Positions 1-64,000 of a stretch of 64,000 bases of DNA are shown here, piece by piece; within the stretch, counting starts at the first letter, position 1, and the number at the start of each line of letters is the position of its first letter. The translations under genes were made by a program, and so were the position numbers. Under the pieces are notes generated by a model, which worked only from the letters and a program-made list of their open reading frames with translations, searched no databases and was not told the DNA's origin. The DNA comes from an uncultured Chitinophagaceae bacterium (GTDB lineage: Bacteria; Bacteroidota; Bacteroidia; Chitinophagales; Chitinophagaceae), in contig CAIQDX010000087.1 in the NCBI GenBank assembly GCA_903870685.1, positions 1 to 64,000 of the forward strand, given 5' to 3'.

Positions 1-253
1 GCACCCGAAATAATTAATGGAAAAATACGCATAGCAAAAGTTTATGCACTGAAATTAATGATTTTTATGTAGCGGGCTGCAGAATATAAATGAAACTTTT
101 GTTGCGTCGCACACTTCAACTACCGAAACTTTGCCAAGCATTTATAATTGCGATCAAATATTTTTAAATTATAGAACTTGTAATGAATATTTTTACAATA
201 AAATCTATTGATAGTTTAAAGGTTTTTGTTTTATTAGAAAGTAATAAATTCGA
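1..253. other. Left-edge stretch without an assignable gene
   Basis: The first frame is open from the window edge to a TAG at 70-72 and could be the last 23 codons of a gene lying to the left, but there is too little to name it. The rest is non-coding and holds the first copy of the dispersed GTTGCGTCGCAC repeat at 101-120. No promoter with both boxes was convincing before the gene that follows. Confidence 0.3.
101..120 (+). repeat. GTTGCGTCGCAC dispersed repeat, copy 1 (single arm)
   Basis: First of 16 arms of a 20-bp family, consensus GTTGCGTCGCACACTTGTAC with variants A/T at position 13 and GT/CA at positions 17-18. This copy has the CAAC ending. It is preceded by a degenerate flank (gcgggctgc...aaatgaaactttt) that resembles the ACCGGC...TTTCATGGCATC flank of better copies. 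The family is defined here by eye from copies inside this window. Confidence 0.85.
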
Positions 254-259
254 TTGTAT

Positions 260-1054
260 ATGAAATGTATTTTAGTGTTTTCTTTTTTATTATTAAGCAT
301 TTTCAGTGTTTGTCAAAACAGAATTAATCCAATTCACAAAGGAATTTATTCGGGTGGAGTTTGTTTAGATAATGCTATTTGCGGCAATTGGATTCTGAGA
401 TCTGATTCTACTTTTATTTTTATACAATTTGAAAATGGGAATCTGAAAACTATTGGAATGGGTAATTGGATAACAGTTGAAAATAATTCAATAAAGTTCA
501 ATTTTAGAGACAAAAAACTGATTCCAATATTGCGCCCTGCAAAAACAGAATATTATTCCGAAACAAAAGAGCCATTCGATTCTGTATTTATTAGTGGACA
601 GTTAAAAGCTCAAAATGGTGATCCTGTTCATTTTCCATACATTTTATATAATCGAAAATATCAAATAATTGGAGATGCTAGCGGCAATTTTAAAGGTGTT
701 TTTCCGAGAACATTATTAAACAGCGAACTATTGTTAATGGCTAAACTCGAAGAATATATTCCAGTTGAAATTAATTTATCTGCCTTTACTAATGTTCATA
801 AGATTAACGTATCCCTCATTAAAGAAGATTCAACAACTTGTTATTCACTTTATGATTCAAATCCTTTAGTTTATTTCAATTATAACATTAAACTTAAAAT
901 AAATCAGCCTACAAATAAAAAAACTAATTCGCTTGGATTAACATTTATTTCAGAAGATACAAGTTTGATTATTTCAAAATTAATTTCTACACTAAACAAA
1001 CAACCATATCTAAAAAATAATATTACGGAGTTGATTGATTTAATAAAGAAATAA
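260..1054 (+). CDS. Secreted protein of unknown function
   Basis: I do not recognise the family. The protein (about 264 aa from the ATG at 260; a TTG two codons earlier is a less likely start) begins with a hydrophobic signal peptide of about 20 residues, so it is probably exported. Residues about 110-190 (SGQLKAQNGDPVHFPYILY onward) look like a carboxypeptidase-regulatory-like/CNA-B beta-sandwich of the sort common at the N-terminus of Bacteroidota surface proteins, but no TonB or barrel domain follows. Two cysteines in the N-terminal third (GVCLDNAICGNW) could form a disulfide. It stands alone between the window edge and an oxidoreductase on the same strand. Envelope location is inferred from the signal peptide. 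Confidence 0.6.
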   Translation: MKCILVFSFLLLSIFSVCQNRINPIHKGIYSGGVCLDNAICGNWILRSDSTFIFIQFENGNLKTIGMGNWITVENNSIKFNFRDKKLIPILRPAKTEYYSETKEPFDSVFISGQLKAQNGDPVHFPYILYNRKYQIIGDASGNFKGVFPRTLLNSELLLMAKLEEYIPVEINLSAFTNVHKINVSLIKEDSTTCYSLYDSNPLVYFNYNIKLKINQPTNKKTNSLGLTFISEDTSLIISKLISTLNKQPYLKNNITELIDLIKK

Positions 1055-1074
1055 AAACAAAATCTTGGCAACTG

Positions 1075-1105
1075 TTGATGCATTTTACATTTTTAATTAC
1101 CTTTC
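1075..1105 (+). promoter_or_regulatory. Putative Bacteroidota-type promoter for the oxidoreductase
   Basis: TTG at 1075-1077 is followed after 20 nt by TACCTTTC at 1098-1105, close to the TTTG-N19-21-TAnnTTTG pattern of the Bacteroidota primary sigma factor. The transcription start would fall about 25-30 nt before the ATG at 1137. This is a pattern match only. Confidence 0.4.
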
Positions 1106-1136
1106 TTCACTTGATTAATTCGATAAAATTTCAATC

Positions 1137-2177
1137 ATGCAAAAAATAAAAACAGCTTTACTTTCTTATGGCATGAGTGGTAAAGTTTTTCATGCGCCAT
1201 TCATTGATGCACATCCGGGTTTGGAATTAATTGGTGCATGGGAAAGAAGCAAAAAAAATATTCAACAAGATTATCCAAATGCAAAAAGTTATGCATCATT
1301 AGAAGAACTATTAGCTGATGATATTGATTTGGTTATTGTAAACACACCAAGTGTTACACATTTCGAATATGCAAAACAGGCTTTACTTGCAAACAAAAAT
1401 GTTGTTGTTGAAAAACCTTTAACAGCAAGGGTTTCAGAAGGAATTGAATTGAAAAAATTGGCGGAACAACAACATAAAATTCTTTGTCCGTATCAAAACA
1501 GAAGATGGAACAGTGATTTTTTAACCGTAAAAAAAATCATTGATGAAGATTGGTTGGGAGAGATTTTAGAAATGGAAATTCGTTACGATAGATACACGCC
1601 ACAATTCAGTCCAAAAAAACATAAAGAAACCGGCGAATTAGGTACTGGCATTTTATATGATCTTGGTTCACATTTAATTGATCAGGCATTGCAATTATTT
1701 GGCAGACCAATTTCTTTATTCGCAGATTTAACTAAACAAAGGCCCGGATCTGTCATCGACGATTATTTTGAGATATTATTATTCTATAAAAATTTAAGAG
1801 TAAGATTAAAAAGCGGATTTTTTATTCGTGAAACAATACCTGGTTATATGGTTTTTGGAAGAAATGGAACATTTTTAAAAAACAAAGCCGATGTTCAGGA
1901 AGATGATTTGATAGCAGGTAAAAAACCAACAGCAGCTAATTGGGGCATAGAACCCGAAAGCGAACAAGGTTTGTTGCATACAGAAAAAGATGGAAAAATA
2001 ATTCGTGCAAAAGTACCAACCGAGAAAGGCGATTACATGGGTTACTATGAAGCATTGTATCAATCTCTCGTTTACGGAAAACCATTAGCAGTCAAGCCCG
2101 ATGAAAGTATTGAAGTAATAAATGTTATTGAAAAAGCTTTCGAAAGTAACAGATTAAAAAAAGTGATAGAATTTTAA
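1137..2177 (+). CDS. Gfo/Idh/MocA family NAD(P)-dependent oxidoreductase
   Basis: Cytosolic dehydrogenase of the glucose-fructose oxidoreductase/inositol dehydrogenase superfamily, about 346 aa, the usual family length. The N-terminal Rossmann half carries a GMSGKVFHAP nucleotide-binding turn (around residues 13-22) and the diagnostic EKPLT motif (around 93) that positions the cofactor and a catalytic lysine. The C-terminal half is the alpha/beta substrate domain, with the GTGILYDLGSHLIDQ segment around residues 170-185 contributing the active-site Asp and His. Sequences starting IKTALLSYGMSGKVFHAPF resemble the YdgJ/YhhX-like subgroup. The substrate, probably a sugar or polyol, cannot be read from sequence. 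It converges on ppc with a shared hairpin terminator. Confidence 0.88.
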   Translation: MQKIKTALLSYGMSGKVFHAPFIDAHPGLELIGAWERSKKNIQQDYPNAKSYASLEELLADDIDLVIVNTPSVTHFEYAKQALLANKNVVVEKPLTARVSEGIELKKLAEQQHKILCPYQNRRWNSDFLTVKKIIDEDWLGEILEMEIRYDRYTPQFSPKKHKETGELGTGILYDLGSHLIDQALQLFGRPISLFADLTKQRPGSVIDDYFEILLFYKNLRVRLKSGFFIRETIPGYMVFGRNGTFLKNKADVQEDDLIAGKKPTAANWGIEPESEQGLLHTEKDGKIIRAKVPTEKGDYMGYYEALYQSLVYGKPLAVKPDESIEVINVIEKAFESNRLKKVIEF

Positions 2178-2206
2178 TTGCCGAATAATTTTTCAATTAA
2201 AATAAG

Positions 2207-2235
2207 ACAGGTCTTTTTTCAAAGACCTGTTTTTT
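2207..2235. terminator. Bidirectional terminator between oxidoreductase and ppc
   Basis: Perfect 10-bp stem ACAGGTCTTT / AAAGACCTGT (2207-2216 and 2221-2230) with a TTTC loop, then a T run at 2231-2235. It lies between convergent genes. The minus-strand U tract is weaker, but the hairpin is symmetrical. Confidence 0.85.
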
Positions 2236-4810
2236 ATGCTGAATTTCTTCCTGCATTAATAATCCCAAACGAACAACGCATCGCTAACTTTTCGTACGTT
2301 TTTTTAATCGGCGTATCAATTAATTGTTCTTCCAACTCACGAACTTTTGTGATGGCATATTGTTGAATGGTAATTAAAGGCAACACAATTCTTTCACGCA
2401 TTTGAATGGATAATTGATCAACAGGATAATCAGCCATTAACTCATTATTCCCTGAAAGCTTTTGCACATAACATTTTGTTAGTTGATATTCTTCATGAAT
2501 CTTATTCCATATTTCACCATAAACTTTATGTGTTGATAAAAATGATGTGAGCGGAAAGAAACACTTCTGCATCGCCATTTCAGAATTATCAATTAATGTT
2601 TTGAAAAATAAGGAACGCTGATACATTTTTTGTAACTCGTTCCATTTACCTTCTTTTTCTAATTGTTGCAATGCTGTACCTAATCCGTAATAACCGGTAA
2701 CATTTTGTTTTAACTGACTCCATGCGCCAACAAAAGGAATTGCACGCAGATCTTTTAAATTAATTTTTGATGAGCCACCTCTCTTTGCCGGACGACTTCC
2801 AATATTTGTTTCAGCATAAAAACGTAGCGGACTTGCATGTCCTAAATAATCTAAAAAATAAGGATGCTCTTTTAATTGTATATATGATCTATAACTTTCT
2901 TCGGACAATGAATGCAATAATTTTTCTTCATCCGGTAATAAAGTAAGTTCGTTTTGCGAAAGAAGATCATTATAAATTCCTGCATCAAGCATTTGTTCAA
3001 TATTATATTGCGCTGCATCGATCGTTCCAAAATTGGAACTCACTGTTTGTCCCTGAACCGTTAATTGAATTTCTTTATTCGCAATGTTCTTCCCCATTGA
3101 AGCATAGAACTGGTGCGTCTTTCCGCCTCCACGTGCAGGAGGACCACCACGTCCGTCGAAGAATACAACATCAATATTATATTGTTTTGAAATGGCCGTT
3201 AATTCTTCTTTTGCTTTATAAATACTCCAGTTTGCCATCAAATAACCACCATCTTTTGTACCATCAGAAAAACCTAACATGATCGTTTGCTTATGATTTC
3301 TTCTTTGCAAATGATCATTATAAATTTTGTTCTCGTATAATTCTTTCATCACTCTTGCAGCATGCTGCAGATCATCAACTGTTTCAAATAATGGAATGAT
3401 ATCAACAGTTATTTCTTCTCTTTTCCATCCACTTAATAACATCAATCCAAAAACTTCAATTGCATTTAAAGCTGAATTGCATTGACTAATCACATAACGA
3501 TTACAGCCTGCTTCTCCATTTAATTTTTGAATTTTTTTAATGGCACTCATCACATCCAATGTATCGCGATCTACATCATCGGTTATAAAAATGTTATCGC
3601 CAATTGTTGTTGAAATATTTATAAGCAATTCAATTTTCTCAGAAGGAGATAAACTTGCATAATTTGAAGGAAGTGTATCCGTATTTGCAGCAATGGCTTC
3701 TAGTACTTTTCCGTGCACGCTGCTATCCTGACGAATATCCAATGAAGCAAAATGCAATCCAAATATTTCAACTTTATTTATCAATTCTTCAATTTGGCTT
3801 ACGAACAAATTATTGTGCTCATAAATTAATTGATGACGAATATTTTTCAATGAAGTTATAATCTCTTCTTTACTTAAATCAAGTTCGTAATCGGGAATAA
3901 ATAAATTGTCGTATAATTTTTTTTCCAATTTCGTTAAAGCAATATCAACTCCTTTAAAAGTCAATCTACGCTTGAGTTTCCGAACATCTAGATAATACGA
4001 TTTAATGATACTTCCACGCAAAGCATCAGCAACTTGTAAAGTTGTATCTGTTTTTACAAATGGATTACCATCTCTGTCGCCACCCGGCCAAAAACCCATT
4101 CGTACTATTGGATTATTATAATCAATTGAATCAGGAAAACGATTTTTTATGAATGAAATAATTCTGCCTGTTGCATGATAAAAAATGTTTTCTAAATACC
4201 AGATCAAACTAACAGCTTCATCGAACGGAGTTGGTTTTTCCTGCTGAAAGAATGGTGTTCTTCCAAGCTGTTGCAAATATGTATAAATATGATGTTCGTT
4301 GTTTGTATTAACTGCAGAAGAAAGATCATGAATAATCCCTAAAACAGCGCCACGATAAAATTGTGTTGGATGTGCAGTTAATACCAACTGAATATTAAAA
4401 TCTTTCAGCTTATTTTTTAATGCTTCTTCTTTATGTTGTTGTTCAACTGCAACAGCTAAATTCTTAAGAGTTCCTTTACCACTCATGTCGTTTACTTGTT
4501 TAAATGCTGCATCTTCTAAAGCATCAAACAAAACAACTTGTCTTTCGATGTATTGCACAAAGCGAAATAAAATATCTAATTTTTCCTGTTCGTTTTTTAT
4601 TGATGTTTGTTTCTTAAAAAACTCATCAACAATTTCAACAGGGCTTTGCTTTTTTTTATATCCTTCCTCACAATTCAATAATAACAATGAAACAAGAATA
4701 CCTGTCTTTTCAATTCGATGAAAAGGCAAAGAAGTAAACAGACTGTTATACAACTGAAATTTAATTCCTACAAGATTTTTAAATGTTTGCAGGTTGGCGT
4801 TGTTCGACAT
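2234..4810 (-). CDS. ppc: Phosphoenolpyruvate carboxylase
   Basis: Cytosolic anaplerotic enzyme: PEP + bicarbonate to oxaloacetate + phosphate. The 858-aa length fits bacterial PEPC. Visible motifs are TAHPTQFYRG with the catalytic His at residue 147, GFWPGGDRDGNPF (PEP/metal region), the glycine-rich catalytic loop FFDGRGGPPARGGGKTH, and SRPAKRGG near the C-terminus. It is transcribed divergently from the threonine operon. Since oxaloacetate is the precursor of aspartate, the neighbourhood links carbon supply to the aspartate-family pathway. The allosteric state cannot be judged from sequence alone. Confidence 0.96.
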   Translation of the reverse strand: MSNNANLQTFKNLVGIKFQLYNSLFTSLPFHRIEKTGILVSLLLLNCEEGYKKKQSPVEIVDEFFKKQTSIKNEQEKLDILFRFVQYIERQVVLFDALEDAAFKQVNDMSGKGTLKNLAVAVEQQHKEEALKNKLKDFNIQLVLTAHPTQFYRGAVLGIIHDLSSAVNTNNEHHIYTYLQQLGRTPFFQQEKPTPFDEAVSLIWYLENIFYHATGRIISFIKNRFPDSIDYNNPIVRMGFWPGGDRDGNPFVKTDTTLQVADALRGSIIKSYYLDVRKLKRRLTFKGVDIALTKLEKKLYDNLFIPDYELDLSKEEIITSLKNIRHQLIYEHNNLFVSQIEELINKVEIFGLHFASLDIRQDSSVHGKVLEAIAANTDTLPSNYASLSPSEKIELLINISTTIGDNIFITDDVDRDTLDVMSAIKKIQKLNGEAGCNRYVISQCNSALNAIEVFGLMLLSGWKREEITVDIIPLFETVDDLQHAARVMKELYENKIYNDHLQRRNHKQTIMLGFSDGTKDGGYLMANWSIYKAKEELTAISKQYNIDVVFFDGRGGPPARGGGKTHQFYASMGKNIANKEIQLTVQGQTVSSNFGTIDAAQYNIEQMLDAGIYNDLLSQNELTLLPDEEKLLHSLSEESYRSYIQLKEHPYFLDYLGHASPLRFYAETNIGSRPAKRGGSSKINLKDLRAIPFVGAWSQLKQNVTGYYGLGTALQQLEKEGKWNELQKMYQRSLFFKTLIDNSEMAMQKCFFPLTSFLSTHKVYGEIWNKIHEEYQLTKCYVQKLSGNNELMADYPVDQLSIQMRERIVLPLITIQQYAITKVRELEEQLIDTPIKKTYEKLAMRCSFGIINAGRNSA

Positions 4811-4867
4811 ATTTTTTGTTTTACCGAATGAAGGCAGGCAATCTTCAGGCTCGAAAATTAATAAAAT

Positions 4868-4900
4868 TTTGCAACAATAATTAGATTTCCTTTATCTTCG
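4868..4900 (+). promoter_or_regulatory. Putative promoter of the threonine operon
   Basis: TTTG at 4868-4871, 21-nt spacer, TATCTTCG at 4893-4900: a good match to the Bacteroidota TTTG-N19-21-TAnnTTTG promoter. Transcription would begin around 4905, leaving a very short 5' end before the leader peptide ATG at 4912. Its position just ahead of a Thr-rich mini-ORF supports both calls. Confidence 0.6.
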
Positions 4901-4911
4901 CCCACTCAATA

Positions 4912-5007
4912 ATGGAAAAACAGCAGAAAATATCACCATCCTTTAAAATAAGTGCATCAGCATTTATTGCTGTTTTCACATTCACAACAACTACGACTAC
5001 CCGTTAA
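4912..5007 (+). CDS. thrL: Threonine operon leader peptide
   Basis: A 31-codon ORF, ATG 4912 to TAA 5005-5007, whose last residues read FTFTTTTTTR: seven Thr codons within its final nine sense codons, six of them consecutive (ACA ACA ACT ACG ACT ACC). It lies 86 bp upstream of thrA and starts just after a promoter-like element. This is the classical layout of ribosome-mediated attenuation: stalling at Thr codons when threonyl-tRNA is scarce changes downstream RNA folding. The residue sequence differs from the enterobacterial thrL peptide, which also uses Ile codons; here only Thr is over-represented, as expected if the operon responds to threonine alone. The regulatory role is inferred, not demonstrated. 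Confidence 0.8.
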   Translation: MEKQQKISPSFKISASAFIAVFTFTTTTTTR

Positions 5008-5065
5008 GGGTAATATATTTTCATATCATCATTTGGGCTTAACGCTGTTTATCTTTACAAAGATT
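4998..5065 (+). promoter_or_regulatory. Putative thr attenuator (competing hairpins)
   Basis: Two mutually exclusive stems overlap the leader stop codon. Stem 1 is TACCC (4998-5002) with GGGTA (5008-5012), followed by ATATATTTT. Stem 2 is CGTTAAG (5002-5008) with CTTAACG (5038-5044). A third weak hairpin ATCTT-TACA-AAGAT precedes TTTATT near 5052-5068. A ribosome stalled on the Thr codons would mask 4998-5008 and change which stem forms. Which stem acts as terminator is unresolved because none has both a GC-rich stem and a clean U tract. Confidence 0.5.
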
Positions 5066-5093
5066 TATTCATCCATTTATTCAAAATTATTTC

Positions 5094-7538
5094 ATGAAAG
5101 TTTTAAAGTTCGGTGGTTCTTCTGTAGCAAATGCAGAAAATATCAAGAAAGTAATTTCCATCATTCAACAATCTCAATATAAAAAATCAATAACCGTTGT
5201 TTCGGCTTTTGGTGGCGTAACAGATCTATTAATTAAAACAGGTACCGAAGCTTCGGTGGGAAATGAAAATTATAAAGAAACATTATCGGCATTAGAAAAA
5301 AGACATATTGATACTGCTAAAAATTTATTGCCGGTAACATCGCAAAGCAGTTGTTTAAGCAGCATCAAACAACAGTTCAACGAACTCGAAGATATTTGCG
5401 AAGGTGTTTTTCGTTTGGGCGAATTATCAAGTCGTACACAAGATCGCATCATTAGTTTTGGTGAAATACTTTCATCAAAAATCATTTCTTCTTATCTGCT
5501 ATCAATTCAAATAAATAATGAATGGCTTGATAGCAGAGAAGTAATTAAAACCAACAGCAATTTTGGTTTCGCAGCTGTTGATTTTTCGATCAGCAATAAA
5601 TTAATTGAAGAAAAAATAAAATCATCTTCACAAACATTTTTTATTGCACCGGGATTTGTTGCAAGCGATGCAGAAAATCATACAACAACTTTAGGTCGTG
5701 GTGGTTCGGATTTTACTGCATCAATTTTTGCGGCTTCATTAAATGTTGAAGATCTTGAGATATGGACCGATGTTACAGGCATGATGACTGCCGATCCTCG
5801 TTGGGTGCCAAATGCAAGAACCATTCAACATACTTCTTATCGCGAAGCAATGGAATTATCTCACTTTGGTGCGAAAGTTATTTATCCGCCAACCATTCAA
5901 CCGGCGATGCAAAAAGGAATTCGCATTTGGGTAAAAAATACTTTTGAACCTGATGCTTATGGAACATTAATCGAAGAAATTACAAAACAAGATGGCGAAA
6001 TAATTACCGGCATTTCAAGTATCAATCATATTTCTTTATTGAGTTTGGAAGGAAGCGGTATGGTTGGCATTCCTGGTTTTTCGAAAAGATTATTTGAAGC
6101 ATTGGCAAATGAAAAAGTTAATGTAATCCTTATCACACAAAGCTCTTCGGAACATTCAATTTGTGTTGGTATTAATTCTGCTGACGCTGCAAAAGCAAAA
6201 ATTGCAGTTGATAATGCATTTGATTATGAATTAAAAACCGAAAAAGTTGAGCCATTAAAAGTTGAAGAAAATTTATCCATCATTGCTTTAGTTGGTGATA
6301 GAATGCGCCATCATCCGGGCATTGCCGGAAGAATGTTTCATTCGTTAGGAAGGAACGGAATTAATATTCGTGCCATTGCACAAGGTTCTTCCGAAAGAAA
6401 TATTTCGGCAGTTGTTTCACACAACGATATTAAAAAAGCAGTGAACGTTTTACACGAAGCTTTCTTCGAAACAACATACAAACAATTAAATGTTTTTATT
6501 GTTGGCGCAGGAAATGTAGGTGGAAAATTAATTGCACAGATTAAACAACAACAAGATTATTTATTACAGCATTTGAATTTGCAAGTTCGTGTTACCGGCA
6601 TTGCAACCAGTAAAAAAATGTTGTTCACTGATAATGGAAACGAAATCGATTTAAATAGTTGGAAAGAAAGTTTATTGAAAAGCGAATCGATGAATCTCGA
6701 AAGCTTTACGAATACTATCCTTGAAAAGAATTTGCGTAACAGTGTTTTCGTTGATGTTACTGCTAATGCTGAAGTTGCTTCGGTGTACGATAAATTATTA
6801 GCAAAAAGTATTTCAGTGGTTGCATGTAATAAAATTGCTGCATCATCAGCATTTGATAATTATAAAAAATTAAAATCGTTAGCAAAAGAATTTAATGCAC
6901 CATTTCTTTTCGAAACCAATGTGGGCGCAGGTTTGCCGGTGATTGGAACTTTGAATGATCTGATGAAGAGCGGCGATAAAGTACATAAAATACAAGCAGT
7001 TTTATCGGGCACATTAAATTTTGTTTTTAATAATTATGACGAAACAAAATTATTTGCTGAGGTTGTTAAACAAGCACAAGATGAAGGTTATACCGAACCC
7101 GATCCGCGTTTAGATTTAGGCGGAACAGATGTGATGCGAAAAATTATGATTCTTGCGCGTGAAGCCGGAGAAAAAATTGAAATGGAAAATATTACAAACA
7201 ATTCTTTCTTACCTGAATCATGTTTTAACGGCAGCGTTGCAGATTTTTATAAAGAAATGGAAAAGCATGAAGCTCATTTCAAAGCATTGTATGATGCTGC
7301 TGCAAAAGAAAAATGCAAATTAAAATTTGTTGCTAAATATGAAAATGGTAAAGCATCTGTTGGTTTGCAACATATTCCTTCCAATTCTGATTTCTATCAT
7401 TTATATGGCAAGGATAATATTGTTTTATTTTACACACAACGTTATCCGGAACAACCATTGGTAGTTAAAGGTGCCGGTGCAGGTGCAGATGTTACTGCAA
7501 GTGGTGTATTTGCTGATATTATAAGAGTAGCGAGATAA
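5094..7538 (+). CDS. thrA: Bifunctional aspartokinase / homoserine dehydrogenase
   Basis: Fused enzyme that catalyses the first and third steps of threonine/methionine synthesis: aspartate to aspartyl phosphate (ATP) and aspartate semialdehyde to homoserine (NAD(P)H). Residues about 1-290 are the kinase, beginning KFGGSSVANAENI and including the GRGGSDFTAS segment. Two ACT-like regulatory repeats follow (about 300-450). The homoserine dehydrogenase starts with the Rossmann motif VGAGNVGGKL near residue 468 and includes the ETNVGAGLPVIGTLNDL substrate loop. The length of 814 aa matches ThrA-type fusions. It is first in a thrA-thrB-thrC run, 9 bp before thrB, behind a Thr leader, so threonine control by attenuation is likely and allosteric control through ACT domains is expected from the family. 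Confidence 0.95.
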   Translation: MKVLKFGGSSVANAENIKKVISIIQQSQYKKSITVVSAFGGVTDLLIKTGTEASVGNENYKETLSALEKRHIDTAKNLLPVTSQSSCLSSIKQQFNELEDICEGVFRLGELSSRTQDRIISFGEILSSKIISSYLLSIQINNEWLDSREVIKTNSNFGFAAVDFSISNKLIEEKIKSSSQTFFIAPGFVASDAENHTTTLGRGGSDFTASIFAASLNVEDLEIWTDVTGMMTADPRWVPNARTIQHTSYREAMELSHFGAKVIYPPTIQPAMQKGIRIWVKNTFEPDAYGTLIEEITKQDGEIITGISSINHISLLSLEGSGMVGIPGFSKRLFEALANEKVNVILITQSSSEHSICVGINSADAAKAKIAVDNAFDYELKTEKVEPLKVEENLSIIALVGDRMRHHPGIAGRMFHSLGRNGINIRAIAQGSSERNISAVVSHNDIKKAVNVLHEAFFETTYKQLNVFIVGAGNVGGKLIAQIKQQQDYLLQHLNLQVRVTGIATSKKMLFTDNGNEIDLNSWKESLLKSESMNLESFTNTILEKNLRNSVFVDVTANAEVASVYDKLLAKSISVVACNKIAASSAFDNYKKLKSLAKEFNAPFLFETNVGAGLPVIGTLNDLMKSGDKVHKIQAVLSGTLNFVFNNYDETKLFAEVVKQAQDEGYTEPDPRLDLGGTDVMRKIMILAREAGEKIEMENITNNSFLPESCFNGSVADFYKEMEKHEAHFKALYDAAAKEKCKLKFVAKYENGKASVGLQHIPSNSDFYHLYGKDNIVLFYTQRYPEQPLVVKGAGAGADVTASGVFADIIRVAR

Positions 7539-7547
7539 TTTATCATC

Positions 7548-8474
7548 ATGAAAGAAGTAAAAGTTTTAAGTCCGGCAACAGTTGCAAACGTTGTTTGCGG
7601 TTTTGATATTCTAGGTTTTGCATTGAATGAACCCAATGATACTTTCACTATTTCATTGAGTGATGAAAAAGGTATTACCATTATTAATGATGACGAATAT
7701 AATTTACCTCTCGATGCCGAAAAAAATGTTTCGGGTGCTGCATTATTAGCGCTACTCGATGAAACGCCCGATATTAAAGGGTTTCAGCTTATCAGTAAAA
7801 AAAATATTAAACCCGGTAGTGGTATCGGTAGTAGTGCTGCAAGCGCTGCGGGTGCTGTTGTTGCAGCAAATTATTTATTAGAAAATCGTTTTACAAAAGA
7901 AGATCTCGTTCGCTTTGCAATGTTTGGCGAAAAAGTTGCAAGCGGTGTTAAACATGCCGATAATATTGCTCCGGCAATTTATGGTGGCGTTACTTTGATA
8001 CGTTCTATTTTTCCGTTGGATATTGTTAGCATCGATGCACCTGAATTACACGTTACTGTTGTTCATCCACAAATTGAAGTGCGCACTTCCGATGCTCGTC
8101 AAATTTTAAAACAACGTGTGTTGTTGAAAGATGCCATCAAACAATGGGGAAATATTGCCGGACTTGTTGCAGGATTTTTAAAACACGATTATGATCTCAT
8201 CGGCAGAAGTTTGGAAGATGTGATCATCGAACCTGTGCGCAGCATTTTAATTCCGGGATTTGATGAAGTAAAAAAGAAATGCAAAGAAGCCGGTGCATTG
8301 GGCGGCGGCATCAGCGGCAGCGGCCCTTCTATTTTCATGTTAAGTCGAAATGCAAACACAGCAAGGGCTGTAGAAGTTGTAATGAAAGAAGTGTACGAAA
8401 ATATCGGGTTAGATTATCATACGCATGTAACAACAATTAATCAGCATGGTGTGAAATTAATTTCTAACCAATAA
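7548..8474 (+). CDS. thrB: Homoserine kinase
   Basis: GHMP-family kinase, homoserine + ATP to O-phosphohomoserine, fourth step of threonine synthesis. At 308 aa it is normal length. It has the N-terminal VLSPATVANVVCGFDILGFA segment typical of ThrB, the ATP-binding PGSGIGSSAASAAGAV loop near residues 88-103, and the C-terminal GGGISGSGPSIFML motif 3. It is translated 9 bp after thrA. Its product feeds the threonine synthase encoded next, although a repeat-bearing gap separates the two genes. Confidence 0.95.
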   Translation: MKEVKVLSPATVANVVCGFDILGFALNEPNDTFTISLSDEKGITIINDDEYNLPLDAEKNVSGAALLALLDETPDIKGFQLISKKNIKPGSGIGSSAASAAGAVVAANYLLENRFTKEDLVRFAMFGEKVASGVKHADNIAPAIYGGVTLIRSIFPLDIVSIDAPELHVTVVHPQIEVRTSDARQILKQRVLLKDAIKQWGNIAGLVAGFLKHDYDLIGRSLEDVIIEPVRSILIPGFDEVKKKCKEAGALGGGISGSGPSIFMLSRNANTARAVEVVMKEVYENIGLDYHTHVTTINQHGVKLISNQ

Positions 8475-8517
8475 AGATTTTTTTATGTTACCAACTGCAA
8501 ATCTTAATTCATCACCT

Positions 8518-8588
8518 GTTGCGTCGCACACTTGTACTGTCGAAATTTTGTTCAGCAAAGAATTAAATGTTGAAGAGTGCGACGCAAC
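8518..8588. repeat. GTTGCGTCGCAC repeat, copy 2 (inverted pair) in thrB-thrC gap
   Basis: Left arm 8518-8537 is the exact consensus GTTGCGTCGCACACTTGTAC. Right arm 8569-8588 is the reverse complement of GTTGCGTCGCACTCTTCAAC. The outer 12 bp of the arms are perfectly complementary across a loop-like interior, so a transcript reading through from thrB to thrC could fold into a large hairpin. It lies in the only long gap of the thr operon. Confidence 0.88.
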
Positions 8589-8689
8589 AAAAGCTAAATA
8601 GAATTACAAAAGTTTAGTACAAAAAATAAAAACTAATGAACCATATTTTTAATAATAATTTTCAATATTCACCATCATCGGATGGTGGT

Positions 8690-9997
8690 ATGAAATATTA
8701 TAGTTTGAATCACAATGCACCGCGTGTAAGTTTTGCAGAAGCAGCGTTACGTGGACAAGCGCCGGATAAAGGTTTATATTTTCCACGACGGATTCCGAAG
8801 CTTCCAAAAGGTTTTATTGAAAACATAAAATCGTATTCGAAAGAAGAAATTGGTTTTACTGTGATGAAACCATACATCGGCGGAACCATTACTGACAGCG
8901 AGTTACAGCGCATTGTTAATGAAACCATCAACTTCGATTTTCCGTTAGTAAAAATTACAGAAGATATTTCTGCATTAGAATTATTTCACGGACCAACGCT
9001 TGCATTTAAAGATGTTGGTGCAAGATTTATGAGCAGGTGTTTGGGATATTTTAATCGCCATGCTTATCATAAAACAACTGTGTTGGTTGCAACATCGGGC
9101 GATACCGGCGGTGCTGTTGCCAATGGTTTTTTAGGTGTTGATGGTGTTGATGTAATTATTTTATATCCATCAGGAAAAGTGAGTAAGATTCAGGAGCTGC
9201 AATTAACAACACTCGGACAAAATATTACCGCATTAGAAGTGAATGGAACATTTGATGATTGTCAGTCCATCGTGAAATTAGCTTTCATGGATAATGATCT
9301 CAATCAAAAAATAAATTTAACTTCTGCCAATTCAATCAACGTTGCAAGATGGTTGCCACAACAGTTGTATTACTTTTTTGCATACCAACAATGGCAGGAA
9401 AAAGATGCACCAATTATTTCTGTACCAAGCGGAAATTTTGGAAATATTTGTGCCGGTGTTTTAGCGTATGTGAGCGGTTTGCCTGTTAAACATTTTATTG
9501 CTGCATGCAATGCCAACGATGTTGTTACCAGATACTTAGAAACTGAACAATACACGCCAAAGCCGGCAGTAGCAACCATTTCGAATGCTATGGATGTTGG
9601 CAACCCAAGTAATTTTGTACGCATCATCGAATTATTTCATCAGCAATTTTCTGCACTAAAAAATAAAATGAGCAGCATCAGTGTTGATGATATTACCACT
9701 GCGCAAACTATTAAAGAAGTGTATCAGCAATACCATTATACTTTAGATCCACATGGTGCTGTGGCTTATTATGCTTTGGATAATTATTTACAAAATTCTC
9801 CTTCGGGTGCTTGTGGTTGCAAAGGTTTTATTTTAGAAACGGCACATCCTGTAAAATTTCCTGATACTGTTGAAGATGCAATCGGCAGATCGCTTGAGTT
9901 TCCTGAGCAAGTGCAACATTTATTATCGGCCGAGAAAAAAAGTATTTTAATGCCACCGCACTTTAATGATTTTAAAGAATGGTTGATGAACAAATAA
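8690..9997 (+). CDS. thrC: Threonine synthase
   Basis: PLP enzyme converting O-phosphohomoserine to threonine, the last step of the pathway. I place the start at the ATG at 8690 (KYYSLNHNAPRVSFAEA), which is the usual N-terminus of bacterial class I threonine synthases; the ATG at 8636 would add 18 Asn/Ser-rich residues with no family counterpart. The length is then 435 aa. The PLP lysine lies in LAFKDVGARF (about Lys107), the phosphate loop is ATSGDTGGAVANGF, and SANSINVARWLPQ is characteristic. It follows thrB across a gap carrying an inverted-repeat pair, so its co-transcription could be modulated there. Confidence 0.94.
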   Translation: MKYYSLNHNAPRVSFAEAALRGQAPDKGLYFPRRIPKLPKGFIENIKSYSKEEIGFTVMKPYIGGTITDSELQRIVNETINFDFPLVKITEDISALELFHGPTLAFKDVGARFMSRCLGYFNRHAYHKTTVLVATSGDTGGAVANGFLGVDGVDVIILYPSGKVSKIQELQLTTLGQNITALEVNGTFDDCQSIVKLAFMDNDLNQKINLTSANSINVARWLPQQLYYFFAYQQWQEKDAPIISVPSGNFGNICAGVLAYVSGLPVKHFIAACNANDVVTRYLETEQYTPKPAVATISNAMDVGNPSNFVRIIELFHQQFSALKNKMSSISVDDITTAQTIKEVYQQYHYTLDPHGAVAYYALDNYLQNSPSGACGCKGFILETAHPVKFPDTVEDAIGRSLEFPEQVQHLLSAEKKSILMPPHFNDFKEWLMNK

Positions 9998-10016
9998 TTT
10001 TAAATTATTTTGTTGC

Positions 10017-11264
10017 ATGAATGAAAATAATTGGGCAGTTTTTTTATCAAACAATTCTGATACAAATTTATTTGCGCAACAAATTTTAAATGGCAAAGCC
10101 ATTGAACAATTTGCAGCATTCAACAATTTAAAAGGCATACACTTCTCTCCTATTTTATTGAACGAATTAATTGAAGAAGAATCTCGAAGAGATTATTCGG
10201 AAGTAACAAAAAATATTCATCGTCAACTTAAATCTCTATCTAGCGGGGAACAGAAAAAGGCTTTACTGGCTTATGTTTTAGCGCAACAGCCCGATTATAT
10301 TATTTTAGATAATCCATTCGATAACCTCGACAAAGCATCGCAGCAATCGTTAAAATTAATGCTTACCGAAATTGCAAAAGATGTTTTGCTCATTCAATTA
10401 ATTAATCGAAAATCCGACTTACTTCCTTTCATTAACCATGCAGTTGAATTAGCAGAAAACAATAAAATTATTTTGATTCGTGATATTGAAACTTATTTAT
10501 CGCAACATAAAAAAGATAACGCAATAAATTTTTCTCAAAAAGTTCCGCCGCCTATTCAACAATATTTTTTAGAGAACAAAACATTGGTTCAATTTAAAAA
10601 TGTAACGGTACAGTACGCTGAAAAAATTATTTTAAAAAATATTAACTGGATCATCAACACAAACGAGTTCTGGCAATTGGTTGGCCCGAATGGTTCGGGC
10701 AAAACAACTTTGCTTACCATGATCACGGGCGATAATGTAAAAGGTTACGGCAAAGATTTTGAATTGTTTGGCAAACGAAAAGGAAGCGGTGAAACTGTTT
10801 GGGAAATAAAAAAGAAAATTGGTTATGTAACACCGGCAATGACTGACTTGTTTAATACCCGCCACACGTTAGAAGAAATGATCGTTTCGGGTTTTTACGA
10901 TTCCATTGGTTTATATATTATTCCAACCGAAATGGAATTGCGTTTAGCCAACGAGTGGTTGCAATTAATAGAAATGCAGCACTTAAAAAATGTGGCGTTT
11001 TGCGAACTCTCACTCGGCCTGCAACGCAAAGCATTAATTGCAAGGGCCATGGTGAAACACCCGCCGTTATTGATCTTGGACGAACCCGCTTATGGTTTGG
11101 ACGATCACAACACCGCAATGGTAACCGCATTAATAAATAAAATTGCAGAAGAAAGTTGTACCTCAATTTTATATGTTTCGCACCGCAGCGAAGATGGAAT
11201 TAAACCACAATTTATTTTCGAATTAATACCCAGCGAAAGCGGATCTGTTGGTTTAATAAAATAA
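10017..11264 (+). CDS. ModF-like tandem ABC ATPase with a degenerate first domain
   Basis: Two ABC nucleotide-binding domains in one 415-aa chain, with no membrane domain. The second domain is complete: Walker A GPNGSGKTT near residue 223, signature LSLGLQRKALIARAM, and Walker B LLILDEPAYGLDD. The first domain keeps a signature-like LSSGEQKKALLAY (about residue 75) and Walker B YIILDNPFDNLD, but where a P-loop belongs it reads LSNNSDTNLF, so it probably cannot bind ATP normally. The architecture resembles ModF/PhrA-type ATPases linked to molybdate genes, but no modABC is present here. It begins 19 bp after thrC and may ride on that transcript. Function is unknown; a regulatory or structural role is possible. 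Confidence 0.75.
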   Translation: MNENNWAVFLSNNSDTNLFAQQILNGKAIEQFAAFNNLKGIHFSPILLNELIEEESRRDYSEVTKNIHRQLKSLSSGEQKKALLAYVLAQQPDYIILDNPFDNLDKASQQSLKLMLTEIAKDVLLIQLINRKSDLLPFINHAVELAENNKIILIRDIETYLSQHKKDNAINFSQKVPPPIQQYFLENKTLVQFKNVTVQYAEKIILKNINWIINTNEFWQLVGPNGSGKTTLLTMITGDNVKGYGKDFELFGKRKGSGETVWEIKKKIGYVTPAMTDLFNTRHTLEEMIVSGFYDSIGLYIIPTEMELRLANEWLQLIEMQHLKNVAFCELSLGLQRKALIARAMVKHPPLLILDEPAYGLDDHNTAMVTALINKIAEESCTSILYVSHRSEDGIKPQFIFELIPSESGSVGLIK

Positions 11265-11287
11265 TTTTTGCTCCACAAAGTTCTCCC

Positions 11288-11307
11288 GTACAAGTGTGCG
11301 ACGCAAC
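11288..11307 (-). repeat. GTTGCGTCGCAC repeat, copy 3 (single arm)
   Basis: Exact consensus on the minus strand, with the full flank: reading minus, gacgagctg...tatttcatggcatcggct precedes the core. It lies between the convergent ABC ATPase and lactonase genes, where no ordinary terminator hairpin is seen. Confidence 0.9.
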
Positions 11308-11347
11308 AGCCGATGCCATGAAATACTTCAGCTCGTCAAATAAAAAA

Positions 11348-12460
11348 TTAATTTACCGAAATCATTTTTAAACAAACAGGTTTATCAATTTGTATTTGTG
11401 TTGCGGTTGGCACTAACATGCCGGTGCTTTTCATGATGGCGAAAACAACAATATTATTTGTATCGCGATTGGCCACTAATAAAAATTTCCCTGTGGGATC
11501 GATAGCAAAATTTCTTGGATGAATGCCGAGAGAAGATTGATGCCCCAACTCGGTCAACAATCCAGTTGAGCCTACCCTGTAAATCGTGATGTCGTTGGCT
11601 TTGGCGCGATTGGAAGAATATAAATATTGTCCGTTTGGTGTGATATGAATATCAGCACTGCCTTTATCTTCTTTGCCACTGGTATTATCAGATTCGATGG
11701 TTTGCAACTCGGTTAACTTTCCATCGTTGTATTGATACGCAATAATTTTTCCGGTTAACTCATTAATTAAATAAGCAAATTTTTTATTGGGATGAAATGT
11801 GATATGCCGCGGGCCTGAACCATCGGGAACATCGGTTGTAACAACATCATCGCTTAAAGGTTGCTGATCATTCTTTGCATCAAATTTATATTGATAGATT
11901 TTATCGGTACCAAGATCGTTTGCAAAAACATATTTTCCATCGGGTGAAAAAGTGGTGCAATGCACATGCGGTTTTGATTGACGAATAAAATTGGTACTGT
12001 AACCCTGGTGATCGATGGTTTGTGCTAATGGCTGCAAACTACCGTCAGCATTGGTTTTCAGCGCACTTAAATTTCCACCACTGTAATTAGCAACAACGAT
12101 CCATTTGCCTGTTGAATCAACATCAACATAACATGGATCATCACCACCTGTTTCGGTTTTATTTAAAAAAGTCAATGTACCTTTTTTCTTATCGAAAGAA
12201 TATGCACTTACTTCTCCCGGAAGTTCTTTATGATTCTCGTTTGTAACATATACAAACTTCTCGTTTTTTGTAATGGCTAAATATTCAGGATTTGGTGTTC
12301 CACTTATTTTGCTTACAAAACTTGTAGCACCTGTACCTGAATTAAATTTATAAACGCTGATATCACTTGTATAGGTTCCCACTAACAAATAAAAATCTTT
12401 GTTCTGCGCATTTCCGGTCAACACAAAAAACAAAAGCAAACAAGAAAATATTTTACGCAT
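11348..12460 (-). CDS. Secreted lactonase-family beta-propeller protein
   Basis: Seven-bladed propeller of the YbhE/cycloisomerase-type 6-phosphogluconolactonase family (Pfam lactonase class), 370 aa. It starts with a signal peptide (MRKIFSCLLLFFVLTGNAQ), so unlike cytosolic Pgl it is exported. Typical blade motifs are LLVGTYTS, GDDPCYVDVDSTGKWIVVANYSGGNLSAL, HVHCTTFSPDGKYVFANDLGTDK and GPRHITFHPNKKFAYLINELTGKI. The family contains both lactonases and proteins of unknown substrate, and export makes a role in the pentose phosphate pathway doubtful. Its 5' side faces the long non-coding stretch 12461-12880. Confidence 0.8.
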   Translation of the reverse strand: MRKIFSCLLLFFVLTGNAQNKDFYLLVGTYTSDISVYKFNSGTGATSFVSKISGTPNPEYLAITKNEKFVYVTNENHKELPGEVSAYSFDKKKGTLTFLNKTETGGDDPCYVDVDSTGKWIVVANYSGGNLSALKTNADGSLQPLAQTIDHQGYSTNFIRQSKPHVHCTTFSPDGKYVFANDLGTDKIYQYKFDAKNDQQPLSDDVVTTDVPDGSGPRHITFHPNKKFAYLINELTGKIIAYQYNDGKLTELQTIESDNTSGKEDKGSADIHITPNGQYLYSSNRAKANDITIYRVGSTGLLTELGHQSSLGIHPRNFAIDPTGKFLLVANRDTNNIVVFAIMKSTGMLVPTATQIQIDKPVCLKMISVN

Positions 12461-12599
12461 AAATTAATTTTAAAAAGATGATGAATCAAAAATAAGGTTT
12501 AAATGCTGCAGTTCATTCAGATAAAAAGCTAAAAATTAGTTTTTGCATTTCGCCTAAAACAAATGCTTGTAGTCTTATGGCTTACATTTAATTCACGTT

Positions 12600-12769
12600 A
12601 TCTACTATATAAAAGAATTTTTTTATTGACTTACTTTGTTATGTCATTAGGGAAGTAAATAAGGTAATTCTGATGACATAAGTTTTAGTTTATAGCAATC
12701 GTTTTTTTTCATACGCAGTGTTAATTATGGTGTTGAAGCCGGTAAATTCTTTTACGGGCTTCTTTTTTT
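12600..12769 (+). ncRNA. Candidate small RNA ending at an orphan terminator
   Basis: A plus-strand intrinsic terminator at 12735-12769 follows 270 bp with no coding potential, and the preceding lactonase gene is on the opposite strand. Between about 12638 and 12688 a 9-bp inverted repeat (TTATGTCAT / ATGACATAA) could form a second stem. The 5' end is not defined; 12600 is only a guess placed before the inverted repeat. No match to tmRNA, RNase P or 6S consensus was recognised by eye. Confidence 0.35.
12735..12769 (+). terminator. Intrinsic terminator without an upstream gene
   Basis: GAAGCC (12735-12740) pairs with GGCTTC (12757-12762). After one G-G mismatch GTAA pairs with TTAC around the loop ATTCTT, and a T run at 12763-12769 follows. 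It is one of the best terminators in the window, yet it is not preceded by a same-strand gene. Confidence 0.85.
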
Positions 12770-12880
12770 ATTGGCATTGCTCGCCATCAAATTTGACTTC
12801 ATTTCCTTCGTGTTCATCATAGAAATAAAAAAATAAAATAAATAATTGTTCAATAGTTTTGAAATTCAACTGCAAAGAAA

Positions 12881-13399
12881 ATGAGCCACGTTAATTTCGA
12901 ATTCAAAGCAAGAGCCGCCAACATAAAACAATTAGAAGAAAAATTATTGACATTGAATCCTTTCTTTAAAGGTGAAGATCATCAAACCGATACATATTTT
13001 AATGTCGAGGTTGGCAGATTAAAGCTGCGCGAAGGAAATATTGAAAATGCTTTGATCTGGTACGACCGGCAAAATATTGCCGATGCCAAACAATCGGATA
13101 TCATTTTATACCAACATCAGCCCGATAAATCTTTAAAAGATATTTTAATTAAAATGCACGGCATAAAAGTGGTAGTTGATAAAACAAGAAGAATTTATTT
13201 TATCGACAATGTAAAATTTCATTTCGATCTGGTAAAAGAATTAGGAACATTCGTTGAGGTAGAAGCTATTGACAGCAACGGTTCCATAGGGATCGATAAA
13301 TTAAAACAACAGTGCGATTTTTATTTTAATTTTTTTGAATTGAATAAATCTGATTTTGAAAATTATTCCTACAGCGATTTGCTGCTTGAAAAAAATTAG
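12881..13399 (+). CDS. CYTH-domain protein (class IV adenylate cyclase/ThTPase superfamily)
   Basis: 172-aa CYTH fold. The N-terminal EFKAR matches the ExExK-type triphosphate and metal signature in a variant form. Further features are DTYFNVEVGRLKLREG, KTRRIYFIDNVKFHFDLVKELGTFVEVEAID, the last providing the alternating Glu/Arg residues of the tunnel. Members act on nucleotide, thiamine or inorganic triphosphates. The HFDLVKELGTFVEVE stretch is like those annotated as class IV adenylate cyclase (CyaB), but activity cannot be assigned. It overlaps the convergent GH13 gene by 4 bp at the stops. Confidence 0.78.
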   Translation: MSHVNFEFKARAANIKQLEEKLLTLNPFFKGEDHQTDTYFNVEVGRLKLREGNIENALIWYDRQNIADAKQSDIILYQHQPDKSLKDILIKMHGIKVVVDKTRRIYFIDNVKFHFDLVKELGTFVEVEAIDSNGSIGIDKLKQQCDFYFNFFELNKSDFENYSYSDLLLEKN

Positions 13400-14655
13400 A
13401 TTTTTTTATACACCAAATAATCGTTCGCCATTAATTCGAAAGATTCTTTTTGTTTAAAAGAGAAAATTAATTCTGAAAATATATTTTGGAAAGAGCCGCA
13501 TAACCATTCGTGTTCAACATCAATTTTTATTTTTTCTTCGGTCGATAGATTTAATAAAACTAATACCACATCGTTTTCTTTTTTTCGAATGAAAGCCATC
13601 AAACCATTATTGTTTGTTGGAAGAATAAATGTTTCTCCGTCAACGATCGCTTTATTTTTATGAAGACTTAATAATGTTTTATAAAAATGATGCAACTCAA
13701 CATTTGGTTGCCATTCTATCAAATCTTTATCAAAAAATTTTAATCTTTTATAATTTGGCAATTCCTGTCCGCTGTAAATCAGCGGCATTCCCTGCCATAC
13801 ACAAGTGAATACAGCAAAGGTTTTCGCGGCATCGCCATATTTTTCATATTCTGTTCCGTTCCAGCTATTTTCATCATGATTAGAAGTGTAAAACATTTTA
13901 TGTGCTCCTTGCGGATATTGCGAATAATCGTGCAAAACATTTCTTACATCATTTAAAGTGGCATGTCCTTTTACAAATTTTTCTGTTGTGTGCATCCATG
14001 CCCAAGCATAACTAACATCAAACACAGCATGATATTCCACCACTTCACATTCGGCTAACCAAAATAATTTTTTGATTTCTTCACATGCGGTTCTTGCTTC
14101 ATTCCAAAAATTCCATGGAACTAAATGTGCCATGTCGCAACGAAAGCCATCAATATCACATTCGCTGATCCAATATTTCATTGCGTCGATCATTGCCAAT
14201 CGCATTTCTTTCACATCATAATTCAGATCGATCACATCATGCCAGCCATTTCTTTCAGTAAATTTTCCATCCTCATCCTGCAAATAAAATTTAGCATGAT
14301 CTTTTGTCCAATGATGATCCCATCCGGTATGATTGGCCACCCAATCAATAATAATTTTAAATCCTAATTGATGTGCTTCGTTTATCATCGATTTAAAATC
14401 ATTCAATGTTCCAAATTCAGGGTTGATTGAAGTGTAGCTGTTGCAAGCATAATAACTGCCTAATGTTCCTTGCATAATTTTTTTACTGATGGGTGTAATC
14501 GGCATCAACCATAAAATTTTCACGCCCATATCTTTCAATCTGGGCAAGTGTTTAGCGAATGCTGCAAATGTTCCTTCGGGAGTATATTGACGAATATTTA
14601 CTTCATAAATATTTGCATCTTTTGCCCAATCAACTGTTGAAAAATGAATTGCCAT
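13396..14655 (-). CDS. GH13 alpha-amylase-family enzyme, cytosolic
   Basis: Catalytic (beta/alpha)8 barrel of the alpha-amylase family, 419 aa, with no signal peptide. Conserved regions are DWVANHT (region I, about 104-110), GFRCDMAHLVP with the likely nucleophile Asp174, WLAECE with the likely acid/base Glu202, and SNHDENSW with Asp261. A short C-terminal beta domain follows. Cytosolic enzymes of this length act on maltodextrins, trehalose or related oligosaccharides; the exact specificity is not visible. It is transcribed divergently from the APC permease across about 48 bp and overlaps the CYTH gene tail to tail. Confidence 0.87.
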   Translation of the reverse strand: MAIHFSTVDWAKDANIYEVNIRQYTPEGTFAAFAKHLPRLKDMGVKILWLMPITPISKKIMQGTLGSYYACNSYTSINPEFGTLNDFKSMINEAHQLGFKIIIDWVANHTGWDHHWTKDHAKFYLQDEDGKFTERNGWHDVIDLNYDVKEMRLAMIDAMKYWISECDIDGFRCDMAHLVPWNFWNEARTACEEIKKLFWLAECEVVEYHAVFDVSYAWAWMHTTEKFVKGHATLNDVRNVLHDYSQYPQGAHKMFYTSNHDENSWNGTEYEKYGDAAKTFAVFTCVWQGMPLIYSGQELPNYKRLKFFDKDLIEWQPNVELHHFYKTLLSLHKNKAIVDGETFILPTNNNGLMAFIRKKENDVVLVLLNLSTEEKIKIDVEHEWLCGSFQNIFSELIFSFKQKESFELMANDYLVYKKI

Positions 14656-14703
14656 ATTTGCTTGCTCTTTTCAACAAAGAAAAGACTTATTTTGCTGTCA
14701 CTG

Positions 14704-16044
14704 ATGAATGAAATAAAATTAGAAAGAAGAATTAGTTTGTTGCAGGCTACTGCAATCAATATGACCGACATGGTTGGCATTGGGCCATTTGTTGTGTTGA
14801 GTATTGTTGCACAAACAATGAATGGACCATGGTTTTTATATGCATGGATTGCAGGTGCAGTTTTATCAGTTATTGATGCAAATGTTTGGAGTCAGTTAGG
14901 TTCGGCATATCCCTTGGCAGGAGGCAGTTATAATTTTTTAAAAGCTGGCTACGGAGAAAAATACGGTAAGCTGATGAGCTTTTTATTTGTTTGGCAAACA
15001 ATGATACAAGCCCCGCTGGTTATAGCTTCTGCGGCAATTGGCTTTTCTCAATATGCAGGATATTTAATTCATCTCGATACATTTTCTACCAAAGCAATAA
15101 GTGGCGCAGTTGTGTTATTGATCGTATTAATGTTATACAGAAAAATTGAAACCATCGGAAAAATTTCGGTGTTTTTATGGATGGGTGTTTTAGTAACAAT
15201 GGCATGGATCATTGGTGGGGGATTATGGCATGGAAATTTTTTAGCGCCCATAAAAAATATTAACAACGGATTAGAATTAAATTATGCATTTGCTGCGGCC
15301 ATTGGTTTTGCAAGTGTGAAAACGGTGTATAGTTATTTGGGATATTATAATGTTTGTCATCTCGGCGGCGAAATAATTGATCCGCAAAAAAATATTCCAC
15401 GAAGCATGTTTATTTCTATCGGCGGTATTGCTGTTTTGTATTTGTTGATGAATGTTAGTGTGGCATCAGTTTTACCATTACATCAAATTCAGCAAAGCAA
15501 ATTTGTTGTAAGCGAATTTGTTCAAACTCTTGCCGGATCTACATTTGCCAACATTGCAACCATTTTAATTTTATGGGTTGCATTTGCTTCTGTGTTTTCT
15601 GCAACGTTAGGTTACAGTCGCATTCCTTATGCGGCGGCAGTTGATGGTGCATTTTTTAAAGTGTTTGCAAAGTTGCATCCAACAAAACATTTTCCGCATA
15701 TTTCTTTATTGGTTTTAGGCGGCGTTGCTTTTATTTTTAGTTTATTATTTAAGTTGAGAGATGTGATTGATGCAATATTAGCAATGCGCATTTTAATTCA
15801 GTTCATCGGACAAGCAGTTGGATTAATTTTACTCACCAAACAAAAAGGATTAAAACATTTTCCATGGAAAATGCCGCTCTATCCTTTGCCTGCAATACTT
15901 GCAATAATTATTTGGGCTTTTGTTTTTTTCTCTACCGGAAGAAATATGATGTTAGGCGGATTAACCGTAATTGTATTAGGTATTATTGCATTCTTCATAA
16001 AATCGAAACGAAATAAAGATTGGCCTTTTAATAAAGCGAATTAA
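14704..16044 (+). CDS. APC-superfamily amino acid permease
   Basis: Inner-membrane secondary transporter with about 12 hydrophobic segments, 447 aa. The start is taken at ATG 14704 (NEIKLERRISLLQATAINMTDMVGIGPF); an upstream ATG at 14644 would place translation inside the divergent GH13 gene's start. The TM1 motif (NMTDMVGIGPFVV) and the GSAYPLAGGSYNFLKAGYGEKYGKLMSF loop are typical of the APC family, whose members take up or exchange amino acids using proton or substrate gradients. The substrate is unknown. A TTATTTTG box just before the ATG could be the -7 element. Confidence 0.85.
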   Translation: MNEIKLERRISLLQATAINMTDMVGIGPFVVLSIVAQTMNGPWFLYAWIAGAVLSVIDANVWSQLGSAYPLAGGSYNFLKAGYGEKYGKLMSFLFVWQTMIQAPLVIASAAIGFSQYAGYLIHLDTFSTKAISGAVVLLIVLMLYRKIETIGKISVFLWMGVLVTMAWIIGGGLWHGNFLAPIKNINNGLELNYAFAAAIGFASVKTVYSYLGYYNVCHLGGEIIDPQKNIPRSMFISIGGIAVLYLLMNVSVASVLPLHQIQQSKFVVSEFVQTLAGSTFANIATILILWVAFASVFSATLGYSRIPYAAAVDGAFFKVFAKLHPTKHFPHISLLVLGGVAFIFSLLFKLRDVIDAILAMRILIQFIGQAVGLILLTKQKGLKHFPWKMPLYPLPAILAIIIWAFVFFSTGRNMMLGGLTVIVLGIIAFFIKSKRNKDWPFNKAN

Positions 16045-16083
16045 TTTTTATTGAACCGGCTGTAGCAATTCTATGATGCTGTT

Positions 16084-16161
16084 GTTGCGTCGCACTCTTG
16101 TACTAAAGAATAATTATGATCAGATCAATGAAGAACAATGCGTTGAAGTGTGCGACGCAAC
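16084..16161. repeat. GTTGCGTCGCAC repeat, copy 4 (inverted pair)
   Basis: Left arm 16084-16103 (GTTGCGTCGCACTCTTGTAC) and right arm 16142-16161 (reverse complement of GTTGCGTCGCACACTTCAAC). Both arms keep flanks: ccggctgtagc...atgatgctgtt on the left and, reading minus, gtacgagctgttgaaacactgatgtggc on the right. It fills the gap between the convergent APC permease and secreted-protein genes, with no other terminator there. Confidence 0.9.
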
Positions 16162-16202
16162 CCAAGCCACATCAGTGTTTCAACAGCTCGTACAAAAAAA
16201 AA

Positions 16203-17174
16203 TTAATTAGTTTCTTTCTTAAAATCAAAAAGTGTAGCAGTAAAAATTGCCCGTTCGCGTTTTTTAAAGATCACATCCCAATTGCCTTTATAACGCAAAA
16301 CTTTTGGCACCATCAGATCATTGAAGCGCATCATTTCAACTTCCATGTTTACATCAAAACTGTAAACACCGGCTTTATAACTGAGCGAATAATTTCGTGC
16401 CAATACTTCCAAAGTTTTTATATCAAACCATGTGACCATGGCATCAACAACAATATCATCGCGTTTAAATACCCCGAGATCTTCTTTTGGAAGAATAGAA
16501 AACTGATAACAAACTTTTCCCTGAAATTCTACAATGTCTAATTTATAATCGTACAATTTTCTTGCACGATCATCATACAGATCCAACTTGTTACCGATAA
16601 AAGGAATGCCCGAAATTTTCTTACCCGGATTGAAGAACAACATTTTTAATTGCTCTTTATATTTATCCATTCCCTTCTTATCACTAACAGTGAGATTTCT
16701 TCCTTTTACAATATTATTCTCGCCGCAAACTTTGTCTTTCGTAAAAAATAATCCGGCATATAATTCCGGAGTGAGATAATTATAATTGCCTTTCGAATCA
16801 AAAAAATCGCCTGTTACCTGCTGTTCCAACACATCCATGGTGCGACAACCGTTGCTGCGATTTTGTTTTGTCTTGCTGAATAAAGATGCTTTTATAGCGC
16901 CACTTTTATCCATCATTTTAATATCGTTAAACGAAGAAAAATTAAGAATGTGCAGGTTACGAAAAGCTTTATAAAAAGTAGTGTCATCCTTAATTTGTTG
17001 AAGTAATTTTTTGTAATCGAAATTATTTCTTACCCAAACATCGGGCAATGTCACTTTTTTATTGTCGATAAAAATAGTGGTGTCATTTTTTTTATCGTCA
17101 GCATTTATTTTTTGCTGCGCAAAGTTAATTTGAACAAGAAAGAAGAAAAAAAATATCAGAGAGAGTTTGTTCAT
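16203..17174 (-). CDS. Secreted protein of unknown function
   Basis: 323 aa with a clear signal peptide (MNKLSLIFFFFFLVQINFAQ). The body resembles envelope proteins of Bacteroidota that carry an outer-membrane lipoprotein-sorting/LolA-like or GLPGLI-type beta fold: RARKLYDYKLDIVEFQGKVCYQFSILP, then VTWFDIKTLEVLARNYSLSYKAGVYSFDVNMEVEM. I cannot assign a function. Its start overlaps the def stop by 4 bp (17171-17174), so it is translationally coupled to peptide deformylase and belongs to the def-ruvX-prenyltransferase run. Confidence 0.62.
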   Translation of the reverse strand: MNKLSLIFFFFFLVQINFAQQKINADDKKNDTTIFIDNKKVTLPDVWVRNNFDYKKLLQQIKDDTTFYKAFRNLHILNFSSFNDIKMMDKSGAIKASLFSKTKQNRSNGCRTMDVLEQQVTGDFFDSKGNYNYLTPELYAGLFFTKDKVCGENNIVKGRNLTVSDKKGMDKYKEQLKMLFFNPGKKISGIPFIGNKLDLYDDRARKLYDYKLDIVEFQGKVCYQFSILPKEDLGVFKRDDIVVDAMVTWFDIKTLEVLARNYSLSYKAGVYSFDVNMEVEMMRFNDLMVPKVLRYKGNWDVIFKKRERAIFTATLFDFKKETN

Positions 17175-17749
17175 TTAGGGAACACCATTTTATAATCAAC
17201 TTTTATTTTGCCTTTATGAATATCATTTAATTTACTCTGCAATAATTTTTTCTTCAGCGGTTTTAAATAATCTATAAATAATTTGCCTTCGATATGATCG
17301 TATTCGTGTTGAATGATGCGTGCAGAAATACCGTTAAAAATTTCGGTGTGTTTTACAAATGTTTCATCATAATATTCTATCACGATTTCTTCAGGTCGCA
17401 TCACATCTTCCCTGATTTTAGGAATACTTAAACAACCTTCATTGTACGACCATTCATCACCATTCAATTCCTGAATATGCGCATTGATAAATACTTTTTT
17501 AAAGCCGGGTTCATCTGGATATTTTCCATGTTCATCGTCTTCCATATTTTCAAATATCTGAGAACTGTCAATCACAAATAAACGAATATTTTTATTGATC
17601 TGTGGAGCTGCCAAACCTACGCCATTACTGGCATACATAGTTTCCCACATATCCTCGATCAACTTTGGAAGATGAGGATAATCTTGAGAAATTTCATGTG
17701 CCGTTTTTCTTAAAATCTGTGCTCCGTAAGCAACAATTGGTAAAATCAT
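17171..17749 (-). CDS. def: Peptide deformylase
   Basis: Metalloenzyme that removes the formyl group from nascent N-terminal Met. At 192 aa it has all three signature motifs: GVGLAAPQI, EGCLSIP (metal Cys) and QHEYDHIEGKLFID (metal His residues and catalytic Glu). It lies 67 bp after ruvX on the same strand and overlaps the following secreted-protein gene by 4 bp. Confidence 0.96.
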   Translation of the reverse strand: MILPIVAYGAQILRKTAHEISQDYPHLPKLIEDMWETMYASNGVGLAAPQINKNIRLFVIDSSQIFENMEDDEHGKYPDEPGFKKVFINAHIQELNGDEWSYNEGCLSIPKIREDVMRPEEIVIEYYDETFVKHTEIFNGISARIIQHEYDHIEGKLFIDYLKPLKKKLLQSKLNDIHKGKIKVDYKMVFPK

Positions 17750-17816
17750 TAAAACAAAATTTTTTGACCGAATGGCGCAAAAATAACAGCAATTACGGCA
17801 ATCAGCAAATCATAAA

Positions 17817-18230
17817 TCAGGCAAGGCTTTGCAGGTATTCCTGCAGCATGATGGTAGCGGCTATTTGATCGATGTTTCCTTTCACCCGACGATCTTTCTT
17901 TTTCATGCCCATTTCCACCATCGCTCTTGATGCCATTTTGGAAGTATAACGTTCATCAACTGTTTGAATAGGTATTGTAGGAAATTCTTTTTTTAATCTA
18001 ACAATTGCTTGTTTTACCAATGGAGTTGCATGAGTGGCGGTATCATCTAAATTCAATGGTTCACCAATTAAAATCAATTCAACTTGTTCTTGTAAAAAAT
18101 ATTTTTTTAAGAAAGGAATTAATTCTTTTGTCTCCACGGTAGTTAAAGCCGTAGCAATAATTTGCAGTGGATCAGTAACTGCTAATCCTGTTCTCTTTCC
18201 TCCGTAATCAATACAAATAATTCTTGCCAT
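17817..18230 (-). CDS. ruvX: YqgF/RuvX-family putative pre-16S rRNA nuclease (Holliday junction resolvase-like)
   Basis: RNase H-fold nuclease of 137 aa. The first strand IICIDYGGKRTGLAVTDPLQ carries the conserved DYG metal aspartate, GEPLNLDDTATHATP the middle motif, and TVDERYTSKMASRAM the (D)ER(Y/F)TS motif; the DQIAATIML segment gives the last acidic residue. In E. coli the orthologue matures the 16S rRNA 5' end. It is 67 bp before def and 8 bp after the prenyltransferase gene, and is probably co-transcribed with both. Confidence 0.92.
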   Translation of the reverse strand: MARIICIDYGGKRTGLAVTDPLQIIATALTTVETKELIPFLKKYFLQEQVELILIGEPLNLDDTATHATPLVKQAIVRLKKEFPTIPIQTVDERYTSKMASRAMVEMGMKKKDRRVKGNIDQIAATIMLQEYLQSLA

Positions 18231-18238
18231 TTAATAAT

Positions 18239-19111
18239 TTAATGAATGAATAAATCAGCTATAACGAAAACAGCAAACACAACACTTGCAATTCCGTTTG
18301 CTGTCATGAATGCAATATTTACTTTACTAAGATCATTTGGTTTAATGATTGAATGCTGATAAATAAGCATTCCAATAAAAATTAAAATGCCGATCCAATA
18401 TATCCAATGAAAATTTCCATACACACCGGCAGCAATTACACAAGCCGCACTTGCAAGATGCAATAACTCCGAAACCTTCAGTGCACTTGCTTTTCCGATG
18501 GTTGAAGGAATAGAATGTAATTTTTGTGATTGATCGAAATCAACATCTTGCAATGCATAAATAACATCAAAACCACTTACCCAAAACACAACTGCAAATG
18601 AAAATAAAATTGGCAAAATTGCGAATACACCTGTAACTGCTAAGTATGCGCCAATCGGAGCCAATGATAAACCAATACCTAAAACAAGGTGACATAAAAA
18701 GGTAAATCGTTTGGTATAACTGTAGAATAAAATAACAAATAAAGCAACCGGTGATAAATAAAAACAAATTGAATTAATAAAATAAGTTGCAATTACAAAA
18801 ATGACTGATGAAAGAATTACAAAACGCAAAGCGCTGTTGGCAGAAATAATTCCTTTAGGAATTTCACGAATGGCAGTACGCGGATTTTTTTCATCAAAAC
18901 TTCTATCCAAATATCTGTTGAAAGCCATGGCAGCACTGCGTGCTGTGATCATGCAAATAATTACCAAAAAGAATTTTATGGCTAAAGGCTGAAGGCTAAA
19001 GGCTAAAGGCTTAGATTTTATTCCTAAAAAAAATCCAATCAATGCAAATGGCATTGCAAAAATGGTATGAGAAAATTTTACTAACGATAAATAATTTTTT
19101 ATTTTAACCAT
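18239..19111 (-). CDS. UbiA-family aromatic prenyltransferase (quinone biosynthesis)
   Basis: Integral membrane enzyme that transfers a polyprenyl chain to an aromatic acid, 290 aa with about eight TM segments. The first Asp-rich motif is NRYLDRSFDEKNPRTA and the second is YALQDVDFDQ, both of which bind Mg-diphosphate. It is close to UbiA/MqnP members rather than MenA; in a menaquinone-using Bacteroidota a futalosine-pathway role is plausible. Residues about 33-44 (KSKPLAFSLQPLA) between TM1 and the motif are encoded by five imperfect 7-bp units at 18980-19014, so this loop is probably a repeat-derived insertion. Confidence 0.85.
   Translation of the reverse strand: MVKIKNYLSLVKFSHTIFAMPFALIGFFLGIKSKPLAFSLQPLAIKFFLVIICMITARSAAMAFNRYLDRSFDEKNPRTAIREIPKGIISANSALRFVILSSVIFVIATYFINSICFYLSPVALFVILFYSYTKRFTFLCHLVLGIGLSLAPIGAYLAVTGVFAILPILFSFAVVFWVSGFDVIYALQDVDFDQSQKLHSIPSTIGKASALKVSELLHLASAACVIAAGVYGNFHWIYWIGILIFIGMLIYQHSIIKPNDLSKVNIAFMTANGIASVVFAVFVIADLFIH
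18980..19014. repeat. Five imperfect heptamers inside the prenyltransferase CDS
   Basis: Units GGCTAAA, GGCTGAA, GGCTAAA, GGCTAAA, GGCTTAG. 35 bp is not a multiple of three per unit, so gain or loss of one unit would shift the frame. It encodes a short loop in the protein. Confidence 0.9.
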
Positions 19112-19123
19112 CGTATCAATTAA

Positions 19124-19657
19124 TTAATCCTTTTTAAATTTCGGTTCAGATAATTTCCACAACACAATTCCTGCTGCAACAGAAATATTTAATGAATGTT
19201 TCATGCCTAATTGCGGAATTTCAATGCAACCATCACAATAGTTTAAAATAGAATCATCAACACCTTCCACTTCATTGCCAAAAATAACTGCAATCGGTTC
19301 ATGTTGTTCAGGAAATTTTTCTAACGAAATACTTCCTTCAGTTTGTTCAATCGCAAAAATTTTATATCCTCTTTTTTTTAATTCAATTACAGCTTCTTCG
19401 GTTGTTTGAAAATGAATCCAGTCAACGGTTTCAGTGGCACCCAATGCCGTTTTGTGAATGTCGCGGTGAGGTGGTTGTGCTGTATAACCGCATAAACAAA
19501 TGGCTTCAATTAAAAATGCGTCGGAGGTACGAAACACACTTCCAACATTGTGCATGCTACGAATATTATCGAGCACAACGATAATTTTATTTTTATCGGC
19601 TTGCTTGAATTCTTCAACCGATTTTCGCCCCAATTCATCCATCGATAATTTTCGCAT
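19124..19657 (-). CDS. SpoU/TrmH-family RNA 2'-O-methyltransferase
   Basis: SPOUT methyltransferase of 177 aa acting on rRNA or tRNA ribose with SAM. It shows the three family motifs: NIRSMHNVGSVFRTSDAF (motif 1), VIFGNEVEGVDDSIL (motif 2) and IEIPQLGMKHSLNISVAAGIVLW (motif 3, trefoil knot). The substrate nucleotide is not predictable. It is first of a minus-strand run (methyltransferase, prenyltransferase, ruvX, def, secreted protein) with gaps of 12, 8 and 67 bp and then a 4-bp overlap. Confidence 0.9.
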   Translation of the reverse strand: MRKLSMDELGRKSVEEFKQADKNKIIVVLDNIRSMHNVGSVFRTSDAFLIEAICLCGYTAQPPHRDIHKTALGATETVDWIHFQTTEEAVIELKKRGYKIFAIEQTEGSISLEKFPEQHEPIAVIFGNEVEGVDDSILNYCDGCIEIPQLGMKHSLNISVAAGIVLWKLSEPKFKKD

Positions 19658-19758
19658 GGCGCAAAGGTAATAGACTACTCGTGGAATCTTTGAAAGGATT
19701 AACCGAATTTTTTCTTTCTGTTATGAATTAATTTTTATCTTACCCAAAACACCTAATT

Positions 19759-21354
19759 ATGAGAAAAATTACTGTCTTACTCACTTTATTATTTGCCTTC
19801 TCTTCAGGTATTATCGCACAAGAAAAAATCGATAATGCAACCATTGATAAAATAAAAGAAGAAGGTTTAAAACATTCGCAGGTTATGGATATTATTTTCC
19901 ATTTAACCGATGCAAGCGGGAATCGTTTAACAAATTCAGCCGGATATTTTCGTGCTGCTAATTATGCAAAAGAAAAATTAGCGGGTTGGGGATTAAAGAA
20001 TGCAAAACTTGATCCATGGGGTGAGTTTGGTAAAGGATGGGATTTAGAAAAAAGTTATCTCGCTATCACTGCACCTTATTATAAATCATTGGAAGCTTAT
20101 CCAAAAGCATGGTGTGGTGGAACAAATGGTTTGAAAAATGCAGAAGTGATTGCAGTTAGTTTAAAAGATTCTGCATCATTAGATGAATACAGAGGAAAAT
20201 TAAAAGGAAAAATAATTGTGATCGATAGATTAGATATTTATAAACAAAGTTTTAAAGCAGATGCACATCGTTATGCTGATTCGGATTTAACTAAGATGGC
20301 AAATGCTTTACCACAAGTACCAAGAGCACAACCCAATCCAAATGATACTGCTGCTGCAAGAAGAATGAGAGAACAAATGGCACAACGTGGTGGCGGACAA
20401 CAACGTGTTTTAGCTTTATTGAAAGAGCTTGCTGTAAAAGAAGGCGCAGTGGCCATACTCAGCAGCAGCAACCGTTTTCATGATGGTACATTATTTACAC
20501 AAGGTGGTGGCGGTTACAAAGGAACTGATCCCGAAAATTTTTTAGATATCGTAATTGGTATCGAAGATTACAACACTATTTTACGATTAGCAAAAGCAGG
20601 AACCACAGTAAAATTAGATGCTGATGTAAAAACAAAATTTTATCCGAAAGATCTGCAAGGATATAATGTGATTGCAGAAATTCCGGGAACTGATCCAACA
20701 TTAAAAGATGAAATAGTAATGATCGGCGGACATTTAGATTCGTGGCATACAGGAACCGGTGCTACTGATAATGCTTCCGGTTGTGCAGTGATGATGGAAG
20801 CACTTCGCATCATTAAAACATTGGGCATACAAAATAAAAGAACCATTCGAATTGGTTTATGGGGTGGTGAAGAAGAAGGATTATTAGGATCGAGAGGTTA
20901 TGTAAAGAAAACATTTGCAGATCCAGCAACAATGGAATTATTACCCGAACATGGAAAACTTTCTTCTTATTTTAATATTGATAACGGCACAGGAAAAGTG
21001 CGTGGTATTTATTTGCAAGGAAATGCAGCGTGCAAAGATATTTTTGCGCAATGGTTCGCTCCGTTAAAAGATATTACTGATGGAACAATTACTATCAGCA
21101 ATACCGGCGGCACAGATCATCAATCCTTTGATGGTGTTGGGTTACCGGGTTTTCAATTTATTCAGGATCCGATTGAATATGATACAAGAACACATCACAG
21201 CAATATGGATGGTTACGATCATTTAAGCGAAGATGATCTGAAACAAATCGCAACAATTGTTGCTGCATTTGTTTTTGATGCATCGCAAAGAGATGAAAAA
21301 TTACCAAGAAAAGAATTACCAAAACCAAGACCAGCAGGTCAACGTGGTTTTTAA
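19759..21354 (+). CDS. Secreted M28-family zinc peptidase
   Basis: Exported metallopeptidase, 531 aa with signal peptide MRKITVLLTLLFAFSSGIIAQ. A PA-domain insertion precedes the catalytic M28 fold. Zinc-site motifs are GGHLDSWHTGTGATDNASG (His and bridging Asp, about residue 323 on), GGEEEGLLGSRGY (Glu pair, about 370), NIDNGTG, and GGTDHQSFDGVGLPGFQF (final His). This matches carboxypeptidase Q/aminopeptidase-like Bacteroidota proteins. It is likely periplasmic or surface-exposed and used for peptide scavenging. A TATCTTAC box 15 bp before the ATG may be the -7 element. Confidence 0.88.
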   Translation: MRKITVLLTLLFAFSSGIIAQEKIDNATIDKIKEEGLKHSQVMDIIFHLTDASGNRLTNSAGYFRAANYAKEKLAGWGLKNAKLDPWGEFGKGWDLEKSYLAITAPYYKSLEAYPKAWCGGTNGLKNAEVIAVSLKDSASLDEYRGKLKGKIIVIDRLDIYKQSFKADAHRYADSDLTKMANALPQVPRAQPNPNDTAAARRMREQMAQRGGGQQRVLALLKELAVKEGAVAILSSSNRFHDGTLFTQGGGGYKGTDPENFLDIVIGIEDYNTILRLAKAGTTVKLDADVKTKFYPKDLQGYNVIAEIPGTDPTLKDEIVMIGGHLDSWHTGTGATDNASGCAVMMEALRIIKTLGIQNKRTIRIGLWGGEEEGLLGSRGYVKKTFADPATMELLPEHGKLSSYFNIDNGTGKVRGIYLQGNAACKDIFAQWFAPLKDITDGTITISNTGGTDHQSFDGVGLPGFQFIQDPIEYDTRTHHSNMDGYDHLSEDDLKQIATIVAAFVFDASQRDEKLPRKELPKPRPAGQRGF

Positions 21355-21375
21355 AATTTAAATTGAATGATTTTT

Positions 21376-21404
21376 AAAAGGCTTGCAGAAATGTGAGCCT
21401 TTTT
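21376..21404. terminator. Hairpin terminator after the M28 peptidase
   Basis: AAAAGGCTTGCA pairs with TGTGAGCCTTTT around a GAAA tetraloop (12 bp including two wobbles), followed by TTATTTT on the plus strand. It lies between convergent genes and abuts the stop of the minus-strand gene. Confidence 0.85.
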
Positions 21405-21888
21405 ATTTTAAAATATATTTTGCGGATACTTGTTTTAGCTTTTTAAAATCATCATAAGAATTAATTTTAAACTCTTTGTTTCTGAAAACAAAATACGCTG
21501 GTGTAATTACATACAAAGAATTAAACGAAAATAAAATAGCAACTACAGGAAAAAATGCCACAGCAAAAGCCCTTCCTATCCCTGTATTTGATGTGATTAC
21601 AATTGAAGCTCCTAATACACCAATCCCACTTGCTATGGGCAAAGCAATTCTTGTAAAACCATTATGCAGCCTGAATTTAACCGCTTGTAAACTATTCCAA
21701 TTAAACAAAGTATCCTCTTCCTTTGAAATGAAATGTATGGTACTATCTCCAACAAATTTCAAGTAGCCTACAAATCTGTGTTGAAACATATTGTCGTTTC
21801 CTTTAGTTAAAACAATACAATCATATTTTTTTTGAGCAATTAAAAAAGAAGCAATAAAAATAAATGAAGCAGTTAAAAAGGTTTTCAT
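21403..21888 (-). CDS. Small membrane/secreted protein of unknown function
   Basis: I choose the ATG at 21888 (MKTFLTASFIFIASFLIAQ, a signal peptide); the upstream ATG at 21921 would place ten extra residues before it. About 161 aa. After the signal come a segment mentioning GDSTIHFISKEEDTLFNWNSLQAVKFR, resembling short proteins that describe a beta-rich 'response to stress' fold, then two hydrophobic helices (IALPIASGIGVLGASIVITS and AVAFFPVVAILFSFNSLYVITPAYFVF). No function is proposed. It is divergent from mutS. Confidence 0.55.
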   Translation of the reverse strand: MKTFLTASFIFIASFLIAQKKYDCIVLTKGNDNMFQHRFVGYLKFVGDSTIHFISKEEDTLFNWNSLQAVKFRLHNGFTRIALPIASGIGVLGASIVITSNTGIGRAFAVAFFPVVAILFSFNSLYVITPAYFVFRNKEFKINSYDDFKKLKQVSAKYILK

Positions 21889-21994
21889 AATTAAAGGTTT
21901 AGAAACTTGACAAAGAATCAAGAATATTAGCTGTTAAAAATTTACCATACAACAAATCTTTAACAGAAACGTCTTGTTGAATTTAATTCCATAA

Positions 21995-22014
21995 GTTGAA
22001 GAGTGCGACGCCAC
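21995..22014 (-). repeat. GTTGCGTCGCAC repeat, copy 5 (single arm, divergent gap)
   Basis: Reading minus: GTGGCGTCGCACTCTTCAAC, with a flank ttttgttaccaac...gagctgtg. It lies upstream of mutS and of the divergent small gene, about 50 bp before the mutS promoter boxes. Confidence 0.85.
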
Positions 22015-22059
22015 CACAGCTCAAGAGCAATACACAAGTTGGTAACAAAATAAAAAATA

Positions 22060-22091
22060 TTGTAGCCAATTTTACGAAGAGATTATATTTG
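22060..22091 (+). promoter_or_regulatory. Putative mutS promoter
   Basis: TTG at 22060-22062, 21-nt spacer and TATATTTG at 22084-22091, an exact match to TAnnTTTG. The expected transcription start falls within a few bases of the ATG at 22098, so the mRNA would be leaderless or nearly so. This supports 22098 as the mutS start. Confidence 0.6.
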
Positions 22092-22097
22092 TTGTCC

Positions 22098-24734
22098 ATG
22101 TCGAAATCTGCTGCCGATACACCTTTAATGCAACAGCACAGGGTTATTAAACAAAAATATCCCGATGCAATTTTGTTGTTTCGTGTGGGTGATTTTTATG
22201 AAACATTTGGCGAAGATGCCATTAAAGCATCGGCAGTACTGGGCATTACCTTAACCAAGCGAAACAGCGGCGCAGCTTCATCTTTAGAGCTTGCAGGTTT
22301 TCCGCATCATGCATTAGATACTTATTTACACAAGTTGGTGAAAGCCGGTTATCGTGTTGCGATTTGCGATCAGTTGGAAGATCCAAAACAAGCAAAAGGA
22401 ATTGTAAAACGCGGCGTTACCGAATTAGTTACACCGGGCATTGCCACTAACGATAAATTATTAGAACATAACAGTAATAATTTTTTAGCAGCTGTACATT
22501 TTAATGAAAAAAATATTGGCGTTGCATTTTTAGATATTTCGACAGGAGAATTTTTTGTTGCTGAAGGCGATGAAGAATACATTGATAAATTATTGCAGAG
22601 TTTAAAACCTGCCGAAGTTATTTTTCAACGCAGTTATCAAAAACATTTTAAAGAAACATTCGGCGTAAAATTTTATACCTACACTTTAGAGAGCTGGATT
22701 TTTGATGAAGCATTTGCAACAGAAACTTTGTTGAAACATTTTCAAACTATTTCGCTGAAAGGTTATGGTGTTGAAAATTTGCATCATGGCATTATTGCAG
22801 CAGGCGCCGTATTATATTATTTGAAGGAAACAGAACATCCCAATTTGCAACACATCACTGCGGTTCAAAGAATTGAAAGAGATGATTTTTTGTGGATGGA
22901 TCGCTTTACCATTCGCAATTTAGAAATATTAAACAGCGGCAGTGGCGATGGAAATTGTTTATTAAAAGTATTGGACAATACCGTGAGTGCCATGGGTGCC
23001 CGTTTGCTGAAACGCTGGACTGTATTGCCTTTGAAAGACATTAAAAAAATTAATGAGCGATTGGATGTTGTTGAAATTTTAATTAAAGAAACAGAAGCGA
23101 GGCATCATTTATCGCAATACATAAAACATTGCGGCGACATTGAAAGATTGGTGAGTAAGATCCCGATGAAGAAAATTAATCCGCGTGAAATAATGCAATT
23201 AGCGATAGGATTACAACAAACTGCATTAATAAAAAATGTTTGCGAATCATCTTCGAATAGTTATTTAAAAAGATTGGGTGATGGATTAAATACCTGTCAT
23301 TTTATTTTAGAAAAAATAATCAATGAAATTGTTGAAACGCCACCTGTAGCTGCCAACAAAGGCGGTGTAATCAAAGAAGGTGTTCACAAAGAATTGGATG
23401 AGTTAAGAAAAATCGCAAGTGGTGGTAAAGATTATTTAATAAATATTCAACAACGTGAATCAGAGAAGACAGGAATCTCTTCTTTAAAAATAAGTTTCAA
23501 TAATGTTTTTGGATATTATTTAGAAGTAACAAATCTTCATAAAAATAAAGTTCCGGCAGATTGGATCCGCAAGCAAACCCTTGCCAATGCTGAACGTTAC
23601 ATCACTCCCGAATTAAAAGAATACGAAGAAAAAATTACCGGTGCCGAAGATAAAATATTAGCCATTGAATTGGAATTGTATGATATGTTAATAAATGCTT
23701 TACAAGATTATATTGCGCCGATTCAAATTAATGGTAACATCATTGCCATCATCGATTGTTTAATTTGTTTTGCAGAAAATGCATTGAAGTTTAATTATAA
23801 AAAACCGCAACTGCATGATGGTTTGGAATTGGATTTAAAAGATAGTCGCCATCCTGTTATCGAAAGAAATTTACCTGTGGGTGACACTTATATTGCCAAT
23901 GATATTTTATTAGATCCATCATCGCAACAAATAATCATTCTTACCGGACCAAACATGAGTGGTAAGAGTGCCATACTTCGTCAAACTGCACTCATCACTT
24001 TAATGGCACACATGGGAAGCTTTGTCCCTGCTGCGTTTGCCAAGATTCCATTGACTGATAAAATTTTTACGCGTGTTGGTGCCAGCGATAATTTAAGCGG
24101 CGGCGAAAGTACTTTTATGGTAGAGATGAATGAAACAGCGAGCATCATTAATAATATTTCTTCACGCAGTTTAATATTGTTGGATGAAATTGGAAGAGGC
24201 ACTTCAACTTATGATGGCATTTCCATTGCATGGAGTATTGTTGAATTTTTGCATGGTTCTGTTAATGCACCTAAGACTTTATTTGCTACACATTATCATG
24301 AATTAAATGAACTGGAAGAAAAATTACCGAGAGTAAAAAATTATCACGTTACCAATAAAGAAGTTGGTAATAAAATTATTTTTTTGCGCAAATTAGCACC
24401 GGGTGGTAGCACACATAGTTTTGGTATTCATGTAGCAAAGATGGCAGGAATGCCGCCCAGCTTGATTGACAGAGCAAATGAGATTTTAAAATTATTGGAA
24501 GAAAGTCGTGAACAAAAAACAGATGACAGAGAACAGATGACAGATGACAGAAAGAAAAAACTTTCTTCTGCTATAAAAAATATTTCTAGTCCACAGATGC
24601 AACTATCTATTTTCGATGCACACAGCGAAACATTTGATGAGATGAGAAAGATGTTGGAAGCGATGGACATCAATCGCCTCACTCCTGTTGAAGCTTTAAT
24701 GAAGCTGAATGAAATAAAAAACTTGTTGAAATAA
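22098..24734 (+). CDS. mutS: DNA mismatch repair protein MutS
   Basis: Mismatch recognition ATPase, 878 aa from ATG 22098. The frame stays open 34 codons upstream, but that part runs through a copy of the dispersed repeat and past the promoter, so it is not protein. The mismatch-wedge motif is GDFYETFG with Phe33 and Glu35; Walker A is TGPNMSGKS near residue 615, Walker B LILLDEIGRGTSTYDG near 694, and THYHEL follows. Near the C-terminus the linker REQKTDDREQMTDDRKKK (about residues 806-823) is encoded by five imperfect heptamers (24519-24553). Loss of a unit would truncate the helix-turn-helix tail. Confidence 0.96.
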   Translation: MSKSAADTPLMQQHRVIKQKYPDAILLFRVGDFYETFGEDAIKASAVLGITLTKRNSGAASSLELAGFPHHALDTYLHKLVKAGYRVAICDQLEDPKQAKGIVKRGVTELVTPGIATNDKLLEHNSNNFLAAVHFNEKNIGVAFLDISTGEFFVAEGDEEYIDKLLQSLKPAEVIFQRSYQKHFKETFGVKFYTYTLESWIFDEAFATETLLKHFQTISLKGYGVENLHHGIIAAGAVLYYLKETEHPNLQHITAVQRIERDDFLWMDRFTIRNLEILNSGSGDGNCLLKVLDNTVSAMGARLLKRWTVLPLKDIKKINERLDVVEILIKETEARHHLSQYIKHCGDIERLVSKIPMKKINPREIMQLAIGLQQTALIKNVCESSSNSYLKRLGDGLNTCHFILEKIINEIVETPPVAANKGGVIKEGVHKELDELRKIASGGKDYLINIQQRESEKTGISSLKISFNNVFGYYLEVTNLHKNKVPADWIRKQTLANAERYITPELKEYEEKITGAEDKILAIELELYDMLINALQDYIAPIQINGNIIAIIDCLICFAENALKFNYKKPQLHDGLELDLKDSRHPVIERNLPVGDTYIANDILLDPSSQQIIILTGPNMSGKSAILRQTALITLMAHMGSFVPAAFAKIPLTDKIFTRVGASDNLSGGESTFMVEMNETASIINNISSRSLILLDEIGRGTSTYDGISIAWSIVEFLHGSVNAPKTLFATHYHELNELEEKLPRVKNYHVTNKEVGNKIIFLRKLAPGGSTHSFGIHVAKMAGMPPSLIDRANEILKLLEESREQKTDDREQMTDDRKKKLSSAIKNISSPQMQLSIFDAHSETFDEMRKMLEAMDINRLTPVEALMKLNEIKNLLK
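24519..24553. repeat. Five imperfect heptamers inside mutS
   Basis: Units ACAGATG, ACAGAGA, ACAGATG, ACAGATG, ACAGAAA, coding the hydrophilic linker before the MutS C-terminal domain. As in the other two arrays, the unit is seven bases and the block is 35 bp. Confidence 0.9.
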
Positions 24735-24754
24735 AATCAGTTCGATTTTTTTAA

Positions 24755-25870
24755 ATGAAAAAGAAGCAAATCATATCAATAATTTTTATTTGCTTCCTGT
24801 TTACATTTTCATCATCTATCCAGGCTCAAAAAAAATTAACTCCCAAAAGCCCTACTGTATTTGGTTATTATGCCGGACGACCAACAATGATTGATAGTTT
24901 CCCGATAGAAAAATTAACACATCTCTGTTTTAGTTTTACTCACTTGAAAGGTGATAAAATTTCAATTGGAAATTTAAGAGACAGTATTTCTTTGATGAAT
25001 TGTGTTGCTGAAAAGAAAAGAAATCCAAATTTGAAAGTAATTGTTTCAATGGGTGGTTGGACAGGTTGTTATACTTGTTCAGAAGTTTTTTCAACCGATA
25101 GTTCCAGAAAAGTATTTGCCTCTTCTACAAAACAATTACTTGATTATTTCAAAGCTGATGGCATTGATCTAGATTGGGAATATCCCGCAATAAAAGGTCC
25201 GCCGGGACATCCATATAATTTAAATGATAAAGAAAATTTTACTGCATTAATAAAAACTTTACGCGATACTTTAGGAAAAGAAAAAGCAATAAGTTTTGCC
25301 GCCGGTGGGTTTACAAAATTTATTAACGAATCAATTGAATGGGAAAAAGTTTCGCCATTAGTTGATAGAATTAATTTAATGACATATGATCTAATCACAG
25401 GCTACGACACGGTTACAGGGCATCACACTGCTTTATATTCTACCAAACATCAAAAAGAGTCTTGCGATAATGCTGTAAAAATGTTGATCAAAAAAGGTGT
25501 TCCAAAAAATAAATTATTAAACGGCGCTGCTTTCTATGCAAGGATCTGGGAAAATGTTTCCAATACAAATGCCGGTTTATATCAAAATGGGAAATTTTTA
25601 AAAGGTGTTTCATACAAAAATTTTTCTACAACATTTTTAAGTGACAGTGGTTATGTTTATCATTTCGATAGAAAAGCAATGTCGCCGGTATTTTATAATA
25701 CCCAAAAAAAATGGTTTGTAACTTTTGATGATAGCGTTTCCATTGTTGCTAAAACAAAATATGTAATTAAAAAACATCTTGATGGTATTATGTTTTGGCA
25801 AATTGCCGATGATAGTTTTACCAACAGTCTGTTAGACATTATTGATCAAACCATAAAAAAGAAGAAGTAA
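24755..25870 (+). CDS. Secreted GH18 chitinase-like glycosidase
   Basis: 371-aa glycoside hydrolase family 18 enzyme with a signal peptide ending near residue 24 (SSIQAQ). The barrel motif SMGGW (about 98-102) and the catalytic DGIDLDWEYP (Asp138, Asp140, acid Glu142) are intact; MTYDL supplies the later conserved Tyr. The family cleaves beta-1,4-GlcNAc chains by substrate-assisted catalysis. No carbohydrate-binding or type 9 secretion C-terminal domain is visible, so it is probably periplasmic or outer-membrane associated. It begins 20 bp after mutS and may be read through from it. Confidence 0.9.
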   Translation: MKKKQIISIIFICFLFTFSSSIQAQKKLTPKSPTVFGYYAGRPTMIDSFPIEKLTHLCFSFTHLKGDKISIGNLRDSISLMNCVAEKKRNPNLKVIVSMGGWTGCYTCSEVFSTDSSRKVFASSTKQLLDYFKADGIDLDWEYPAIKGPPGHPYNLNDKENFTALIKTLRDTLGKEKAISFAAGGFTKFINESIEWEKVSPLVDRINLMTYDLITGYDTVTGHHTALYSTKHQKESCDNAVKMLIKKGVPKNKLLNGAAFYARIWENVSNTNAGLYQNGKFLKGVSYKNFSTTFLSDSGYVYHFDRKAMSPVFYNTQKKWFVTFDDSVSIVAKTKYVIKKHLDGIMFWQIADDSFTNSLLDIIDQTIKKKK

Positions 25871-25912
25871 AAGATTTTTCTTTGGCCGGCTGTATATCGC
25901 TATTTTACTTCT

Positions 25913-25932
25913 GTTGTGTCACTCACTTGTAA
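25913..25932 (+). repeat. GTTGCGTCGCAC repeat, copy 6 (degenerate)
   Basis: GTTGTGTCACTCACTTGTAA, the most decayed arm, but it keeps the flank ggccggctgta...tatttt that aligns with copies 4 and 11. It lies between the chitinase and hydrolase genes. Confidence 0.6.
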
Positions 25933-26027
25933 TTTCTGTTCATTTTTCAACAAAGAAAACAGGCTGAATATTTTCTTAACATTAAAAGAATTATTTTCCA
26001 TTTAACTTCATTTCATAAAACAAAAAC

Positions 26028-26966
26028 ATGAAAAGATTATTAAAATTTGTCGGCTATTTATTATTGTCGGTAATAATTATAATTTTTATTTTTTTAGCAG
26101 CATTGTTTGAAAAAGATATTCCGAGAGAAACGCTAAAACCAAAGTACAGCAATGCCTCATCGCATTTCATGCCATTGATGGGTATGCAAGTTCATTATCG
26201 CGATGAAGGAATTACAACTGATTCTGTTCCTTTGATTTTATTACATGGAATGTCATCTTCATTAAATACCTGGGATAGCATTGTGTTATTTTTAAAAGAT
26301 AAAAAAAGATTGATCAGCATTGATCTGCCTGCATTTGGTTTAACAGGACCCAATCCTGAGAATGAATATAGTTTTGCATATTACAATAAATTTTTAGATT
26401 CGTTTTTAAATCAATTGCATGTTACAAAATGTATGATCGCCGGAAATTCTTTGGGCGGTGCAATTGCTTGGGAATACACAGCATCACATTCAAATGTTGC
26501 GAAATTAATTTTAATCGATGCAGCAGGTTATCCAAGTAAAAATGCAAAAGGTTCTATTGGATTTAAAATTGCATCAACGCCGGTAATTAATAATCTGCTT
26601 TTATATATTACGCCAAAATCCTTGGTGAGAAAGAGTTTGGAAGGAATTTATTGTGATAAGAACAGAGTAACTGATGCTCAGGTGGAACGTTTTCATGATG
26701 TTGCCATCAGTGAAGGAAACAGAAAAGCGGCATTAATTATTTTCAAAAAAGGTTTTGAACGTGAACCTGAAAAAATTAATTCCATCACCACACCTACTTT
26801 AATTATTTGGGGTGAAAAAGATGGAGTAATACCTGTTGATAATGCTTATTTATTTGAAAAAAATATCAAAGGAAGTAAACTCGAAGTATTAAAAAACATT
26901 GGTCACGTGCCAATGGAAGAAGCACCAAAAAAAGTAGCAGATCTAATTGTAGCATTTGCTGAATAA
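26028..26966 (+). CDS. Membrane-anchored alpha/beta hydrolase
   Basis: 312 aa. Residues about 5-26 form an uncleaved N-terminal TM anchor. The hydrolase fold has the oxyanion LLHGMSSS, nucleophile elbow GNSLGG (Ser141), acid Asp265 in WGEKDGVIP and His293 in NIGHVP, all correctly placed. It looks like an esterase, lipase or hydrolase of small acyl substrates facing the periplasm; the substrate is not predictable. No operon partner is evident; dispersed repeats flank it on both sides. Confidence 0.82.
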   Translation: MKRLLKFVGYLLLSVIIIIFIFLAALFEKDIPRETLKPKYSNASSHFMPLMGMQVHYRDEGITTDSVPLILLHGMSSSLNTWDSIVLFLKDKKRLISIDLPAFGLTGPNPENEYSFAYYNKFLDSFLNQLHVTKCMIAGNSLGGAIAWEYTASHSNVAKLILIDAAGYPSKNAKGSIGFKIASTPVINNLLLYITPKSLVRKSLEGIYCDKNRVTDAQVERFHDVAISEGNRKAALIIFKKGFEREPEKINSITTPTLIIWGEKDGVIPVDNAYLFEKNIKGSKLEVLKNIGHVPMEEAPKKVADLIVAFAE

Positions 26967-26976
26967 AGAACAAAGT

Positions 26977-27018
26977 GTACAAGAGTGCGATTCTTTCACT
27001 GAAAGAATCGAAGGCAAC
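26977..27018 (-). repeat. GTTGCGTCGCAC repeat, copy 7, interrupted by a hairpin
   Basis: The core reads GTACAAGAGTGCGA (26977-26990), then about 21-23 extra bases, then GGCAAC (27013-27018) and the usual flank (gatgccatgaaa...ttgccgg). The extra bases together with the adjoining CGA form a perfect 10-bp stem CGATTCTTTC-ACT-GAAAGAATCG at 26988-27010. It is the only copy with such an insertion. Confidence 0.85.
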
Positions 27019-27091
27019 AGACGATGCCATGAAAACAATTGCCGGATACATATTAAATTTTATTTGCCTTCAAAAAATTCTTTGCAAATTG

Positions 27092-27099
27092 TATCTTTG
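27092..27099 (+). promoter_or_regulatory. Putative -7 box of the SulP gene
   Basis: TATCTTTG matches TAnnTTTG exactly, 18 bp before the TTG start. The nearest upstream TTTG (27063-27066) is 25 nt away, longer than the ideal spacing, so only the -7 element is claimed. Confidence 0.4.
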
Positions 27100-27116
27100 C
27101 AAAAATTATTCAGTCA

Positions 27117-28667
27117 TTGCGCAAAAGGATAAGATATTATCGTTTGATTTTATTAAGGCATGATCTACCAGCCGGACTATCTGTTTTTTTAGTTGCATTA
27201 CCTCTTTGTTTGGGTATTGCATTAGCATCGGGTGCGCCATTGTACGCAGGAATTTTATCAGGAATCATTGGTGGCTTAGTTGTTTCAATAATCAGCGGTT
27301 CGCAATTAGGTGTATCAGGTCCTGCTGCAGGTCTGACAACGGTTGTAGCGGCTTCAATCGTTTCATTAGGTGATTATAAAATATTTCTTTTATCAGTAAT
27401 GGTTGCCGGTTTATTTCAGGTTTTTCTTGGCTTTTTAAAGTTAGGAGTCATTGCAAATTATTTTCCTTCAGCAGTTATTAAAGGAATGTTGGCAGCCATT
27501 GGAATCATTTTAATTTCGAAACAAATTCCAAATGCTTTGGGTTATGACCGACCTGATTTTTGGAGCAGCGGATTCTTAAATTTATTTTCTCCCAAACATT
27601 TTTTCGGCAACATTGAAAATTTTCATTTGCACACAAGTGCCGGGGCAATAACTATTACCATTGCATCGCTTTGGGTATTTTTTATTTTAAAGAAATATTT
27701 TCCTGTACGTCATACTTTATTACCTGCACCATTAATTGCAGTTGCAGCTGGAATAATTATTAATATTATTTTCGAAAGAATAGCTTCTACTTATTTATTG
27801 AAACAAACACAGTTAGTTAATATTCCGAATAACTTATTTGCACAAATATCTTTTCCTGATTTTTCAAAAATATTTTCAACCATTGAAATTTGGAAAGATG
27901 GGTTGATCATTGGTTTATTGGCAACTTTAGAAACATTGCTATGCGTTGAAGCCATCGATAAATTAGATGTTCGAAATAGAATTACGCCTGTAAACAAAGA
28001 ATTATTTGCTCAAGGAATTGGTAATATTTTATGCGGACTATTAGGCGCAATTCCAATGACAGCAGTAATTGTACGTGGTTCGGCAAATGTTGATGCCGGT
28101 GGCCGAACAAAACTTTCGGCATTTACTCATGGATTATTTTTATTGTTGGCGGTTTTATTGATTCCATTTGTTGTGAACATGATACCTTATGCATCCTTGG
28201 CAGCAATTTTATTAGTTACCGGTTATAATTTAACGAAGCCAAAATTATACAGAAACATGTGGAGCTTAGGATGGAAACAATTTCTACCATTTATTTTTAC
28301 CATCGTTGTAATCTTGGCAACCGATTTATTGGTTGGCGTTTGTATTGGTTTATTGATCTCTATATATTTTATCATTCAAAATAATTTTAGTGCTGAATAT
28401 AAAATCCAGAAAAAAAAGCAACATGATACTGAAGTGTTTTATATTAAACTAAACAGTATGGTTACTTTCTTAAACAAGGTAAATTTAAAAGATGCCTTAG
28501 ATCAAATTCCGGAATATTCGGTGTTAACGATTGATGGAAGTGAAAGTCGTTTTATTGATTATGATATTTTAGAAATCATCAGTGAATACAGCAACAAAGC
28601 CCACGACAGACATATTGAACTGCACTTAAAAGGAATTGAAAAAGTAAATATTACTGCTATTCATTAA
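27117..28667 (+). CDS. SulP-family anion transporter with STAS domain
   Basis: Inner-membrane SLC26/SulP transporter, about 516 aa: HDLPAGLSVFLVALPLCLGIALASGAP opens the transport domain, QLGVSGPAAGLT is the conserved anion-binding region, and the C-terminal ~100 residues (VTFLNKVNLKDAL...SVLTIDGSESRFIDYDILE) form a STAS domain. Members carry sulfate, bicarbonate or dicarboxylates; the substrate is not readable here. No ATG lies between the upstream in-frame stop at 27054 and the conserved region, so a TTG (27117 or 27144) must start it, unless a frameshift near 27155-27165 hides the real N-terminus, which in another frame reads IAQKDKILSFDFIKA. Confidence 0.84.
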   Translation: MRKRIRYYRLILLRHDLPAGLSVFLVALPLCLGIALASGAPLYAGILSGIIGGLVVSIISGSQLGVSGPAAGLTTVVAASIVSLGDYKIFLLSVMVAGLFQVFLGFLKLGVIANYFPSAVIKGMLAAIGIILISKQIPNALGYDRPDFWSSGFLNLFSPKHFFGNIENFHLHTSAGAITITIASLWVFFILKKYFPVRHTLLPAPLIAVAAGIIINIIFERIASTYLLKQTQLVNIPNNLFAQISFPDFSKIFSTIEIWKDGLIIGLLATLETLLCVEAIDKLDVRNRITPVNKELFAQGIGNILCGLLGAIPMTAVIVRGSANVDAGGRTKLSAFTHGLFLLLAVLLIPFVVNMIPYASLAAILLVTGYNLTKPKLYRNMWSLGWKQFLPFIFTIVVILATDLLVGVCIGLLISIYFIIQNNFSAEYKIQKKKQHDTEVFYIKLNSMVTFLNKVNLKDALDQIPEYSVLTIDGSESRFIDYDILEIISEYSNKAHDRHIELHLKGIEKVNITAIH

Positions 28668-28808
28668 TATTATTTACAGTTTGTATAACTGCAACCGTTT
28701 GCATTTTTCCTTCTCATCAATATATGAGCAATATCATCTTTTTTGATTTTGCATTCTTTTAATTTCCCGACTCTTATAAATTCAACAAACACCTCAAAAC
28801 CATTTATT

Positions 28809-29894
28809 ATGGCCACTGCTAATTTTGATTTTAAATCAGGAGATCAATTATCATCTCGTTCAATTTTAATTTGGCGTATCATTCAAATTGCCGTTTGGTT
28901 ACTTGGTGCTACCATTTTGACTTGCTTATTATTTTATCCAACAATTGGTGTTATTTTATTTTGGAATATTTTAATTCCTGTTGCACCTGCATTATTTGTT
29001 GTAGCTGTTGGTGTTTGGAGAAATGTTTGTCCACTGGCAACTACTAATTTATTACCACGTCAATTGGGCTTATCAAAAAGAAAAAAATTAACGGCAACAC
29101 AATTAGGGCAATTTAATTTAATTGCTGTGATAGCTTTATATCTTATCGTTCCACTGCGTCATGCAGTGTTTAATCATAATGGCGTTGCAACCGGAATGAT
29201 GATTGTTGCCATGGCTGCAATTGGTGTAACGCTAGGTTTTTTTTATGAATGGAAAAGTGCATGGTGTTCAGGTTTATGTCCCGTTCATCCTGTAGAAAAA
29301 TTATACGGTGGAAATGTTTTAATGTCTTTACCAAATGCGAATTGTGATCAATGCATGAACTGCGTAATTCCTTGCCCCGACTCAACTCCAAATATGAATC
29401 CAAAAATTTCTGCAAAAACAATTTATCATAAAATAAGTGGTTTAATGATTATTGGAGGATTACCAGGTTTTATTTGGGGTTGGTTTCATGTACCTGATGA
29501 AGCACAAATCGTTTCATTTCCAACTTTTCTTAATGTATATCAACTACCGGTAATTGGCTTTGCTGTAACACTTGTTGCTTATTTGATCTTATCAAATGTA
29601 ATTCCTGCGAAATACGAAAGAAAATTGATCAGCATCTTTGCTGCATCAGGTGTTTCCTGTTATTATTGGTATAGGCTTCCTGCATTACTTGGCTTTGGAA
29701 AATTTGCAGATGATGGATTATTGATAAATCTTAAAGATGTTTTACCGACATGGTCAATTTTTGCGCTGATCATTGCCACAACAGTTTTCTTTTTTTATTG
29801 GTTAGTTTTCCGTAAAAAGAATAACAGAAGCTGGGTAGTACGACCTCAATTCGCTAACAAAGAAGATAATTTAAAAGCGGTTTTATCAAATTAA
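28809..29894 (+). CDS. 4Fe-4S membrane protein (NapH/polyferredoxin-like)
   Basis: Polytopic membrane protein, about 361 aa from ATG 28809 (MATANFDFKSGDQ); the frame is open 22 codons further upstream without family-like sequence. It has about eight TM helices. A loop carries WCSGLCPVHPVEKLYG (Cys153, Cys157) and a cluster motif CDQCMNCVIPCP (Cys179, 182, 185, 189), which would hold one 4Fe-4S centre. Such proteins pass electrons at the membrane in NapH/NosR/CcoG-like systems. No partner reductase is nearby, so the pathway is unknown. Confidence 0.75.
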   Translation: MATANFDFKSGDQLSSRSILIWRIIQIAVWLLGATILTCLLFYPTIGVILFWNILIPVAPALFVVAVGVWRNVCPLATTNLLPRQLGLSKRKKLTATQLGQFNLIAVIALYLIVPLRHAVFNHNGVATGMMIVAMAAIGVTLGFFYEWKSAWCSGLCPVHPVEKLYGGNVLMSLPNANCDQCMNCVIPCPDSTPNMNPKISAKTIYHKISGLMIIGGLPGFIWGWFHVPDEAQIVSFPTFLNVYQLPVIGFAVTLVAYLILSNVIPAKYERKLISIFAASGVSCYYWYRLPALLGFGKFADDGLLINLKDVLPTWSIFALIIATTVFFFYWLVFRKKNNRSWVVRPQFANKEDNLKAVLSN

Positions 29895-29927
29895 TAATTA
29901 TTACAGATTCGTAAATTTCATTTTCTC

Positions 29928-29982
29928 AAAAAATCAATTATCTTTTCAGCTTGGAATAGCTGTTTTAGATAATTGATTTTTT
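29928..29982 (+). terminator. Strong terminator after the 4Fe-4S protein
   Basis: A 16-bp perfect stem, AAAAAATCAATTATCT (29928-29943) with AGATAATTGATTTTTT (29967-29982), plus an inner CAGCT/AGCTG stem. It separates the 4Fe-4S gene from the trehalose operon. Confidence 0.9.
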
Positions 29983-30028
29983 ATTTCAGCATTCTTGTTT
30001 GTAAACCTTATTTAATAAATTGTTTGCC

Positions 30029-31264
30029 ATGCAAAACTGGAGAATAAAACTTTCCTTGTTTTTGAACTATTTCGTTTTTGCTATTTTATTAAACAGTTCT
30101 GGGATTGCCATTAAACAAGTTCAAAATAATTTTCATGCTAATAGTCAGGCTGCCGCATGGATAGATCCTTGTAAAGATCTTAGCATTGCTATTCTTTCAT
30201 TCTTAGTTGCTTCTTTTATTGTACGTATCGGTTACAAACGTGCTATGCTGATTGCATTAGGAATAGTATCAGCAAGTTGTTTTGTAATACCAGGTCTGCC
30301 TTCATTCCTTGCTATAAAAATATTATTTGTAATTGTTGGTGCCAGCTTTGCGTTGATAAAAATGAGCGTGTACAGTACAATTGGTATAATTACTAAAGAC
30401 AGCAATGAGCATATTCAATTCATGAATTTTATTGAATCGTTTTTTACGGTTGGGAATTTTGCATTGTATTTTATTTTTAGTTTTTATATTGATAATGCAC
30501 ATCCTGAATCTACTTCATGGCTAAAATCTTATTACTTAATTGGTGGCATTTCTATTCTTGCGTTTTTGTTATTACTTACTTCAACATTAGACGAATCAAG
30601 CATACAAATAAGTGCAACCAATTTAGCACCCAATTTTTTCGACATGTTCAAACTTATGGTGCAACCTTTGATCTTATCATTTATTTGTTGCGCTTTCTTT
30701 TATGTTTTAATAGAACAAAGCATTCAAAATTTCTTGCCCACATTTAATGAAAAGGTTTTACAATTGCCAAGTAAACTAAGTATTCAAATGGCTAGCATTT
30801 TAGCAGCATCTTATGCATTAGGACGTTTTCTTGCAGGAATTGTTCTCAAAAAAATTCAATGGTTTTATGTATTGATTTCTTGTTTGCTTTTAGCAGCAGG
30901 AATGGTTTTAATTGCTATGCCTTTAGCCCAAAATGCTGATGGTCGTAGTGCTACCAATTGGTTTAATGCACCTATTGCAACATATATTTTTCCGTTGATC
31001 GGTTTGTTTTTAGCACCAATTTATCCTTCCATTAATTCAGCCATCTTAAGTTCGTTGCCAAAAGCAAAGCATGGATTAATGTCGGGGTTGATCATTGTTT
31101 TTTCTGCAATTGGCGGCAGTGCCGGATCTTTGATCACAGGCCATATTTTTGATTCATTTGGTGGACAAACTGCTTTTTATTTTTCATTGATACCAATGAC
31201 CATACTTATAGTTTGTTTAACCATATTTAAGCGATTACAACCAAAACTTAAATCATCAGAATAA
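30029..31264 (+). CDS. MFS transporter (probable sugar uptake in trehalose locus)
   Basis: Major facilitator with about 12 TM helices, 411 aa from the ATG at 30029; a TTG three codons earlier is less likely. The conserved loop between TM2 and TM3 reads VRIGYKRAMLIALGI, a divergent motif A. The next gene, 17 bp on, is trehalase, and a LacI regulator ends the run, so a sugar such as trehalose or a related disaccharide is the probable cargo. Family sequence alone does not specify it. A strong terminator precedes the gene, so it is the first of the operon. Confidence 0.78.
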   Translation: MQNWRIKLSLFLNYFVFAILLNSSGIAIKQVQNNFHANSQAAAWIDPCKDLSIAILSFLVASFIVRIGYKRAMLIALGIVSASCFVIPGLPSFLAIKILFVIVGASFALIKMSVYSTIGIITKDSNEHIQFMNFIESFFTVGNFALYFIFSFYIDNAHPESTSWLKSYYLIGGISILAFLLLLTSTLDESSIQISATNLAPNFFDMFKLMVQPLILSFICCAFFYVLIEQSIQNFLPTFNEKVLQLPSKLSIQMASILAASYALGRFLAGIVLKKIQWFYVLISCLLLAAGMVLIAMPLAQNADGRSATNWFNAPIATYIFPLIGLFLAPIYPSINSAILSSLPKAKHGLMSGLIIVFSAIGGSAGSLITGHIFDSFGGQTAFYFSLIPMTILIVCLTIFKRLQPKLKSSE

Positions 31265-31280
31265 ATAAGTTCGTTCAATT

Positions 31281-32771
31281 ATGATGGCAAAGCATTTTTT
31301 TATTGAGAGTTTGTATGAACTGTATATTGATGTTCAATCAAAAGAGACTTTTCATGATTCAAAATATTTTGTGGATTGTATTCCAAAATTTTCTGTTGCT
31401 GAAATTTTAGAAAAATATGCAGTAGAAAAACACAAAGAAAATTTCGATCTGAAATTTTTTGTTTCTGAAAATTTTTCATTCCCAAATGAAATTGATTCGC
31501 ATTATAACTCTTCAGGCAAAACTATTCAACAACATATCGAACAATTATGGACTGAGCTAAAACGTATGCCAGACGGGCAATCCGGAACATTAATTCCTTT
31601 ACCAAACTCATATATCGTTCCGGGCGGAAGGTTTCGTGAAGTTTATTATTGGGATAGTTATTTTACCATGTTGGGTTTACAAATTTCCATGCGAATTGAT
31701 TTGATTGAAAACATGGTTGATAATTTTACTTACTTAATTAAGGAGATCGGATTTATTCCAAACGGTAACCGAACTTATTATCTTGGTCGATCGCAACCAC
31801 CATTCTTTTCTTTGATGGTAAAATTATTGAGTGAAGAAAAGGGTGAAAATATTTTATTGAAGTATGCAGAAGCTTTAGAAAAAGAATATCAGTTCTGGAT
31901 GGATGGCGAAGATAAACTATCATCAACTAATAATACTTTTCGAAGAGTTGTTTTATTGCATGATGGTTCTGTGTTAAACAGATATTGGGATGACAACGAT
32001 ACACCAAGACCAGAAGCATTTGCAGAAGACGTACACATTGCAAAACAATCAAACACTGATGCAGCAAAGGTTTACAGAGATATTCGTGCAGCTGCCGAAT
32101 CAGGCTGGGACTTCAGCAGTCGTTGGTTTAAAGCACCCGATAAAATGCATACCATTCAAACAACTGAATTAATTCCTGTTGATCTGAATTGTTTAATGCT
32201 TCATCTCGAAGAAATTTTATTAACGATATTTAAATTGAAGAATGATGAAATAAAAATCAATTCATTCAAACAAAAGATCAGTCAAAGAAAAAAAGCTATT
32301 CAAATATTTTGCTGGAATGAAGAAGCCGGTTTTTATTTCGATTATAATCATCCAGAAAATAAACAAACGCTTCATTATAATCTTGCTGCAACTTATCCAT
32401 TATTTTTTTCTGTTGCAACACCCGAACAGTCAAATAAAGTGGCATCTGTAATTGAAGAAAAATTTTTACAAAGTGGCGGTGTTATTACAACAACTCAAAC
32501 AACCGGACAACAATGGGATGCGCCAAACGGTTGGGCACCTTTGCAATGGATAACTTACAAAGGTTTAAAAAATTATAATCAACTTTCATTAGCACAAAAA
32601 ATAAAGGAAAGATGGATGGCAGCTAATGAAAAAGTCTATACAGCAACCGGCAAAATGATGGAGAAATACAATGTGATGGATACAAACAATAAAGCTGGTG
32701 ATGGTGAATATCCGAATCAGGATGGCTTTGGCTGGACAAATGCCGTTTATTTAAAATTGATGAATGAATAA
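31281..32771 (+). CDS. treF: Cytosolic GH37 trehalase
   Basis: Inverting alpha,alpha-trehalase, trehalose + water to two glucose, 496 aa. Signature 1 PGGRFREVYYWDSYF and signature 2 QWDAPNGWAPLQW are both present, as are ESGWDFSSRWF (catalytic Asp region) and the C-terminal GDGEYPNQDGFGWTNAV. There is no signal peptide, so it acts in the cytoplasm on sugar brought in by the preceding MFS protein. It lies 17 bp after the transporter and 24 bp before the GNAT gene. The symbol is by similarity to the cytosolic form. Confidence 0.93.
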   Translation: MMAKHFFIESLYELYIDVQSKETFHDSKYFVDCIPKFSVAEILEKYAVEKHKENFDLKFFVSENFSFPNEIDSHYNSSGKTIQQHIEQLWTELKRMPDGQSGTLIPLPNSYIVPGGRFREVYYWDSYFTMLGLQISMRIDLIENMVDNFTYLIKEIGFIPNGNRTYYLGRSQPPFFSLMVKLLSEEKGENILLKYAEALEKEYQFWMDGEDKLSSTNNTFRRVVLLHDGSVLNRYWDDNDTPRPEAFAEDVHIAKQSNTDAAKVYRDIRAAAESGWDFSSRWFKAPDKMHTIQTTELIPVDLNCLMLHLEEILLTIFKLKNDEIKINSFKQKISQRKKAIQIFCWNEEAGFYFDYNHPENKQTLHYNLAATYPLFFSVATPEQSNKVASVIEEKFLQSGGVITTTQTTGQQWDAPNGWAPLQWITYKGLKNYNQLSLAQKIKERWMAANEKVYTATGKMMEKYNVMDTNNKAGDGEYPNQDGFGWTNAVYLKLMNE

Positions 32772-32795
32772 TAACTTTATAATTTAATTTTTGCA

Positions 32796-33275
32796 ATGCC
32801 ATTCTCTATTACACAAACAACTAACGAAGAAACGCTGAAAGCCTGTGCTGCATTGATGTGTACAACGAATCCATGGATAACGTTGCAAATAGATTTTGCG
32901 AGTTGTTTATTATCTACACAAGGAAGTTTTAAAGAAATTTATATTGCAACGGAAGGAGATCAATTGTTAGGTTTCATCATTTTACAAATGGCTGGCACAT
33001 TCAAAGGTTATATCCAATCCATTTGTGTAGCACCTGAAGCAAGAGGGAAAGGAGTTGGCACTGCCTTAATAAAATATTCGGAAGAAATAATCTTTAAAAT
33101 ATCTCCGAATGTTTTTATGTGCGTTTCTTCATTTAATGCTGAAGCAGCAAAATTATACGAACACTTGGGTTATAAAAAATTTGGAGAACTACAAGATTTT
33201 ATTTTGGAAGGATATTCGGAAATTTTATTAAGAAAAACTATCGGCACTTTATCAGCGTTTAAAAGAAAAGAATAA
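32796..33275 (+). CDS. GNAT-family N-acetyltransferase
   Basis: 159-aa acetyl-CoA-dependent acetyltransferase. The A motif VAPEARGKGVGTALI binds CoA pyrophosphate, and SSFNAEAAKLYEHLGYKKFG is the B-motif region. The acceptor is unknown. It overlaps the lacI start by one base (33275), so it is translationally coupled and clearly part of the trehalose operon; a role there, such as sugar or protein acetylation, is only inference. Confidence 0.87.
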   Translation: MPFSITQTTNEETLKACAALMCTTNPWITLQIDFASCLLSTQGSFKEIYIATEGDQLLGFIILQMAGTFKGYIQSICVAPEARGKGVGTALIKYSEEIIFKISPNVFMCVSSFNAEAAKLYEHLGYKKFGELQDFILEGYSEILLRKTIGTLSAFKRKE

Positions 33276-34270
33276 TGCAACAGGTCAGCACTTTAAAAAA
33301 ATTATCCGAAATTTTAAACCTCAGCATTTCAACAGTGTCGAGGGCATTAAAAGATCATCCCGATATTTCTGAAAAAACAAAAACAAAAGTAAAAGAGCTT
33401 GCCGAAGCTTTAGATTACGAACCTAATTCTTATGCAATTCAATTGCGAACGAATAAAAGTAAAGTGATTGGGATTTTGTTGCCATCTGTAACAAATTTTT
33501 TTTACGATTCAGTTATTGCGGCCATAGAAACTAAAGCAAGAGATTTTGGGTATTCAGTTGTAATAATGCAATCGAGTGACAATGTTGAAATAGAATCAGC
33601 TAATCTTAAATTGTTGAAACAAAATAGAATTTCGGGTTTATTTGTTTCACTAACAATAAATACTAAAAACATAGAACCTTTTTTAAAATTAAATGATCTT
33701 GAGATTCCTGTTATTTTTTTAGATCGTGTTCCTGTTTATGAATTGTGTAATAAAATTCGTTTTGCCGATACAGAAGCTTCGCGGATTGCTGCCGAAGTAT
33801 TAATTGAAAAAAATAAAAAACATGTGTTGGCTTTATTCGGACATCCCAGTTTAACCATTACACAAAAAAGAGAAAGTTCGTTTAAAGAAACCTATCAAAC
33901 AAAATCGCCAAAAACAAAATTGGATATTGCATACCCCGAAAGTTCGGCACCTGCAAAGATCGTAACATTAGATGCTTTTAAAAGAAAAGACAAGCCCGAT
34001 GCTATTTTTTGTATGGGAGATCTTATTTTAATTGGCGTGATGGAAGCTATTCATGAATTGAACATTAAAGTACCTGAAGAAGTTTCTATTATCAGCATCA
34101 GCAATGGTTTTATACCCAATATGTACCATCCTAAAATTACTTATGTTGAAACAAGTGGTTATAAATTAGGATTACAATCATTCGACAGAATGCTTGCTTG
34201 TTTATTAGATAAAACTGATGTAAAAGAAGTTTTGGTCGATCCAATTTTGGTTGAAGGAAAATCTTTATGA
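33275..34270 (+). CDS. LacI-family transcriptional regulator
   Basis: 331 aa: N-terminal LacI helix-turn-helix (STLKKLSEILNLSISTVSRALKDHPDIS, about residues 4-31) with hinge LDYEPNSYA, then a periplasmic-binding-protein-like effector domain (VIGILLPSVTNFFYDSVIAAIE onward). As last gene of the MFS-trehalase-GNAT run it most likely regulates that operon in response to trehalose or a derivative. No clear operator palindrome was recognised upstream of 30029. Its stop is 2 bp from the stop of the convergent GDPD gene. Confidence 0.9.
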   Translation: MQQVSTLKKLSEILNLSISTVSRALKDHPDISEKTKTKVKELAEALDYEPNSYAIQLRTNKSKVIGILLPSVTNFFYDSVIAAIETKARDFGYSVVIMQSSDNVEIESANLKLLKQNRISGLFVSLTINTKNIEPFLKLNDLEIPVIFLDRVPVYELCNKIRFADTEASRIAAEVLIEKNKKHVLALFGHPSLTITQKRESSFKETYQTKSPKTKLDIAYPESSAPAKIVTLDAFKRKDKPDAIFCMGDLILIGVMEAIHELNIKVPEEVSIISISNGFIPNMYHPKITYVETSGYKLGLQSFDRMLACLLDKTDVKEVLVDPILVEGKSL

Positions 34271-34272
34271 TT

Positions 34273-35184
34273 TTATTTTAATTCGGCATACAGATTCGGA
34301 AAATCGCTGATCATTCCATCAACTCCCATTTGCTTTAATTCTTTCATTCTCTTAACTTCATTTATTGTCCAAGGAATTAATTTAATGCCTAAATCTTTAC
34401 ATTGTTTTACTACTAAAATTGTAACTAAACTTTCATCGGGAGAATAAATGGTTGGAATAAATCCCAGATCTTTTAATCTTTCGGCAAAAGATTTATTTGA
34501 TGGTGGTTCGAATAAATACGCTGTTTTAATTGTTGGATAATGTTGATGCAAATATTGCAAGGTGCGAATATCAAATGATTGAATGATCACACGTTCTTCT
34601 ACTTTCTTTTTTTTAATTACTGCCATAATTAGTTCTACAAATTCATCGGGATTGGGATGATAAATACCATCAGTTGCAACTGTTGATTTAGTTTCGATAT
34701 TATATTGAATCGGATGCAATGAAAGTCTTGCTGTATAAGCTTCTGCACTATCAATTACATCAGCCAATCTTGGTTTGTGTACAGCTATTTTTTGTTGATT
34801 TGGAAAACGAGGATGTGGTTTTGCTCCTACATCAAACGTTTGCGTTTCAGCATAATCCATTTTAAAAATATTCAAGGTTCTCTCCTCTTTTTCATTTACA
34901 AAACTGCCATCTGGTTTTGTTGTTATTTCATGATTAAAAAATGGTTCGTGACTAATAATAACTTGTTTATCTTTTGTAATAACAGCATCCATTTCTAATG
35001 TAGTAACATGCAGATCAATTGCTTTTTTAAAAGCAGTAATGGAATTCTCGGGCATTAAACCACGGCAACCACGATGACCTTCGAAATCAAAACCCCCGAG
35101 CCCTGAAGGGGAGTAATTAATTTTTTTATTTGTCATACAGCCAAATATTAGCAGCAAACTTATTGATAGAATTATTTTTTTCAT
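34273..35184 (-). CDS. Glycerophosphodiester phosphodiesterase lipoprotein
   Basis: GDPD-family phosphodiesterase, 303 aa, that hydrolyses glycerophosphodiesters to glycerol-3-phosphate and alcohol. The N-terminal signal ends in a lipobox (LLIFGC, Cys16), so it is probably anchored in the envelope. Catalytic GHRGCRGLMPENSITAF (His37, Arg38 region, Glu46), and EMDAVITKDKQVIISHEPF match the family. Between lipobox and catalytic domain, residues 25-31 (SPSGLGG) are coded by a GC-rich palindrome-like sequence (35091-35113) unlike its surroundings. It overlaps the upstream PaiB-like gene by 4 bp (35181-35184). Confidence 0.9.
   Translation of the reverse strand: MKKIILSISLLLIFGCMTNKKINYSPSGLGGFDFEGHRGCRGLMPENSITAFKKAIDLHVTTLEMDAVITKDKQVIISHEPFFNHEITTKPDGSFVNEKEERTLNIFKMDYAETQTFDVGAKPHPRFPNQQKIAVHKPRLADVIDSAEAYTARLSLHPIQYNIETKSTVATDGIYHPNPDEFVELIMAVIKKKKVEERVIIQSFDIRTLQYLHQHYPTIKTAYLFEPPSNKSFAERLKDLGFIPTIYSPDESLVTILVVKQCKDLGIKLIPWTINEVKRMKELKQMGVDGMISDFPNLYAELK
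35091..35113. repeat. GC-rich palindromic insert read in frame
   Basis: Positions 35091-35113 contain CCCCCGAGCCCTGAAGGGGAG, with nested CCC/GGG and CCCC/GGGG pairing, inside an otherwise AT-rich gene. Reading minus it resembles the CTCCCC-TTCAGGG-GGGGG type of interspersed sequence that I recall from Bacteroidota genomes; only one copy lies here. Confidence 0.45.
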
Positions 35185-35813
35185 TTCTTAAATATTTCAT
35201 CTTTTCTTTTATGCATTTCTGCTGCTACCATTTTTTGTTCTGCATCACCATCTTGTAAATTGCTTACAATATTGTCGAAACTTTTTTCGTCTCTGTTCTG
35301 GCTTAGTTTAAAAACATTTTCTAACGAATCAACTTTTATTTCAAATGCAATAATGGCTTTGCTTAAACGCTGCACATAATCTTCGGGCAAATGTTTGTAT
35401 GATGCAGGCGAAGCTTCATTGTTTTCGTAATGCGAAGTCAATTCATTCAGTAGCTGTAATAATTGTTCATCATTCAAAAAAACCAATTCGCCTTTTGCAT
35501 GAACGCTCATATAATTCCAGGTAGATGCCTGTTGTTTATTCTCATATAAACTGGCACTTACATAAGTATGTGCGCCACTAAAAACAACCAGGGCATTTTT
35601 ATTTTTTTCGAAAGCTTTGTAATGATCGGTTTGCTTCATCATATGTCCCTCCAAAATAATAGCGCCATCTCTCTGTTTCAATAACAGCGGCACTTGTGTG
35701 GCAACAGGTTTATTATTTTCATCTACGCCAATCAGCATGGCAAACGAATGTTGTTTCATGAAATCAATTACAACATCAGCATTATTTTCCTTAAAGTACG
35801 AAAGGTTATACAT
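35181..35813 (-). CDS. PaiB-like FMN-binding split-barrel protein
   Basis: 210-aa protein of the FMN-binding negative transcriptional regulator/PaiB family: YNLSYFKENNADVVIDFMKQHSFAMLIGVDENNKPVATQVPLLL at the start, AHTYVSASLYENKQQASTWNYMSVHAKGEL in the middle (the WNY motif is typical), and a C-terminal LENVFKLSQNRDEKSFDNIVSNL motif. In Bacillus PaiB affects protease and sporulation genes, but most family members are uncharacterised flavoproteins. It is coupled to the GDPD gene by a 4-bp overlap. Cytosolic; cofactor inferred from the family. Confidence 0.86.
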   Translation of the reverse strand: MYNLSYFKENNADVVIDFMKQHSFAMLIGVDENNKPVATQVPLLLKQRDGAIILEGHMMKQTDHYKAFEKNKNALVVFSGAHTYVSASLYENKQQASTWNYMSVHAKGELVFLNDEQLLQLLNELTSHYENNEASPASYKHLPEDYVQRLSKAIIAFEIKVDSLENVFKLSQNRDEKSFDNIVSNLQDGDAEQKMVAAEMHKRKDEIFKK

Positions 35814-35888
35814 GCAATGAAGATAAAGAAAGAAATAAACTTGGCGGTTATGTTTATGTTACGGGCTTTTGTATTTATGGCATCGCCT

Positions 35889-35998
35889 GTTGCCTCGCAC
35901 ACTTCAACGTTCTGTTTTCATGGCAACAAAAAAAGATCCGTTATAAGGCGAATCTTTTTGTTCAATATATTTTCAACAGTACAAGAGTGCGACGCAAC
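35889..35998. repeat. GTTGCGTCGCAC repeat, copy 8 (inverted pair enclosing a terminator)
   Basis: Left arm 35889-35908 GTTGCCTCGCACACTTCAAC, preceded by gttacgggc...tttatggcatcgcct; right arm 35979-35998 is the reverse complement of GTTGCGTCGCACTCTTGTAC, also with flank. The 70 bp between the arms contains the terminator hairpin 35930-35959. It lies between mrp and the PaiB-like gene. Confidence 0.88.
35930..35959. terminator. Terminator after mrp
   Basis: AAAAAGAT (35930-35937) pairs with ATCTTTTT (35952-35959); on the minus strand the stem ends in a T7 run, suiting termination of the mrp transcript. It is enclosed by the two arms of a dispersed repeat. Confidence 0.75.
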
Positions 35999-36026
35999 AA
36001 AAGTTTAATAAAAATTCTATCGCTGG

Positions 36027-37121
36027 CTAACTAACAATTTCCAGCACTTTTGTTTTAGGAATATTTGCATTTCTGATAGCAATATTTCTTACTGCCAATG
36101 ATGCAAAATTTCTAAAAGCAGTTTGTGTAATAACATCATCACCAACCATTGCAGGAACACCACTATCGCCACCTTCACGAATGGATTGTACTAAAGGAAT
36201 TTGTCCGAGGAAAGGCAGTTCATATTCTTCGGCTAAATTTTTTCCACCTTCTTTTCCAAACAAATAATATTTATTGTCAGGCAATTCAGCCGGAGTGAAA
36301 TAAGACATGTTTTCAACCAAGCCAATAATAGGAACATTAATTTGTGCCTGAGCAAACATTGCAATTGCTTTTTTTGCATCGGCCAATGCAACTGCCTGTG
36401 GCGTTGTAACCACCACTGCACCTGTAACAGGAACAGTTTGTATTAATGTTAAATGAATATCGCCGGTGCCCGGTGGCATATCGATAATTAAATAATCTAA
36501 TTCTCCCCAATCAACTTCGGTTACAAATTGACGAATAGCACTGCTTGCCATGGGACCACGCCAAACAACTGCATTTTTTTCATCAACCAATAACCCAATA
36601 CTTAATAATTTAATACCATATTTTTCAATTGGAACAATTAATCCTTTGCCATCCACTTCTTTCATCAATGGTCTTGCACCACGAATACCAAACATGATGG
36701 GAACACTTGGTCCGTAAATATCAGCATCCATCAAACCCACGCTGGCACCGCCTTCAGCCAATGCTAAAGCTAAATTTGCCGACACTGTACTTTTACCAAC
36801 GCCACCTTTTCCACTCACCACTGCAATAATATTTTTTACACCTTTTAATTCCTGTTGTGCATCTTTTCGGTTGGAAGAAGTATTAGAAGTAAAATCAACT
36901 TTTACAATTGCTTCTTTGCTTACCAAAATTTTAATGGCATTCTCACAAGCCGAACGCATCATATCTTTCATCGGACAAGCAGGTGTTGTTAAAACAATTG
37001 TGAAACTAACATTGTTGCCATCAATGGCAAGATTTGTAATCATATTCAATGTCACTAAGTCTTTGCCGAGATCAGGCTCCTGAACATTGCTGAGCGCTTT
37101 TAGAATATCCGCTTCTGTCAT
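36027..37121 (-). CDS. Mrp/ApbC-family Fe-S cluster carrier ATPase
   Basis: P-loop ATPase of 364 aa that traffics Fe-S clusters. Residues 1-80 are a MIP18/DUF59-type domain (ALSNVQEPDLGKDLVTLNMI, ACPMKDMM). The deviant Walker A VSGKGGVGKST lies at about 102-112, followed by MDADIYGPSVP and MPPGTGDIHLT. The CxxC that holds the bridging cluster in classic Mrp/ApbC (after ENMSYF) is absent: the sequence reads ENMSYFTPAELPDNKYYLFG. The single Cys49 in the MIP18-type domain remains. I regard this as a lineage form of Mrp rather than damage. Confidence 0.9.
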   Translation of the reverse strand: MTEADILKALSNVQEPDLGKDLVTLNMITNLAIDGNNVSFTIVLTTPACPMKDMMRSACENAIKILVSKEAIVKVDFTSNTSSNRKDAQQELKGVKNIIAVVSGKGGVGKSTVSANLALALAEGGASVGLMDADIYGPSVPIMFGIRGARPLMKEVDGKGLIVPIEKYGIKLLSIGLLVDEKNAVVWRGPMASSAIRQFVTEVDWGELDYLIIDMPPGTGDIHLTLIQTVPVTGAVVVTTPQAVALADAKKAIAMFAQAQINVPIIGLVENMSYFTPAELPDNKYYLFGKEGGKNLAEEYELPFLGQIPLVQSIREGGDSGVPAMVGDDVITQTAFRNFASLAVRNIAIRNANIPKTKVLEIVS

Positions 37122-37264
37122 CTTGAAAGTTTTTGTTAAAAAGATTAATTGGGCGCAAAGTTAACCATCAGGCACTTTACTTTGTTACGAATTACAAAGT
37201 ATAAACAAATTAAAAATAAAGTTGTTTATCGTTTTACAGTAATTGAATTCTTATTTTTGTGCCG

Positions 37265-37909
37265 ATGATGAAATCATTACGATACATTTTCTTATTAAGC
37301 GGGTTTTTTATTTTGCAACAGGCAAAGGCGCAAATTAATCCTCCTAAAGATTCAGTGATACAATTATTTGGTGTGGTAATGACATCAGATAGTTTACGTG
37401 CTGTTCCTGCTGCCAGTGTTATTGTAAAAGATAAAGGAAGAGGAACCATCACTAATAATGACGGTGTATTTTCTATTGTTGTTTTAAAAGGCGATCATAT
37501 TACTTTTTCTTCCATAGGTTTTAAAGATAAGAGTTACGAAATGCCGCGAAACCTTGCCGATAATCAATACAGTTTAATTGTATTATTGGTTAGTGATACC
37601 AATTATTTACCCGCAACCATTTTAAAACCAAGACCCACCAGAGAACAGTTTGAAAGAGATTTTGCAAATACAAGAGTTCCGGATGATATGTTGGAAATAG
37701 CACGACAAAATACTGATCAGACTAAACTTAGAGCATTGATGTTGTCGCTTCCTGCCGATGGACGTGAAGCTGTTAATTATCAATTAAAACAACAGGCAAA
37801 TAAATATTATTATGCCGGTCAATTACCTCCGCAAAATATTTTTAATCCAATGGCTTGGGCCGATTTTATTCAGGCATGGAAGCGAGGAGATTTTAAGAAT
37901 AAAAATTAA
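37265..37909 (+). CDS. Secreted carboxypeptidase-regulatory-like domain protein
   Basis: Protein of about 214 aa starting at ATG 37265 or 37268; an in-frame GTG at 37259 is also possible. After a signal peptide ending near FFILQQAKAQ comes a CarboxypepD_reg-like beta-sandwich (LFGVVMTSDSLRAVPAASVIVKDKGRGTITNNDGVFSIVVLKGDHITFSSIGFK), as found in front of TonB receptors and at the N-terminus of small Bacteroidota surface proteins. The C-terminal half (about residues 115-214) is helical and unassigned. A TATTTTTG box at 37252-37259 lies right before the start, hinting at a nearly leaderless mRNA. Envelope role unknown. Confidence 0.7.
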   Translation: MMKSLRYIFLLSGFFILQQAKAQINPPKDSVIQLFGVVMTSDSLRAVPAASVIVKDKGRGTITNNDGVFSIVVLKGDHITFSSIGFKDKSYEMPRNLADNQYSLIVLLVSDTNYLPATILKPRPTREQFERDFANTRVPDDMLEIARQNTDQTKLRALMLSLPADGREAVNYQLKQQANKYYYAGQLPPQNIFNPMAWADFIQAWKRGDFKNKN

Positions 37910-37956
37910 TTGATTTATTTTTTTGTCCGAACTTTTTATTATTCTACTCAACTTCG

Positions 37957-37976
37957 GTGGCGTCGCACTCTTCAAC
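37957..37976 (+). repeat. GTTGCGTCGCAC repeat, copy 9 (single arm)
   Basis: GTGGCGTCGCACTCTTCAAC, the same variant as copy 5. It lies in the 137-bp gap between the secreted protein gene and the dehydrogenase. Confidence 0.85.
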
Positions 37977-38046
37977 TGCATAACTTTATGCAACAATTAA
38001 AAATTAATTCCGATTTTTAATCTTTATTTCATCAACACCCGAAATT

Positions 38047-38940
38047 ATGTTCCAAAATATTTCAGTGATCGGTGCCGGAACCATGGGAAACGGCATTGCA
38101 CATGTATTTGCACAAAATGGTTTTACAGTTTCTTTGATCGATGTTAATGCTGCACAATTAGAAAAGGCATTGGCAACTATCACAAAAAATTTAGACCGAC
38201 AAATTTCAAAAGCAATCATCACAGAAAATGATAAAAAGAAAACACTTTCTAATCTTAACACATTTACCGAAATAGCGGCAGGTGTTTGCAATGCCGATCT
38301 AATTGTTGAAGCTGCAACGGAAAATATTGATCTGAAATTAAAAATATTTAAACAGTTAGATGAATCTGCTCCGGCAAAAACAATTTTAGCAACTAATACT
38401 TCATCCATTTCCATTACAAAAATTGCAGCAGTTACAAAAAGACCGGACTTAGTGATTGGCATGCATTTTATGAATCCCGTTCCAATAATGAAGTTGGTAG
38501 AAATAATTAATGGTTATGCAACAACAAAAGAAGTAACAGAACTTATCGTTGCATTGAGCAAACAATTAAATAAAATTCCTTGTGTTGTAAATGATTATCC
38601 CGGATTTATTGCAAACCGAATTTTAATGCCAATGATCAACGAAGCCATTTATAGTTTATACGAAGGCGTTGCCGGCGTTGAAGAAATTGATACAGTAATG
38701 AAATTAGGAATGGCTCATCCCATGGGACCCTTACAGCTAGCGGATTTCATTGGATTGGATGTTTGCTTAAGTATTTTAAATGTACTGTATGATGGTTTTG
38801 GAAATCCTAAATATGCGCCATGTCCTTTATTAATAAATATGGTAACAGCAGGAAAATTAGGAGCAAAAACCGGCGAAGGTTTTTATATTTATTCTGCAGG
38901 CAATAAAGAATTAATTGTAAGCAATCGATTTAAAAAATAG
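38047..38940 (+). CDS. 3-hydroxyacyl-CoA (3-hydroxybutyryl-CoA) dehydrogenase
   Basis: NAD-dependent enzyme of 297 aa that interconverts 3-hydroxyacyl-CoA and 3-oxoacyl-CoA. The dinucleotide motif GAGTMGNGIAHVFAQNG (about 7-23), the catalytic MHFMNPVPIMKLVEI segment (His and Glu), and the C-terminal EGVAGVEEIDTVMKLGMAHPMGPLQLADFIGLD helical region match stand-alone short 3-hydroxybutyryl-CoA dehydrogenases. It is likely to act in fatty acid or butyrate-type metabolism. It sits 5 bp before the YdcF-like gene. Confidence 0.93.
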   Translation: MFQNISVIGAGTMGNGIAHVFAQNGFTVSLIDVNAAQLEKALATITKNLDRQISKAIITENDKKKTLSNLNTFTEIAAGVCNADLIVEAATENIDLKLKIFKQLDESAPAKTILATNTSSISITKIAAVTKRPDLVIGMHFMNPVPIMKLVEIINGYATTKEVTELIVALSKQLNKIPCVVNDYPGFIANRILMPMINEAIYSLYEGVAGVEEIDTVMKLGMAHPMGPLQLADFIGLDVCLSILNVLYDGFGNPKYAPCPLLINMVTAGKLGAKTGEGFYIYSAGNKELIVSNRFKK

Positions 38941-38945
38941 CGATC

Positions 38946-39704
38946 ATGTTTTTCTTGTTATCCAAAATATTCGATTTTTTAATGGCGCCGGCCGCATGGT
39001 TGGTGATACTTATCATTTTCATGATTTTTACAAAAAATAAAAAAATAAAAAAGAGATTACAAATTTCGATCGTTTGTATTCTTCTAATATTTTCAAACCA
39101 TTTTATATATAGAACAATTGTTGTTGCATGGCAGCCTAAACCTGTTACACTTACTAAGGGTAGTCATTATTCAGCAGGAATTTTACTTGGTGGTTTTGTT
39201 GTTTTCGATGTAAATAAAAATGGATATTTTGATGATGCTGCAGACCGTTTTATCGAGGCAGTAAAATTATATCATCAGGGATTTATTCAAAAAATTGTAA
39301 TGACTGGAGGCTCAGCTGCATTAGTATATAATGAAGCCAAAGAAGCTGACTTTGTAAAGAATGAATTAATTGCAAACGGTGTAAGTGAGAAAGATATAAT
39401 CATTGAAGCATATTCACGAAATACATTTGAAAATGCGATTTTCACAAAACAAATATTGGATTCTTTAAATTTAAAACCGCCGTACTTGTTGATAACATCT
39501 GCTTCACATATGCCCCGTTCTATAAAAATTTTTAAAAAGGCAAATATAAATGTAGATCAATATCCGTGTGATTATGATGTGGTTGATTCGCATCTTTCGT
39601 TGGTTGAATTATTGCTTCCGGATTTAAAACTATTCAACACCTGGTATAAAATCATTCATGAAATAGTTGGCTTAAAAATTTATCAGCTTATCGGTAAAGC
39701 CTGA
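38946..39704 (+). CDS. YdcF/ElyC-family membrane protein (DUF218)
   Basis: 252 aa: two N-terminal TM helices, then a DUF218 domain starting GILLGGFVVFD (about 76), with the conserved IVMTGGSA, EAYSRNTFENAIFTKQIL and LLITSASHMPRSIKIFKKANI segments. In E. coli ElyC/SanA-type proteins influence cell-envelope biogenesis, probably on undecaprenyl-linked intermediates; the activity is not established. The stop abuts the stop of the next, convergent gene (no spacer). Confidence 0.84.
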   Translation: MFFLLSKIFDFLMAPAAWLVILIIFMIFTKNKKIKKRLQISIVCILLIFSNHFIYRTIVVAWQPKPVTLTKGSHYSAGILLGGFVVFDVNKNGYFDDAADRFIEAVKLYHQGFIQKIVMTGGSAALVYNEAKEADFVKNELIANGVSEKDIIIEAYSRNTFENAIFTKQILDSLNLKPPYLLITSASHMPRSIKIFKKANINVDQYPCDYDVVDSHLSLVELLLPDLKLFNTWYKIIHEIVGLKIYQLIGKA

Positions 39705-40322
39705 TCATATTTTTTTTGAAGTAACCGAATACAAATCATTTATTTTATACAAAACCTCATCCAATCTTGCTTTTGGTATTCCTATTTTCAATAAACAAAA
39801 TAGTTGCATTTCCTGATGAATGATACTGCAATTAAATTGTTTTACAATCGTCATTACTTCATTCATTTTTGTGTAATCAAAATGAAGTTCATAATTTATT
39901 TCAACTTGCTTTTGTATAACAGGAACCAGTTGCAAAGCCAATGCTGCAGCAGTTTTATAAGCATTGATCAAACCCGGAACACCTAATAAAGTTCCGCCAA
40001 AATACCGTACAACAATCACCGAAACATTGGTTAATTGTTTGCTGTCGATTTGATTTAAAATTGGTTTGCCTGCGGTTCCGCTTGGCTCGCCGTCATCACT
40101 CACTCGGAAATTATTTCCGTCATTTCCAATGCGGTAAGCAAAACAATGATGCACTGCTTTTGGATGTTCTTTTTTTAAAGCTTGCAAATAAGATTTTGAT
40201 TCTTCAGCAGATGAGACCGGATATGCATAAGCAATAAATTTACTGCCACGATCTTTGAATTCTGCAATAGAACTTTGATCGATGGTATAATAAAAATCTT
40301 CTTCTATTTTTGATTTACTCAT
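39705..40322 (-). CDS. YigZ/IMPACT-family protein
   Basis: 205 aa from ATG 40322 (MSKSKIEEDFYYTIDQSS). The frame is open 17 codons further upstream toward prmC but this lacks family homology. The N-terminal half is an UPF0029/Impact domain: EFKDRGSKFIAYAYPV, HPKAVHHCFAYRIG, DDGEPSGTAGKPIL, VIVVRYFGGTLLGVPGLINAYKTAA. The C-terminal DUF1949-like part follows. The family is linked to translation stress; the biochemical role is uncertain. It is divergent from prmC. Confidence 0.88.
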   Translation of the reverse strand: MSKSKIEEDFYYTIDQSSIAEFKDRGSKFIAYAYPVSSAEESKSYLQALKKEHPKAVHHCFAYRIGNDGNNFRVSDDGEPSGTAGKPILNQIDSKQLTNVSVIVVRYFGGTLLGVPGLINAYKTAAALALQLVPVIQKQVEINYELHFDYTKMNEVMTIVKQFNCSIIHQEMQLFCLLKIGIPKARLDEVLYKINDLYSVTSKKI

Positions 40323-40379
40323 GCAATATTTAAAATAAGATTGAGCCAAAACTAAATGAAAATGCAGTAGCATTGCAAA

Positions 40380-41237
40380 ATGACTATTCAGGAAGCATAT
40401 AAAAAATTATTGTTCCAGTTAGGTGAATTGTATGATAACCGAGAAGCTGCAAATATTGCCGATATGGTGATAGAGCATATAACCGGTTATCAAAAAACAA
40501 ATCGCATCATTCACAAAAATGTGTTGCTGAATATTCAACAAGAAGTACAGCTACAAAAATTTACTGAACAATTATTACAAAGCAAACCCATTCAATATGT
40601 TTTACAGGAAGCCTGGTTTGCAGGAATGAATTTTTTTGTGAATGAAAATGTATTAATACCAAGACCCGAAACGGAAGAACTAATCGAGTGGATTTCACAA
40701 GAAATACGCAATCAAAATATTAATGCAAAAACTGTTTTGGATGTTGGTAGTGGCAGTGGTTGTATTCCAATTGCATTAAAGAAAAAAAATGAAAGTATTT
40801 TAATTTCTTCACTGGATATTAGTAAAGATGCATTGATAGTTGCGAGAAAAAATGCAAGTGATCTTGATACACAGGTTAATTTTTTCGAGTTCGATTTTTT
40901 AGATGAAAAAAGATGGAATGAGCTTTCTGATTTCGATGTAATTGTCAGCAATCCACCTTACATAAAACAATCTGAAAGTAAAGACATGCGTAAAAATGTA
41001 ATTGATTTCGAACCTCATATTGCGTTATTTGTTCATGATTCTGACCCATTGATCTTTTATAAAAAATTAGCTGCATTCGGGAAAAAACATCTTTCAAAAA
41101 ATGGAAAAATATTTGCTGAAATAAATGAGAATCTTGGTAAAGATGTGATTGATCTTTTCGTAAATGAAAATTATTCGATCGAAATAAGAAAAGATTTTTC
41201 TGGAAAGGACAGAATGATAAAAGTAGTTTTACAATAA
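40380..41237 (+). CDS. prmC: Release-factor glutamine N5-methyltransferase
   Basis: SAM-dependent methyltransferase of 285 aa that methylates the GGQ glutamine of RF1/RF2. It has the N-terminal helical domain, SAM motif VLDVGSGSGCIPIALKK (about 120-136), and the hallmark VSNPPYIKQSE (NPPY) substrate motif. It precedes a convergent polysaccharide-locus gene, with stops only 4 bp apart. Confidence 0.94.
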   Translation: MTIQEAYKKLLFQLGELYDNREAANIADMVIEHITGYQKTNRIIHKNVLLNIQQEVQLQKFTEQLLQSKPIQYVLQEAWFAGMNFFVNENVLIPRPETEELIEWISQEIRNQNINAKTVLDVGSGSGCIPIALKKKNESILISSLDISKDALIVARKNASDLDTQVNFFEFDFLDEKRWNELSDFDVIVSNPPYIKQSESKDMRKNVIDFEPHIALFVHDSDPLIFYKKLAAFGKKHLSKNGKIFAEINENLGKDVIDLFVNENYSIEIRKDFSGKDRMIKVVLQ

Positions 41238-41241
41238 ATAG

Positions 41242-42813
41242 CTAAGTTATTTTGTAGATAGCCCAATTCTTTGTTTCAAACATCAATACCGGATGAAATT
41301 CCTGACGTAATTCCATTTGATGAATATTGTAATCATTCAATACTGTAAAGGATCGTAGGCGATTTACATCTTTTGCAACACAAATAAATCTTGCTCCTGA
41401 TTTTGGATTTTCTACAATAGTTATAAAATTGTTTCTATTAGGAGATATTACAGTTTTCAATGTACGTAAATGAGCCATTATTTTATAAGCTGCAGCATCA
41501 TCCATCAATATTTTGTGCGTTTCATCTGTGATATCAGAAATGTAAGACGCTAATTGATATTCTTCCGAAGTTTGTCTCTCATCTTTCCACTTACTTATCT
41601 TTTTTATCGAGTTAAAAAACTGTTTTTCTTCCCGATCACTAGAACGTTTAAAATAAAAAATTCCGGAAAAAATATTTAATATGGCAGTTGCCATGATAAC
41701 AGGATATAGAAATTTTGTTTTGTATTTTCTTCCTGCATAAACAATAATACCCAACAAGGCAAGAATTAAAAAAATAAGATAATATTCAATGGTTATATAA
41801 ACCTGATTATCTAATAAAATAATTGATATAAGAATAAAAGGCGCAAGGAGTGTAAACAATTCATACAAAGTTCCTTTGAACATGAAAAATAACAATATCA
41901 GCAAAGGTGTTAACAATAAAATATAAGCCTGAAATACAATTTGCGTTTGTTCTGCAACATTAAACACAGCTCCGGATACAATCAAATTTCCAACAGAAAC
42001 ATTTCCTGTAACATGCCAATTTGCATATTGACTTGATAAAAAATAAGTAGCATTACCAGCATGATAATAGTTCAGTGTTTTAAACAAGTACAACGCACCA
42101 AAGGGTAATAAGAAGACAATAATATAAATAGCTATTGTTCTATTGGCCAATTTTCTTCTTTGCGATGTATTATTTAATGCAGTGAAATACTGTAAAATGG
42201 GTGGTTGGTCTTTTTGCAGTTTTAAACCTTCCAATGATATAAGAAAAATGAATGGAAAAAAAGCAAGTAATAACCAGATATAATTATAATCACAAAATAT
42301 CAAACATGAAAGAAATATGCTTGCCATCGAGAGATAATAAGAAGTTTGACTTCGATAGTATCTGAACAAACTTCTGAACAATAAGTAAAAAAATAAAAGT
42401 ATGGAAGCAACACCACGACCCGATACAGCCGAGAAAACAATGCCGGGGTGAAATACAAAAATCAATATCAACATTGGCACAAATACTCTTCTTGGCAGTT
42501 TTGATTTTGTAAAATCATTCAGCAATAAAAAAAATAGGATAGTTGTATAAGCGATGGATGCTAATATGGGAGCAAACGGATAACCAAATGGTGAAAATAT
42601 TATTCCTGATAAAAATACTAAAGTGGGAAATGTTGTACCAATAGTAAGTAGTGTATTTTCGTCTGCTTCAAAAAGTAATTTTATTTTCTCCGAGATAAAC
42701 ATCGCTTCAGAATGTTCATATCCGGTTCTATGTATCATCCATGCAACAATAATATAGTACACCAGTAAAAACAGTGATATAAAAATTGCTATGTATTTTT
42801 TTAAAAAAATCAT
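41242..42813 (-). CDS. Polytopic membrane protein of the polysaccharide locus
   Basis: 523 aa with about ten to twelve hydrophobic segments over residues 1-400 and a soluble C-terminal tail (about 400-523). I do not recognise the family. The topology (multi-TM with a periplasmic-looking C-terminal domain) resembles GT-C glycosyltransferases or chain-length/polymerase proteins, but no DxD-like loop motif is conclusive. It is the last gene of the minus-strand run kinase, BcsB-like, GT2, this gene, 6 bp after the GT2, so a role in making or exporting the same polysaccharide is likely. Confidence 0.6.
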   Translation of the reverse strand: MIFLKKYIAIFISLFLLVYYIIVAWMIHRTGYEHSEAMFISEKIKLLFEADENTLLTIGTTFPTLVFLSGIIFSPFGYPFAPILASIAYTTILFFLLLNDFTKSKLPRRVFVPMLILIFVFHPGIVFSAVSGRGVASILLFFYLLFRSLFRYYRSQTSYYLSMASIFLSCLIFCDYNYIWLLLAFFPFIFLISLEGLKLQKDQPPILQYFTALNNTSQRRKLANRTIAIYIIVFLLPFGALYLFKTLNYYHAGNATYFLSSQYANWHVTGNVSVGNLIVSGAVFNVAEQTQIVFQAYILLLTPLLILLFFMFKGTLYELFTLLAPFILISIILLDNQVYITIEYYLIFLILALLGIIVYAGRKYKTKFLYPVIMATAILNIFSGIFYFKRSSDREEKQFFNSIKKISKWKDERQTSEEYQLASYISDITDETHKILMDDAAAYKIMAHLRTLKTVISPNRNNFITIVENPKSGARFICVAKDVNRLRSFTVLNDYNIHQMELRQEFHPVLMFETKNWAIYKIT

Positions 42814-42819
42814 ATTTAT

Positions 42820-44688
42820 TTATGTTGCAGCTACCGCAGCAGATGCAGCAGCAGTTGCAGAAGATGAAACTTTAGTAAGTCCGTGATTTGTTTTTTCCCA
42901 GTAAAAAGGATTATAAATTAATTGCCATAATCCTTTGTAAGCAGCGATTGAATGCATTAGCCAATATACAGGATTCAATATCGCATACAATATCAGTTCG
43001 TAATAACGGCGTTTAAACACTGCCAGCATATTTACATACACCATCAACACATTACCTGCAATGAAATTAAAAGTTGCAACGTATAAAACCCAATCAGGAA
43101 ATAATTGTCGAACAAAATTAAAATTGAAAATGATGTAAAAAACGAAAAATAAAAGCAAAATTGGATACAACAAGAAAGTAAATGATGTTCCTCCAATAAA
43201 GAAGTTAAATCCAAAAAAACCTTGCCAACCAATTCTTCTTATCAATGCAACCGGATTCCGCATATGTACTAACCATGTTTGCATGTATCCTTTGATCCAA
43301 CGCGAACGTTGACGTATCCAATTAAATGGTTCGTTATTTGCTTCTTCTAAAGTTGTACTATTTACAACACCAATTTTATATTGTTTATCATAAACGCGTA
43401 CACCAAGATCTGCATCTTCTGTAACATTGAATGGATCCCAAGCACCTAATTCCAATAACTTGTTTAATTTAAAATGATTACTTGTGCCTCCTAACGGAAT
43501 AGGTACATCCAAGGTTTCTAAACCGGGTAACATATAATCGAACCAATAAGAATATTCCAATGTGAACATTCTTGTCAACAAATTTTCATTCTTATTAAAA
43601 TAATTTAAAGCGCCTTGTAACACCACAAAATCTTCGGGTAATTTCCTAAATAAAATAACTACTTTTTTCAATTGATCAGAATCAGGAACATCTTCTGCAT
43701 CATAAATCGTCAGCAATTCTCCTCTCGAAAAATATAATCCGTAATTACACGCTTTGGGTTTTGTTTTAGGTGCATGAAAAGGAACAACAATGGTTTCAAA
43801 ATTTGCAGGAAAATCGAGATCTCTTACTGCATTCAATGTTTTATCATCATCTTCTTCAATCAATAATTTTACATCAAGTTTACTTTTGGGATAATCTAAA
43901 CTTCGAAGATTCCAGATCAATTTACGAATCAGTTTATCTTCTTTATAAACGGGCAACAAAATTGTATAAACAGGTAATGACGCTTCATCCACTCTTTTCA
44001 CATCTGCTTTAGAAACTGCTTCGTGTAATTCCGACATTGAACCTCTTAATGCCAGATATAATTTAAACAGGATGGAAAATAAAAAAAATACGCTCGATAA
44101 AAGATTTAAAACAATTACTGTTGTAGAAAAAAACACGATTAACATCACAATATTCAATGCAATAAATCCAAAAAGAAATATTAACTGTGCATTGGTAAAA
44201 GTTACCAGACCCGAGCTGGCCTCATCTTTACGCATTAAACTGAATACTGCTTCTTTTACATAAAATTCTCCGCGAGTTTTATGTGCCAACCAAGTAATAT
44301 CCAGATCTGAAGCTGCAACAAATCTGATCTTTGTTCTGAACTTTACAAACAAACTGTTCATCAATTTTTCGTCAAATGGATCTGCAACAGCAACTAATAA
44401 TGTTCCATCAATCTCTTTTCGAAGGGGAATGTATAGGAAAGAATTTAAGTGTTGAATATCGCATTGATGAATAAAGACATCGTCGATCTCTTCGTTGCGC
44501 ACATCAATCAAAGGATAATTTTCTTTCTCTAAAAAAGCTACATAATTTTTTCGTGTAAGAAACCCAAAGTTCAAAGCAGTCTTAATAGGTGCGTAACTAT
44601 ACATTTCTGCAATAGATTCTACTTCATCTAATTTTTCGTTTGAAAAAAAACCAGATTCTGACATCTTGTGTAATCCGCACCGCGTCAT
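42820..44688 (-). CDS. Processive GT2 glycosyltransferase with GspE/MshE-type N-domain
   Basis: 622-aa membrane glycosyltransferase (ATG 44688 or 44664). Residues about 25-135 resemble the type II secretion GspE N-terminal/MshEN domain (YPLIDVRNEEIDD, IPLRKEIDGTLLVAVADPFDEKLM, KIRFVAASDLDI); two TM helices follow near 167-212. The GT2 core has LPVYKED, a DxD-type site YDAEDVP (Asp330, Asp333), the TED motif at 423-425 and QRSRW (Gln460-Trp464) of processive synthases; four or more TM helices end the chain. The same architecture is known in NfrB, whose MshEN domain binds cyclic-di-GMP. Here the RLG and Gln positions of that motif look altered (APIKTALNFGFLTRKN, FLEKE). Confidence 0.84.
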   Translation of the reverse strand: MTRCGLHKMSESGFFSNEKLDEVESIAEMYSYAPIKTALNFGFLTRKNYVAFLEKENYPLIDVRNEEIDDVFIHQCDIQHLNSFLYIPLRKEIDGTLLVAVADPFDEKLMNSLFVKFRTKIRFVAASDLDITWLAHKTRGEFYVKEAVFSLMRKDEASSGLVTFTNAQLIFLFGFIALNIVMLIVFFSTTVIVLNLLSSVFFLFSILFKLYLALRGSMSELHEAVSKADVKRVDEASLPVYTILLPVYKEDKLIRKLIWNLRSLDYPKSKLDVKLLIEEDDDKTLNAVRDLDFPANFETIVVPFHAPKTKPKACNYGLYFSRGELLTIYDAEDVPDSDQLKKVVILFRKLPEDFVVLQGALNYFNKNENLLTRMFTLEYSYWFDYMLPGLETLDVPIPLGGTSNHFKLNKLLELGAWDPFNVTEDADLGVRVYDKQYKIGVVNSTTLEEANNEPFNWIRQRSRWIKGYMQTWLVHMRNPVALIRRIGWQGFFGFNFFIGGTSFTFLLYPILLLFFVFYIIFNFNFVRQLFPDWVLYVATFNFIAGNVLMVYVNMLAVFKRRYYELILYAILNPVYWLMHSIAAYKGLWQLIYNPFYWEKTNHGLTKVSSSATAAASAAVAAT

Positions 44689-44750
44689 AGTCTTATCGTT
44701 TTATACTGCAACTGATATTTTCTGATTAATTAAAATTTTAATTTTAATCA

Positions 44751-46778
44751 TTATACTATTTCCTGTGATTTACGAACTCTGTTTCTAACCAAAAAGAAAG
44801 CAAGTAATACCAATCCCAATAAAATAATTAACAATAAGTATTTATAATTTTCCCAGAAGATGGCTAATTTATTTTTATCACCCTTGTAAGAAACAGAATT
44901 AGAGTCTTCCGGCATTTTAAAGAAATATTTACTAATACCATTACTGTTTGCAATTAAAACATTGCTCTCAATTTCTGTTAACTGTGTACTTAAATTTTTA
45001 ATTACACTTTCAAACGCATCTTTATGACTACTGTCGCCCAATGATGTTATCAATAAAACTGTATTTGATTTTTCTCTGAAAATTTGAGCCATGCCACTGT
45101 TTGAAAAATCGTTTATAGAATACGCCAATGAATTTTTGCTGTCTTTATATAATTGAAAATCTCTATCGTATTGAACAGGTAAATTGGTAAAATTCTTTAC
45201 GAAAGGATCATTCTTTTGTAAAAGAGCAATCAAATTAAATCCGCGCAGATCATCTAAAGTAGTTTTATCAGCGGCAACCAATTGAGGAATGATTAGTTTG
45301 TTGAAATCGTTTTTAATAGGCGCGTTTAATTGATACAATATTTCTCCTACAGAAGAAACAACATTAGAACCAAATAAAGTAGGTGATACAACTATTTTAG
45401 AAGGATTTTTTCTAAACTCTGCCGGGAAATTAAAGAAGCTGTAAAACTTATTTTCTCTTTCACCACTAAAAGTTAATGTAGAACTTTTTACGTTTACGAA
45501 TGCAAAGAAATTACTGAATCCATCCTTACAAATATTGGTACCCGGATGAAACCTGAATTCAACTTCTAAAGAATTAAATTTACTTAACAGGTATGGTTTA
45601 AGATCAATATCATCAATGAAATTTGTTCTGTCCATCAATGATGCATTGAAAATTAAATTTTGATTTAGATAAATATTTAAGAAGCCTCTGTCATCAGGTT
45701 TCAAAACAGAAAAATAACTTTCTAGATGAAATGTAAGTCGATTAGGAATTGCATTAAATTCACTTAATGAGAAATTATATTTTTGTCTTAATCCGCCAAT
45801 ACCTTCCATTAAAACTGGCGATCCACCAATCTCTTCTAAAGCAGTAATTAAAGGAGAGGGATTATCAACAGAAACATTACTAGGCACTCCTTCATTAATT
45901 AACATTCTATCGGAAAATGCACTACTTAATCTTTTATTACTTGCTAAAGTGTTGATCGCTTTTCTATATCCTGTTGCATCAGCGCCGGTAACAACCAATA
46001 CCAATTTTGAAACAAATCCAGTATTAACCCTTGCCATCTGTATTAAACCCTGACCAGCACCCAAAGATTGAATTACTTGTTTTACGGCTATCGGTAATTT
46101 ATCTGCAACACCAGTTATAATGCCACTTGGAACTGTATCCTGACCATAGGTTCCTGTATATATTTGTTGAGTAGGAGTATTTTGTTTTAATAAAGTATAT
46201 AATATTCCTCCGCAAGTCAAATCATCAAGGTCTGCATTGGAAGGAGTATAAACAGAATTAAATTCCTGTATCCATTCTTTAATGCTGCGCTTATAAGAAA
46301 ATAGACCATTATTATTTAATGACAAATAAGATGAATTTTTAACTGCAATCCAACAAGCAGGATTATCAACATCTTTACAATATTCATCTCCTATACTCAT
46401 CTTTGCAGATACTTTTAATTTTACGAATCGAGCATCAGGTTGTAAATATTTCCTGTTCATCGGAACAACAATCGTAAACATTGTATCAACCGGAGACGCA
46501 ATAATTCTTTGAGTAAATACGGGTTCATCCTTTAGATAAACGATCACCATCGAATTATTTGGATTCAATACCTGTGAAGCACGAATATTAATTACAATTT
46601 TCGTCTGATCAACATTATCATCAGGTTTTATTTTTAAAAAGTAGCTAAGCGAACCGGTAATACCAACAATAGATTCATCATCATATCCCATTGATTCGAA
46701 CGAGCGCTGGGATTGAGAAAACACAGTGCCAATACAGCTTAGCAATGCAATCAAAAAAAGAAAAGATTTAGATTTCAT
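44751..46778 (-). CDS. BcsB-like periplasmic subunit of a polysaccharide synthase
   Basis: 675 aa, with signal peptide MKSKSFLFLIALLSCIGTVFSQ, a large periplasmic body and one C-terminal TM helix (about 644-667, YLLLIILLGLVLLAFFLV) with a short basic tail. BcsB-family features include ITGSLSYFLKIKPDDNVDQ, RASQVLNPNNSMVIVYLKDEPVFTQRI and the DEYCKDVDNPACWIAV segment, repeated in the second half as FHLESYFSVLKPDDRGFL. In cellulose synthase BcsB guides the nascent chain through the periplasm and activates BcsA through its TM helix. Here the adjacent catalytic partner is the GT2 at 42820, 62 bp away. Confidence 0.82.
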   Translation of the reverse strand: MKSKSFLFLIALLSCIGTVFSQSQRSFESMGYDDESIVGITGSLSYFLKIKPDDNVDQTKIVINIRASQVLNPNNSMVIVYLKDEPVFTQRIIASPVDTMFTIVVPMNRKYLQPDARFVKLKVSAKMSIGDEYCKDVDNPACWIAVKNSSYLSLNNNGLFSYKRSIKEWIQEFNSVYTPSNADLDDLTCGGILYTLLKQNTPTQQIYTGTYGQDTVPSGIITGVADKLPIAVKQVIQSLGAGQGLIQMARVNTGFVSKLVLVVTGADATGYRKAINTLASNKRLSSAFSDRMLINEGVPSNVSVDNPSPLITALEEIGGSPVLMEGIGGLRQKYNFSLSEFNAIPNRLTFHLESYFSVLKPDDRGFLNIYLNQNLIFNASLMDRTNFIDDIDLKPYLLSKFNSLEVEFRFHPGTNICKDGFSNFFAFVNVKSSTLTFSGERENKFYSFFNFPAEFRKNPSKIVVSPTLFGSNVVSSVGEILYQLNAPIKNDFNKLIIPQLVAADKTTLDDLRGFNLIALLQKNDPFVKNFTNLPVQYDRDFQLYKDSKNSLAYSINDFSNSGMAQIFREKSNTVLLITSLGDSSHKDAFESVIKNLSTQLTEIESNVLIANSNGISKYFFKMPEDSNSVSYKGDKNKLAIFWENYKYLLLIILLGLVLLAFFLVRNRVRKSQEIV

Positions 46779-46789
46779 GTTGTTTCAAT

Positions 46790-48166
46790 TTATAATTGGG
46801 TACAGGTAAATTCAATTCTATAAAAATTATGAGTGGTTTCACTACTGTTATAAGTAAATGTTCCACCCATGGTTTCAGTTAATTTTTTTGCAACCGAGAA
46901 TCCCATTTCCGAATCGTTTTGCACAGATTCTTTTAATGATCTGTATGGTTGTAATTTAGTAAACAGTTCATTCATCTTTGCAATTCCAACTAATTTGCCA
47001 ATATTAATTACTTCAATTACACATTTATCATTTTGGCGGTTGGTATGCACCGTTAATATAGATCCTGTTTCGGCATATTTAATTGCATTCGTCAATAATT
47101 TAAACAACACCTGACTAAGAAATAATTTATCTAAATAAACTATTATTGGTGATGCCGATAAATGCAATTGTAAATTTATTTGTCGTATTTGTGCTGCATC
47201 AGCTGTATCTAAAACTGCTTGTTCTACAAATGGGCTGATGTCGAATTTTTCTTGTGTAAATTGTACTTTCGCTTCATCCCTATCGGCCGATGCTGCAAGT
47301 TTTTCAGAGAGATAATTGAGTTTTTCGTTACCGGCACTAATGTAATTTAATATTTCTTTTTGCTCTACAGAAAGGTTATCTGATTTGTTTTTCAACAAGT
47401 CTAACGACATCTGAATAGAGCCTGTGAAATTTCTGAAATCATGCAACATTATATTAAGTGTGTTGTGACGATAATCGTTCAACACTTTTAATTTTCTATT
47501 GGCATCTTCAATAACATATTTTTGATCGCTTATTTTTTCATTCTGCTCCAGCATTCGGTTATTGGCTTCATCAATTAAAATATTTTTTGCAATTTCTCTT
47601 TTTAAGATGGAATGACGATTAAAGGCAATCAAACAAGAAAAAGCAGAAACAACAAAATAAACACCACCACCATGCGAGATCAGTAAATTGTATTTGTCAA
47701 ATCTTTCCTGAAATGAAAAAATTAGAATGATAATCGCATAAGTAAATAAACAAGTAATGATTGAATAAACCGGCGGCCAAAATATGGCGGTGTTGATTAA
47801 TAAAATAACTACAGAAAGAATTAGAAAGTAAGGCAACACAAAATTTATTGGTATCACACCGCAAAATATTGCGTGCATCAAAACATTAACTGCAATAAAC
47901 CACGTGACAGTTAATATATAATTCCACTCCTTTTTATTACCAAAAATGTAGATGATGTAAGAGATAATTGTAACTATTAATCTTACCAACATCATATCAA
48001 CCCAGGCAAATCGTACAAATAAAAAATCTAATAACCAAAATAGAGGTAGAGAAAATAAAACAGTCCACATAACCACATTCGAATAATAGACGCCTTTCTT
48101 ATTAAGTTCGCTCGCAAGCTCCTGTTTATTTATATTTACATAAGAAAATTTAAAATTGCTAGACAT
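46790..48166 (-). CDS. Membrane histidine kinase with atypical ATP lid
   Basis: 458 aa: six or seven TM helices (about 30-185), a coiled linker (about 195-232), then the kinase core. The H-box is LHDFRNFTGSIQ with His242; the N-box is LFKLLTNAIKYAE with Asn360. The G1 box is degenerate: the usual DxGxGI reads NIGKLVGI (388-395), and the second glycine box is SEMGFSVAKKL. It may therefore be a weak kinase, a phosphatase or a pure sensor. It is the first gene of the polysaccharide run, 11 bp before the BcsB-like gene; no response regulator is present in the window. Confidence 0.8.
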   Translation of the reverse strand: MSSNFKFSYVNINKQELASELNKKGVYYSNVVMWTVLFSLPLFWLLDFLFVRFAWVDMMLVRLIVTIISYIIYIFGNKKEWNYILTVTWFIAVNVLMHAIFCGVIPINFVLPYFLILSVVILLINTAIFWPPVYSIITCLFTYAIIILIFSFQERFDKYNLLISHGGGVYFVVSAFSCLIAFNRHSILKREIAKNILIDEANNRMLEQNEKISDQKYVIEDANRKLKVLNDYRHNTLNIMLHDFRNFTGSIQMSLDLLKNKSDNLSVEQKEILNYISAGNEKLNYLSEKLAASADRDEAKVQFTQEKFDISPFVEQAVLDTADAAQIRQINLQLHLSASPIIVYLDKLFLSQVLFKLLTNAIKYAETGSILTVHTNRQNDKCVIEVINIGKLVGIAKMNELFTKLQPYRSLKESVQNDSEMGFSVAKKLTETMGGTFTYNSSETTHNFYRIEFTCTQL

Positions 48167-48206
48167 ATCGGGTATTATGCAGTCCTGAAAATCAATTCTT
48201 TATTCT

Positions 48207-49307
48207 GTGAAAATATACATTAAAGTCATAAGAGTTTTAATATGGATAAATTTCTTCCTTTGGGTATCACTATCCACATTAAGTGCAAAACTTCAGGAAG
48301 ATAATTTAGGCGATATTAAAAAAAAATTAGGAGTCGGCATTAATATTTCTTTATTCGAACATTATTGGACATCTTCCGAACTTTTGTTGAAAGAAGATAT
48401 TACCCAAAAATTAAACAACATTTCCAAAGCCGGATTTAAAACTGTTCGCCTTCCAATAGCATTCGAATTTTTTTTAGCGCCTAATTCTTTCAATCTGCAA
48501 CCACAGATCATTAGCAAACTAAAAGAAATATATGCGGAATGTTCGTCAAAAAATTTAAACCTTATCATTACTTTTCATTATGGCAAACTCAATGACAGCA
48601 ATATTTACAGTGAAACAGAACGTATTTCATGGATTTGGAAACAGTTACAAAGGCAATTTAAAGGACAAGGATATTCATCACTTTTTTTCGAGTTGTATAA
48701 CGAACCTGTGATGAACGGTAATCTTTGGAAAAATACGATCACTGAGATTATTCAGAATTTGAGATATGAAGACAATGACCGAATTTATATTATTGGAGCA
48801 ACAAATTATAACAGTCTCGACCAATTAATTGAAATGGGAAAATTGCCCGACAATAAACTTTTTTACACTTTTCATTTTTATGAACCCTTTATTTTTACAC
48901 ATCAAGGAGCTGATTGGACTGAAAATAAAACTTTTGTTAGAGATCTTCCTTATCCATACAAAAAAAGCAAAATGCCGCTTGCAGTTCCAGAAAAAGGAAG
49001 TTCTGTTGAAAAAGATTTGAGCAAATATCCTCATGAAGCAACAAATGAATTCATTGCAGAACGTCTTAAAACTGTTGCTGCATTTTGTTTAAAAAATAAT
49101 ATGCCACTTATTTGTACCGAAACAGGTGTTATAAAACTTGCAGATGAAAAATATAGGAAACGTTATTTAGAAGATGTGATTTTTGATATGCATGATTTGG
49201 GAATTCAACCAATTTTGTGGGACTATGATGATAAATTTTCAATCAAAAAAAATGATGAAGAAATTGAAAAGTATTTACATAAGTGGTTGATGAAAATCAA
49301 AAATTAA
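48207..49307 (+). CDS. GH5 endo-glycanase, exported
   Basis: 366-aa glycoside hydrolase family 5 (cellulase-like) with an N-terminal hydrophobic segment (about 7-27) that is a signal or anchor. Catalytic residues are visible: acid/base Glu166 in LYNEPV and nucleophile Glu305 in TETG; also RLPIAFEFF with the conserved Arg, and TFHYGK, TFHFYEPF. It is divergent from the histidine kinase with a 40-bp shared upstream region. A glycanase beside a BcsB/GT2 pair plays the part BcsZ (GH8) has in cellulose operons: trimming or releasing the chain. This role is inferred from position. Confidence 0.86.
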   Translation: MKIYIKVIRVLIWINFFLWVSLSTLSAKLQEDNLGDIKKKLGVGINISLFEHYWTSSELLLKEDITQKLNNISKAGFKTVRLPIAFEFFLAPNSFNLQPQIISKLKEIYAECSSKNLNLIITFHYGKLNDSNIYSETERISWIWKQLQRQFKGQGYSSLFFELYNEPVMNGNLWKNTITEIIQNLRYEDNDRIYIIGATNYNSLDQLIEMGKLPDNKLFYTFHFYEPFIFTHQGADWTENKTFVRDLPYPYKKSKMPLAVPEKGSSVEKDLSKYPHEATNEFIAERLKTVAAFCLKNNMPLICTETGVIKLADEKYRKRYLEDVIFDMHDLGIQPILWDYDDKFSIKKNDEEIEKYLHKWLMKIKN

Positions 49308-49345
49308 TGTGCAACTTTAATAACTACAATCACTAATTTATTTAT

Positions 49346-50245
49346 ATGGATACAATTCTTTCTTTAATTAATGTCAGCAAAAATTATGGTCCTATAAAAG
49401 CATTGAACAATGTTTCGTTCGATGTACCGGAAGGTTCTGTGTTTGGAATATTGGGTCCAAATGGTAGTGGCAAAACCACAATGCTCAGTATCATTCTCGA
49501 TATTTTAAAACCAAATAGCGGTGGCTTTTCATGGTTTGGCGAATATGGCGGATCGCCTGAAAGCAGAAAACAAATTGGTTCACTTTTAGAAACGCCCAAT
49601 TTTTATCATTACTTATCTGCTGTTGATAATTTAAATATAACCCAAGCCATCAGCGGAAGAGGAACAAAAAAAGATATTGACGAAGTACTTGAGATTGTAA
49701 ATCTTACTCATCGCAAAAGAAGTAAATTCAGTACATATAGTTTGGGAATGAAACAACGCCTTGCAATTGCTGCTGCATTGTTAGGAACGCCAAAGGTTTT
49801 GGTTTTGGATGAGCCTGCAAATGGATTAGATCCTGAAGGAATTGCAGAGATAAGAAAATTAATAAAACAATTGGCCGACCGTGGTGTAACCATTATCATG
49901 GCAAGCCATTTATTGGATGAAGTTGAGAAAGTTTGTACACATGTTGCTATCTTAAAAAAAGGAACATTATTAACTGCAGGTAATGTTGATGAAGTTTTAG
50001 TAAATGAAGATATTATTGAGATCGCATCGTCAAATATGGAGGCATTAAAAACAGCATTCGAAAATTATAAAGGTGTTACCAACTTAAAATTAGATGGAAA
50101 AACGGTACATCTTTTCTTTCCTGCGGGAACAGCAGATATTGAAGAAGTAAATCGTTTTTGTTTTCAACAAGGCATTACGTTAAATCATCTAACCATGAAA
50201 CGTAAAAGTTTGGAGACTAAATTCTTTGAATTAACTAATAACTAA
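49346..50245 (+). CDS. ABC exporter ATP-binding protein
   Basis: 299-aa ATPase with Walker A GPNGSGKTT (about 37-45), signature YSLGMKQRLAIAAAL, Walker B VLVLDEPANGLDPEGI and the switch His in ASHLLDEVEKV. The C-terminal ~85 residues form the extension typical of ABC-2 type exporter ATPases. It pairs with the permease 16 bp downstream. The substrate is unknown. Confidence 0.93.
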   Translation: MDTILSLINVSKNYGPIKALNNVSFDVPEGSVFGILGPNGSGKTTMLSIILDILKPNSGGFSWFGEYGGSPESRKQIGSLLETPNFYHYLSAVDNLNITQAISGRGTKKDIDEVLEIVNLTHRKRSKFSTYSLGMKQRLAIAAALLGTPKVLVLDEPANGLDPEGIAEIRKLIKQLADRGVTIIMASHLLDEVEKVCTHVAILKKGTLLTAGNVDEVLVNEDIIEIASSNMEALKTAFENYKGVTNLKLDGKTVHLFFPAGTADIEEVNRFCFQQGITLNHLTMKRKSLETKFFELTNN

Positions 50246-50261
50246 TCACACAAATAATTAT

Positions 50262-51089
50262 ATGCAATCACTTATAAAAATAGAATGGCTTAAAATAAAA
50301 AAGTATCCGGCGTTTTGGTGGATGCTTGTTATTGTTGCATTAACGTATCCCGGCATTAATTACATGTTTCATCATGTTTATGAAAGTGTGATTAATAGAA
50401 AAGATATGGCAGGTAATGTTGCAAAATTTTTATTGGGTAATCCATTTTCTTTCCCTGATGCATGGCATTCGGTTGCATATTTTTCTTCATTCTTTGTAAT
50501 CGTTCCTGCATTATTAATCATTATGTTGGTGAGTAATGAATACACTTATAAAACCAATCGTCAAAATATCATAGATGGTTGGAGTCGCAGTCAGTTTATT
50601 CATGCAAAAATGATCGATGTTTTTATCATCAGCTTTATTGTTACACTTTCTTTCACCATTGTTGCTGCGGTATTTGGATTTTATTATTCCGATGCTGTAC
50701 GTGTAACTCGCTGGGCCGAGGAACTGCAATACATTCCATTATTTTTTCTGCAAACATTCGCGCAATTAAGTTGGGCTTTTTTATTAGCCTATTTAATTAA
50801 ACGTGCATTCATTGCCTTGGGTATATTTGTTTTCTATTCTTTGATCATAGAGAATATTGCAAAGACTTATTTCAAATTTAAGGAATGGAATGCCCGTGAA
50901 TTTTTTCCTTTCGAAATTTCTAACCGCCTTTTACCAATGCCTAATTTTTTAGGAAAAATAGATGCAGCTTCAAATGAAGCATACAAAAAAACATTGGTAG
51001 AAATTAACTGGCATATTCTTTACACATTGATTTTAACTTCGGCTATCTGGTGGTTATGTTATGCGATAAATAAGAAAAGAGATTTATAA
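50262..51089 (+). CDS. ABC-2-type exporter permease
   Basis: 275 aa with six hydrophobic segments and the NEYTYKTNRQNIIDGWSRSQFIHAKM loop characteristic of ABC-2 permeases that partner EcsA/BcrA-type ATPases. It forms an exporter with the preceding ATPase gene. The substrate is not readable. The gap after it contains a dispersed repeat. Confidence 0.87.
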   Translation: MQSLIKIEWLKIKKYPAFWWMLVIVALTYPGINYMFHHVYESVINRKDMAGNVAKFLLGNPFSFPDAWHSVAYFSSFFVIVPALLIIMLVSNEYTYKTNRQNIIDGWSRSQFIHAKMIDVFIISFIVTLSFTIVAAVFGFYYSDAVRVTRWAEELQYIPLFFLQTFAQLSWAFLLAYLIKRAFIALGIFVFYSLIIENIAKTYFKFKEWNAREFFPFEISNRLLPMPNFLGKIDAASNEAYKKTLVEINWHILYTLILTSAIWWLCYAINKKRDL

Positions 51090-51146
51090 ATATTGTGAAC
51101 ATTGTTATGTTAGTTGTTTGATTTTTGTGATGACAAGTGATATGGT

Positions 51147-51166
51147 GTAGAAGTGTGCGACGCAAC
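51147..51166 (-). repeat. GTTGCGTCGCAC repeat, copy 10 (single arm)
   Basis: Reading minus: GTTGCGTCGCACACTTCTAC with the full flank ttttgttaccggcaaaag...tttatggcatctttg. It is one of the best-preserved long forms. It lies between the ABC permease and first M16 gene. Confidence 0.9.
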
Positions 51167-51242
51167 CAAAGATGCCATAAAAAACTTTTGCCGGTAACAA
51201 AAAAATATTTCTAATAATTTTTACTCACCAAAAAAATAAAAA

Positions 51243-52604
51243 ATGAAAGTCAACAGAATCTTGTTAGTGCTTTTAATTTTTCCATTCATATCAAAAGCAC
51301 AACCACGTTTGCCCGAAGGATATTTTTGGCAAAAGTTCAGCAACGGTTTAGAGGTTGTTGTAATTGAAAATAATAAAGTGCCATTAGCAACCATTGAGAT
51401 TGCTGTAAAAAATGGCGCATACACCGAAGGGCCTGAATATAGTGGCTTGTCGCACTTGTTCGAACACATGTTTTTTAAGGCAAACAAAGATTATCCAACG
51501 CAAGAAAAATTATTAAAACGTACGCAGGAATTAGGTGCGTATTGGAACGGAACAACCGATGTTGAAAGAGTAAATTATTTTTTCACATTTGATAAAGACA
51601 GTTTAAAGGCAGGCTTGAAATTTATTAATGCCGCTATTCGTTTTCCTATTTACAAAACGGAAGATATGCAAAAAGAAAGACCTGTTGTTGATGGTGAATT
51701 TCAGAGAGCAGAAAGTGATCCGGGTTTTTTATTATGGTATGAAAGTCAGAAAAAATTATGGGGTGATTTAGTTACTCGCAAAAATGCAATCGGCGATCAT
51801 GATGTTATTAATACAGCAACGCCTGAAAAAATGATGATCATAAAAAATAAATATTATCATCCTAATAATTCTGTACTTGTTATTTGTGGTGATGTAAAGC
51901 ATGAACAAGCATTTGCTTATGCGCATTCTATTTTTGATGATTGGGCACACAGTGGATTTAATCCGCATGAAAAATATCCTATACCGGAATTTACAGCATT
52001 AAAATCTACAGAATATTTTATTAATGAATCTACTATTGCACAAACACCTTATTCAATGTATTGGTGGCATGGACCCGATTTTAGAAACGATTCCGCAGGC
52101 ATGATTGCAGCTGATGTTTTCTCTACCATTTTAGGATTGAATTCTTCTAAATGGCAGCAGGCATTAATTGATAAGGGATTGGCAACCGTTGCCGGAATAA
52201 ATTATGAAACCAGAAAATATGTTGGCCCGATAAATATTTTTGTAGTTCCTAACCCAACAAAACTCAAAGAATGTAATGCAGAGATTTTGCATCAAATTAA
52301 TTTATGGCAGCAAGATGATTATTTTACTGACGAGCAATTAGAAAATGCAAAACAAATTTTGCGTCGTAACAATATTAGAAATTTAGAAAAACCATCTTCA
52401 TTACCAAGTCAACTAACATATCAATGGTGTAGCACTTCATATGAATTTTATACAGATTACACCAACAACTGTTTAAAAGTTACAAGAGAAGATATTAAAA
52501 AATATATTGCCCGATACATTACCGGAAAGCCTTACGTGGCAGGCATTGTCATCAATCCTGAAATGAATAAGGCTGCAAATGTTTCAGAATTTTTTAAACC
52601 ATAA
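51243..52604 (+). CDS. Secreted M16 zinc peptidase (active subunit)
   Basis: 453-aa insulinase-type peptidase with signal peptide (MKVNRILLVLLIFPFISKAQ). The inverted zinc motif HLFEH (His71, Glu74, His75) is intact, and the downstream ERPVVDGEFQRAESDP region supplies the third zinc ligand. The neighbouring gene, 25 bp on, encodes a homologue without the motif, the arrangement of heterodimeric M16B peptidases. Probably periplasmic; the substrate is unknown. Confidence 0.9.
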   Translation: MKVNRILLVLLIFPFISKAQPRLPEGYFWQKFSNGLEVVVIENNKVPLATIEIAVKNGAYTEGPEYSGLSHLFEHMFFKANKDYPTQEKLLKRTQELGAYWNGTTDVERVNYFFTFDKDSLKAGLKFINAAIRFPIYKTEDMQKERPVVDGEFQRAESDPGFLLWYESQKKLWGDLVTRKNAIGDHDVINTATPEKMMIIKNKYYHPNNSVLVICGDVKHEQAFAYAHSIFDDWAHSGFNPHEKYPIPEFTALKSTEYFINESTIAQTPYSMYWWHGPDFRNDSAGMIAADVFSTILGLNSSKWQQALIDKGLATVAGINYETRKYVGPINIFVVPNPTKLKECNAEILHQINLWQQDDYFTDEQLENAKQILRRNNIRNLEKPSSLPSQLTYQWCSTSYEFYTDYTNNCLKVTREDIKKYIARYITGKPYVAGIVINPEMNKAANVSEFFKP

Positions 52605-52629
52605 TTCTACATTTTAAACTTTTCGATAT

Positions 52630-54000
52630 ATGCAACACATAAAATCATTTTTTCAAAAAATAATTCTCTCGTTGTTATTTTTCTTAACAACCGAATTAAT
52701 ATATGCACAAATTAAACCTGCCTACGAATTAAATATTAATGGTGTGAAAGTTATTGTACAGCCAAGTGGAAATGAAATTGTAGAAATACAAACTTTAATT
52801 AAAGGTGGTGTGCAAAATTATGCAGCAAATAAAGCAGGCATCGAAAGTCTTGCCATGAGTGCATTGACCGAATGTGGTACAGCTAAAGATGATAAAAATA
52901 GTTTTAAAAATAAGTTAGATAAAGTTAGTGCCCAGGTTTATGGTATTACAGGAATGAATTATGCAACATTTACTATGAATTGCATTAAAAGTGATTTCGA
53001 AACTGTTTGGCCATTGTATATAGATGCATTAACAACACCGGTTTTTGATGCAAAAGAATTTGATCGTATTAAACAAGATGCCATCAATAGTTTAAAAGCG
53101 CAAGCTTCACAACCCGATTATGCCATCAGCAAATTAGCGAAGCAAACTGCTTTTGCAGGAAAAAATTATGCAAAATCTCCTGAAGGAACAGAAGAAATTG
53201 TAAACGGATTAACTGTTGCTGAAACAAAGAATTATTACAAATCTATTTTAACCAGGTCAAGATTATTAATTGTAATAGTTGGTGAATTAGATAAGGCAAC
53301 CATTGAAAATAAAATTAAAAGCTTGTTGGCTACAATCCCCGCAGGACAACCATTCATACTGAAAAAAGAATTGTACGCGCCAACACAAAATACTTTTAAA
53401 CAAGAGAAAAAAGATTTGGCTACAAATTATATTCAAGCAGTTACCGGCGGACCATTGCCCGGCACAGCCGATTTCAATGCATTCAAATTAGCCATGAGCA
53501 TTTTTTATGATCGTCATTTTTTAGAAATAAGAACTAACAATGGTTTATCGTATGCACCTCAAACTTATTTCGATGGTGGTGCTTCGCCATCTGCTAACAT
53601 TGTTGTTTCTACTACCGATCCAAATAAATACATCACCGTTTTAAATAAATTAATAAATAAAACAAAGAAGGAAGGTTTTAAAGAAGATGAAGTCAAAAAT
53701 ATGAAAACTACTTTTTTAACAGGATTCTTTTACAAGCAGGAAACCAATGGTGCGCAAGCATCTTCTCTTGCTGCCAACGAAGTTTTGCATAACAATTGGC
53801 ATCGTTCCTTAACATTAAATAACGATATCAAAAAAGTTACAGCAGCCGATCTTAACAAAGTATTCAATAAATATATTACCAATTTAACTTGGGTATATCA
53901 GGGCGATCCAACAAAAGTTAATCCTGAATTATTTAAACAAAAGATCGATCAGAAAGAAAAATTACCTCAATCAAAATTGATCCAAAATAAAAAGGATTAG
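52630..54000 (+). CDS. Secreted M16 family protein, non-catalytic subunit
   Basis: 456 aa, signal peptide ending near IYAQ. It shares the M16 fold (ETKNYYKSILTRSRLLIVIVGEL; TGGPLPGTADFNAFKLAMSIFYDRHFLEIRTNNGLSYAP), but at the zinc site it reads GIESLAMSALTECGT in place of HxxEH, so it cannot bind zinc there. The RTNNGLSYAP element is the substrate-shaping R/Y pair that in M16B enzymes is contributed by the inactive partner. It presumably pairs with the preceding peptidase. Confidence 0.87.
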   Translation: MQHIKSFFQKIILSLLFFLTTELIYAQIKPAYELNINGVKVIVQPSGNEIVEIQTLIKGGVQNYAANKAGIESLAMSALTECGTAKDDKNSFKNKLDKVSAQVYGITGMNYATFTMNCIKSDFETVWPLYIDALTTPVFDAKEFDRIKQDAINSLKAQASQPDYAISKLAKQTAFAGKNYAKSPEGTEEIVNGLTVAETKNYYKSILTRSRLLIVIVGELDKATIENKIKSLLATIPAGQPFILKKELYAPTQNTFKQEKKDLATNYIQAVTGGPLPGTADFNAFKLAMSIFYDRHFLEIRTNNGLSYAPQTYFDGGASPSANIVVSTTDPNKYITVLNKLINKTKKEGFKEDEVKNMKTTFLTGFFYKQETNGAQASSLAANEVLHNNWHRSLTLNNDIKKVTAADLNKVFNKYITNLTWVYQGDPTKVNPELFKQKIDQKEKLPQSKLIQNKKD

Positions 54001-54032
54001 GTAACCGGCGATAGCATTTCATGGCATCTTTC

Positions 54033-54052
54033 CTTGCGTCGCACACTTGTAC
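54033..54052 (+). repeat. GTTGCGTCGCAC repeat, copy 11 (long form)
   Basis: CTTGCGTCGCACACTTGTAC preceded by accggcgatagcatttcatggcatcttt, the clearest example of the flank on the plus strand. It lies in the convergent gap after the M16 pair, followed by a separate terminator. Confidence 0.9.
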
Positions 54053-54072
54053 AGCATACCATTTTTCATCTT

Positions 54073-54109
54073 AAATAAAACCGAATTCATCATTTGGTTT
54101 TATTTTTTT
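54073..54109. terminator. Terminator between M16 pair and SDR gene
   Basis: AAATAAAACCGAAT pairs with ATTTGGTTTTATTT (14 bp, one G-U) around TCATC, followed by T4. It serves convergent genes and is independent of the neighbouring repeat. Confidence 0.9.
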
Positions 54110-55029
54110 ATAAACTCATCTAAAGCAGAATCAATAGAGGGGTATAAAAAATTAAATCCTGTAGATTTTATTTTATGATTATTTACGCTGGCACTTTTTA
54201 ATATTTCAATACTCATTTCTCCTAAAATTATTCTCAAGACAAATGCCGGAATAAAAACTGGAATAAAAAATTGCCCGCGTATTTTTTTTGCCAACGCAAT
54301 CATCAATTCTTTATTCTTCAAAGGAAATGTTGCAACTGCATTATAAGCACCTTTCATTTCTTCATGTTCGATGGCATGAATAAACATGCGACATAGATCT
54401 TCAATATGAATCCAGCTCACAATTTGTTTACCATTGCCAAAAACCGTTGCCAAACCAGTTTTCAAAGGTTTTTTAAATTCTACCAAAGCACCGCCAGTAT
54501 TACTTAAAACAATTCCAACTCGCAATTTTACCAACCGCTTATTTAATGCTTCAACAGGTTCAATACTTTTTTCCCAAAGTTTACAAGTCGTTCCTAAGAA
54601 TTCGGTATCGGCTTCTGCATCTTCATTAAAACCATTTCGCAAACTATCTTTTGTATCGGCACCATACCAGCCAATGGCCGAAGTACTAATAACAGCTTTT
54701 ACATGATTAGGAATTTCTTTTAATGCTTTTACTATTAAAGCGCTGCTTTGTGTGCGACTGTCAACAATTTCTTTTTTTCTTTTTGCAGTCCATCTTTTTT
54801 CTGCAACACTTGCACCTGCCAAATGAATGATATAATCTGCTTTTGCAATGGCACTGGCATCGATGGTTTGGTTTTTTATATCCCAATTTGCAAACGAAAT
54901 TCCTGACTCCTGGCTCCCGGCTCCTGACTTCCGACTCATTACAATTATCTCGTAACCTTTATCCAGCAACATTTTCATAAGATGTTTACCAATCATTCCT
55001 GTTCCGCCGGTTATTAAAACTGTTGACAT
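54100..55029 (-). CDS. TIGR01777-type SDR (YfcH-like NAD-dependent epimerase)
   Basis: 309-aa extended short-chain dehydrogenase of unknown substrate. Nucleotide motif GGTGMIGKHLMK (about 8-19); HLAGASVAEKRWTAKRKKEIVDSRTQSS, a hallmark of the YfcH/TIGR01777 family; SAIGWYG containing the Tyr; and LRVGIVLSNTGGALVEFKKP. A C-terminal DUF1731-like segment follows. Residues about 33-45 (SRKSGAGSQESGI) are an extra loop encoded by five imperfect 7-bp units (54901-54935), in a place where relatives normally have a short turn after the first beta-alpha unit. Confidence 0.88.
   Translation of the reverse strand: MSTVLITGGTGMIGKHLMKMLLDKGYEIIVMSRKSGAGSQESGISFANWDIKNQTIDASAIAKADYIIHLAGASVAEKRWTAKRKKEIVDSRTQSSALIVKALKEIPNHVKAVISTSAIGWYGADTKDSLRNGFNEDAEADTEFLGTTCKLWEKSIEPVEALNKRLVKLRVGIVLSNTGGALVEFKKPLKTGLATVFGNGKQIVSWIHIEDLCRMFIHAIEHEEMKGAYNAVATFPLKNKELMIALAKKIRGQFFIPVFIPAFVLRIILGEMSIEILKSASVNNHKIKSTGFNFLYPSIDSALDEFIKK
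54901..54935. repeat. Five imperfect heptamers inside the SDR CDS
   Basis: Units TCCTGAC, TCCTGGC, TCCCGGC, TCCTGAC, TTCCGAC. The block is 35 bp, as in the prenyltransferase gene and mutS, but with a different sequence. Confidence 0.9.
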
Positions 55030-55102
55030 GAAAAATATTTATGCAAAGATGAGAAACAATTTATGGAATTACTTATTTAATGCATCTTAATAAAAATGTA
55101 CC

Positions 55103-56170
55103 ATGAAACGACTGCTATTCTCTTCAATTATTTTCGTTTTGTCAATAGCAACAATTGCTCAAACAAAAATTACAAACAAACAATTTGTTTTAACCGGAAA
55201 AATCATCGGACAAGATTCTGGCTATATTCATTTAAATTACATTAACAGTTATAACAAATATGTTTACGACAGTTGTAATTTAAAAAAAGGCGAATTCAAA
55301 TTTTCTGGAATGATTAGCGAGCCAATAAACGCATATTTCTTTCTAAACGAAGAATCACCAAGCTCAGATAATCCAAATTTTACAGAAATCTTTATTGAGC
55401 CAACTTTAATGCAAGCAGTTTTTAAATTCAATAATTTTAAACATAGTAAAATTAAAGGCAGCAAAACGCAAGATCAATATGCTATTTATTTAAATCGAAA
55501 AGAAAGCTTGTATAAAAAATGGGGAGAAACTAGGCTATCAAATTCAGAGCTGAATAAAATGGATTATAGCTTTATGAAAAAGTATCCCTATTCTCCAATT
55601 AGTGCCTACCTTTTATGGTGCAAAACAACAGAGCTATCTCTTGATTCAATAAAATTATTTTATCGCTTACTTACCTTAAATAATCAAACATCAATTTATT
55701 TGAAAAAAATAAAATATGGAATTGATAAAGCCGATCCTGTTGAAATTGGAAAAGAGGCACCTGACTTTTCTGAAATAGATATGACCGGAAAAAATATTTC
55801 ATTAAAAAATTTTAGAGGCAAATATGTTTTATTAGAATTCTGGGCTTCCTGGTGTGTGCCTTGCAGGGCAGAGAATCCTTTTTTGCGAGAAGTATATTCG
55901 ATATATCGCGATAAGAACTTTACAATAATTGGTATCTCATTAAATAAATTACAAGAAAAAAATGATTGGCTTGAAGCAATTAAGCAAGATCAATTGGAGT
56001 GGATTCAACTATGTGACTTTAAATATAATGCTGGTGAAATAATTAATAAGTACAATCTAGTAGGACAGGGAATACCAAATAATATTTTAATTAATCCCGA
56101 AGGCAAGATCATTGCAAAAAGTTTAAGAGGAAAATCGCTGACAAATAAACTGGATGAACTTTTAAAATAG
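55103..56170 (+). CDS. TlpA/ResA-type thioredoxin with N-terminal DUF4369-like domain
   Basis: 355 aa, exported (signal peptide ending near ATIAQ). The N-terminal ~120 residues match the DUF4369-type beta domain often fused to Bacteroidota thioredoxins (FVLTGKIIGQDSGYIHLNYIN; SCNLKKGEFKFSGMI). The C-terminal AhpC/TSA-Redoxin domain (about 215-355) begins IGKEAPDFSEIDMTGKNISL and has the redox motif WASWCVPCRAENP, cysteines at about 252 and 255. It is probably a periplasmic disulfide reductase, possibly for cytochrome c maturation or oxidative defence. Confidence 0.88.
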   Translation: MKRLLFSSIIFVLSIATIAQTKITNKQFVLTGKIIGQDSGYIHLNYINSYNKYVYDSCNLKKGEFKFSGMISEPINAYFFLNEESPSSDNPNFTEIFIEPTLMQAVFKFNNFKHSKIKGSKTQDQYAIYLNRKESLYKKWGETRLSNSELNKMDYSFMKKYPYSPISAYLLWCKTTELSLDSIKLFYRLLTLNNQTSIYLKKIKYGIDKADPVEIGKEAPDFSEIDMTGKNISLKNFRGKYVLLEFWASWCVPCRAENPFLREVYSIYRDKNFTIIGISLNKLQEKNDWLEAIKQDQLEWIQLCDFKYNAGEIINKYNLVGQGIPNNILINPEGKIIAKSLRGKSLTNKLDELLK

Positions 56171-56198
56171 TTTTATGGTTAAACAATCAACAAAAAAA

Positions 56199-57113
56199 TT
56201 ATTTACAAAACGCAACTGCAATCTCCGCTCCCAGCTTTGCATTGTTTTTTATTAATGCAATATTGGCTTCTAAACTTTCGCCGTTGGTATGTTCTGAAAT
56301 CCATTGTAATAAAAAAGGCGTTACTTCTTTGCCTTTTATTTTTTTATCAGCAGCTGCTTGCAATGCAGCATCAATATGTATTTTCATTTCATCAGCTTCG
56401 ATCTCTTGTTCTTTTGGAACAGGATTAGCAATTAAAACAGATCCCTGTAAACCCAATGCCCACTTGGTTTGCAGCATCTCAGCAATTTCTTTTGCAGTAT
56501 CTAAACGAAGCGGAGAATCTAATCCGCTATTTCTTGAATAAAAACTTGGAAATTCATTTTGCCCGAATGTAACAACAGGAATTCCTTTTGTTTCTAAATA
56601 TTCTAAAGTGAGTTCAATATCTAAAATTGATTTTACACCTGCAGATACAACTGCAACAGAAGTATTTTCCATTTCGGTTAAGTCGGCAGAGATATCCATA
56701 CTTTTTTCTGCACCGCGATGAACGCCACCAATACCACCGGTAACAAAAATTTTTATTCCTGTCATCGAAGCAATACGCATAGTTGCAGCAACTGTTGTGG
56801 CACCGAATAATTTTTTAGAGATCACAAAAGGCATATCACGTAGACTTACTTTCCACACATTTGTTGCTTTGCCGAAAAATTCAATTTGTTCTTTCGATAA
56901 ACCAACAAAACATTTTCCATCCATGATGGCAATAGTTGCTGGAATAGCTCCGTTATCTCTTACAGTTTGTTCAACAGCTAATGCGGTTTCTACATTTTTT
57001 GGATATGGCATACCATGAGAAATAATGGTAGATTCCAATGCCACAATAGGTTTGCCTTGCTGTAATGCAGCTGCAACTTCGGGATGTATTTGAAGAAAAG
57101 AATTAGTTGTCAT
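56199..57113 (-). CDS. psuG: Pseudouridine-5'-phosphate glycosidase
   Basis: Catalyses reversible cleavage of pseudouridine 5'-phosphate to uracil and ribose 5-phosphate, 304 aa. Typical stretches are ALESTIISHGMPYPKNVETA, KIFVTGGIGGVHRGAEKSMDISADLTE, and GIPVVTFGQNEFPSFYSRNSGLDSP. It follows psuK (57192) on the same strand, giving the two-step pseudouridine salvage pathway. A dispersed repeat lies in the 78-bp gap between them. Confidence 0.95.
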   Translation of the reverse strand: MTTNSFLQIHPEVAAALQQGKPIVALESTIISHGMPYPKNVETALAVEQTVRDNGAIPATIAIMDGKCFVGLSKEQIEFFGKATNVWKVSLRDMPFVISKKLFGATTVAATMRIASMTGIKIFVTGGIGGVHRGAEKSMDISADLTEMENTSVAVVSAGVKSILDIELTLEYLETKGIPVVTFGQNEFPSFYSRNSGLDSPLRLDTAKEIAEMLQTKWALGLQGSVLIANPVPKEQEIEADEMKIHIDAALQAAADKKIKGKEVTPFLLQWISEHTNGESLEANIALIKNNAKLGAEIAVAFCK

Positions 57114-57132
57114 TGATGAATAAAGTTATGTT

Positions 57133-57152
57133 GTACAAGTGTGCGACGCAAC
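57133..57152 (-). repeat. GTTGCGTCGCAC repeat, copy 12 (single arm, psuK-psuG gap)
   Basis: Exact consensus on the minus strand, with flank ttttgttgacgaacatttgcatttcatggcatcttc. It lies inside the psu operon, where it would be transcribed between the two coding regions. Confidence 0.92.
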
Positions 57153-57191
57153 GAAGATGCCATGAAATGCAAATGTTCGTCAACAAAAAAA

Positions 57192-58121
57192 TTACACTTC
57201 ATAATATTTTGAAACAGATTCTAATAATTTTTCCTGATTTAAATGTGTAGCAATAGCACCATCGACCTGCAAAATTTCGGCAGATAAAGTATGAGCAACT
57301 TTTAAACTTTCTTCATCACTCATACCTAAATATTTTGCCATGATAAATCCCGACAACGAACCATCGCCAGCACCGGTACAATCTTTTACAGAAGAAATAG
57401 TTGGCGCATGTAAAGTGATCGTTTTTCCATTTGTAAATAAAACCGAACCTTCAGCGCCCTGATGTAACCAAACTTTTTCAACACCACGATCTAATAATTC
57501 CTGCGCCTGAATTTGCATGATAGAATTATTTCCATTGCACAATGCAGGCAATTCATCTTCGTTTGGTGTAACCATGAACACTCCTTTAAAATTTAATGAA
57601 GATAATTTTTGTGCAGGGGGAACAGAAACAGGCTCAATAATAAATGGAATATTATTTTCATGCGAAAAATTTGCCAACCATTCAACTGCTTCCGGACTTA
57701 TATTAGCATCGGCAACAATATGCGATGCAGTAAATAAAAGGTCGGTGTTATTTTCTAAATGTTCCGGTGTAATCAAATGCAATGCTGCATTGGTTATCAG
57801 CGCAGTAAATAAAGAACCATCGGCATTTAAAATGCCTGTATATCTTCCGGTCAATGAATGATTGGTGATAGATGCATCTAATTTTATTCCGGTATAACCA
57901 CAAATTGCTTTTAGCCAATCGCCTTCTCCATCATTTCCAAAAACACTGATCAATTGAACAGGCACATTCAACAATGCTAATTGATGTGCAATATTTCTAC
58001 TTACACCACCGGCACTGCGATGTACGGTTGCATCGTTGGTGGTTGCTAATAACATTGATTTTGATGCACTGTATAATTCATCAACCAATGCGGCACCGAT
58101 ACAAATAACTGGTTTTGACAT
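57192..58121 (-). CDS. psuK: PfkB-family kinase, probable pseudouridine kinase
   Basis: Ribokinase-fold sugar/nucleoside kinase, 309 aa from ATG 58121 (SKPVICIGAALVDELY); the frame is open 30 codons further but that stretch crosses the ftsZ terminator hairpin and is not protein. PfkB motif 2 is DCTGAGDGSLSGFIMA, containing the catalytic Asp, with the N-terminal GGVSRNIAHQLALL motif 1. Next to psuG it most likely phosphorylates pseudouridine, feeding the glycosidase. Psu assignment is by context; PfkB specificity cannot be read from motifs. Confidence 0.85.
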   Translation of the reverse strand: MSKPVICIGAALVDELYSASKSMLLATTNDATVHRSAGGVSRNIAHQLALLNVPVQLISVFGNDGEGDWLKAICGYTGIKLDASITNHSLTGRYTGILNADGSLFTALITNAALHLITPEHLENNTDLLFTASHIVADANISPEAVEWLANFSHENNIPFIIEPVSVPPAQKLSSLNFKGVFMVTPNEDELPALCNGNNSIMQIQAQELLDRGVEKVWLHQGAEGSVLFTNGKTITLHAPTISSVKDCTGAGDGSLSGFIMAKYLGMSDEESLKVAHTLSAEILQVDGAIATHLNQEKLLESVSKYYEV

Positions 58122-58162
58122 GGGAACAAAAGTAATTAGCAATTCTATTAAAATTTGAAAAA

Positions 58163-58194
58163 CAAAAAAAATCCCTTCGATTTTCATCGAAGGG
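58163..58194 (-). terminator. ftsZ terminator
   Basis: Perfect 9-bp hairpin CCCTTCGAT-TTTC-ATCGAAGGG (58173-58194) followed on the minus strand by a run of T (58163-58172). It separates the division cluster from psuK. Confidence 0.93.
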
Positions 58195-58221
58195 ACAACA
58201 ACTAAAAACAATTAACCAATT

Positions 58222-60087
58222 TTAATCAGGTTTTTTACCATCTAAAAAAGTATTGATGGTAGAAATATGTGTATTATTATTTTCGTCTTTATTCACTGTG
58301 TATTTACTGTAAAAATTTTCTACAGAAGTAAGAGTGTTACCAAATAATTCCATGTTTCTGCGAATATATGCAGGTACGCTATCGAATTCATTATTTGGAT
58401 CAGACGTGTTCATATTAAAAGAAAGGTTGCGTAATTTTTGAATACGTTCGGCAGCTCTTTTTCTTTGTTCTTCTGCTTCATCCAATTCAACATCCTGCAT
58501 AGAAATTACGGGCTGAGGAACTTCTTCTTTTTCAGTAATCTCGAATTTTATTTCTTCAACAACTTCCTCTTTTACTTCAAAATGTATTTCTAATTGCGGC
58601 TCTTCAATAACAGGTTGTTCATGTTGAACATGCTTCTCTTGTTGTATTTCAGTCTCTTCATAAATTCTTGAAGGTTTGGATAAAAAGCTATGTGAAGTAA
58701 TGGTTGTAACTAATTTTTCAGTGAGTTTGAAATCATTCAAATTTTCTTCGGCAACAACTTTAGGAATATTAACTTCTGTTTCTTGCACAGGAACTGGAAC
58801 AATTGTTTCCTCAGTTATTTCGGTGCTTAATTCGAAATGTAAAATTTCATTTCCCTTTTCATCCAATATTTCTTCTTCCTGAAAATCAAAATCCATTGAA
58901 GATGAACTGAAGATTTTAATTGGCTCATCGTCTGCAACTATTTCTCTTAAAAGTGGTGCAAAAGAATAATCGTCTTCAACAACTTTCTCTTTTTCCTGAA
59001 TAGCAACAGGTACAGGTGTTTCAGTTAATTTTTCTTCTTCACCTGCAACGCCTAAAGTCATTACGATTTTTTCAAGCTTAGGTTCTGGTTTTTTAATTTC
59101 AACTGGTTTTGAAAATGGATCTTTCGAATCGAATCCTGTTGCAATTAAAGTAATACCTATTTTTTTATCGAGTGTATTATCATAACCCATACCAACAATC
59201 ACATCCGTATTTTCGCCGGCTTGCATGCGCAAATAATTATTAATTACTTCCACTTCATCCATTGTACATTCATCATCACCTTCGGCACTATTGATATTTA
59301 TTAAGATCCATTTTGCACCTTTAATATCATTATCATTTAATAATGGAGAAGTCAATGCTTCTTCAATTGCACGAATGGCGCGGTTCTCACCATCAACTTC
59401 TGCTTTACCTAAAATTGCAACGCCACCATTTTTCATCACGGTGCATACATCTGCAAAGTCAACAATAATATGACCACGACTATTAATAATATCGGTGATA
59501 CATTTTGCAGCAGTTGCCAAAACATTATCAGCTTTACTGAATGCTTCTTTCATTTTTAAGTTACCATATTGCATACGCAATTTATCGTTGCTGATAACAA
59601 GTAATGTATCAACATAAGGTTTTAATTGTCTGATTCCTTCTTCGGCCTGTTGCATTCTGCGTGGCCCTTCAAATCCAAAAGGAGTTGTAACAATACCAAC
59701 AGTTAAGATGCCTAATTCTTTGCAAACCTGCGCCACTATTGGTGCTCCGCCAGTTCCGGTACCACCGCCCATTCCGGCAGTGATGAATGCCATCTTGGTA
59801 TTTACTTCAAGAATACTTTTTATTTCTTGTAAAGATTCTTCAGTTGCAGCTTTCCCAACTTCGGGATTAGCACCTGCACCAAGTCCTTGTGTTAAATGCG
59901 GACCTAACTGAATTTTGTTGAGGACTTTACTTTGCTCAATTGCTTTTGAATCGGTGTTACAAATGATGAAATCAACACCTTCAATGTTCTGAGCGTGCAT
60001 AAAGTTTACAGCATTGCTGCCACCACCACCAACACCAAGAACTTTGATGATTGATGATTTCTGCTTCGGTAAATCGAAGTGAATCAT
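58222..60087 (-). CDS. ftsZ: Cell division GTPase FtsZ with long acidic C-terminal linker
   Basis: Tubulin-like GTPase forming the Z ring. GTP-binding motifs GVGGGGSNAVNFM (about 18-30) and GGGTGTGGAP (107-116) are intact, and the T7 loop region LKMKEAFSKADNVLATAAKC... and NINSAEGDDECTM follow. At 621 aa it is much longer than the 380-400 aa norm: residues about 330-535 form a Glu/Val/Pro-rich linker, then a helical stretch (about 520-550) and the conserved EFDSVPAYIRRNMELFG (about 567-583), followed by an extra ~38-residue tail. The order ftsQ-ftsA-ftsZ is classical. Confidence 0.96.
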   Translation of the reverse strand: MIHFDLPKQKSSIIKVLGVGGGGSNAVNFMHAQNIEGVDFIICNTDSKAIEQSKVLNKIQLGPHLTQGLGAGANPEVGKAATEESLQEIKSILEVNTKMAFITAGMGGGTGTGGAPIVAQVCKELGILTVGIVTTPFGFEGPRRMQQAEEGIRQLKPYVDTLLVISNDKLRMQYGNLKMKEAFSKADNVLATAAKCITDIINSRGHIIVDFADVCTVMKNGGVAILGKAEVDGENRAIRAIEEALTSPLLNDNDIKGAKWILININSAEGDDECTMDEVEVINNYLRMQAGENTDVIVGMGYDNTLDKKIGITLIATGFDSKDPFSKPVEIKKPEPKLEKIVMTLGVAGEEEKLTETPVPVAIQEKEKVVEDDYSFAPLLREIVADDEPIKIFSSSSMDFDFQEEEILDEKGNEILHFELSTEITEETIVPVPVQETEVNIPKVVAEENLNDFKLTEKLVTTITSHSFLSKPSRIYEETEIQQEKHVQHEQPVIEEPQLEIHFEVKEEVVEEIKFEITEKEEVPQPVISMQDVELDEAEEQRKRAAERIQKLRNLSFNMNTSDPNNEFDSVPAYIRRNMELFGNTLTSVENFYSKYTVNKDENNNTHISTINTFLDGKKPD

Positions 60088-60155
60088 AGTTAACGGTTTA
60101 ACGGTTAGTAAGTAAATGAACCGGTTTTCTAAAGGATCGGATTATTATGTTCCAA

Positions 60156-60223
60156 AAGTTTAAGAAGTTCAAGAGGTTTAAAAAGTTCAACATTAAACTT
60201 CTTAAACTTTAAACCTTTTAAAC
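60156..60223. repeat. Nine-mer direct and inverted array between ftsA and ftsZ
   Basis: Four 9-bp units (AAGTTTAAG, AAGTTCAAG, AGGTTTAAA, AAGTTCAAC at 60156-60191) are followed by inverted 9-mers (ATTAAACTT, CTTAAACTT, TAAACCTTT, TAAACC) up to the ftsA stop. The two halves can pair into a long hairpin in the ftsA-ftsZ transcript. Confidence 0.85.
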
Positions 60224-61588
60224 CTATTTTATTACCTGGTCTTCTTCTTCTTTAAACAAGTCGATCAAATTGTTTTTGAACTTGTCCCAGAATTTTCCTT
60301 TTCTCTCTTTCACATCAACAACTTTTTCTTCTGCCTCAACTTTAGTTTCTGTTTTTTCTACAGTTAATTTTTTTGGCACTTCCACTTTCTTATATCTGTC
60401 AGCAAAATCTTTATACTTATGTTCGTAATCGCTGTATCCTTTTAATATCAATCCCAAACAAGTTGAATACATTGGTTTCTTTAATTCTTCGATATGATTT
60501 GGTGCCAGATGTTCGTTAGGCAAACCTATTCTTGCATTCAAATGAGTAATATATTCTGTTAACTGAATTAAATGTTTCAGCTGAGAACCGCCACCGGTAA
60601 GGATTATACCACCATTCAATGCTTTATTATCCAAACCGATTTGTTTCAAATGATAATCAACAAAATCTAAAATTTCTGTCATGCGTGCTTGAATAATTTG
60701 CGCTAAATTTTTAACGCTTATCTCTTTTGCAGGCATTCCTTTCAATCCCGGAATGGTGATGTATGCATTTGCTTTTGCTTCATCGGCTAAAGCACTTCCA
60801 AACTGTACTTTCATTGCTTCGGCCTGACTCTTTAATACGCCCAAACCCATCCTGATATCGTTAGTAATATTTTCGCCACCGAAAGGAATTACAGCAGTGT
60901 GTTTTAAAATGCCTTCATAAAAAACAGCCAAATCACTTGTGCCGCCACCAATATCTAAAATAGCAACACCGGCTTCCATATCAATATCACTCATCACTGC
61001 ACTTGCACTTGCCAATGGTTGCAACACTAAATCTTTTGTTTTTAATCCACTCTTTTCAACTGCACGATTTATATTTCTGATTGCATTTCTATCACCGGTG
61101 ATGATATGAAAATTTGCTCCCACTTTCACACCATTAAAACCAATTGGCTCTTTGATATTTTGAATATTATCTACATGAAAATCTTGCGGAATAACATCAA
61201 TGATTTGATCGCCTGCAGGAATAAATGTTTTTCTCTGATTCTCTACCAATTGATCAATTTCCCATGCCTGAATTTCATTATCAGGTTCTTGTCTAACCAT
61301 ATCACCGCGAGTTTGCAAACTCTTGATATGATGACCTGCAATTCCAACGTATACTTCATTTATTTCCAGATCAGGATTACTTTCATAACAATTCTGCAAA
61401 GCAGCCTGAATAGCTTTTATTGTTTGATCGATATTTAAAACTTGTCCATGTTGTACACCATTGCTGTTAGCACGGCCAAAACCTAAGATCTCTAATTTGC
61501 CATGTTCATTTTTTCTTCCGGCAATAGCAGCAATCTTGGTTGTACCAATATCTAATCCAACAATTATAGGTGCTTCATTTAAACTCAT
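60224..61588 (-). CDS. ftsA: Cell division protein FtsA
   Basis: Actin-fold ATPase that anchors the Z ring to the membrane, 454 aa. Phosphate motif VGLDIGTTKIAAIAG (about 9-24), the 1C-domain SHS2 region (GVQHGQVLNIDQTIKAIQ...), AILDIGGGTSDLAVF phosphate 2, and GIILTGGGSQLKHL adenosine motif. After a charged linker the C-terminus (FWDKFKNNLIDLFKEEE) forms the amphipathic helix that binds membrane. It lies between ftsQ and ftsZ on the same strand. Confidence 0.95.
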   Translation of the reverse strand: MSLNEAPIIVGLDIGTTKIAAIAGRKNEHGKLEILGFGRANSNGVQHGQVLNIDQTIKAIQAALQNCYESNPDLEINEVYVGIAGHHIKSLQTRGDMVRQEPDNEIQAWEIDQLVENQRKTFIPAGDQIIDVIPQDFHVDNIQNIKEPIGFNGVKVGANFHIITGDRNAIRNINRAVEKSGLKTKDLVLQPLASASAVMSDIDMEAGVAILDIGGGTSDLAVFYEGILKHTAVIPFGGENITNDIRMGLGVLKSQAEAMKVQFGSALADEAKANAYITIPGLKGMPAKEISVKNLAQIIQARMTEILDFVDYHLKQIGLDNKALNGGIILTGGGSQLKHLIQLTEYITHLNARIGLPNEHLAPNHIEELKKPMYSTCLGLILKGYSDYEHKYKDFADRYKKVEVPKKLTVEKTETKVEAEEKVVDVKERKGKFWDKFKNNLIDLFKEEEDQVIK

Positions 61589-61662
61589 AAAAAACTTTTA
61601 GTTGTTATTCTAGGATACGTTTTATTATTTTTTTTCAATCTTTAAATCTTTATTCATCACCT

Positions 61663-61682
61663 GTTGCGTCGCACACTTGTAC
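61663..61682 (+). repeat. GTTGCGTCGCAC repeat, copy 13 (single arm, ftsQ-ftsA gap)
   Basis: Exact consensus, preceded by cttaaatctttattcatcacct, nearly the same flank as copy 2 (atcttaattcatcacct). It lies in the 104-bp gap between ftsQ and ftsA, inside the division operon. Confidence 0.92.
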
Positions 61683-61692
61683 TTTCTTTTCC

Positions 61693-62718
61693 CTACTGAT
61701 CTTTTGCCATCACTGCCTTGGGCTTTGTATTATTTGCTGCAACCTTTTTCGGTTGAACAGTGCCTTGACTAACAGATAACGATTTATTGTTCACTTTATT
61801 TTGTTTACCATCAACAACATTTTTATTTATTGGCTTTTCAATTTTGTTGGCTTTTAACAGTACAACTTTTTGTTCTTTATTCAAACTGTCCATTCCTATC
61901 ATTGTTAATGCCTGTCTTGCTTTTGCCGAATCTATCAAAGCCTTTCCTACACCACGTTTTACCGCAACTACCTGACCATCAAACTTTACATCAATCTTCT
62001 CATATTTATTCATACCATTCTGCAACCATGACTGTTTATAAAAACTATTTAAGCGAGCAAACTTATTTTCCAGATCATCTGCATTTCCCAATTCAATTAT
62101 TTGATCGCCGATGGTTGGAATTATTTCAAATTCAGCATTGGATAAAATTGCGATTTGCGAAACCTGCGCCATCCAAAAACTATCGGCAACAATAAATTTT
62201 CCAAGCTTCACCACATTGAACAACATTTCGCTATCTGGTTGTGATAAATTTTCTTTATCACTAGGAAAGTTTGTAAACACCGGAACTCTTGCACTCAACT
62301 TATCACTCAACGGCAAACGAATTGCTGAACTGTCAACATAAAAAGAACTTCCTTCCGCACTAAAAACTCTTGCCACCGGTTGGCGTTCTTCAATATTTAT
62401 ATGCAACAACTGATTATTATCAAAGAACATTTCTGCATTATTAACCCACATATTTTTCTCCAACGCATTTTCCAAAGCTTTCAAATCTATTTTCGATAAA
62501 TCTTTCCCAATAACATTTCCATTACTATTAATTAAATCCAGCACATCTTTCTCATCAATAAAAACATCTTTCTCTGCACCGGTTATTTCAATTTTCACAT
62601 CAGTACATTTTCTGTGATTCTTTTTTTGAATCGCAGCACCAAAAAGAACGATAGTGCCTGTTCCAATCAACAGCCATAAAGCTTGAACCATTCTTTTTTT
62701 CCAATTAATATTTTTCAT
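61693..62718 (-). CDS. ftsQ: Cell division protein FtsQ/DivIB
   Basis: Bitopic divisome protein, 341 aa: an N-terminal basic segment and TM helix (about 10-28, ALWLLIGTGTIVLFGAAI), then a POTRA domain (about 40-110, VKIEITGAEKDVFIDEKDVLDLI) and a beta domain (WVNNAEMFFDNNQLLHINIEERQPVARVF, SSFYVDSSAIRLPL), with a Lys/Asn-rich tail. It is placed 1 bp after murC and before ftsA, the expected dcw position. Sequence conservation is low, as usual for FtsQ. Confidence 0.88.
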   Translation of the reverse strand: MKNINWKKRMVQALWLLIGTGTIVLFGAAIQKKNHRKCTDVKIEITGAEKDVFIDEKDVLDLINSNGNVIGKDLSKIDLKALENALEKNMWVNNAEMFFDNNQLLHINIEERQPVARVFSAEGSSFYVDSSAIRLPLSDKLSARVPVFTNFPSDKENLSQPDSEMLFNVVKLGKFIVADSFWMAQVSQIAILSNAEFEIIPTIGDQIIELGNADDLENKFARLNSFYKQSWLQNGMNKYEKIDVKFDGQVVAVKRGVGKALIDSAKARQALTMIGMDSLNKEQKVVLLKANKIEKPINKNVVDGKQNKVNNKSLSVSQGTVQPKKVAANNTKPKAVMAKDQ

Positions 62719-62719
62719 T

Positions 62720-64000
62720 TTAATTACTCAATGTTTCTTTTATGGGCAAAACCAAAGCATCAATATCTCCTGCGCCAGCCATCACTAATAATTTTGGTTT
62801 GTTTTCTTTAACCCAAATTTTTAATTCTTCTTTATCCAACAGTTTTTTATTTTCCAATTTCATTTTGTTTACAATCAATTCACTTGTCACACCTTCCATT
62901 GGTAATTCTCTTGCGGGATAAATTGGCAAAAGAATTACTTCATCAGCCATATCTAAACATTTTGCAAACTCATCGGCGAAATCTTTTGTTCTGCTGAACA
63001 GATGCGGCTGAAAAACAACAACCATCTTTTCATTTGCAAATAAACTTTTTACTCCGGTTATCAATGCTTTTAATTCTTCAGGATGATGAGCGTAATCATC
63101 AATTAAAATATGTTCGTCATTCTTCAACACATATTCAAACCTTCTTTTTACGCCTTTAAAATTTTCGATAGCAGCTTTTATTTTTTCATCATCGATCTTT
63201 AAATACTTTGCAACAGTTATGGCGGCAATTGCATTTTCGATATTGTGCAAACCGCCCATGTGCAATAAAATATTTTTCAAAGACCAATCTTTCGCAACAA
63301 CATCAAACACATAAGATCCTTGCTGTACCTGCATATTAGCTGCATGAACATCGGCACGAACATCATCATAACTATAATTAAAATGATGATCAGCTTTTAA
63401 TTCGTCATTTCTTTTCAATCCGTATTTACTAATCAAACAACCCTCGAATTTTATTTTTTGCGAGAACTGAATAAAAGCATTTTCAACTTCAACAGCAGTT
63501 CCATAAATATCTAAATGATCAGCATCCATTGCAGTTATCACAGCAACATCAGGAACTAATTTCAAAAAACTTCTATCGTATTCATCTGCTTCAACAACAA
63601 CAACATTTTTTTTGCTGCTCCAAAAATTGGTGTTGTAATTGGCAGCAATACCGCCGAGAAAAGCATTGCAACCAAAACCGGTATCACGCAAAATATGTGC
63701 AATCATTGTTGTGACGGTTGTTTTACCATGCGTGCCTGCAACACAAACATTAAAAGAACTTTCGGTTATCCAATGCAGCACATCGCTGCGTTTTACCACT
63801 TTGTAATTATGCTGTTGATAATACACCAACTCTGCATGATCTTTTGGTATCGCCGGCGTATAAACAACAGCATCAACATCTTTCGGAATCAGATCAACAC
63901 GTTCTTCGTAATGAATATTGATTCCAATATTTTCCAAATCTTTAGTTAATGGTGTTTGTGTTTTATCGTAACCACTCACATCAATTTCTTTCGAAACAAA
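62720..64000 (-). CDS. murC: UDP-N-acetylmuramate-L-alanine ligase (5' end outside the window)
   Basis: Cytosolic ATP-dependent ligase that adds L-Ala to UDP-MurNAc in peptidoglycan synthesis. The frame runs open off the right edge, so the N-terminal GIGGSGMS domain is missing; about 427 residues are seen. Present are VAGTHGKTTVTTMIAHIL (ATP site), VVVEADEYDRSFLKL, ITAMDADHLDIYGT, the GLHNIENAIAAITVA segment and LIDDYAHHPEELKALI (Mur ligase His-rich motif). The stop is 1 bp before the ftsQ start. Confidence 0.94.
   Translation of the reverse strand, partial: FVSKEIDVSGYDKTQTPLTKDLENIGINIHYEERVDLIPKDVDAVVYTPAIPKDHAELVYYQQHNYKVVKRSDVLHWITESSFNVCVAGTHGKTTVTTMIAHILRDTGFGCNAFLGGIAANYNTNFWSSKKNVVVVEADEYDRSFLKLVPDVAVITAMDADHLDIYGTAVEVENAFIQFSQKIKFEGCLISKYGLKRNDELKADHHFNYSYDDVRADVHAANMQVQQGSYVFDVVAKDWSLKNILLHMGGLHNIENAIAAITVAKYLKIDDEKIKAAIENFKGVKRRFEYVLKNDEHILIDDYAHHPEELKALITGVKSLFANEKMVVVFQPHLFSRTKDFADEFAKCLDMADEVILLPIYPARELPMEGVTSELIVNKMKLENKKLLDKEELKIWVKENKPKLLVMAGAGDIDALVLPIKETLSN

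Follow-up and report, generated by a model that had tools for sequence, protein, structure and literature searches.

The five-gene locus described here, from an uncultured Chitinophagaceae bacterium, lies in a 64,000-nucleotide stretch of DNA (the window), and the evidence supports its assignment as a non-canonical polysaccharide synthase unit. In the explanation that we consider probable, it makes a decorated, acetylated beta-glycan that is exported via a new outer-membrane family, under two-component rather than cyclic-di-GMP (c-di-GMP) control. On this view Bacteroidota have a synthase-dependent exopolysaccharide system whose inner-membrane core is encoded here. Judging from homology and from its intact catalytic motifs, the GT2 protein would build a linear beta-linked polymer and pass the chain across the membrane to BcsB; in the periplasm, a protein of predicted GT-C fold would then decorate or cap it, with a polyprenyl-phosphate sugar as donor. 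From a second locus would come an acetyl esterase of AXE1 type, in many cases also an AT3 acyltransferase, and a predicted outer-membrane barrel as exit, and a GH5 glycanase may clear or trim chains, by analogy with BcsZ and CcsZ. Control would most likely have passed to the histidine kinase of the operon, acting via a stand-alone receiver that we infer for this host. The defined two-locus gene set is open to knockouts in cultured genera such as Mucilaginibacter, Pedobacter, Spirosoma or Sediminibacterium.

The earlier note on this DNA had described a four-gene minus-strand unit with a divergent GH5 gene, and open reading frames and Pfam agree with that layout. On the minus strand lie a polytopic protein (41242..42813; 523 aa; no Pfam family over cut-off), a GT2 synthase with an N-terminal MshEN domain (42820..44688; 622 aa; both domains matched in Pfam), a BcsB-like subunit (44751..46778; 675 aa; PF03170 at 3.6e-19, over cut-off) and a membrane histidine kinase (46790..48166; 458 aa; HATPase_c at 1.5e-12), separated in the ORF list by 6, 62 and 11 bp respectively. 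The GH5 glycanase (48207..49307, plus strand; 366 aa; PF00150 at 3.5e-31), with a signal-like N terminus, diverges from the unit across 40 bp. The same gene set was found in other Bacteroidota, in an order conserved beyond chance: among the best 80 of 293 related loci, BcsB is upstream of GT2 in 77, the kinase is upstream in 72, and the polytopic gene immediately follows GT2 in 79. Of these 80 loci, 65 have more than 7 kb upstream; all 65 contain both kinase and BcsB, and 49 have the divergent GH5. An ABC transporter pair at 49346-51089 adjoins many Chitinophagaceae loci and not those of Mucilaginibacter, and was rejected as a part of the system. Promoter and terminator scans returned fewer sites than the shuffle mean. 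No literature on the locus in Bacteroidota was found among open-licence papers; the literature on XagB and mannan synthases, and the available text of an Actinoplanes paper (PMC13390465), had no bearing on it.

The GT2 protein matches PF13632 (2.7e-16) and PF13641 (1.9e-15), the GT2 region spanning residues 241-467, and TIGR03030 at 2.9e-16, far under that model's cut-off (58.7 vs 699.1 bits). The motifs DAED (330-333), TED (423-425) and QRSRW (460-464) are invariant in 36/36 sequences; being of BcsA type, they point to a processive-type synthase. Profile search of the PDB gave BcsA at 1.2e-13, PilB at 5e-5 and the mannosyltransferase PcManGT (6yv7) at 9e-5. For the GT2 model (pLDDT 77) the nearest folds are PcManGT (Z 25.8 over 339 residues), BcsA (22.5) and hyaluronan synthase (21.4). 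A single BcsB gene was found in the window's genome.

The solved chains nearest to the GH5 protein are titled endoglucanase, and CcsZ (6uje) matches at 3e-18. E166 (in NEP) and E305 are present in 100% of 49 non-redundant sequences, a set that leaves out GH5 proteins less than 25% identical to that of the window; judging from the GH5 pattern, these would be the catalytic acid/base and nucleophile. In our view the probable product is an acetylated beta-1,4-glucan or beta-mannan, and the data favour neither. We give considerable, though not predominant, weight to a beta-mannan or glucomannan instead of cellulose, which would be compatible with our best explanation. PcManGT is the nearest GT2 fold, the Geobacillus operon described below includes a ManC-type enzyme, and in Hyphomicrobiales UR115 a GH113 hydrolase (1.6e-32) is divergent to the GT2 locus, GH113 being the family that holds beta-mannanases. 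However, BcsA is the better GT2 sequence match and a common fold proves no function, the endoglucanase titles (in GH5, a mixed family) speak against mannan, and the relatives supplying the hints are only 46-48% identical.

Cyclic-di-GMP is the switch that textbooks describe for the cellulose-type synthases of bacteria. In the window the GT2 protein has no PilZ domain and carries at its N terminus (residues 1-140, 44269..44688, minus strand) an MshEN domain, matched by PF05157 at residues 57-137 (5.5e-10), with which PilB profile matches agree. When this domain was scored for 14 key residues of the two RLGxx(L/V/I)(L/V/I)xxG...LxxxLxxQ motifs for c-di-GMP, 4/14 were found and the two-motif pattern was absent; 1-6 of the 14 are kept in 40 aligned phylum members, with 12/14 in Geobacillus and 9/14 in UR115 outside the phylum. 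The domain thus appears to hold a decayed c-di-GMP site, motif decay alone being no proof of lost binding. K36, G42 and R46, in a new IKxALNFGxxxRKxY-like stretch, are invariant (36/36).

No GGDEF match was found in the window's genome even at E 0.1. GGDEF was present in 2/41 locus-bearing genome handles and then in 0/14 further phylum handles, for a total of 2/55 handles, some of which are probably one genome counted twice (e.g. G219 and G575) in overlapping sets. Neither PilZ nor the BcsC C-terminal domain (PF05420, BCSC_C; E. coli control positive) was found in the window's genome or in 22 other carriers (0/23 for each). Because GGDEF and PilZ are lacking and the MshEN motif is mostly lost, functional c-di-GMP control is rejected, and the c-di-GMP link that had been drawn for the locus is not supported. 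A widespread family thus keeps a receptor domain with most of its binding site lost and the known messenger-making enzyme absent in nearly all tested carriers.

These absences bear directly on whether the locus belongs to a standard cellulose or Nfr-type system under c-di-GMP control, with its missing parts elsewhere in the genome, which we regard as very improbable. BcsB and a BcsA-like GT2 are present, and the MshEN domain of NfrB binds c-di-GMP, according to the available text of PMC8669469; against this, the window's genome has no GGDEF, PilZ or BCSC_C match, only a single BcsB gene was found in it, and its MshEN motif is mostly lost. The lack of diguanylate cyclases largely refutes the proposal. 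An ordinary cellulose system completed by partners elsewhere in the genome, the outcome that the earlier note had named as refuting its reading, was not seen as far as PilZ, BCSC_C and BcsB genes report on one. E. coli NfrB-NfrA-YbcH resembles the locus in having GT2 fused to MshEN; in NfrB, according to the available text of PMC8669469 and PMC8669472, the MshEN is C-terminal to GT2. The present one is N-terminal (57-137 vs GT2 at 241-467) with a degenerate motif and a BcsB partner, so that the earlier description of a GT2 without PilZ and with an N-terminal MshEN holds in Pfam and its comparison to the NfrB arrangement does not.

The machine could be the same with MshEN binding some other nucleotide, such as a cGAMP-type molecule or ATP, in place of two-component control. 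The domain is retained with its three invariant residues, most operons have no adjoining receiver, and the Vibrio cholerae MshEN binds cGAMP weakly (PMC5013675, available text). On the other hand, the same text reports that this MshEN does not bind c-di-AMP, ATP or GTP, the kinase is found in every locus with more than 7 kb upstream (65/65), and six divergent loci have a receiver close to the operon; we consider binding of another nucleotide unlikely.

In the two-component control that we prefer, the kinase of the operon would act via a receiver. In an alignment of 53 kinases, His242 is present in 90%, and Asp346 and Asn360 in 100%. Among the Chitinophagaceae sequences displayed, the boxes of the ATP lid seem weak, and the phospho-acceptor His is absent from the kinase of one locus (L049) and from both Pedobacter sequences. 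The six divergent relatives with stand-alone receiver genes nearby are L108, L111 and L242-L245. Among loci on genome contigs, the receiver profile matched only L108, L111, L122, L047 and L103, the last three with receivers that do not adjoin the operon; it found none in the examined flanks of most loci. A possibility that we hold only tentatively is that MshEN was re-purposed after the hosts lost c-di-GMP, taking its signal from kinase and receiver, with the polymer leaving via a new class of small, TPR-less barrels; the synthase would then be switched by a phosphorelay and not by a nucleotide.

The polytopic protein, previously unannotated, gains a likely GT-C role. Its AlphaFold model (pLDDT 87, pTM 0.89) was compared by VIA-align, with Z 17.4 to ArnT (5f15; 396 residues, 4.5 A), 17.8 to ALG12 and 17.6 to Pmt4; since a best Z of about 14 can be background for mostly helical models, Z 17 is clear and not overwhelming. 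In Foldseek all 17 rows at E <0.001 are OST, DPY19, ArnT, ALG9 or PglB; their TM-scores, normalised by query length, are modest at 0.37-0.49. Its Geobacillus counterpart is supported by hhalign (E 1.1e-8, probability 95.6), and counterparts in Geobacillus, L242 and L243 have sub-threshold PMT or PMT_2 matches. The UR115 polytopic gene was rejected as a counterpart, at an hhalign probability of only 12.5. Possible candidates for the acidic residue of the first periplasmic loop of GT-C glycosyltransferases are E42, invariant among 43 sequences, and E36, present in at least 90% of them; both closely follow the first long helix. We predict a GT-C transmembrane fold from the model and propose that the protein is a glycosyltransferase decorating or capping the chain in the periplasm.

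For the exit, we name a candidate outer-membrane exporter family that has no database match over cut-off. Its proteins are of about 280 aa. In some lineages their genes are placed within the synthase operon; in others they are unlinked to it, usually adjoining an acetyl esterase gene. In family genomes the gene is present in 17/17 with the synthase and 3/178 without it (Fisher 1e-21), or by genus in 10/10 vs 0/91, statistics that ignore descent, as the positive genera may form one clade. These counts were compiled by hand from the synthase and barrel searches: the former matched 20/195 family genomes, of which G053, G124 and G136 were dropped, their sole matches, at 27-33% identity and beginning no earlier than residue 185, having no MshEN, and two of the 17 remaining (G121 and G073) have partial or split genes. 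The gene is found in another 29/29 carriers, five of which supplied the barrel profile, so that 24/24 are independent, and across the phylum in 9/11 handles with the synthase vs 2/384 without; in both counts the handles probably include the same genome twice, and the sets overlap. The two phylum carriers missed by the profile have weaker homologues near the locus. The window's genome has two copies, each beside an AXE1 esterase and with no AT3 found alongside; both sequences are included in the phylum profile A4, which they match by construction, and not so for their match to profile A3.

That the family forms an outer-membrane beta-barrel is our guess from sequence. Its alternating-hydrophobicity peaks exceed those of shuffled sequences (6.8 vs 3.9), as do those of the esterase control (12.7 vs 9.0), and an aromatic residue falls within the last three positions in only 21/40 sequences. 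PDB sequences gave no match up to E 10, and Pfam (8 members searched) and NCBIfam (4 members) only sub-threshold, chance-like ones. Co-occurrence and linkage are observed, and they suggest that the family is the most likely outer-membrane exit of the polymer. The barrel might instead belong to a locus for the uptake or modification of acetyl-glycans that accompanies the synthase. In 31 chosen barrel loci an esterase lies within 300 nt in 29 and an AT3 within 4 kb in 17, and the barrel gene is duplicated in several loci, both the esterase and the duplication fitting uptake or modification. Yet in two Pedobacter, one Spirosoma and two Fibrisoma genomes, as well as in L244 and L245, the barrel gene sits between BcsB and GT2 (it adjoins BcsB in L242 and is two genes from GT2 in L243), the examined flanks of those five named loci contain no esterase, and no BCSC_C protein was found to do the export (0/23 genomes). 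An uptake or modification role therefore seems improbable to us, and export is preferred.

Among known systems, Bcs (BcsA-BcsB-BcsC-BcsZ) shares a GT2 of processive signature, a BcsB partner and an associated glycanase. Unlike in Bcs, MshEN here replaces PilZ, no BCSC_C or GGDEF was found in the genome, the glycanase is GH5 with no GH8 among the five locus genes (Pfam), and a GT-C-fold partner and a histidine kinase are present. The clostridial ccsZABHI locus, in the available text of PMC7710045, likewise has a GH5 hydrolase, a cellulose-synthase-like GT2 and acetylation genes, with CcsB described as a BcsB analogue and no BcsC equivalent; that text makes no mention of MshEN or a GT-C partner. 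Bacillus subtilis ydaJKLMN includes a glycosyl hydrolase, and c-di-GMP acts there via a separate receptor, YdaK (PMC13274460, available text); B. subtilis matched BcsB in our control search. Listeria pss (L. innocua, L128) has a GT2 and a BcsB-like protein in one operon, but with a gene annotated as diguanylate cyclase after BcsB and a GT2 that is 28% identical with no MshEN match.

A Geobacillus plasmid locus (L125) repeats the order of BcsB, an MshEN-type GT2 (47.7% identical) and a polytopic GT39-like protein. Because this plasmid carries the same trio, the earlier idea that the window's locus mixes parts of Bcs and Nfr is not kept; it need not be a mix. The Geobacillus locus differs in its nearly intact c-di-GMP motif (Pfam MshEN below cut-off, E 0.019), its ManC-type gene, its Gram-positive host, and a surrounding stretch in which neither the kinase nor GH5 was matched. 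Hyphomicrobiales UR115 (L126) has an MshEN-GT2 (46% identical), a divergent hydrolase and two-component genes downstream. It differs in having GH113 for GH5, a gene without BcsB match in the BcsB place, a polytopic gene of unsupported homology and more of the c-di-GMP motif; its record has 4 GGDEF matches over cut-off, and one of its receivers is a LuxR-type DNA-binding regulator.

The locus represents a genuine variant of synthase-dependent polysaccharide secretion that is widespread and for which a literature search of open-licence papers found no earlier description. ORF calling places its five genes where the earlier note had claimed them (window 41242–49307), a Pfam search confirms the domains assigned to them, and gene spacing, gene order and the divergent GH5 all match that description. 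The source genome is a 3.18 Mb draft, computed to be 100% complete with 1% contamination.

The GT2, used as query against genome_contigs, found 293 relatives, of which the best 80 were retained for neighbourhood counts; these 80 share 61–83% identity with it and come from Chitinophagaceae (including the closest named relatives of the source genome, e.g. Hydrotalea and Sediminibacterium), Mucilaginibacter, Pedobacter, Spirosoma and Fibrisoma. Among them BcsB lies upstream of the GT2 in 77 loci and the kinase gene in 72, and the polytopic gene is immediately 3′ in 79. Where more than 7 kb of upstream sequence is available, BcsB and kinase are both present in 65/65 loci and the divergent GH5 in 49/65, so that the gene set does recur in other Bacteroidota, as the note had proposed to check. 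The MshEN-type synthase occurs in 11/395 phylum genomes and 17/195 family genomes, the latter count excluding three genomes that matched without MshEN. Compared with the Mucilaginibacter, Pedobacter and Spirosoma lineages, the window GT2 keeps 60–65% identity, and BcsB, kinase and polytopic protein roughly 20–37%; mean column conservation within the GT2 is 0.89 for the catalytic part and 0.53–0.60 for MshEN. Two distant GT2 relatives at 32–33% identity (G047:C53:149139–150455 and G053:C74:11890–13122) match only past the MshEN region and have different gene neighbourhoods. An ABC transporter pair adjoins GH5 (window 49346–51089); this synteny is kept in many Chitinophagaceae loci, and in Mucilaginibacter the two genes do not stand as a pair beside the locus.

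The locus works like the Bcs, Nfr, Ccs, Yda and Pss systems, pairing a GT2 polymerase in the membrane with accessory proteins; a hydrolase accompanies it here, as in most of those systems. It does not belong to Bcs: as noted earlier for the locus itself, PilZ and BcsC are missing, and profile searches found neither PilZ nor the BcsC C-terminal domain in any of 23 genomes (the source genome and 22 other carriers of the synthase). Nor does it belong to Nfr, from which it differs in domain order and in the c-di-GMP motif. The proposed link to c-di-GMP fails: no GGDEF domain was found in the source genome even at E 0.1, and among the genome handles searched, some of which probably stand for one genome twice, GGDEF was found in 2/41 carriers and 0/14 further phylum handles. 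According to PMC5013675, c-di-GMP is bound by MshEN at two motifs of 24 residues each, in which R, LG, G, L, L and Q hold fixed positions, and changes of this kind cost one homologue its binding. When 14 motif positions were counted per sequence, 12 were kept in the relative on a Geobacillus plasmid (L125), the closest locus found outside the phylum and nearly intact in this motif, 9 in a Hyphomicrobiales relative (UR115), and only 1–6 across 40 phylum sequences, with 4 in the window protein. In the phylum sequences the second motif is replaced by an IKxALNFG(Y/F)xxRKxY-like stretch. By this sequence comparison the c-di-GMP site of the phylum MshEN is decayed, and the c-di-GMP input of the variant has apparently been lost; the replacement stretch, with K36, G42 and R46 invariant in 36/36 sequences, is apparently still under selection.

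The kinase, together with a stand-alone receiver, may have replaced c-di-GMP in controlling the synthase. Six divergent loci (L108 and L111 of Fibrisoma, and L242 to L245) have a gene for such a receiver, of 121–147 aa, close to the operon, with Response_reg confirmed in all six; they are too short for a DNA-binding output, and direct action on the synthase is therefore the natural guess. Against this, the receiver profile found operon-adjacent receivers in genome_contigs only at the two Fibrisoma loci, and one of the two receivers downstream in UR115 has a LuxR-type DNA-binding domain. Kinase control is also opposed by ATP-lid boxes that look weak in the aligned Chitinophagaceae kinases and by the absence of the phospho-acceptor His from L049 and both Pedobacter kinases (L094 and L112). 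The ATP-lid boxes of the Pedobacter pair are broken as well. The kinases of these three loci may be pseudokinases that the operon has retained.

Enzymatic roles of the locus proteins are putative, and the polymer may be a beta-1,4-glucan, or a beta-mannan or glucomannan. The solved chains closest to GH5 are titled endoglucanase, among them CcsZ, which PMC7710045 assigns to a clostridial cellulose locus, and the best sequence match of the GT2 is BcsA. By fold, the model of the GT2 comes closest to the mannosyltransferase PcManGT (Z 25.8, against 22.5 for BcsA), a GH113 hydrolase takes the divergent place of GH5 in UR115, and the Geobacillus operon encodes a ManC-type enzyme. That Geobacillus stearothermophilus locus also holds BcsB, the MshEN-type GT2 and GT39-like genes; its plasmid is classified as conjugative, and the stretch also carries genes for a transposase and a recombinase.

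A GT-C fold is predicted for the polytopic protein. Its AlphaFold model (43 sequences) has pLDDT 87 and pTM 0.89, and all 17 Foldseek rows at E <0.001 are OST, DPY19, ArnT, ALG9 or PglB, with modest TM-scores. VIA-align gives Z 17.4 against ArnT (396 residues, 4.5 Å), where the background for helical models reaches about 14. The Geobacillus counterpart, annotated GT39, aligns over 409 columns (E 1.1e-8), and PMT or PMT_2 is matched below threshold by it and by the L242 and L243 proteins. Since enzymes with a GT-C fold use polyprenyl-phosphate sugars, we propose that the polytopic protein would decorate or cap the chain in the periplasm.

An extra gene lies between BcsB and GT2 in two Pedobacter, one Spirosoma and two Fibrisoma loci, and likewise in G439 and G580 (L244 and L245). 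The protein is about 280 aa with a signal-like N terminus, from a family in which G, S, L, F, T and Y are abundant, with no match over cut-off in Pfam, NCBIfam or PDB; its beta-barrel nature is guessed from sequence character, with a weak control. The source genome has two homologues outside the window and unlinked to the synthase locus (G000:C130:45738–46529, plus strand, and G000:C51:12384–13184, minus strand), each adjoining an AXE1-family acetyl esterase gene. Barrel and synthase co-occur in counts that ignore kinship: the barrel gene is in 20/195 family genomes, comprising all 17 with the synthase and three without; by genus, in 10/10 with the synthase versus 0/91 without; in 29/29 further carriers, or 24/24 independent ones once five positive by construction are excluded; and in 9/11 phylum carriers versus 2/384 others, both of the latter partial and weak matches. 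The two carriers under the cut-off have weaker homologues, beside BcsB in G293 and two genes from GT2 in G396. The three synthase-free family genomes (G024, G044 and G154) belong to genera in which the synthase is present; for G024, a congener of the source genome, the synthase search at E 1e-20 gave no match, which reflects either synthase loss or an assembly gap.

Among 31 hand-chosen barrel loci from the source genome, family set and further carriers, an AXE1-family esterase lies within 300 nt of the barrel gene in 29 and an AT3 acyltransferase within 4 kb in 17, the latter beside neither source-genome copy. Given this co-occurrence and linkage, a second locus for acetylation and de-acetylation appears to belong to the synthase system; it probably serves export, and the polymer would be acetylated. 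In one such locus (L192, G138:C15:670000–688000) an AT3 gene is followed by three alternating esterase–barrel gene pairs, which suggests repeated duplication.
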